Below, one piece after another: positions 1-26,449 of a DNA stretch of 26,449 nucleotides. Each line of letters opens with the position of its first letter. Positions within the stretch are counted from its first letter, which is position 1. The notes under the pieces are model-generated. The model ran no database searches. It was not told the DNA's origin and saw only the letters and a list, made by a program, of their open reading frames with translations. This DNA is from a virus. The DNA is taken from positions 1 through 26,449 of IMG/VR virus record IMGVR_UViG_3300031718_000431. One strand, written 5' to 3'. The position numbers were made by a program, and so were the translations under genes.

Positions 1-1572
1 GTGAATGTGCAAGTCTCGCATGTTGAGCCGCAGCTAAGGCATGACGCTGACTTAAGCTGGTCGCCGCAAGAAGGTCCGCAGGACGATCTGTGCTGTTGTC
101 CATTCCCCGAAGTGTTTTTCGGTGGCGCCCGCGGTGGTGGCAAGACGGACGGTGTGCTCGGGAAGTGGGCGCTGAAGGATCGTCGCTACGGCTCGCACTT
201 CAACGCGATCATGTTTCGGCCGACTGCGGTATCGTCGGAAGATGCGATCGAGCGATCGAAGGAAATCTACGGCCCCTTGGGCGGCAAGTTCAACGATCAG
301 AAATCGCGCTGGCGAATGCCGAACGGCGGCCGGGTGTCGTTTCGCTATCTCGAAAGCGTCGCGGACGCCAATGAGTATCAGGGCCGCAACGTCACCGACG
401 CTTGGGTCGAAGAGGCTGGGCAATATCCGGAGCCGACACCAATCTTTAGATTGTTTGGCGTTTTGCGATCATCGCATGGTGTTCCGATCCAGCTTATTCT
501 AACGGCCAACCCCGGCGGTGCCGGCCAGCACTGGATACGCGAACGCTACGAGCTTCATCCGTTTCCGCGTCGCGCAAAAGTCTTACGCCGCGCGCTTCCT
601 GACGGTAGCGAACATCGAGTTGCGGTCATCCCGTCTCGGCTTGAGAATAATAAAATCTTGCTGGCGCGCGATCCTGGCTATAAAAGCCGCCTACAGTTGG
701 TCGGTGCGCCGCAATTGGTCAAAGCCTGGCTTGAAGGTGATTGGACGGCGATCGAGGGCGCGTTCTTTTCCGAGTGGAGCAATGAGCAGCATGTTGTCGC
801 GCCGTTCGCTATTCCCGACACTTGGCTCCGCTTTCGCAGCGGTGATTGGGGGTCTTTCGCTCCGTTCTCAATTGGGTGGTGGGCTGTCGTCGGGGATGAC
901 TTCAATGTCGGTGCCACCGCAAGTACGACTGCGAATGAGTTGGGACGGCGGCCAATTGTTCTGCCCCGCGGCGCAATCCTCCGTTATCGCGAGTGGTACG
1001 GCAAAGTCGGCGGCAAGCTAACAGCAGAGCAAGTCGGTAAAGGCATCGTTGATCGGGAGAAAGACGACCGCGCCAAACTTACTTACGGCAAGCTTGATCC
1101 CGCTGCATTTTCCGAAGACGGCGGCCCGTCGATCGCCGAACGAATCAATAACGAGCTACTTGCCAGCAAGCTTGCGGCCTTCGACAAAGCGGACAACAAG
1201 CGCGTCGCGCAGGTTTCAGGTGATCCGACCAGGGGCGGCCCGATGGGTGGTTGGGATCAAGTGCGGGCGCGCCTGATAGGCTCCGCGAAACGCAACGAAG
1301 ATGGGTCGGTGAATTGGAATAGTGGCCGGCCGATGATCTATTGTTTCTCGACGTGTCGGGAGTCAATCCGAACTATTCCGGTTCTGCAGCACGATCAGAG
1401 TCGAGCGGAAGACTTGGATACGGATGCTGAGGACCACGCGGCCGACGATTGGCGCTATGCGTGCATGTCGCGCCCGTGGATCAAGTCGATCGACAAGGGC
1501 GCTGATCGCAAATCCGATCCATACCGCCCACGCGTCGAAGATCGCGGACGCGATTCGGTGGTGTTGCTGTGA
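1..1572 (+). CDS. Terminase large subunit (DNA packaging ATPase/nuclease)
   Basis: This is the packaging motor: an ATPase that pumps phage DNA into the procapsid through the portal, with a nuclease that cuts the concatemer. An adenine-binding-like segment SPQEGPQ lies at residues 21-27, and a textbook Walker A, GGARGGGKT, at 41-49. Walker B is WVEEA at 135-139, and the coupling motif LTANPGG spans 167-173. The C-terminal half has the RNase H-like nuclease pattern, with acidic residues at D282 (SGDWGS), D366 (KLDPAAF) and D478/D482-D483 (DHAADDWRY). At 523 aa it has normal length. The first base of the window is the G of the GTG start. Because the ATP-binding region sits at a normal distance from it, the gene is probably complete or lacks only a few N-terminal codons. 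No small terminase subunit is visible; it should lie upstream. Confidence 0.95.
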   Translation: MNVQVSHVEPQLRHDADLSWSPQEGPQDDLCCCPFPEVFFGGARGGGKTDGVLGKWALKDRRYGSHFNAIMFRPTAVSSEDAIERSKEIYGPLGGKFNDQKSRWRMPNGGRVSFRYLESVADANEYQGRNVTDAWVEEAGQYPEPTPIFRLFGVLRSSHGVPIQLILTANPGGAGQHWIRERYELHPFPRRAKVLRRALPDGSEHRVAVIPSRLENNKILLARDPGYKSRLQLVGAPQLVKAWLEGDWTAIEGAFFSEWSNEQHVVAPFAIPDTWLRFRSGDWGSFAPFSIGWWAVVGDDFNVGATASTTANELGRRPIVLPRGAILRYREWYGKVGGKLTAEQVGKGIVDREKDDRAKLTYGKLDPAAFSEDGGPSIAERINNELLASKLAAFDKADNKRVAQVSGDPTRGGPMGGWDQVRARLIGSAKRNEDGSVNWNSGRPMIYCFSTCRESIRTIPVLQHDQSRAEDLDTDAEDHAADDWRYACMSRPWIKSIDKGADRKSDPYRPRVEDRGRDSVVLL

Positions 1573-1676
1573 TGCCCGGCGAAGAGTGGGACGCCTACGG
1601 CTGGAACGACGACGCGGAAGAATACGACGCCAGCCCGTCCGATGATCCGGACGATTGGCGCGATGAAGCGGAGTAA
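1572..1676 (+). CDS. Tiny acidic protein (34 aa), unknown function
   Basis: This short frame starts at an ATG sharing one base with the terminase stop (TGATG), a typical translational coupling junction. It ends three bases before the next ATG. The product is extremely acidic, with about half of its residues Asp or Glu, four Trp/Tyr-type aromatics in the first half (W6, Y9, W11, Y18) and W29 near the end; it has no Lys or Cys. I do not recognise it. The evidence is the tight packing between two other frames and the clean, uninterrupted coding. It could be a small acidic partner of the basic proteins encoded just downstream, but that is only an inference. Confidence 0.5.
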   Translation: MPGEEWDAYGWNDDAEEYDASPSDDPDDWRDEAE

Positions 1677-1679
1677 GCC

Positions 1680-1835
1680 ATGATCGTGATGCTGTTTTCG
1701 ATGGTGGGTATCGCGGCGCTTTTGGCGCTTGTGATTTTTGCTAACGTCGAATACAGCCGCACGCGTGCCGAACTCACGCTGGAACAGCGCGAAGAATTCG
1801 ACGAGGAAGAGCGACGCGAAATGCAGATTTGGTGA
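1680..1835 (+). CDS. Small single-pass membrane protein (51 aa)
   Basis: ATG lies three bases after the preceding stop. Residues 1-22 form one strongly hydrophobic helix (LFSMVGIAALLALVIFA), followed by a charged tail rich in Arg and Glu (residues 24-50) that looks like an amphipathic helix. Such an N-in or N-out single-pass protein with a charged tail is common in phages and can be a holin or spanin-like component, but no diagnostic feature is present. There is no lipobox, and the position between terminase and portal is not a lysis cassette. Function unknown. The overlapping frame that begins at 1738 reads a different, low-quality sequence through this region. Confidence 0.5.
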   Translation: MIVMLFSMVGIAALLALVIFANVEYSRTRAELTLEQREEFDEEERREMQIW

Positions 1836-1902
1836 AATGGCCGCGTCCGCTGCCTCTTCGAATAACACCGCGGTCAAGTACCGCACCAAACCGGAGCGTG
1901 AA

Positions 1903-2112
1903 ATGCCGCTGAGGGTTGGTAAATCCCGCAAGACTGTAAGTGGCAATATTCGCCGCGAGATCAAGGCAGGTAAGCCGCAAAAGCAAGCGGTCGCCATCGC
2001 GCTCAATAAGGCGCGAAAGTCCGGTGCGAAGATTCCGAAGCATGCGAAGGTGGCGCGCGCTCGCGGGCTAATCTCCGATGCAGCGATGAAAAAGCATTAC
2101 GGACCCTCGTGA
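1903..2112 (+). CDS. Small basic phage protein with C-terminal G-L-I-S-D motif
   Basis: This 69-aa, strongly basic protein contains the recognisable sequences GKSRKTVSGNIRREI and KQAVAIALNKARKSGAK. These are typical of a widespread family of tiny phage proteins of unknown role found near terminase and portal genes (possibly the DUF6496-like group; this is from memory). The start at 1903 is preferred because GGAG at 1893-1896 sits six bases upstream. ATG 1837, immediately after the previous stop, is an in-frame alternative giving 91 aa. The tail reads RARGLISDAAMKKH, a pattern shared with three neighbouring proteins. Its stop overlaps the next start (TGATG). It might bind DNA or a head component; nothing proves this. 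Confidence 0.7.
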   Translation: MPLRVGKSRKTVSGNIRREIKAGKPQKQAVAIALNKARKSGAKIPKHAKVARARGLISDAAMKKHYGPS

Positions 2113-2315
2113 TGGCGGACGACGACACTCCGAATATCTATACCGACAACCTGTCGCGCGCAGGCGTGACCGGCAAGATTCCGTCAGCCAACCAGCGTAA
2201 CGCGCCGCATTCGCGTAAGTCCGCCAAGGTTTCGCCATCGCGCAAGAGTCACGCCAAAAGACTACGAAAGCGCGGCCTGATTTCGACCGAAGCTGCGACG
2301 CGCAACGGATTGTAG
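2112..2315 (+). CDS. Small basic hypothetical protein (67 aa) with C-terminal G-L-I-S-T motif
   Basis: The start ATG shares a base with the previous stop, so translation is probably coupled; a GTG three bases earlier is in frame as well. The N-terminus is acidic (MADDDTP). The middle is Ser/Lys/Arg-rich (SRKSAKVSPSRKSHAKRLRK), and the last 14 residues (RGLISTEAATRNGL) match the tail signature of the neighbours at 1903, 2319 and 4189. It is unrecognised otherwise. The polybasic middle and conserved tail suggest nucleic-acid or protein binding rather than catalysis. Confidence 0.6.
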   Translation: MADDDTPNIYTDNLSRAGVTGKIPSANQRNAPHSRKSAKVSPSRKSHAKRLRKRGLISTEAATRNGL

Positions 2316-2318
2316 ATC

Positions 2319-3659
2319 GTGGCAAATCTGAAAGCCAAGACGGTCCTGATCTACGACTACGGCCAATACGTCGAGCTTGCCGTCACGCTGTCAAAGTCGT
2401 TCGGCCGCACGCTGTACTACGCGCCATGGTTCGATGGCGGCAATCCGACATCTCGAATTCTACGCATTGGTCAGGGCTTCGAAGGCGTCGAGCGGGTCGA
2501 AGAGATGTGGCCCCACATTGATGACATCGATCTTGTGGTCTTTCCCGACGTGTACGAAGCGGGACTGCAGGAATATCTTGTGTCGATCGGCAAGCGCGTC
2601 TGGGGCTGTCGCAGCGGTGCGGACCTGGAGCTCGATCGCGTCAAGTCGAAAGAGGCCAGCAAGAAACTCGGCATTGATATCGCGCCCTATACGATTGTCA
2701 CAGGCTTTGGCGCCTTACGCAAACATCTGAAAACGCATCCCGACGTGCACGTTAAAATCTCCAAGACTCGTGGCGACATGGAGACCTTTCACTCGCCGGA
2801 TTATGTCGCCAGCGAGCAGCGTCTCGACGAGCTTGAGCATAAGCTTGGCGCCAAAAAGAGTGTGATGGAATTCATTGTCGAGGAAGGCATCAACGATGCC
2901 GTCGAGTGCGGTTACGACGGCTACACGATTGATGGTGCCTATCCGCGCGAAGCTTTGGTCGGCGTCGAAGTCAAGGGTGACGCCTATATCGGTCACGCCA
3001 TGCGCTACCGCGAAATTCCGGAACAAGTGCGATCGGTCAACGAGAAACTGGCGCCGGCACTCGAGCGCTACGGCGTGCGCGGGTTTCTTTCGACTGAGAT
3101 TCGTTGCAATGAGGATGGCGCATTCCTGATCGATCCGTGCATGCGCTGTGGCACGCCGCCGAGCGAACTCTATCAGGCGATGATTACCAATCTTGCGGAG
3201 ATCATCTGGGAAGGCGCGGACGGTATCATGGTCGAGCCGGAATACGCGGAGAAGTGGGGCGCGATGATCCTGCTGCAGTCCGAATGGGTCATGGATAATT
3301 GGCAGCACATCTCGTTTCCGCCGCCGATCCGCGATAGCGTCAAGCTGCACAACGCGACGGTGATCGAAGGGGAGTATTACGTCATTCCTCACGGTGATCG
3401 ACGTATGCAAGTCGGCGCTGTAATCGGCATGGGCGCCACGGCGCAAAAGGCGATTGACGCCTGTGCGGAAATCGCCGAACAGGTCGAAGGCCACTTGATC
3501 ACAAAGCCGATCGATACACTCGACGAGGCTCGCGAGGAACTGGAAAAGATCATAGGCCCCGATAAGCCGGTGTCGCTGCAGCAACGTAAGGCGGACGCGG
3601 CGCGCAAGGCCGGGAAGATTTCTGACAAACAATACGAACGCATGATTGAGGGCGTCTAA
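2319..3659 (+). CDS. ATP-grasp-fold ligase-like protein
   Basis: The 446-aa product looks like an ATP-grasp enzyme of the glycinamide-ribonucleotide synthetase/biotin-carboxylase type, although it is divergent. An N-terminal Rossmann-like pre-grasp region (VLIYDYGQY) covers about residues 8-110. The ATP-grasp part follows with a candidate nucleotide-binding lysine in VHVKISK (K146), a hinge strand MEFIVEEG (183-190) whose E188/E189 would contact adenine, and GVEVKG. The catalytic-site pattern STEIR (258-262) to LIDPCMRCG (270-278) stands in place of the usual E...NxR metal-binding pair. The last 30 residues form a basic helix ending GKISDKQYERM, shared with neighbouring small proteins. Start is GTG, three bases after the previous stop. 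ATP-grasp enzymes join a carboxylate to an amine or thiol through an acyl-phosphate; the substrate here is unknown. A host-derived purine or peptide-ligase role is possible. Confidence 0.7.
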   Translation: MANLKAKTVLIYDYGQYVELAVTLSKSFGRTLYYAPWFDGGNPTSRILRIGQGFEGVERVEEMWPHIDDIDLVVFPDVYEAGLQEYLVSIGKRVWGCRSGADLELDRVKSKEASKKLGIDIAPYTIVTGFGALRKHLKTHPDVHVKISKTRGDMETFHSPDYVASEQRLDELEHKLGAKKSVMEFIVEEGINDAVECGYDGYTIDGAYPREALVGVEVKGDAYIGHAMRYREIPEQVRSVNEKLAPALERYGVRGFLSTEIRCNEDGAFLIDPCMRCGTPPSELYQAMITNLAEIIWEGADGIMVEPEYAEKWGAMILLQSEWVMDNWQHISFPPPIRDSVKLHNATVIEGEYYVIPHGDRRMQVGAVIGMGATAQKAIDACAEIAEQVEGHLITKPIDTLDEAREELEKIIGPDKPVSLQQRKADAARKAGKISDKQYERMIEGV

Positions 3660-3683
3660 CCTAAACCAGGGAAGGAAGTTGTC

Positions 3684-4151
3684 ATGTACTCCAAGCAAGA
3701 CGTACAGAGGTTGATCGCCGGCATCGGCGCTAGCAGGTCGGACACGCACGACGAACCGGTAGCGGAACAGCGCGACGTGCCGACGCGCTACATCGGCAAT
3801 CGTGATCTGGAGCAGCATCAGTTGCCGGGGATCGCGCCGAGCGTCTTCAATCAAGTCGATCTGTCGCTGCTCGAAATTGGCGAGCCGTATATGTTCGGCT
3901 TGGCGCTCGATGTGTTTGATCCGGTGTCCGGCCAGGTGATCGCCGTGTGCCGACCGCACCGCGGCAGCGAGCCGGAACTGTTCCTCACTGTGCGGCAACT
4001 CGGCGCCGAAGTCGCGTCGGCCCGCATGACGCGCGCGCACAACGATCGACTCGCGGGCGTTCTCACTCCGGCACAGGTCGAGGCCCGCGACAGGGCCAAC
4101 GAACAGGCCAGAGCGGATCAGGCGGCTGTTGATCAAGAGGCTCAAACGTAG
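3684..4151 (+). CDS. Hypothetical phage protein (155 aa)
   Basis: It is preceded by a good ribosome binding site (GGGAAGGAAG, 7-8 bases before ATG). Residues 1-60 are polar and probably flexible. Residues 60-110 carry alternating hydrophobic segments (LEIGEPYMFGLALDVFD, ELFLTVRQLG) that look like a small beta-rich domain. The last 40 residues are an Ala/Gln/Arg-rich helix (EARDRANEQARADQAA) that may form a coiled coil. I do not recognise the family. It lies between the ATP-grasp gene and the portal, and its 3' end overlaps upstream in-frame codons of the next gene, but not that gene's preferred start. Confidence 0.7.
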   Translation: MYSKQDVQRLIAGIGASRSDTHDEPVAEQRDVPTRYIGNRDLEQHQLPGIAPSVFNQVDLSLLEIGEPYMFGLALDVFDPVSGQVIAVCRPHRGSEPELFLTVRQLGAEVASARMTRAHNDRLAGVLTPAQVEARDRANEQARADQAAVDQEAQT

Positions 4152-4188
4152 CACACCCGACCGCGTGATTGCGATGGAGATGCCTGCC

Positions 4189-4428
4189 ATGACGACTAAA
4201 ACGTCCGGCATGACCGAAAAACAGCGTCGGCGGCATTACGAGGTCGAAGACGCGCTCGGTACATTGCGTCGGGCCAGCGAGATCATGGCTGACACGAAGC
4301 TGATGGCTGAGGTCGAGGCACTTGCCGGCGGGCGCGCCGAAGAGATGGGCGAGATTGCCAAAAAGGCCGGCAAACTTGCTAAACTCGGCCGCATTTCTGA
4401 TAAAGCGATGGCGGTAATGAAGCGCTGA
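4189..4428 (+). CDS. Small helical protein with C-terminal G-R-I-S-D motif
   Basis: The open frame runs from a TTG at 4129, but ATG 4189 is the best start because GGAG at 4176-4179 lies nine bases upstream; ATG 4174 and 4180 are alternatives. The 79-aa product is predicted to be almost all helix (MTEKQRRRHYEVEDALGTL, then a long Ala/Glu/Lys helix). It ends LGRISDKAMAVMKR, which matches the tail of the ATP-grasp protein (GKISDKQYERM). It is encoded directly before the portal with a one-base TGATG overlap, so the two are probably made in fixed proportion. It may be a portal or head assembly accessory; that is inference from position. Confidence 0.65.
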   Translation: MTTKTSGMTEKQRRRHYEVEDALGTLRRASEIMADTKLMAEVEALAGGRAEEMGEIAKKAGKLAKLGRISDKAMAVMKR

Positions 4429-6368
4429 TGCCGCAACTTGATCCCCGCGCGCCCGAACGTATGAATCCGCCGCCTGGTGCGGAGGATATGGACGTTCGTA
4501 TTGCGGCCATTGAAGGCGATCAGGACGAGGCGGAATATCTCCCGGTGTCGGCGCTACGCCGGCAAGTGCTCGACTATATCGACAACAAGACCGAAGAGAT
4601 CGCCGAACAGCAGGACTCTCGCCGTTACTATCACGGCGCGCAACTGACGGCTGATCAACTTAGAATCTTACGCGAACGCGGCCAGCCGAAACAGGCGTGG
4701 AATCGGGTCTCACGCAAGATCAACGGGATTGTTGGTCTCGTCGAGCGTATGCGGTCCGATCCGAAAGCTCTGCCTCGTTCTCCGAAGAGTGAACAAGGCG
4801 CCGAGATCGCGACGCAATCCATCCGCTACGTGCTCGACGCGAACGAGTGGAAAAACGTTGAGCCGTGGTGCTTGCTGCAATGCGCGATTGACGGCATCGC
4901 GGGTGTGCAAAAGGTTCTAACGCAAGGCGACCACGGCGACCCGGACATTGCCTTGCCGTGGGTCATTGGCGATGAATATTTCTACGATCCGACCTCGTAC
5001 CGCATGGACTTCGCGGACAATCGCTATGAAGGCATCAGCAAGTGGATGCATGTTGACGGTGCGATCGAACTGTTCCCCGACAAGGAAGAGGAACTGCGCG
5101 GGCTGATATCGGGTGACACCGATCTGACGATGTATTCGGATCGCGACTACAAGTGGGTCATGCCGGCGATTCAAAAAGTGCGGATGATCGAACACTGGTA
5201 CAAACATAAAGGCCGTTGGTGCTGGGCGTTCTACGTAGTCAACACGCTGTTGGCGGAAGGTGATTCGCCGTTCTTTGATGAACGCGGCAAGAGCGCGCGG
5301 TCGTTTCATACCTTTCGCGCGGCGGTTGATCAGGATGGCGACAGCTATGGGTTTGTCCGCAATCTTCGCGACATTCAAGACGCCTTGAATCAGGGTAAGT
5401 CGAAGACGCTGCACATCGCGAATTCGCGTAGGCTGCTGATGATAAAGGGCGCTGTAGACGATGTTGAAATCGCTCGGCGCGAATGGGCGCGGCCTGATGG
5501 CGTGGTTGAATATAATCGAGGGACCGAAATAAAGCCCGACGATACGCGCGCCGATCTGGCAGCCTTCGCCGGTTTTACCGAAGACGCAAAGAACGAATTA
5601 GAGGGCTTTGCAAATATCAACGTTGGTGTTGCGCAAGGTGTAGCACCGACTGCCAATCTTTCCGGCCGCGCGATCGAATTGCTACGGCAACCTGGCATGG
5701 CCGAACTCGGGCCTTTCATTCTCGCGATTCGCGGGTGGAAACTGCAACTCTACAGCGGTATTTGGCTTGCCGTGCAGCGTTATTGGACTGCGGAACGTTG
5801 GATCAGGGTCAACAACAACCAAAAGCTTGCACAGTTTATCCAGTTGAACGGCTTGGGCGTCGATCAGAACGGACAACCGGCGATCGTCAACGCGGTCGGT
5901 TCGCTCGACGTCGATGTTGTGCTTGAGGAAGGTGCGGATATTTCATCGCTGATGTCGGATACCTACGAGATGGTCAAGGGCGATCCGACCGTGCCTGTTA
6001 CGGTGAAAATCGAAATGTCGCCGCTGCCGCGTTCCGAAAAGGATCGCATCCTTGGAATGCTGCAGCCGAAGCCACAACCGCCGAATCCGATTCAGCAGGA
6101 GGCTGCGCGATTACATCTTGAGGGGCTTGCCGGTAAGAACGCAAAGCAGGCTGCGGAGACCCACAAGACCTTGGCTAGTGCGGAACAGGCGATAGCGACG
6201 GCTGATGAAAAGCGCACGCGGGCCGGTCAGATGGTCCATGGCGTACATCTCGACGCCGCGGAGTTTGCCCGCGATACGCTGATGGAAGTGGCGAAGGTTC
6301 ACCGCGAGGTCAATGCGCCACCGCCGCAGCAGGGTGCTCAGCCGATGCCACAGCAGGCCGGACAATGA
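4428..6368 (+). CDS. Portal protein (P22 gp1-like)
   Basis: This 646-aa protein forms the dodecameric ring at the capsid vertex through which DNA enters and leaves. The size and sequence pattern fit the P22-type portal family: an N-terminal helical part with SRRYYHGAQLT (residues about 65-75) and QPKQAWNRVSRKINGIVGLV, then a mixed domain with EPWCLLQCAIDG and DEYFYDPTSYRMD. The stem-like helices of residues 310-450 follow, including IQDALNQGKSKTLH and NVGVAQGVAPTANLSGRAI. The C-terminal 100 residues are Gln/Ala-rich helices, as expected for a barrel extension. The start is coupled to the previous stop (TGATG), and the stop overlaps a possible ATG of the next gene (ATGA at 6365). Confidence 0.92.
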   Translation: MPQLDPRAPERMNPPPGAEDMDVRIAAIEGDQDEAEYLPVSALRRQVLDYIDNKTEEIAEQQDSRRYYHGAQLTADQLRILRERGQPKQAWNRVSRKINGIVGLVERMRSDPKALPRSPKSEQGAEIATQSIRYVLDANEWKNVEPWCLLQCAIDGIAGVQKVLTQGDHGDPDIALPWVIGDEYFYDPTSYRMDFADNRYEGISKWMHVDGAIELFPDKEEELRGLISGDTDLTMYSDRDYKWVMPAIQKVRMIEHWYKHKGRWCWAFYVVNTLLAEGDSPFFDERGKSARSFHTFRAAVDQDGDSYGFVRNLRDIQDALNQGKSKTLHIANSRRLLMIKGAVDDVEIARREWARPDGVVEYNRGTEIKPDDTRADLAAFAGFTEDAKNELEGFANINVGVAQGVAPTANLSGRAIELLRQPGMAELGPFILAIRGWKLQLYSGIWLAVQRYWTAERWIRVNNNQKLAQFIQLNGLGVDQNGQPAIVNAVGSLDVDVVLEEGADISSLMSDTYEMVKGDPTVPVTVKIEMSPLPRSEKDRILGMLQPKPQPPNPIQQEAARLHLEGLAGKNAKQAAETHKTLASAEQAIATADEKRTRAGQMVHGVHLDAAEFARDTLMEVAKVHREVNAPPPQQGAQPMPQQAGQ

Positions 6369-6379
6369 GAGGACACACC

Positions 6380-6736
6380 GTGGAGAAAGTTGCTCGCATT
6401 GTCGCTGCGGTTGTTGTTATCGCGGCGACGCCCGCCTTGGCACAGAGCAATAGAACGACGATCAACGGATCGGTCGTGATCGCGACGGGTAATACGTTTC
6501 AAACAGTGCGAAAGTCGGACGCACCCTGGTCGATCACCATTGAGAACAACAATACGACCGATAATTGCTGGATTGAATTCGGCGTCGGCGTAACCGCTGC
6601 CAATGCGACAAAGGCAAACGCGATTTTGCTGCTGCCTGGTGGATCGTGGGCGAGATATTATCCTTATGTGCCGTCCGATGAGATTGAGGGTACGTGCGCT
6701 TCGAACTCGGATACGCTCTATGTCGATACGCAATAG
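6380..6736 (+). CDS. Small exported protein with signal peptide, two Cys
   Basis: The N-terminus is a near-perfect Sec signal peptide: a short charged start, hydrophobic VARIVAAVVVIAATPALA and a cleavage site ALA|Q. The mature part (about 97 residues) is beta-rich, with TTINGSVVIATGNTFQTV and WSITIENNNTTDNCWIEFG, and contains two cysteines (DNCW and EGTCA) that could form one disulfide. GTG 6380 is preferred because GAGAGGA lies six bases upstream; ATG 6365, overlapping the portal stop, is an in-frame alternative adding five residues. It is directly downstream of the portal gene and overlaps the following exported beta-helix gene by 17 bases. I do not recognise a family. A periplasmic partner of the next protein is an attractive guess. 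Confidence 0.75.
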   Translation: MEKVARIVAAVVVIAATPALAQSNRTTINGSVVIATGNTFQTVRKSDAPWSITIENNNTTDNCWIEFGVGVTAANATKANAILLLPGGSWARYYPYVPSDEIEGTCASNSDTLYVDTQ

Positions 6737-8570
6737 CACCATCGCGCTATCGCTGTTGCTCGCGCTGTCGCCAGCGTATGGGCAGAATATTGGCGGGGGT
6801 GTGAGCAACGTTGGTGGCAATATCGGAAGTTCGTCCAATGTAACACCAAATGGCGCAACGACGGGAAGTGCACTCAGTGTGTTTATGTCCAACATCCGCC
6901 GTCCTGAGGACTTCGGCGCAATCTGTAATGGCAATACCACCAACGCGGCGACCGACACGGCAGCGATTAACGCCGCCCTCGTTCAACTTAACTCTGAAGG
7001 CGGTGGCACTCTTCTAATCAAGAATGAGATTTGCGACATTACCGGAAGCATTGTTTTCCCGAACGACGGCCTTACAATCCCGCATCAGAATCCGATCCGC
7101 ATTCAGGGTGTAGCTGGTTACGCCAGTGGCCGAACGGCATTGCCTGCTGGCAATTCGATTCTCTATTTTGTCAGCGGATCAGGCAAGGCAAAACTCGATA
7201 CTCGCGGTCTCGGCGAAGTGGAAATTGTCGATGTAACCCTGCAGAGCGGCGATACATCCGGGGCCGTGCCTTTCATTCAGACCACCAACACGACGCTCAA
7301 AATCCGTAACGTCGCTTTTGTCGGCGCCAATGCCGGAGCTTCGGCGAACGAGGATGCAATCGTTCTTGGCGGAACGACGAGCAGTGGGACCATCAATGGC
7401 ACCGCGACATCACCCTTCCAGGGCTACGGTACGGTCATCCAGAACAGCTATTTTTCGCAGATCAAACGCGCCATCGTCGCGCAGACTTATGCCAACGGCT
7501 GGGTAGCACGAGACAACGAGGTTTGGGCCGACAGCGGCAATGCGACAGGCGGCGTAATAGAAATTACAGGCGGCGTGATTTCTGCCGTCCAACAATTCGA
7601 TACCGGGATTGTTCTGGAGGGAAATGTTCTAGAACTAGTGCATTACGCTTACGGCGTTCGCTGCATCAATGGATGCGAACTAAATTCTTTCATCGCCAAT
7701 AACGGCTATGACAATCCGAGCGCGACGGCTGTTGTCTCTATAGACAGCACCAGCTTCAACAATCTCATCATCGGCGGGATGCAACCGGGCGGCAGCGCGC
7801 CGTATCTGGTCGATAACGGGTTGAACGACACTTATCTGTCGATCGATGCCAACAATCTTCCGTCGATCATTCCATATTTGAATGTCATAAAAGCCTTTAT
7901 CGTTCCCGGCAGCGCGACGTTCACCGGCGGTACAAATAAGACAACGATCCAGCCTGCGGCAGCGTCCGCCAACACCGTGATATTCCAACTCCTGAGAAGC
8001 GCAGCCGAGGGCACAAATCCCGGCGGAACGATCTTTGGCTTCAATAACGATGGTAGCCAGAATTGGGGAAACAATGCCGGTTCCGGCAATATCACTAATG
8101 CTTTATCGACCGGTGCGAGTTGGTTCAACAACGCGAAGTCGTGGGGCTTCAACGGCACCAGCGGCGGCAATATGGTGCAAAACTCTGGCACCGGCGGCTC
8201 GTTCTTCGATATGCATAATTTTGCCGTTCGCAATTACGACCAAAGCAATAATCTGCAGGCGAAGTTTTGGGCTTCTGCTTGTGGCGCTGGAATTGGTTGG
8301 GATTTGGGATCGGCCGGAGACGTTGGTTTCTATCGCAGCGCGGCTGGTGCGATGACTGAATGCGGGACATTTGCGGCAACTATTGTCCAAACCAACGGCT
8401 ATACTATCGGTGCCGGAGGGAGCCAATTGCCGACAGCGGGAGTTGCCGGTCGCCGCGCGTTCGTTACTGATCAATTGACCGCGTGTGTTGCCGCTGGTGC
8501 CGCTTTAATCGGGGGAGGTTCGGTGAAGTGCCCCGTATTTGATAATGGCACAGCGTGGGTGGGTGACTAA
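6720..8570 (+). CDS. Exported right-handed beta-helix protein (pectate-lyase-3-like, tailspike-type)
   Basis: The open frame extends back to 6603, but the convincing start is ATG 6720, which gives a signal peptide (hydrophobic ALSLLLALSPAYG, cleavage near YGQ). The mature 595-aa protein has the entry motif of tailspike/pectate-lyase-3 domains at residues 58-100 (RRPEDFGAICNG, DTAAINAALVQL, GGGTLLIK). A long stretch of beta-helix-like repeats follows, with many N/T/G/S turns. The C-terminal 60 residues (GVAGRRAFVTDQ, GGGSVKCPVFDNGTAWVG) resemble a recurring terminal module of alphaproteobacterial phage tail proteins. There are eight cysteines, an even number. It probably binds or degrades a surface polysaccharide, but the signal peptide is odd for a virion protein assembled in the cytoplasm. 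Alternatives are a secreted depolymerase or a membrane-held fibre. Confidence 0.8.
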   Translation: MSIRNSTIALSLLLALSPAYGQNIGGGVSNVGGNIGSSSNVTPNGATTGSALSVFMSNIRRPEDFGAICNGNTTNAATDTAAINAALVQLNSEGGGTLLIKNEICDITGSIVFPNDGLTIPHQNPIRIQGVAGYASGRTALPAGNSILYFVSGSGKAKLDTRGLGEVEIVDVTLQSGDTSGAVPFIQTTNTTLKIRNVAFVGANAGASANEDAIVLGGTTSSGTINGTATSPFQGYGTVIQNSYFSQIKRAIVAQTYANGWVARDNEVWADSGNATGGVIEITGGVISAVQQFDTGIVLEGNVLELVHYAYGVRCINGCELNSFIANNGYDNPSATAVVSIDSTSFNNLIIGGMQPGGSAPYLVDNGLNDTYLSIDANNLPSIIPYLNVIKAFIVPGSATFTGGTNKTTIQPAAASANTVIFQLLRSAAEGTNPGGTIFGFNNDGSQNWGNNAGSGNITNALSTGASWFNNAKSWGFNGTSGGNMVQNSGTGGSFFDMHNFAVRNYDQSNNLQAKFWASACGAGIGWDLGSAGDVGFYRSAAGAMTECGTFAATIVQTNGYTIGAGGSQLPTAGVAGRRAFVTDQLTACVAAGAALIGGGSVKCPVFDNGTAWVGD

Positions 8571-8875
8571 TGTCCATTGATCCGAAAGCAAAGCCGGCTG
8601 TGTTGCTGGTCAAAAATGCCGCAGCCGCGCCGCTACTCTTCTTCGACAACGCGCCGGCCTACGGCAATATGGCGGGCATCATCGAACTGGAATTATCGGC
8701 GCGTGCGTTAACGGCGCGCAGCGACGGCTCGGTCTTGGTCGAACAACTTGCAGTCGCTCATTTGCGATGTACTGCACAGGCTGCGGCGGCGTTGCGCTCC
8801 GCACTCGATAAGGCAATCGAGATGGCGGAAGCGCCGCAGAAGCCGCCAGCGCGCGACTATCCGCTGCAAAGCTAA
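8570..8875 (+). CDS. Small conserved-looking phage protein (101 aa)
   Basis: The ATG overlaps the previous stop by one base (TAATG). The layout is a beta-rich front (PLLFFDNAP, GIIELELSARAL, SVLVEQLAVAHLRC) followed by an amphipathic helix (AAAALRSALDKAIEMA) and a Pro-rich tail. From memory, similar short proteins with a VAHLR-type strand and terminal helix occur in rhizobial phages and prophages as hypotheticals. There is a loose likeness to DUF3467-type small proteins, not enough to name it. No signal peptide, so it is cytoplasmic or in the virion. Confidence 0.65.
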   Translation: MSIDPKAKPAVLLVKNAAAAPLLFFDNAPAYGNMAGIIELELSARALTARSDGSVLVEQLAVAHLRCTAQAAAALRSALDKAIEMAEAPQKPPARDYPLQS

Positions 8876-9164
8876 CTATTACGAGGCTAGGCTCTAAGAT
8901 AGCGGGAAGCGCCCGCACGTATGCGGGCTAAGCCGAGTGAGCAATCTGAGGGTTGCTGCGATCCACTTGATCCTCACCAGTTTCGTCCGCGCCACGATAC
9001 GGCGCACGATGGTCCGGGCTATCGACTTCAAATCCCGCCGCAGGCGACCGCGATATGGCGCAACGCTATTCCTTTCAGTCCCGGCGTGAGCGCGCTTCTG
9101 TCAGGCTCGCCCAAGAGCGGACTGCCGTGGTCTCGACGATACCGAGAAACAAGAAAGGTTTGTC
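8876..9164 (+). other. 290-base interval with competing short frames
   Basis: No gene here is convincing. Three overlapping + frames exist: 8921-9181 (86 aa, no ribosome site, codon third positions unlike neighbours), 8937-9089 (GTG start, 50 aa, Arg-rich) and 9055-9201 (48 aa, begins MAQRYSFQSRRERASV). The last has the most protein-like look and a weak AGGCGA upstream, and would run 37 bases into the scaffold gene. The interval also holds a perfect hairpin at 8911-8928. It most likely serves as leader for the scaffold-capsid transcript, possibly with one tiny basic protein. Confidence 0.35.
8911..8928 (+). terminator. Perfect GC-rich hairpin, possible terminator or processing site
   Basis: GCCCGCA (8911-8917) pairs perfectly with TGCGGGC (8922-8928) around a four-base loop CGTA. 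No T-run follows, so it is not a canonical intrinsic terminator. Its place between the end of one gene group and the scaffold-capsid pair suggests partial termination or an RNA-processing structure. Confidence 0.35.
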
Positions 9165-10223
9165 ATGGCGCAAGCGTTTGATCCGATTGAACAGGCGATG
9201 ATCGAAACAAATCGTGAGATTGCCGCCGAAGCGTGGGACCAGGAATCGACTCCGCTCGATACCGACAACGACCGAACGCCTGAAACGACGGGTGAGGGCC
9301 TTGAAGGCCAGCACGTCGAAGACGACGAGGCGGCCGAAGTTGGCGAAGGTGGAGAAGCCGAAACTGTCGAAGCGGCGGAAGGTGAAGGCGAGACAGTGGC
9401 GGCGGCAAAGCCCGAAGACGGCAAGCCGGCGCCGAAAGTCGAAGCTGAAGAGAAGCCGAACGGCAGAGTACCGCCGGCGCGACTTCGCGAGCAGACGGAG
9501 CGGACACGGGCGGCGGAAGCCGAGCGCGATACGCTCAAGGCGCAGCTTGAGACTGAGAAGTCAGAGCGGCGCCGCGAACTCGATGCGCTCAATGCCAAGT
9601 TCGACGGTGTGCTGGCGGCCATTCGCCAACAGCAACAGCCGCAAAAAACGAACGGCGAAGCCGCAGCGGAAGAAGTCATTCCCGATATTTTTGAAGACCC
9701 GAAAGGGTACGATGCGCGCCTGCAAAAGACGGTTGACACCAAATTATCGGGGATCGACCAGAAGTTGCAGGTCATGCGCGTCGATTTGTCGATGCAGATG
9801 GCGCATGACATCTACAAAGGCGACTTCGAAAAAGCCGTGGAATGGGCGAAGCAAACCTCGGCTGACAACCCGGAGCAGCGTGCGGTCGCGGAGCGTATCT
9901 GGAAGAGTTCGAATCCTGGCAAGGAACTCGTCCTGGCGTACAAGCGTGCGGAAGCCTTGCGCACGGTAGGCGACGATCCCGCAGCCTACGAAACCCGGAT
10001 CAAAGACGAAACACGTAAAGCGCTGATGGCCGATCCCGAATTCCGCAAGACTCTCATCGCAGAGTTGCGCGGCGAAGCGGCGACCGGCGCGAACGGCAAA
10101 CCCAACACCATCACCCGCCTGCCTCCATCGCTCGCCTCTGCCGCCGGCAGTTCGCGCGCGGGCGAAACCGCCGATGCGTTCGACGGCTCGGATCAGGCAA
10201 TCGCGAACTCCGCTTGGCGCTAA
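9165..10223 (+). CDS. Scaffold protein (procapsid assembly)
   Basis: This 352-aa protein directly precedes the capsid gene, where scaffolds sit in P22- and N4-like head modules. Residues 20-85 are highly acidic (Glu/Asp/Ala-rich, for example EDDEAAEVGEGGEAE). Residues 95-150 form a strong coiled coil (RLREQTERTRAAEAERDTL, QLETEKSERRREL), and a Gln-rich hinge follows. The C-terminal part has charged helices, as needed to bind coat protein. There are no cysteines. AAGAAAGG seven bases before ATG is a good ribosome site. Scaffold proteins guide coat assembly and then leave or are degraded. Identity rests on composition, coiled coil and position rather than a sequence motif. Confidence 0.8.
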   Translation: MAQAFDPIEQAMIETNREIAAEAWDQESTPLDTDNDRTPETTGEGLEGQHVEDDEAAEVGEGGEAETVEAAEGEGETVAAAKPEDGKPAPKVEAEEKPNGRVPPARLREQTERTRAAEAERDTLKAQLETEKSERRRELDALNAKFDGVLAAIRQQQQPQKTNGEAAAEEVIPDIFEDPKGYDARLQKTVDTKLSGIDQKLQVMRVDLSMQMAHDIYKGDFEKAVEWAKQTSADNPEQRAVAERIWKSSNPGKELVLAYKRAEALRTVGDDPAAYETRIKDETRKALMADPEFRKTLIAELRGEAATGANGKPNTITRLPPSLASAAGSSRAGETADAFDGSDQAIANSAWR

Positions 10224-10249
10224 CCGTCTTTGCTCGGTGAGCGGACGGT
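10223..10249 (+). promoter_or_regulatory. Hairpin between scaffold and capsid genes
   Basis: ACCGTC (10223-10228) pairs with GACGGT (10244-10249), and inside it GCTC (10232-10235) pairs with GAGC (10239-10242) around a GGT loop. The structure starts on the last base of the scaffold stop codon and ends about 20 bases before the capsid Shine-Dalgarno sequence AAAGGA. No T-run follows. It may stabilise or insulate the capsid mRNA, which must be translated far more than the scaffold. Confidence 0.45.
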
Positions 10250-10282
10250 CGCGCGCCATGCGATCCTGAAAGGATAAAGACC

Positions 10283-11446
10283 ATGGCAGTCTCTGCCGTC
10301 GCAACAAACAACAAACTGATCGTCTTCCGCAAGAAGACGTATCGGGAATACGTGCGTGAGAATCTGTTCTCGCCCTATATGGGGCCGTCCGACAATTCGA
10401 TCATCCACATCATCACCGACCTTGACAAAGGCGGTAAGTCTGGTGGCGAGCAGATCAACATTCCGCTCATCGCTCGCTTGCAGGCGCAGGGCGTCGGCAT
10501 CGGGCCGCTGGTCGGCAATGAAGAGCAGCTCGACAATTCGGGCATGCGGATGTTCATCGACTGGTCGCGCAACGCGATTGCGACCAACAAGGCCGAGGAA
10601 CAGAAATCCTCGTTCGATCTCGCCGCTGAATTTCAACCCCGTCTGAGCGATTGGGGCAAGGAAAAGCAGCGCGACGAAATCTGCGACGGCTTCTATGCGT
10701 TGCCGAACTCGGCGGCGCCGGCGGGTCTCGGGTCTCAAGCTGGGCAGCGGGTCAACGGAATCCTGATGGATTTGGCGACGCCGGCCCAGCGCAATACCTG
10801 GATTACCGATAATGCCGACCGCGTCCTGATCGGTTCCAGCAACGGCGCCAATCTCGTAGCCGGCAACTTCGCGGCGTCAATGGCGAATATCACCACCGGC
10901 ATGACGCTGTCGCACGCTCTGGTCACGCGGATGAAGCGATCGGCGAAGAAAGCCAATCCGCGCATCCGGCCCTACAAGCTCAAGGACAACGGGACGGAAT
11001 GGTTCGTGTTGTTCGTCGGTCAGGAACAGTTCCGCGACGCGCAAAACGACGCCACGATCTTGACCAACAACCAGAACGCCCGCGCCCGCGAGGGTGCGTC
11101 GTACCTGAAAAACCCGATCTTCGTCGATGGCGATCTTCTCGACAACGGCGTGATCATCCGGGAAATTCCGGAACTGTCGCTGCGCTTGCCGACGTTCTAC
11201 CAGACGGCGGGCTCCGGCGGCGCTCAGGTGGCGCCAGCGTTCATGTGCGGCCAGCAGGCGCAAGCCTGGTGTTGGGGCCAGATACCCAAGGCGACCTTCC
11301 GCCAGGAAAACGACTACGGCTTCGTGCGTGGCGTCGGCGTCGAGATGGCCTATGGCATCGGCAAGGTCGCCAAACTCACTCCGGCGGGCAACCTCAAAGA
11401 GTGGGGCGTCTTCACCGGCTTCTTTGCGGCGGTGGCCGACAACTAA
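10283..11446 (+). CDS. Major capsid protein (N4-gp56 / DUF4043 family)
   Basis: This is the shell-forming coat protein. At 387 aa, the pattern fits the N4-gp56 family: FRKKTYREYVRENLFSPYMG at residues 14-33, then SIIHIITDLDKGGKSGGEQI (a loop rich in Gly/Lys). GNEEQLDNSGMRMFIDWSRN and KAEEQKSSFDLA follow, and later FVLFVGQEQFRD and NPIFVDGDLLDNGVIIREI. AAAGGA precedes the ATG by about eight bases. It follows the scaffold gene after a 60-base gap with a hairpin, and a strong hairpin follows its stop. The P22-type portal paired with this coat family suggests a mosaic head module. Confidence 0.92.
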   Translation: MAVSAVATNNKLIVFRKKTYREYVRENLFSPYMGPSDNSIIHIITDLDKGGKSGGEQINIPLIARLQAQGVGIGPLVGNEEQLDNSGMRMFIDWSRNAIATNKAEEQKSSFDLAAEFQPRLSDWGKEKQRDEICDGFYALPNSAAPAGLGSQAGQRVNGILMDLATPAQRNTWITDNADRVLIGSSNGANLVAGNFAASMANITTGMTLSHALVTRMKRSAKKANPRIRPYKLKDNGTEWFVLFVGQEQFRDAQNDATILTNNQNARAREGASYLKNPIFVDGDLLDNGVIIREIPELSLRLPTFYQTAGSGGAQVAPAFMCGQQAQAWCWGQIPKATFRQENDYGFVRGVGVEMAYGIGKVAKLTPAGNLKEWGVFTGFFAAVADN

Positions 11447-11464
11447 GCCTTTGGCTGATTAAGC

Positions 11465-11490
11465 GCGGCGGCGCTTGACGGTGCCGCCGC
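11465..11490 (+). terminator. Strong GC hairpin after the capsid gene
   Basis: GCGGCGGC (11465-11472) is perfectly complementary to GCCGCCGC (11483-11490). A G-U and a C-G pair can extend it to a ten-base stem around TTGACG. The following bases (TTCACCCTTC) are only modestly T-rich. A terminator after the coat gene is common and limits read-through to less-needed genes; it could also protect the coat mRNA 3' end. Confidence 0.55.
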
Positions 11491-11530
11491 TTCACCCTTC
11501 ACACAACATCGGCCATAGGAGGCCATCATC

Positions 11531-12112
11531 ATGAAACGGAAGATTCTCGCGCGGTTGAGTGAAAGCCGCGCTCTTGTGGCGATCTCAATCCTGCTCGGAC
11601 TGTCGCTTGTTGCATACGCTGCGGTGCCGAACTTTGCGCCGCGGCAGTTCCAAACCCAGCAGACTCACTATCTGCGATTTACCTTCAACTTCAACTCGTG
11701 CACGCCGGTTGCCGGTACGTGTTCGATCAAAGTTGGGGCGGTGCCGTACAATGCGTGGATTTTGCGGGCGTATCAGCAGATCGCAACGTCGTTCAACTCG
11801 CTGACTTCCGACACGTTGTCGATCGGTACGACCGCGACGCCAACCACCGAACTTGTTGCGGCGCAAAGCATCGCGGCGGCGGCTGGTGGCGCAACGGCGC
11901 TGACGGTTGTCTCCACCAACGCCGGTACGGTCGTGACCGGCGATGGCGCAACGCAAACCGGCGGCAACGGCGGCTTCGACATTTGGGCAAGGTGGACTCA
12001 GGTAGGGACGCTGGCGACTGCGGGCGCAGCGAGCTACGTCATCGAATATGCAGGGCCGAACGATGGGTCCTGCAAGACGGTGCCGCTCGGTTCGACCGCA
12101 ATCGCGTGCTGA
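11531..12112 (+). CDS. Capsid-adjacent structural-type protein with signal peptide
   Basis: A strong ribosome site (AGGAGG, nine bases upstream) implies high expression. The body resembles, from memory, a family of small beta-rich phage proteins encoded next to capsid genes, with hallmarks such as YLRFTFNFN, VGAVPYNAWILRAY, TSDTLSIGTTATPTTELVAA and FDIWARWTQVGTLATAGAASYVI. That family is usually called head or virion structural protein. Unlike those, this protein starts with a basic N-region and a hydrophobic segment (ALVAISILLGLSLVAYA, cleavage near AYA). It carries four cysteines (SC, TC in the first quarter; SC and the final C). It may be a membrane-anchored or exported relative, or the N-terminal helix may be kept in the virion. 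The end overlaps the next start by seven bases. Confidence 0.7.
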   Translation: MKRKILARLSESRALVAISILLGLSLVAYAAVPNFAPRQFQTQQTHYLRFTFNFNSCTPVAGTCSIKVGAVPYNAWILRAYQQIATSFNSLTSDTLSIGTTATPTTELVAAQSIAAAAGGATALTVVSTNAGTVVTGDGATQTGGNGGFDIWARWTQVGTLATAGAASYVIEYAGPNDGSCKTVPLGSTAIAC

Positions 12113-13308
12113 ACTTCGTTACCAATGGCCGGGGCGCGGATATCGCGCTCCGGTTCTGTGCCTTCGCGGTCGCGGTGTGCTATTGGCCGGGTATATCCGG
12201 TGCCGCTACATCGCCGCGGTGGGCATTGCTTGCGATCATTGTAGTGGTCGCGCTGATGATCGGCGATCAGCTTAAGGCGACGGTTGCGCATGTCGTCGGT
12301 GTAGTTTTCGTGGTGTGGGCGCTGGCGTCAGTTTGGTGGTCGGCGGCGCCGCTCGATACGGTGGGTGCTTTGTGGAAGCTAATTATTTTGGCGTCCGCAT
12401 TTTGCATCGGGGCAGGGGTTGGCGATCTGCGGCCGGTCTATGGCGGCGCGGCGATGGGCTTGGCGGTATCGAGCGTCATCGCGACCGCACAGTGGCTCGG
12501 TTATCGGCCGCTGCCCGATCTAGAAGTAGGAAACGCGGCCGGCTTGTTCGTTAATCGCCTAATCTTGGCTGAAACCGCTGCGCTGATCGGTGTTGCGCTG
12601 ATCGCTACCCGCATATGGCGATGGTTGCCGGCGATTCTGCCGAGTCTCCTGCTCCCAGGCGAGCGAGGTCCTGTTCTGGCGTTTGGACTAGTGGGCGCGC
12701 TGGCGCTGTGGCGCACGTCGAAAATCGCGGCTGTGGCTGTAGCGATCGGTGCTGCGGTGTTTGTCGCGGCGATAACGGCGCAAAACAATCAGCGCGTCGG
12801 CAGTGCGCAAGAGCGCGTGACGCTGGCGCAATCGACGGTGAAAGCCGTCGGGGTTTTGGGTTATGGTCTCAGCTCTTATCGCGAGTCGGCGCCGCAGCCG
12901 ATCGAAGGCGCCAGAGTCGAGCACGCGCACAACGAGTTTCTAGAAATAGCGTTCGAGCTCGGGTGGGTCGGTGTGCTATTGTGCTTGGGGTTTTTCGGCA
13001 CAGTTGTCGTTGCCGCTGGAGCAGCAGATAAAGCCGATGGACGATTGTTCACAGCGTCAACCTGTGTCGTCCTTGCCGTCATGGTGGAGAGCGTCTTCGC
13101 CTTCCCCTTGCACGAGCCGGCCACCGGGGCTATTGGGCTATTGTGTGCGGGCCGTTGTGTTCGTGCCATGCCTCGTGCTCGCGAGTCGTTTGCTGGTAGC
13201 GGAATACGATTACGCCGATGGCTGGCATCATGCCGGAGATTACTGGCGATCGATGGAAAGTCTTATGCGCGCGGAAGAGTCGTATCCGTTCGATCACCGC
13301 TTCCGTGA
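12106..13308 (+). CDS. O-antigen ligase/polymerase-like membrane protein (Wzy_C type)
   Basis: This polytopic inner-membrane protein of about 400 aa has roughly ten hydrophobic helices (for example WALLAIIVVVALMIGDQL, HVVGVVFVVWALASVWW, AAVAVAIGAAVFVAAITAQ). The signature is in the second half: ERGPVLAFG (186-194), then a large periplasmic loop with GYGLSSYRESAPQ and EHAHNEFLEIAFELGWVG (272-289), typical of O-antigen ligase/Wzy polymerase domains. Such enzymes polymerise O-units or attach them to lipid A-core. The start is taken as GTG 12106, overlapping the preceding stop; the open frame extends further upstream only as shadow. The last 55 residues are Arg-rich and look out of frame compared with the overlapping frame at 13145. 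Temperate phages use such enzymes for seroconversion; here the gene sits among virion genes. Confidence 0.75.
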   Translation: MLNFVTNGRGADIALRFCAFAVAVCYWPGISGAATSPRWALLAIIVVVALMIGDQLKATVAHVVGVVFVVWALASVWWSAAPLDTVGALWKLIILASAFCIGAGVGDLRPVYGGAAMGLAVSSVIATAQWLGYRPLPDLEVGNAAGLFVNRLILAETAALIGVALIATRIWRWLPAILPSLLLPGERGPVLAFGLVGALALWRTSKIAAVAVAIGAAVFVAAITAQNNQRVGSAQERVTLAQSTVKAVGVLGYGLSSYRESAPQPIEGARVEHAHNEFLEIAFELGWVGVLLCLGFFGTVVVAAGAADKADGRLFTASTCVVLAVMVESVFAFPLHEPATGAIGLLCAGRCVRAMPRARESFAGSGIRLRRWLASCRRLLAIDGKSYARGRVVSVRSPLP

Positions 13309-13351
13309 AGCGCCGCCGCAGCGTGAAGCCGGCTGGCTCAAACCACGTTGA
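13145..13351 (+). CDS. Small overlapping frame: membrane-anchored tail of the O-antigen gene or separate protein
   Basis: In the +1 frame relative to the O-antigen gene, a 68-aa frame (GTG 13145; GTG 13157 and 13163 or TTG 13133 are alternatives) has a hydrophobic helix VVFVPCLVLASRLLVAEY. It then reads DGWHHAGDYWRSMESLMRAE and SYPFDHRFREAPP. The PFDHRFR-type ending is reminiscent of C-termini of long O-antigen ligase-like proteins, while the competing frame is Arg-rich junk-like sequence. So this is either a coupled small gene overlapping the previous one by 164 bases, or the true C-terminus reached by a frameshift or after a sequencing error. The preceding protein still ends naturally without it. 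Confidence 0.5.
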   Translation: MRAVVFVPCLVLASRLLVAEYDYADGWHHAGDYWRSMESLMRAEESYPFDHRFREAPPQREAGWLKPR

Positions 13352-13368
13352 ATAACAGGAGAAGTAAA

Positions 13369-13881
13369 ATGGCTGAGAACGACAATGACGGCGATCTTTT
13401 GAACGACGAGCAGTCTGCCGGGGCAGGTCAGCAAGCGGAAGGCCCCGCACCGAAGCGCGGCCGGCCACCGAAAGCCAAGGAAGTATCGGAGCAGGTCACC
13501 TATCGTCCCGGCCCGGAAGGTCCGGCAAGCATCAAATGGCGCGGTCATACTTTCCACGCCAACGTGCCGAAGACGATTACGAGTGCGGAGCATATTGAGG
13601 CCGCGCGGCTCAACCGATTTTTCAAGGTCGGCGATTTTGGCGCGGCAGATGCCGTGCCGTCGAGGGACGAAGTGCCGCTGCCGAAGACTTCGGATCAGTA
13701 CCGCGCTCACGTCGTGGCGTGGATGCCAAAGATGTCAAGCGCCGCGGAGATGGACGCCAAATGGATGAGCGAAGAGCCGCTGCGCCTGGCGTGCGGCGTA
13801 GGCTCCGATGATCTGGAATGGCTGCAAAGCCTGATGGCACCCAAGCACGCGGAATTGCGCAAGGCGGCAATGGCGGGCTGA
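13369..13881 (+). CDS. Hypothetical phage protein with AT-hook-like motif
   Basis: AGGAGAAG five to six bases upstream makes ATG 13369 the clear start, although the frame is open from 13348. Residues 1-28 are acidic and disordered. KRGRPPKAK (residues 29-37) is a classic AT-hook-like sequence that can insert in the DNA minor groove. Residues 43-80 look like a small beta domain (VTYRPGPEGPASIKWRGHTF, NVPKTI), followed by EAARLNRFFKVGDF. The end is helical. I do not know its function. It lies between the O-antigen block and the tail adaptor genes, so it may be a structural protein contacting packaged DNA. Confidence 0.75.
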   Translation: MAENDNDGDLLNDEQSAGAGQQAEGPAPKRGRPPKAKEVSEQVTYRPGPEGPASIKWRGHTFHANVPKTITSAEHIEAARLNRFFKVGDFGAADAVPSRDEVPLPKTSDQYRAHVVAWMPKMSSAAEMDAKWMSEEPLRLACGVGSDDLEWLQSLMAPKHAELRKAAMAG

Positions 13882-13891
13882 GAACTGAGCC

Positions 13892-14248
13892 ATGGCAACG
13901 CGCACGCAAGCTGATCTCGTGCAGAAAATCCTTGAAGTCCTGCAGGTTGTGCCGGAAGGACAGCCTGCGGAGGTTGAGGATACGGCGAGAATCAATATCA
14001 ATCTGCCGTCACTCATCGAAGAGCTTGCGGCACGTGAGATTGTCTATGTGCCGGACCTGACCGTCATCCCCGATGCGTGGTTTCTATCGCTCGCCAAGAT
14101 CGGGGCTTATGAGTTGCGCAACGAGTTTGGTGTGACGGGCGAACTTGCGGCGACGCTTCAGACCGCGAATACCGAAGCGATTCTCAATCTGAAAGTGATG
14201 ACGCGCGGCAAGCCGACTTATGAGCCGTTGCGGACGGTGTCGTTCTGA
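13892..14248 (+). CDS. Tail accessory / head-tail adaptor protein (P22 gp4-like)
   Basis: The 118-aa, mostly helical protein has the pattern TQADLVQKILEVLQVVPEGQ at the N-terminus, then VEDTARINININLPSLIEEL-like helices and a middle section YVPDLTVIPDAWFLSLAKIGAYELRNEFG. Size, helicity and placement directly before a gp10-like protein fit the P22 gp4 group, which docks below the portal to stabilise packaged DNA. The N-terminal lysozyme-like activity of gp4 is not evident. There are no cysteines. The start lies ten bases after the previous stop. The identification is moderate: position is the strongest evidence. Confidence 0.65.
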   Translation: MATRTQADLVQKILEVLQVVPEGQPAEVEDTARININLPSLIEELAAREIVYVPDLTVIPDAWFLSLAKIGAYELRNEFGVTGELAATLQTANTEAILNLKVMTRGKPTYEPLRTVSF

Positions 14249-14257
14249 TGGTGGTTT

Positions 14258-15694
14258 ATGGGCGCGCCAGTTAAAGTCCTGTGGCCGCTATCGACGGCGC
14301 CGGGCGGTAGTCCGCAGGAAAGCGGCGGACGGTTGATCAATTGCTCGGCGGAACCGTTGGGCAAAGAAAACCCGCTGCAAGTGGTGTGGCGGCGCCAAGC
14401 AGGATTGAGTCTGTTTGCCAATCTGGCGCTGGCGGGTTTCCGCGGCGGGATTCTAGTCAACAATCTCGCCTACATCGCGGTCGGTGGTTTCATTGTTACG
14501 GTTGATGATACCGGGACAGTTAGTGTTGCTGGCGCCCTGCCAGGTGCGGATCGCGTGACTTTCGCGCGCGATAACGAAGGCACTCCAGCGATCCAGTGTG
14601 TGTCTCCGGCCAATGGAGCTTTTGCGGTCACATCGTCGAGTGTGACGCCGTTCAACGGCGGCGGTGTGTTACCGGCGCCAAGCTGGGTGGCCTCGCAGGA
14701 TGGGTATTTCTTTTGGGGCATCGGCGATGGGCGGGTCTTCGCGGCTGGGCCAAACTCGACTGCGCTTAATGCGCTGACCTTCATCACGGTTCAATCGCGC
14801 GCTACCGGAAATCTGTTACGTGGCGTTCCGTATCAAGGTCTGATGTGGTTTTTTGCATCGGAGTTCTGCGAGGTATGGTCCGATCAGGCGATTCCGTTTC
14901 CTGCGTTTCCTTATTCCAGGTATGCGGTGATCGACAAAGGCTTGCTCGGGCGCAATGCCATCGCAGGATGGGAAGACGGCTTCGGCCAGTTGTTGTTCGT
15001 CGGAAACGATAACGGCGTCTATTCGCTCAACGGCCCGGCGCCGCAGAAAGTTTCGCCGCCTGATCTTGATCGGTTGATTTCTCAGGTGAGCGATCCGAAC
15101 ACGCTGATCGCCTTTGTCTATACCGCAGCCGGCAAGAGCTATTGGGTGTTGCAATCGCCGACGTGGTGTTGGGAACTGAATCTTAATTCTCAGAAATGGA
15201 ATGAGCGCGAAAGTCTTTCGGGCGGTCTCTCCGGTGTGTGGCGCGCGAACGGCAGTTTGAATGCGTTCAATAAGTGGCTGATCGGCGACGCGCTGTCGGA
15301 TGGCTTGCTCTATATCGACCCGACTGTACAGCAGGAAGTCGGGACGCCCTTGCGCTACCGCTTGGAAAGCGCGCCGGTCGTTGATTTCCCGAATCGTGCT
15401 GTTATCGCCCGATTCGATGGCAACTTCGTTACGGGTGTTGGGCAATCGGCCGGTACGACACAGACGGCGCAAGCGCCGCAATGTTCAATCCAATGCAGCC
15501 GCAACGGCGGAACGACGTGGGACAATCCGCGGCTTCGCGCGCTCGGCGCGCAGGCTGATAGTCGGCGGCGGGTGTATGCAACGCGGTTCGGTCAGGCGAC
15601 CAATCATGGGCCGCGATTCCGGATCGATATTTCCGATGAAGTGTACGCCGCGTTTACAGGTGCAACGATAAGCGACGATCCGAGGGCGCATTGA
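14258..15694 (+). CDS. Packaged DNA stabilisation protein (P22 gp10-like tail hub)
   Basis: This 478-aa protein is close in length to P22 gp10 (472 aa) and follows the gp4-like gene, the same order as in P22. It is beta-rich with repeated blade-like segments, as expected for a beta-propeller hub: GGFIVTVDDTGTVSVAGALP, SQDGYFFWGIGDGRVFAAG, GLMWFFASEFCEVW, GFGQLLFVGNDNGVYSLNG and GKSYWVLQSPTWCWELN. Near the N-terminus GRLINCSAEPLG recalls the conserved start of the family. The C-terminus (QCSRNGGTTWDNPRLRALG) also resembles tail hub proteins. It plugs the portal and carries the tail needle and fibres. It ends in a four-base overlap with a TTG start. Confidence 0.8.
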   Translation: MGAPVKVLWPLSTAPGGSPQESGGRLINCSAEPLGKENPLQVVWRRQAGLSLFANLALAGFRGGILVNNLAYIAVGGFIVTVDDTGTVSVAGALPGADRVTFARDNEGTPAIQCVSPANGAFAVTSSSVTPFNGGGVLPAPSWVASQDGYFFWGIGDGRVFAAGPNSTALNALTFITVQSRATGNLLRGVPYQGLMWFFASEFCEVWSDQAIPFPAFPYSRYAVIDKGLLGRNAIAGWEDGFGQLLFVGNDNGVYSLNGPAPQKVSPPDLDRLISQVSDPNTLIAFVYTAAGKSYWVLQSPTWCWELNLNSQKWNERESLSGGLSGVWRANGSLNAFNKWLIGDALSDGLLYIDPTVQQEVGTPLRYRLESAPVVDFPNRAVIARFDGNFVTGVGQSAGTTQTAQAPQCSIQCSRNGGTTWDNPRLRALGAQADSRRRVYATRFGQATNHGPRFRIDISDEVYAAFTGATISDDPRAH

Positions 15695-16110
15695 ATCCAC
15701 TTCGACCACTGTCGCCACCACAACTTCCCATCGCCGGCTCGCAGCCTCCGGTTCGGGAATATGCCCTTTGGTTTGCGTCGGTCGATACCACGCTGCGCGC
15801 GATGCTCGCGTCGCCGCCGAACGTGCAAGCCGCGAGCTATGTCCTGGCGCTGTCAGACGGATTCGGTATCGTCGAGACGAACGTAGCGGGTGCGAACAAT
15901 CTGACCGTACCGCTCAACGGCGCGATTCCGTTTTTGATCGGAACGAGAATCACCGTGGCGCAAATCGGTGCAGGGACCACGACACTCGTCGCAGCCGCTG
16001 GCGTGACGATCAGAAGTCGGCTGGGTTTGGTGTCAGCCGGGCAGTACGCAGTGTTTTATCTCTACAAGCGCGGCACCGATGAATGGGTAGCGTCTGGCGA
16101 TCTGACTTAG
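15691..16110 (+). CDS. Tail-fibre-type small structural protein
   Basis: The only well-placed start is TTG 15691, overlapping the gp10-like stop (TTGA); a later ATG (15802) would drop 37 residues. After a Pro-rich start, residues 50-139 form a module common in phage tail proteins: SYVLALSDGFGIVETNV, NNLTVPLNGAIPFLIGTRIT, VAQIGAGTTTLVAAAGVTI and DEWVASGDL. This domain is usually beta-rich and found in fibre or capsid-attached proteins. It probably decorates the tail hub or a fibre. There are no cysteines or signal peptide. Confidence 0.75.
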   Translation: MNPLRPLSPPQLPIAGSQPPVREYALWFASVDTTLRAMLASPPNVQAASYVLALSDGFGIVETNVAGANNLTVPLNGAIPFLIGTRITVAQIGAGTTTLVAAAGVTIRSRLGLVSAGQYAVFYLYKRGTDEWVASGDLT

Positions 16111-16121
16111 CGGGGAGAGAC

Positions 16122-17093
16122 ATGCCAAGCATATTCGATATCTTCACCAACAATAACGCTCAAGCCGCCGCAGCCGATCAGATCGGCGGACTCAATACCG
16201 GCTATGGGCTTGCGACGAACGCGATCAACCAAGGTAGCGGAGACCTCACCAATTACTTTGGCCAAGCGCTCCAGCCCTATACACAAAACTACAGCCAAGC
16301 CCAGCAAGGCACGCAAGCCCTCGGCAACGCGCTTGGCTTGAACGGCGGTCCTGCCGGCGCGCAAGCTGCGGCGTCGGCCTATGCGAGTAACCCGGCGTTT
16401 CAGTTTCAGCTTCAGCAGGGCTCGCAGAACGTACTGCGCAACGCCGCACAAACCGGCACGACCGCTTCCGGTGCCACGCTCAACGCGCTGCAGCAGCAGG
16501 GCCAGGGTCTCGCCAACCAAACCTACCAGCAATACATCCAGAACTTGCAGCCGTATCTCGGGCAGTCCAACGCTGCAGCGTCGGGCATCGCCAACGTCAA
16601 TACGGGGCTGGGTCAGGGGCTCAACCAAAACCAAAACTCGCTGGCGAATCTCGGCTGGCAGTACGGCACGGGCACGGGGAATGCGCAGGCGAACGCTCAG
16701 CTTGCACAGGGTACGGCCAACAACAATATTTGGAATGCGATCGGTAGCGGCGCTGGGTTGGGGCTACAGGCGCTCGGAATGTTCTCTGATGAGCGACTGA
16801 AAGAAGAGATCGAGCCGGTGGGAAAGTTGTATGATGGCACGAGCGTCTATCGCTACAACTACATCGGCGATCCGACGCCGCGTATTGGCGTGATGGCGCA
16901 AGAGATCGAAAAGACGCGGCCGGAAGCGGTGTTCGAAGTCGGCGGCTTCAAAGCGGTGGACTACGGAAAGGCCACCGATCTTGCCGCCTATCTGGCGAAG
17001 TTCGGCGATGCGAAGTCGGATAATGTCGTTGCGTTGCCGCTTAAGACTGTGGACAATAAGACCGACTTGGCGCGCTATCTTGAGGCGGCTTGA
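16122..17093 (+). CDS. Gln/Asn-rich virion protein with C-terminal S74 chaperone domain
   Basis: ATG 16122 is favoured by CGGGGAGAGA just upstream; the frame begins earlier at 16083. Residues 1-215 are rich in Gln, Asn, Ala and Gly (IGGLNTGYGLATNAINQG, ALQPYTQNYSQAQQG), predicted helical and low in charge. This type is seen in podovirus internal or ejection proteins. Residues 219-290 form a Peptidase_S74 intramolecular chaperone: FSDERLKEEIEPVG has the catalytic Ser222 and Lys227, followed by GVMAQEIEKTRPEAVFEV and VDYGKATDLAAYL. This domain normally trimerises fibres and then cleaves itself off. The ejection-like body makes the pairing unusual. The stop overlaps the next start (TGATG). Confidence 0.75.
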   Translation: MPSIFDIFTNNNAQAAAADQIGGLNTGYGLATNAINQGSGDLTNYFGQALQPYTQNYSQAQQGTQALGNALGLNGGPAGAQAAASAYASNPAFQFQLQQGSQNVLRNAAQTGTTASGATLNALQQQGQGLANQTYQQYIQNLQPYLGQSNAAASGIANVNTGLGQGLNQNQNSLANLGWQYGTGTGNAQANAQLAQGTANNNIWNAIGSGAGLGLQALGMFSDERLKEEIEPVGKLYDGTSVYRYNYIGDPTPRIGVMAQEIEKTRPEAVFEVGGFKAVDYGKATDLAAYLAKFGDAKSDNVVALPLKTVDNKTDLARYLEAA

Positions 17094-19087
17094 TGGTGGA
17101 CTTTCCTTCTGCTGTTGCCGTTCCGTCGAGCGCGGCTTATCAGTCGGGCGCGGTGGATTTCTCGTGGCTCGGTGATCTTCTCAATAAATATTCGCAAGGT
17201 CAGCAGCAGCAATTTCAGCAGCAGCAACGCGATCTTACGACCCAACAACAGCAGACCTTCAAGAACAACTTTCCGACCGACGCTAACGGCAATCCCGACT
17301 ATCGCGCCATTACAAAGATGTTGGCGCAAAAAGGCGATATCGCAGCGATCGGCCAATTGGGGCCGTTGGTGCAGGTACAGAATAGCGGCCAAGTGTCGCC
17401 GCTTACGGCTCAGTTGCTTGGTTTGCCGCCGCAGGGCAATGCCGCTCCACAGTCGCCGCAAGGTCCACAGCCGCAACAGAATGCGCCCGCTCCCGCGTCC
17501 GTTCCAGCGCGTGCAACGGCGCCAGCAGCCGGCGGCGGCGATCAAGGCGGTAGTCTCGTCGATGTGGTATCGGCGAAGATTCCCGATGCCCAAGCGGGAC
17601 CAATCATCGCGCAAGTCGCCAAGGTGATGGGCGTCGATCCGAATGCGACCCTGACGCCAGGGCAGCAGAAGCGGGCGGCAGTGCTGGCGTCCCGCTATGC
17701 CGGCGGCGATACGGCGTCGAATGTCAATACCGCGCCAACTACGCCCGCGTCATCGGCGGCCCCTGGATCGCGCGTCGATCAGGCGTTCACGGCCTTTCCG
17801 CCGTCCGCTGGCGCCGGGACAACCGCGCCGACGCTCAATGTGCGGCCGAATGCCCCACAGGCGCCACAGCAGCCCCAACAGCAAGCGCAACCTGCACAGC
17901 CGCAGCAGCTTCAGCCACAGCAAGGGGCGCAACAGCCGCTTGTGCCACAGGTGCCCTTCCCGGTCGATCCAAAGACTGGCCAGCGCTTTACCGATCCGCA
18001 AGCCGCCATCATGGCGCTTAATACCGCGATGATGCAGACGCGCAACCCGCAAGAGGTCGGGATGCTCAAGGATTGGCGTGATAGGATCGAGAGTTCGACG
18101 GCTCCGGTCAAGATGGCCGGAAATGAGACGTTGGTCGATCCCCGGACTAGGGCGATTATTGCGCAAGGACCGCAGGCGGCAGCGATGGCCAATGCGGAGC
18201 CGTCCGCAACGCTCGCCGCGGATGCGGAACGTTATCGGCAAACCGGAACGTTGCCGCCGAATATGGGGCGCGGCGTGCAGGGGCAGCAGCAGGCAACGGC
18301 TATCCGCTCGGAGGCTGTACGGCAGGAAGTCGAAGCTGGGGGCGATCCAGGAACTTGGCCGCAGCGCTGGCAGCAGTTCAAGACACAGGGCGGCTACCCC
18401 GATCAGATAAAAGACTGGCGCGACGGGATTAAGTCCGGAGATATTCCGCCCGTCGGAATTCCAGCAAAGATTCGCGGTCCAGTCACGGCCGGATTGGAGG
18501 AAGATAAATTTAATCTGTCGAAAGCAACTATCGAATGGAACCGCGCGCAGAAGCAAATCCAGTCGCTCAATGGCCCGCAGATGACGCGATTTGTTGGTTT
18601 GGCAACGAGCGTCACCAATACGATCGACGAAGTGAAAGAACTTGCCGATCAGATGAAGTTGTCCGGCATTCCTTTGCTCAATCGCGGTGAGCTTGCGAGT
18701 TATATTCAGACCCAAGGCAATTCGGAAAACGGCCAGTTGGCTGCGCGCTACATCGGCGCGGTCGGGACGCTCAAAGAGGAATTTGCGAATCTCGCCAACG
18801 GTGGTTATGCGCCGACCGAGCCGGCGTGGGCTTTGGCTAATGGGCAAATTAATGGCGATTATGGCGTTAAGGAATTGGGCGCGTCGCTTGATGAAGTGCA
18901 GCGGCTGATCAAATATCGGATCAATGCAGTGCCGAATCTTTCAACGATGGGGCCGGGCGCTGGGGATCGTTATACGCCGCCAAATGCTGGAGGCCAGGCT
19001 GCGCAGCCGCAAGCGCCCGCTGCTGGCGGCGGCAACGTTGTGCAATGGGTACGCAAGCCTGACGGCAGCTTGGGGCCGGCACAATGA
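17093..19087 (+). CDS. Large Gln/Pro-rich ejection-type internal virion protein
   Basis: ATG 17093 overlaps the previous stop; a TTG three bases earlier is also in frame. The 664-aa protein has no cysteines. It starts with a Gln-rich helix (residues 30-60), then has NGNPDYRAITKMLAQKG. A repeat-like segment at about 160-200 (AQVAKVMGVDPNATLTPGQQ) resembles small helical repeats of bacterial surface proteins. Residues 210-290 are Pro/Gln/Ala-rich and disordered, and the rest is helical. Three overlapping genes in the position of P22 gp7, gp20 and gp16 suggest it is ejected with DNA into the periplasm to build a channel. No transglycosylase motif is obvious. The role is inferred from order and composition. 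Confidence 0.65.
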   Translation: MVDFPSAVAVPSSAAYQSGAVDFSWLGDLLNKYSQGQQQQFQQQQRDLTTQQQQTFKNNFPTDANGNPDYRAITKMLAQKGDIAAIGQLGPLVQVQNSGQVSPLTAQLLGLPPQGNAAPQSPQGPQPQQNAPAPASVPARATAPAAGGGDQGGSLVDVVSAKIPDAQAGPIIAQVAKVMGVDPNATLTPGQQKRAAVLASRYAGGDTASNVNTAPTTPASSAAPGSRVDQAFTAFPPSAGAGTTAPTLNVRPNAPQAPQQPQQQAQPAQPQQLQPQQGAQQPLVPQVPFPVDPKTGQRFTDPQAAIMALNTAMMQTRNPQEVGMLKDWRDRIESSTAPVKMAGNETLVDPRTRAIIAQGPQAAAMANAEPSATLAADAERYRQTGTLPPNMGRGVQGQQQATAIRSEAVRQEVEAGGDPGTWPQRWQQFKTQGGYPDQIKDWRDGIKSGDIPPVGIPAKIRGPVTAGLEEDKFNLSKATIEWNRAQKQIQSLNGPQMTRFVGLATSVTNTIDEVKELADQMKLSGIPLLNRGELASYIQTQGNSENGQLAARYIGAVGTLKEEFANLANGGYAPTEPAWALANGQINGDYGVKELGASLDEVQRLIKYRINAVPNLSTMGPGAGDRYTPPNAGGQAAQPQAPAAGGGNVVQWVRKPDGSLGPAQ

Positions 19088-21192
19088 CGCAAACCGTCGA
19101 ACTCGATGGCGTCAGGCACGACTTCCCCGATGACGCGACGCAAGCGGAAATCGCGCGTGCTTTGCAGCAGGACGCCCCGGCTAAGTCGTCAGGACAAAGT
19201 TTGCTGAGTAAGGCGATCGAGCCAATTACGTCGCTACCATCCACCTATCGTAGTCTTGTCGATCAGGCTACCGAACTGTTCGGCAAGGGTGTCGGCGATC
19301 TAAAATCCGGCAACGTCTTGAAGGGCGCGGGCGAAAGCGCGCTCGGTGGCCTTGAATATCTGACGGCGCCAGTGTCCGCACCAGTCAGAACATTCGTCGG
19401 CAAGCCTACTGAAGACGCGGTGCGCAGCATGACCGGCAGCGATCGGTTGGCGTCGGCCGTTGGGGCGGGCATGGAAACCGCCGCGGGACTCGTGTTGCCG
19501 ATTCCCAAAGGATTGCCGCGCATGGGCCGCGGTGAGCCGCCGCCCGTCGCGCCTGCGCGAATGCTCGACGTGACGTTGAGCGAAGGCCAGGCGAGCCGCG
19601 ATCTGCCGACAATCCAGCGTGAGCAGGCGGCGACGCGAGGCAATTCCGGGCCGCCGGCACAGAAGGCTGCTCAAGAATTTGTCGATCAACAGGCGACTGA
19701 GCTTACAAATGCGCGCGACCGTATCGCCCGCGGCTTCGACCCCTTCAATGCGAAGGTCGCTGAAACGCCGCAAGAGGCTGGCGAGCTTGTATCGCAGTCA
19801 GTGCAGAAAACTGCGGCCAATCGCAAAGCCGATGTTAATGCTGCCTATAAGGAAGCTCGCGGCTATCCCGGCGAAATTCATGCGGGTGCTTTCGAAGGTA
19901 TCGGTCAGAAGATCAAAGGCGATCTGTCGCTTCGCGACGATCCGGTCATTATCGACGGCAAGTTGACGCCATTTGCATCGCAGATGATCGACGATATCGA
20001 GCAGCGCGTCTCGCGATTGAAGATCGAAAACCGCGCCGATCCGTTTGGGCAACCGAATCCTGAGAACATCACCGGAATAAATCTCAACGGTGTCGATCAG
20101 ATGCGAAAGCGTCTATCGGCCATGCGCAAGGATGCATTCAGCAGCGGCAATGGTGCGGACGGCCGCGCTGCGAAAGCGGTGCTCGATGCCTTCGATAATC
20201 ACGTAGACGAAGCGATCAATGGCGGCTTGTTCAAGGGCGATCCGCGCGCTGTCGGTGCGTGGAACGCTGCGCGCGCTGCATACGCTGATTATCGTTCAAC
20301 CTTCGCGGCGGCAAAGAACGATCCGGTTGGGCGCGTCGTTGAAAAGATCATTGGCAAGGACAAGAACAGCCCAGCGATCCCCAACGACGTTGCCGATTTT
20401 ATGTTCGGGTCGGCTGGCGTCAATCCGTCGAGCTTGAATGTCGGTGTGGTCAAGCGCCTGCAGAATATCTTGGGGGATCGCTCGCCGGAATGGTCGGCGG
20501 TCAAGCAAGCGTTGTTCTCTCGATTGACTGACGCCGGCCCCGGCATGACGGCATTGGGTCCGGGTAAGGTTGCGCAGCGGATCAATCGCTTCCTTGGCAG
20601 CGACGGCAAGGAAATGGCGACGTTGGTTTATTCCGGCGCGGAGCGCGATCTGATCAAAAAGTACGCCGACCTGATGCGCCATCTTGAAGTGCCGCAGGCG
20701 GGGGCGAATTGGTCGAACACCGCGGCTTTTGCCGGCCAGGGCTATCGTCCGTCCGCGTCGTCGCGGGTGCTCAGTGCGGTCGGCAGCAACGTCGGTGCGG
20801 TGGTCGGTGCGGTGGTCGGACACTTCGTCATTCCGGGTTTGCCGTTCGGCGCTGCGGAGGCAGCAGGCGCGGCCACGTCGAAGATCGCCGGGATGTCAGA
20901 GCAGGCGCGAGAGGCGCGTAAGATCGCGACGATGATGCCTGTGCTCGGCAAGGTGACGCGGAATTTTGCGACCGCGGCCGATGCTGCCGAGGCTTCGCCA
21001 ACACCACGCAACGTCGCGCGGCTGATGCTTGCGATTCGCAATCTAGCGAACAATCTCAAGAGCGTCGGGGTGTCAATGTCGCCTGACGATTTGGTGCGGT
21101 CGCTGCAAGGCCCACAAAGCACAAGCGCCGAGGATAGTCAGCAGCAACCCCCAAGGGTAGGCGATACACAACCAGGCGGCGGCCAGCAGTAG
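19084..21192 (+). CDS. Ejection-type internal virion protein with membrane-active C-terminal segment
   Basis: ATG 19084 overlaps the preceding stop by four bases (ATGA). Residues 1-28 (VELDGVRHDFPDDATQAEIARAL) match a short N-terminal motif often seen in phage internal proteins. Residues 40-160 include Gly/Ala-rich hydrophobic patches (VGAGMETAAGLVLPIP). The core is long helices (VDQQATELTNARDRIARGF, QMIDDIEQRVSRLKIENRA). Near residues 558-610 there is a glycine-zipper-like run (VGSNVGAVVGAVVGHFVIP) capable of membrane insertion. It ends in a Gln/Ser/Pro tail. There are no cysteines. It probably forms part of the DNA ejection channel, like P22 gp16 or gp20. A two-and-a-half-copy 12-base tandem repeat encodes part of the glycine zipper. 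Confidence 0.65.
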   Translation: MTQTVELDGVRHDFPDDATQAEIARALQQDAPAKSSGQSLLSKAIEPITSLPSTYRSLVDQATELFGKGVGDLKSGNVLKGAGESALGGLEYLTAPVSAPVRTFVGKPTEDAVRSMTGSDRLASAVGAGMETAAGLVLPIPKGLPRMGRGEPPPVAPARMLDVTLSEGQASRDLPTIQREQAATRGNSGPPAQKAAQEFVDQQATELTNARDRIARGFDPFNAKVAETPQEAGELVSQSVQKTAANRKADVNAAYKEARGYPGEIHAGAFEGIGQKIKGDLSLRDDPVIIDGKLTPFASQMIDDIEQRVSRLKIENRADPFGQPNPENITGINLNGVDQMRKRLSAMRKDAFSSGNGADGRAAKAVLDAFDNHVDEAINGGLFKGDPRAVGAWNAARAAYADYRSTFAAAKNDPVGRVVEKIIGKDKNSPAIPNDVADFMFGSAGVNPSSLNVGVVKRLQNILGDRSPEWSAVKQALFSRLTDAGPGMTALGPGKVAQRINRFLGSDGKEMATLVYSGAERDLIKKYADLMRHLEVPQAGANWSNTAAFAGQGYRPSASSRVLSAVGSNVGAVVGAVVGHFVIPGLPFGAAEAAGAATSKIAGMSEQAREARKIATMMPVLGKVTRNFATAADAAEASPTPRNVARLMLAIRNLANNLKSVGVSMSPDDLVRSLQGPQSTSAEDSQQQPPRVGDTQPGGGQQ
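20791..20819 (+). repeat. 12-base tandem repeat inside ejection gene
   Basis: GTCGGTGCGGTG occurs at 20791-20802 and 20803-20814 and starts again as GTCGG at 20815. It encodes V-G-A-V repeats of a glycine-zipper-like hydrophobic segment, so its number could vary by slippage without changing frame. Confidence 0.7.
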
Positions 21193-21209
21193 CGTTGCGG
21201 TGGGGCGCA

Positions 21210-21401
21210 TTACAGCGGCTTTGCGCCGGTTGCCTTAGCGTTTGCGTATGCAAAACCTGCATTAAAGGCAGAGCGTGTGTCAACATCCCCGCGTGGTCTG
21301 CGGCCTCGATATTCTTCCCATGATGTTTCAAGCGCCGCATCGTACTCTGATTGTTTCCCCTGATCGAATCCGGGCGAGGAAAATCCGCGACGTAATTGCA
21401 T
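21210..21401 (-). CDS. Small minus-strand protein (63 aa), unknown
   Basis: On the minus strand, a GGAGAG sequence six bases before the ATG makes a good ribosome site. The product is soluble and polar, with SEYDAALETSWEEYRGRRPR and TRSAFNAGFAYANAKA. The second half looks like a helix with small residues on one face. I do not recognise it. It is second in a two-gene minus-strand cassette, 16 bases after the 56-aa gene, and its end faces the ejection gene stop (convergent, 17 bases apart). In a block otherwise all + strand it may be a separately regulated early gene or a moron. The overlapping + frames in the region are less convincing. Confidence 0.6.
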   Translation of the reverse strand: MQLRRGFSSPGFDQGKQSEYDAALETSWEEYRGRRPRGDVDTRSAFNAGFAYANAKATGAKPL

Positions 21402-21417
21402 AAAGTCTCTCCGCTTG

Positions 21418-21588
21418 TTATTGTTTAGGAAGTGTGATGCCGGGAAATCGCTCGCGAACTTCCGCCTCAGTCATTGTCTTGCGTAAGATGAGGCCATTAC
21501 TGCCGACTAATTCGACTTTCGATAATTCGTCAAAAGAAACTGGCGGAAGCGGAATAACATCGAGGCGATCGTCAGTGGGAATGCTCAT
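21418..21588 (-). CDS. Very small minus-strand protein (56 aa), unknown
   Basis: This frame is below the usual length cut-off, but the reading is well behaved: MSIPTDDRLDVIPLPPVSFD, then ELSKVELVGSNGLILRK, then MTEAEVRERFPGITLPKQ. The PLPPVSFDEL and EAEVRERFPG parts look like genuine protein sequence with a small strand-helix layout. The ATG is at 21588 on the minus strand, with a poor CGGAAAG about 12 bases upstream. It precedes the 63-aa minus gene by 16 bases, so they probably share a transcript. A shorter + strand frame (21434-21616) overlaps it but lacks a ribosome site. Function unknown. Confidence 0.55.
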   Translation of the reverse strand: MSIPTDDRLDVIPLPPVSFDELSKVELVGSNGLILRKTMTEAEVRERFPGITLPKQ

Positions 21589-21623
21589 CGATCGTGTGAC
21601 TTTCCGTGACGGTTGAGTAGCCT

Positions 21624-21654
21624 GTGATTAGGAATGAGACCCAATCTTAATCAC
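21624..21654. promoter_or_regulatory. Inverted repeat in divergent intergenic region (operator candidate)
   Basis: GTGATTA (21624-21630) and TAATCAC (21648-21654) are perfect inverted copies with 17 bases between them. Half-site centres are 24 bases apart, compatible with a dimeric repressor. They lie between the minus-strand pair and the + strand fibre genes, the only divergent spot in the window. No clear -35/-10 pair stands out on either strand. Confidence 0.35.
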
Positions 21655-21691
21655 CTAGGATGAATCGCGCAAGTCCACCTAAGGCATTGAA

Positions 21692-22672
21692 ATGGCCGGT
21701 CTTTTCCCAGGGATATGCAACGCACAAAACGTCGATGCCAACGGGCAACCGCTGGCAAACGCGGTTCTGACGGTTTTCCAGGGCGGCACCGACGCGCTCG
21801 CCTCGGTGTTTCAGGATATCGGGCTCGCCATTCCCGGCCAAAATCCAATGACGGCGGATATCACAGGCCGAAACCCACTATTCTATGTCGCCGATGGCGT
21901 CTATAAGGTCCGCCTCGTCGATCAATACGGCGTGCAGATTTACAGCTATCCGCAGGTCGCCTCGATCGGCGCCAGCGCGTCTGGCGGCGGCGGCTCGGCC
22001 GTCGATCCGACGACGATTTTTCAAACGGGCGACGAACTATTCCAAAAAGTCAATATTCCGCGCACCGGCTGGGTCCGGCAGAACGGACAAACGATTGGCT
22101 CGGCGACCTCCGGCGCCTCAGAGCGCGCAAACGCCGACTGTCAGGCATTGTTTTTATTTCTGTGGAACAACTATCCGAACGGCGCCTGCCCTGTTGTTGG
22201 TGGTCGCGGTGCCTCTGCTGCGGCGGATTGGGCGGCGAGCAAACAACTGACGCTTTACGATATGCGCGCTCGTAACGCCGCTGGCCTTGACGGGATGGGA
22301 AATGCGCGTGCCGGGCTCATTCCCGACAACAGTATTTTGTCAACCATCAGTGGCGGGCATGATACAGCCGACACGCCAGGGGCGTTCGGTGGTGCGGCGA
22401 ATTCGTTTATCACGCAGCCTTATCTGCCGAATATAAACTTTGCTGTTACGATCCCGGCAGGGCAAGGTTCGCACCAACATTCAACTGACGGAAATCTTGG
22501 CGGTGTTGGCACCAACGGCGGGCCACTCCAGGCGATTGGCGTGGCGGGTGCAAACAACACGGCGGTGGCGACTTTGCCACAAATGACCGGAACGGCGGCT
22601 TCGGGTGGTGGCGGCGTCGCGTTCCCGACCATGGCACCTTTCGCGATTGGTACTTGGTACGTGAAGCTCTGA
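21692..22672 (+). CDS. Tail fibre / collar-domain protein
   Basis: The N-terminal 95 residues resemble the attachment domain of podovirus tailspikes and fibres: GICNAQNVDANGQPLANAVL, TVFQGGTDALASVFQDIG, PMTADITGRNPLFYVADGVY and VRLVDQYGVQIYSYPQV. A Gly/Ser linker (residues 97-104) follows. Residues 120-326 look like a phage tail collar domain: GWVRQNGQTIGSATSG, LFLFLWNNYPNGACPV, LTLYDMRARNAAGLDGMGN, NFAVTIPAGQGSHQHSTDGN and a closing GGVAFPTMAPFAIGTWYVKL. Collar fibres bind receptors and often coordinate metals through His such as HQH here. Start ATG 21692 has TAAGG nine bases upstream. It begins the tail adhesin group. Confidence 0.82.
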   Translation: MAGLFPGICNAQNVDANGQPLANAVLTVFQGGTDALASVFQDIGLAIPGQNPMTADITGRNPLFYVADGVYKVRLVDQYGVQIYSYPQVASIGASASGGGGSAVDPTTIFQTGDELFQKVNIPRTGWVRQNGQTIGSATSGASERANADCQALFLFLWNNYPNGACPVVGGRGASAAADWAASKQLTLYDMRARNAAGLDGMGNARAGLIPDNSILSTISGGHDTADTPGAFGGAANSFITQPYLPNINFAVTIPAGQGSHQHSTDGNLGGVGTNGGPLQAIGVAGANNTAVATLPQMTGTAASGGGGVAFPTMAPFAIGTWYVKL

Positions 22673-22678
22673 TCGCCA

Positions 22679-23107
22679 ATGTACGAAAACCCCGTCCTCT
22701 TCCCCCAAATCACCAACCGCGAGAGTTGGCTGCAGATCGTGCAGATCGCCGACGACGATACTGGCGATCTGATCGCGCTCACCGACATCAACAACAATGC
22801 GCTCTACGCCATCACGCTCGAAATCCAGGCGGCGCGCTTGCATGGCGACAGCGGCGGCTTTGGCGGCTACGGCATAAATCCGTATTACGACACCAGCGGC
22901 GGTCCGATCATCAGTGCGACACTTGCGGACTACATCGCTATCGTCGATACTGGAACGATTCAGATCATGATTCCGAAATCAATCATGCAGAAATTGCGCG
23001 GGCGGACCTACGACGTGTTTCTCACGATCGATCCGATCAATGAGGATGACGGCCGGCAGCTTCTGATCGGTCGGCTCCCGGTATTCTACGGCGGACGGAA
23101 TACCTGA
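22679..23107 (+). CDS. Tail-associated structural protein, beta-rich
   Basis: The 142-aa protein has the layout seen in small phage baseplate or fibre-adaptor proteins: ESWLQIVQIADDDTGDLIAL (W residue, D/T-rich turn), then ALYAITLEIQAARL, LADYIAIVDTGTIQIMIPKS and YDVFLTIDPINEDDGRQLLI. These strands suggest an immunoglobulin-like or BppU-like sandwich. There are no cysteines and no signal. It starts six bases after the previous stop, and its end overlaps the next ATG (TGATG). The role is inferred from its place among fibre genes. Confidence 0.65.
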   Translation: MYENPVLFPQITNRESWLQIVQIADDDTGDLIALTDINNNALYAITLEIQAARLHGDSGGFGGYGINPYYDTSGGPIISATLADYIAIVDTGTIQIMIPKSIMQKLRGRTYDVFLTIDPINEDDGRQLLIGRLPVFYGGRNT

Positions 23108-23658
23108 TGGCGCTCCCGGCAAACATTCGCGTCAATGTGAAGGCGCCGTTTCCGGCTCTGGTCTATGGGACCGGGCCGATTACGGTCATGAAGACTAATG
23201 GGATTTGGACGATCGGATTCAGTATAGCTTCGTTCCCGGTACAGACGCCGCCATTGACCAACTATGCGGCTGACTTTGTGTTTGTTTGGGACTCGGTCGC
23301 GCAGGCGTTCTTTCAGATGCCGATCGGCGTGTTTGTTGGTTTGGCTGGCGTGCAATTGCAGCGATCGATTACGGGCGCTGGAAATCTCCCAATCCAGGCC
23401 GGCGACAGAATCCTTAACATCAATGCCGTGACGGATTTGGCACCCTCGGTGCCGCTTGCGGCAAGTCGCGCCGGAGTTCCGTTGACGTTCGTCAATATCA
23501 AAAATTCTCATTCGCAGACGATCACGGCGGCGGGAACCGATAAACTTGGCGGCCAACCGACTATCTTGCTTCCGAGCAGCGCTATCAGTGATGTGAGTCT
23601 GACAATATTTCCATTCAACGACGGCGTGAACAACGCCTTGGGATACTGGATCGCATAG
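23107..23658 (+). CDS. Tail fibre protein of rhizobial-phage type
   Basis: The opening MALPANIRVNVKAPFPALVY followed by GTGPITVMKTNGIWTIGFSI is a start I have seen in tail proteins of Bradyrhizobium-type prophages. The rest is a beta-rich module with FVFVWDSVAQAFFQMPIGVF, then PIQAGDRILNINAVTDLAPSV-like and GVPLTFVNIKNSHSQTITAAG strands. There are no cysteines. It overlaps the previous gene by one base. The C-terminal module resembles the small fibre domain of the gene at 15691 in general style. Probably a fibre or fibre-linker component. Confidence 0.7.
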   Translation: MALPANIRVNVKAPFPALVYGTGPITVMKTNGIWTIGFSIASFPVQTPPLTNYAADFVFVWDSVAQAFFQMPIGVFVGLAGVQLQRSITGAGNLPIQAGDRILNINAVTDLAPSVPLAASRAGVPLTFVNIKNSHSQTITAAGTDKLGGQPTILLPSSAISDVSLTIFPFNDGVNNALGYWIA

Positions 23659-23659
23659 C

Positions 23660-24916
23660 ATGCAACAGATCGCAAAATATCTGCGCTTTTTTCTTTTGTC
23701 TGTGGCGCTTGCGGCCTTCGGTGCCGATCAATCGTTTGCGCAGGGGACCTTTCCCGGATTGGTTCCACCCGGCCAAGTGCTTGGCAATAACGGAACGGTG
23801 ATCGCGCCTGCCACAGCAATTCCCGCCCGGACGCAGATCACGGCGTCCCAGAATTACTGGATCAATGCCAATTCAGGTTCTACGGCGAGTTGTGGCCCTT
23901 CAGGCGCGCAGACGTGTTCGGCCGGAAGTGACAGCAACAACTGTCTGACTGCCGCAACTGCATGCTTGACCGTGCAGCATGTCTATAACGTTCTCACTGG
24001 CAGTGTCGATCTAGCTGGTTTCAGTATTGCCGTTTATCTAGCGCACGGTGTTTCTTCGAACTATTCGCTGACATGCGAAAAAGGCCCCGTGCTCGGGCAG
24101 GCTACGATTAGTTTTTTCGGCGACAGTACCGCACCGACTGCCGTCGTAGTGCAGATACCGGCCGGGGCCGGCAACAACGCGGTGACGTTCAAGGATGGCT
24201 GCACGGCGGGTTTTATTGATGTTGCCTTCCAAGACAACAGCGGAAACAATGGCGGCAATTTCATAAATGGCGGCGTTGGGGCGTCCGGTCATCTCGACTT
24301 GACGGCGATCAGCTTCGGAAGCATCACGGGCGCCGCTATCGGCATAAGTTACGGCCCAGCGACCGTCACCGTCAATGCGTGCTCAATCACTGGAAATGAA
24401 GGGCTGTTTGCTAATGTATCGTCCGGCGCGGTGCTTGACGTCGGGAGTTGTAGCGGTTCGGCGAATCTTACGTTCTCGATCGCGTTCATAGCGATTGGAC
24501 AGGGCGGCATTGTTCAAGCTAGTCCGACGACCTTCACGGGCTTTTCCGGAATTACCGGGACGCGATGCATCTACGATGGTGCGGTAACATTCGCAAATTT
24601 CAATCCAAATAAGATTTTTCCCGGCAGTGCCGATTGTGTGCCGACGATTGAAGTCGGGTCTATCGGTGTTCCCTCCGGCGTCGGAGGATCATCAACCTAT
24701 ACTTATGGAAGTCCCGGACAGCCTTTGCTGTCTGGCGGCGGCAGTGGCAATCCCGCCAGTTACGGGACTCTACCTGTTGGTGGCGGCGGCACCGGGACAA
24801 ACGCCGCGGGTGCTACGGCGGTCGGAAACATAAGCGCAGCAACTCCGATAGCGTCTTGCTCTGGCTCACCGACTTCGAATTTTGCGGTGGTTAATGGCAT
24901 CGTGACGCACTGCTGA
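23660..24916 (+). CDS. Exported beta-rich tail-fibre-like adhesin with 12 Cys
   Basis: The N-terminus is a clear Sec signal peptide: basic start, hydrophobic YLRFFLLSVALAAFG and a cleavage site SFA|Q. The mature part contains twelve cysteines, several in close spacing at residues 77-102 (SCG, TCS, NCL, ACL). The middle (LTCEKGPVLGQATISFFGDS, FIDVAFQDNSGNNGGNFING, TVNACSITGNEGLF) looks like a parallel beta-helix. The C-terminus (GTLPVGGGGTGTNAAGATAV) is the Gly-rich repeat typical of phage fibres. It starts one base after the previous stop. A signal peptide on a fibre-like protein is unexpected; disulfides would require export. It may be a secreted receptor-binding or surface-modifying protein. 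Confidence 0.78.
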   Translation: MQQIAKYLRFFLLSVALAAFGADQSFAQGTFPGLVPPGQVLGNNGTVIAPATAIPARTQITASQNYWINANSGSTASCGPSGAQTCSAGSDSNNCLTAATACLTVQHVYNVLTGSVDLAGFSIAVYLAHGVSSNYSLTCEKGPVLGQATISFFGDSTAPTAVVVQIPAGAGNNAVTFKDGCTAGFIDVAFQDNSGNNGGNFINGGVGASGHLDLTAISFGSITGAAIGISYGPATVTVNACSITGNEGLFANVSSGAVLDVGSCSGSANLTFSIAFIAIGQGGIVQASPTTFTGFSGITGTRCIYDGAVTFANFNPNKIFPGSADCVPTIEVGSIGVPSGVGGSSTYTYGSPGQPLLSGGGSGNPASYGTLPVGGGGTGTNAAGATAVGNISAATPIASCSGSPTSNFAVVNGIVTHC

Positions 24917-24930
24917 TTGGTCATCAGAAT

Positions 24931-26016
24931 ATGCTAAATCAAAGAACCTTCGTCTTTCTTTTGTTGTTCGCGACAGTCGTTCCGTTTTTCATCGGCGCGC
25001 TCACCGTTTTCGATCTGATTGGCGTTTCGTGGCTTATCTCATTGATCGCGTTTTTAGCTCTTATCCACGTTCCAATGACAGCCTATTTGTTTTTCGATGG
25101 CGAGATTCGAGCGCAGATGGCGCGCCGGAAGCTGATGATGATCGGCGGTTGCGTGTTGCTCATGGTTCTGTCGTTGGTATTTTTTACGGCGGTCACGGTC
25201 GAGTTTGAGGCGCAGCAGACGAAAATCATAAGCTGTTTTGTCCTGGCCGCGGTGATGTGGCAGCACTGGCATTTCGGCAAGCAGAATATCGGTGTCTTGG
25301 CGTTGGCGCGCATTGCGACGAATAGCGGCCCACTGATGAAATTTGAACGCTATACGATGACGGCCGCAAGCATCTGCGGGATCGCCGCGGCCTATCTTGT
25401 TGTCGGTAAGGCGACGCAGGGTGTGTTATGGTCTTTTGATGCGGGCCAGTTTCGGTGGCTTCAGTATCTCATCGCCGCCGCGGCGTTGGGCTGTGTGATG
25501 TTAAATATCGCTCGGTATACGGCGGGTACGGGGGCGCTGTATTTGTTGGGCGTCTGTTTCTTTTTACCGCAGTTTTTGGCGGTCGATCTGCCGCAGTATG
25601 TTTATATTTTCGGTTCATCGATTTTGGCTCATGGCACGCAATATATTTTAATCCTGTTTTATCACTCTCTCGGTTTGGTTGATCTTAATCGCCGCGTCTC
25701 CGGTCAACGAAAAATGGCTCAGACGTTGTGGTTATTTGCTCCGCTGTTTTTCTTCGCGTTGACCTTCGCGATTGCGACTAATTTCTACACCAGCCACAGC
25801 CTGTGGAGTTTTAACGACGCGGTGACGCAGATTAGTGCCGTTGCTCAGATCAAAATCGGTCCAGCAACGATCTCGGCCATTGCATCTGGGTTGATCTGGG
25901 GGATTTTGCTCTGTCATTTTTGGCTTGATTCATTCTTTTGGCGGCTGAAAGAAAGCGGACCGCGACAATGGGTGAAATCGCGATACGCATTTTTGTTTGC
26001 TCACGACGGGAAGTGA
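24931..26016 (+). CDS. Polytopic membrane protein with conserved-looking His residues, unknown family
   Basis: The 361-aa protein has about ten hydrophobic helices (from about residues 7-27 to 309-338). Histidines sit inside or at the ends of helices: H46 (LIHVPMTAY), H112 and H114 (WQHWHFGKQ), H234 (LAHGTQ), H245 (FYHSLG) and H329 (CHFWLDSFFW, with D333). This resembles metal-binding membrane enzymes in general style, such as the Brp/Blh beta-carotene dioxygenases, and from memory an uncharacterised bacterial family ending in H-F/Y-x-x-D-x-x-x-W. I cannot place it with confidence. Codon use is more T-rich than neighbouring genes, hinting at acquisition from a host. It lies downstream of the fibre block; a simple holin is unlikely from its size. 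Confidence 0.7.
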   Translation: MLNQRTFVFLLLFATVVPFFIGALTVFDLIGVSWLISLIAFLALIHVPMTAYLFFDGEIRAQMARRKLMMIGGCVLLMVLSLVFFTAVTVEFEAQQTKIISCFVLAAVMWQHWHFGKQNIGVLALARIATNSGPLMKFERYTMTAASICGIAAAYLVVGKATQGVLWSFDAGQFRWLQYLIAAAALGCVMLNIARYTAGTGALYLLGVCFFLPQFLAVDLPQYVYIFGSSILAHGTQYILILFYHSLGLVDLNRRVSGQRKMAQTLWLFAPLFFFALTFAIATNFYTSHSLWSFNDAVTQISAVAQIKIGPATISAIASGLIWGILLCHFWLDSFFWRLKESGPRQWVKSRYAFLFAHDGK

Positions 26017-26021
26017 GTGAA

Positions 26022-26306
26022 ATGCGCGCCGCAGTCGCCGTCGCTCTATCGTTTGCTGTCACGCCAGCACACGCACAAGATATCGGTTCGCCGCCGATTG
26101 CGCCGTGGACGCGAGGCGCCGAATCGGTCCTTAATGTGGGTCCGAACTGCTCATTCTTCGAAACACGCGTCAATCAATCGCCACTGATCGACTGGATTTG
26201 CGCAGAGAAGTTTGCCGATCTCGACGGGCCGGGCTACAATAAGGTCAACGAAATCGCCCGCGCGCTGATCGCAGTCAGGGATCATAAGTACGAGGAACGG
26301 AAATGA
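26022..26306 (+). CDS. Small exported protein (94 aa) with two Cys
   Basis: ATG 26022 gives a clean signal peptide, MRAAVAVALSFAVTPAHA with cleavage before QD. The mature part is about 76 residues with two cysteines (GPNCSFF, DWICAEKF) that could form one disulfide, and a C-terminal basic helix (NEIARALIAVRDHKYEERK). GAAG lies about 9 bases upstream. The frame is open from 25938, but that extension reads antisense-like sequence over the previous gene. There is no lipobox, so it is not an obvious spanin. Its end overlaps the following ATG (ATGA at 26303). Function unknown; periplasmic location inferred. Confidence 0.7.
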   Translation: MRAAVAVALSFAVTPAHAQDIGSPPIAPWTRGAESVLNVGPNCSFFETRVNQSPLIDWICAEKFADLDGPGYNKVNEIARALIAVRDHKYEERK

Positions 26307-26449
26307 ATAATCCATACATCGTGCAGCAACGCGCTCAGTTCGCGAAAGACTTGGCGGACCCGACGATACACGATCAAGTCTGCGCCATGATGATTACTGA
26401 GGACGACGCCAATCCGGTGCCGTGCCTCGAAAGCCTGCTCAATCGCATT
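26303..26449 (+). CDS. 5' part of a gene, possibly a cell-wall hydrolase (cut by window end)
   Basis: ATG 26303 overlaps the previous stop and is preceded by AGGAACGGAA. The 49 visible codons read MNNPYIVQQRAQFAKDLADP, then a segment HDQVCAMMITEDDANPVPC and LESLLNRI. The last part resembles the N-terminal helix of peptidoglycan hydrolases and transglycosylase-like lysins, in which a glutamate follows a motif such as LESLxNR. The frame runs off the window without a stop, so function, length and catalytic residues cannot be checked. Confidence 0.55.
   Translation, partial: MNNPYIVQQRAQFAKDLADPTIHDQVCAMMITEDDANPVPCLESLLNRI

Follow-up and report, generated by a model that had tools for sequence, protein, structure and literature searches.

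The end of a phage gene predicted to encode a WaaL-type (Wzy_C) membrane glycan ligase or polymerase is overlapped by a conserved module in the +1 frame. This module is more surprising than the enzyme gene itself, and the whole is a variant of Wzy_C enzymes. The +1 relation of the module to the enzyme gene is found in 21 of 21 contigs, the +1 frame is under selection, and a literature search of incomplete coverage found no description of such an overlap, an arrangement that we thus did not find described earlier. The best explanation, to which we give about an even chance, is that a WaaL-type enzyme is made with the virion proteins, accompanied by a separate +1-frame partner protein consisting of a helix and a TPR-like module.

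Gene neighbourhood

The window, i.e. the whole stretch of DNA analysed, is a 26,449-base IMG/VR virus fragment carrying genes for TerL, a P22-like portal, the major capsid protein (MCP), and Hc3 on the + strand. There, the Wzy_C gene is preceded by the capsid/decoration genes and followed by the head-completion genes, as follows:

10283..11446, + strand: major capsid protein (PF13252, 1e-34; phrog_334, 3.6e-64)
11531..12112, + strand: upstream neighbour of the Wzy_C gene, conserved after the MCP, decoration/cement-like by position only
12106..13308, + strand: predicted WaaL/Wzy_C-type membrane glycan ligase or polymerase, 400 aa, GTG start (Pfam, AF2 model)
12928..12972, + strand: active-site-type loop H275-N-X9-G286-X2-G289, putative counterpart of the WaaL H338 loop (alignment, hhalign)
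13147..13152, + strand: junction GCGGGC, Ala-Gly in the 0 frame and CGG Arg in the +1 frame, site at which constraint passes from the 0 to the +1 frame
13148..13351, + strand: overlapping +1-frame ORF, predicted membrane helix and TPR-like module with the pattern AE..YA.GW....YPF..RFRE
13369..13881, + strand: next gene, kept in the head-completion block, with an AGGAG Shine-Dalgarno just after the stop of the +1 ORF
13892-14248, + strand: small conserved gene (phrog_29314)
14258-15694, + strand: head-closure Hc3 gene (phrog_578)

The upstream gene at 11531..12112, for which a Pfam scan gave no match, lies at the same place in L001, L002, and L072 with 41-62% identity. The seven-base overlap between this gene and the Wzy_C gene, pointed out in an earlier note on this DNA, is present in the window but is not conserved, the two genes being 4 bases apart in L001 and separated by an additional gene in L002.

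Several other features of the window were recorded. The gene at 2319-3659, between TerL and portal, is ATP-grasp-like by eye, with about 49-62% identity in relatives and no Pfam match above the cut-off. The MCP is 32-35% identical to that of the cyanophages Pam1, Pam5, and Pan3 and of phage CBW1004C-Prop1, and the close relatives found here for it are mostly metagenomic. A C-terminal Peptidase_S74 (endosialidase chaperone) domain is carried at 16083-17093, and a 361-aa hydrophobic, probably multi-pass protein without meaningful Pfam or PHROG match is encoded near the fragment end (24931-26016).

A WaaL-type membrane enzyme

The ORF at 12106-13308 is present as described, on the + strand with a GTG start and 400 codons, and its previous assignment to an O-antigen ligase/polymerase-like family holds: it matches Wzy_C PF04932 with E 4.6e-10 and 39.9 bits (Pfam gathering cut-off 31.7), the His of its loop is invariant in 19/19 sequences, and its top structural match is WaaL. 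An AlphaFold2 model built from a 19-sequence alignment (pLDDT 87, pTM 0.84) displays 12 membrane helices, as in WaaL, so that the earlier count of about ten was too low. The structural comparison with WaaL/Wzy that had been proposed gives WaaL 7tpg as the best solved match of this model (Foldseek E 7.4e-6; VIA-align Z 24.3, rmsd 3.8), with 320 residues aligned over model residues 2-355 at 17% identity, the next matches being FtsW/RodA with Z 9-12. The family and the fold are therefore those of Wzy_C and WaaL and not those of an unrelated transporter. The WaaL-like core ends near residue 351-355, at about nt 13160-13170.

The loop first noticed as HAHNEFLE reads V-E-H-A-H275-N-E-F-L-E-I-A-F-E-L-G286-W-V-G and contains the HX9-10G motif in the form H275 N X9 G286. 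Both H275 and G286 are invariant across the 19 aligned sequences, the His loop thus being kept in the relatives, and H275 pairs with H338 of E. coli WaaL in a short, weak hhalign alignment of 20 columns (WaaL 334-353). R237, a candidate counterpart of WaaL R215 or R288, is nearly invariant in the same alignment. In WaaL, R215, R288, and H338 were reported to be important, PglL being reported to share them (PMC3643930). For both WaaL and the Wzy-beta of phage D3, the motif His was described as essential (PMC4815439).

Compared to WaaL (PDB 7tpg, and E. coli WaaL for the loop), the phage protein shares the 12-helix fold over residues 2-355 and the His loop aligned to H338, but it is phage-encoded, sits in a late slot, comes with the extra +1-frame helix/TPR-like module, and is only 17% identical, its ligase activity being a prediction. 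No hit to the enzyme was found in NCBIfam, no significant match in PHROGs, and nothing meaningful in the PDB by sequence; likewise, tblastn of named phages and plasmids with the window protein, and of named phages with the relatives L095 and L106, gave no match. From family membership and modelled fold, the product of the gene at 12106-13308 is predicted to be a membrane protein of the WaaL type (Wzy_C) that ligates or polymerises glycan. Nevertheless, that its substrate is "O-antigen" is assumed, because polymerases and protein O-glycan transferases fall within Wzy_C too.

Relatives and genomic slots

A direct search identified two viral contigs whose genes at this location are 48% and 45% identical to that of the window. 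The set was enlarged via MCP relatives, a scan in which 8 of 81 records were positive for PF04932, and wider profile scans, the final set being 21 contigs with the gene, window counted. The synteny of these relatives agrees with the late position proposed earlier, in the form of two recurring late-operon slots. The head-tail slot, after the MCP and the decoration-like gene, is occupied in four contigs (the window, L001, L002, and L072), and the other, by TerL and/or upstream of ATP-grasp/portal genes, in 12 contigs (L095-L103, L110, L118, and L123; L104 also belongs there, as a repeat of L103). For L105, L106, L111, L112, and L113, the other genes in the fetched stretch show no detectable similarity to those of the window, except for a weak TerL match in L113. 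In relatives devoid of the gene, the slot of the window is occupied by small, mostly non-membrane genes. In L113 (4983-6676), the Wzy core ORF is split over two frames, through real damage or sequencing error, and the +1 module is still open.

An overlapping frame at the end of the gene

At the gene end, the +1 frame reads R-A-helix-AE..Y..GW....YPFDHRFR in the window, L001, and L002. The module was detected by profile HMM in 20 contigs (weakly in L105 and L111) and by inspection in L112, and neither an in-frame module nor a non-overlapping module gene was found among the 21 contigs. The spacing between the H-x-P motif of the 0 frame and the A-E motif of the +1 frame is constant in all 21. At the junction, GCGGG is nearly invariant, GCG making up 18/20 Ala codons as compared to a usage of 43%, and the +1 Arg codon CGG is conserved at -5. 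While the 0-frame tails stop at varying places and are not conserved, the +1 residues are conserved beyond the 0-frame stop. A sequencing error behind the shifted frame was rejected, the same shift being present in 21 contigs.

In the window, the open +1 frame spans 12950-13351. The gene end formerly given as 13308 is thus right for the 0-frame stop, but the conserved +1-frame ORF continues to 13351. The 60 bases at 13309-13368, seemingly intergenic, are mostly taken up by the end of this ORF.

Selection on the two frames

According to codon-position counts, substitutions upstream of the junction concentrate at 0-frame third positions, whereas downstream of it, in the clade of the window, variation falls at +1 third positions, with values of 0.60/0.43/0.13 for 0-frame positions 1/2/3 over bases 0..30. 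In the other clade, the frame switch is less sharp and occurs from about +24. Constraint passes from the 0 frame to the +1 frame at the end of the WaaL-like core. Within the overlap, comparison of the window with L001 gives a dN of 0.616 and a dS of 0.127 in the 0 frame, against 0.283 and 1.275 in the +1 frame, and comparison of L096 with L097 gives 0.121 and 0.074 against 0.065 and 0.248. In both pairs, dN/dS is thus above 1 in the 0 frame and about 0.2-0.3 in the +1 frame.

No +1 stop is found from -66 to -6 in the 21 contigs, compared to 7.0 expected; this upstream depletion is only suggestive, because the +2 frame likewise departs from the null, with depletion over other intervals. Synonymous recoding kept the frame contrast, but its scores are inflated by shared ancestry (even the +2 frame reaches z 14), and reliance is therefore placed on the frame contrast and on dN/dS, which show that the +1 frame is under selection.

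Nature of the module

Longer +1 tails are present in L105, L111, L112, and L113, with weak TPR hits for those of L111 and L113. The L105 module (133 aa), predicted from a 20-row alignment with a pLDDT of 90.6, consists of a 25-residue helix followed by helical hairpins, and TPR proteins dominate among the PDB matches listed by Foldseek, with a probability of about 1.00, TM-scores of about 0.5-0.6, and E about 0.02. AF2 is reported to be able to assign high confidence to short spurious sequences (PMC13294457). The 67-aa +1 module of the window has no Pfam match, the TPR resemblance being confined to the longer tails. The model thus predicts for the L105 +1 frame a membrane helix and a TPR-like module, and the fold is taken from this longer version.

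Among the bacterial homologues, sampled in Acidobacteriota only, a single frame of L004, L132, and L134 comprises the core end, a basic linker of 16-20 aa, a second helix, and a TPR or TPR-like sequence, the TPR being assigned by Pfam in L004 and TPR-like sequence by eye in the other single-frame homologues; many other bacterial homologues are devoid of a helix-TPR extension. The phage genes resemble these Wzy_C-TM-TPR proteins by having the core, then a helix and TPR-like sequence, but differ in that their two helices overlap in different frames. Since the Acidobacteriota homologues carry core, linker, helix, and TPR in one frame, the phage arrangement looks like the bacterial architecture minus the linker, with the two helices overlapping in the DNA.

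How the module may be made

In the explanation that we favour, the phage would probably make the WaaL-type enzyme together with the virion proteins, and the +1 module would be translated separately as a small membrane protein, with an N-in/C-out helix placing the module on the periplasmic side, the two proteins working as partners while the enzyme would transfer the glycan. Such a separate N-in/C-out protein would preserve the bacterial topology, with a helix coming from the cytoplasm and the module outside. In L106 and L113, the junction itself is marked by an ATG. An NTG within -11..+9 occurs in 18/21 contigs, against a background of 53% in comparable stretches, but no start codon is common to all 21 contigs, L098 being without any from -92 to +37, and a search for a Shine-Dalgarno of the +1 ORF gave no clear signal. 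Embedded phage genes such as Rz/Rz1 are comparable in that a small protein of the envelope is read from a shifted frame within a second gene, although they differ from the +1 module in function and fold.

Alternatively, programmed frameshifting (+1 or -2) near GCG GGN could fuse the +1 module to the enzyme and yield two isoforms, namely the core with a short tail and the core with the helix and the TPR-like module. This reading, which we hold tentatively, would account for the constant spacing between the motifs of the two frames, for the near invariance of GCGGG, for the conserved CGG at -5, and for the missing universal start codon, L098 having none. Nevertheless, the slippery-site search found only GCGGG to be shared, with neither a common slippery run nor a common slow stop codon; the fusion would leave no loop between the two helices, unlike in the bacterial homologues; and a stop-free +1 frame upstream of the junction would not be needed for a shift at the junction. 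Separate translation is placed somewhat ahead of frameshifting. A two-part glycan ligase in overlapping frames without linker DNA, for which programmed recoding would produce two isoforms at a set ratio from one mRNA, is conceivable at clearly less than even chance.

Expression and possible roles

An integrase is present in 11/15 scanned relatives of at least 40 kb, and it lies 17-22 kb from the Wzy_C gene in the four relatives in which the distance could be measured (G009, G182, G183, and G185). In these four, the gene is thus not located beside the integrase or att site in the manner of a conversion cassette, the window itself being a fragment. In addition, no promoter-like site was found on the + strand of the window at 9000-15000. 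Given the head-tail slot in 3 related contigs and the terminase-side slot, also a late one, in 12, together with an integrase at least 17 kb away and the lack of a + strand promoter-like site, the genomic arrangement makes late expression, together with the virion proteins, likely.

By family, the enzyme would act on the outer face of the inner membrane and transfer a lipid-linked glycan there, and a late change or capping of the surface glycan could stop progeny from binding debris or exclude competing phages. In a lysogen, the enzyme could instead change the host surface type. That the gene is a lysogenic-conversion gene expressed from the prophage, like phage D3 wzy-beta or an Acinetobacter prophage wzy, would be compatible with the overlapping frame, and phage-borne Wzy enzymes with this effect are known (PMC4815439, PMC9241936). 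The resemblance to D3 Wzy-beta lies in a phage-borne Wzy_C enzyme with the essential-His motif (PMC4815439), but the D3 gene belongs to a serotype-conversion unit, whereas the present one is embedded among head genes, on the same strand as the structural block, with an overlapping module. This embedding, the lack of a promoter-like site, and the distance to the integrase make lysogenic conversion rather unlikely, although position alone does not decide against it because many relatives carry integrases.

A PglL-like transferase, with proteins of the virion or the host as acceptors instead of LPS or capsule, is still less probable. The Wzy_C domain and the key residues are common to WaaL and PglL (PMC3643930), and the gene sits among virion genes, but the family specific to PglL (PglL_A, PF15864) is absent, the Pfam scan of the enzyme at E<=1 giving Wzy_C alone. 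Finally, although overlapping frames always share some constraint, it is extremely improbable that the +1 ORF results from conservation of the 0 frame or from errors in sequencing, which is contradicted by the substitution pattern, by the identical register in 21 contigs, and by +1 residues conserved past the 0-frame stop next to unconserved 0-frame tails.

Significance

Remodelling of host surface sugars by phage enzymes is known chiefly from the conversion genes of prophages. The recurrence of a WaaL-like enzyme at two late-operon positions within a group of temperate phages suggests a remodelling timed to virion assembly. Annotation ending at the 0-frame stop misses the module throughout this gene group. 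The overlap represents a testable case, either of a protein split into overlapping genes or of recoding in a membrane enzyme.
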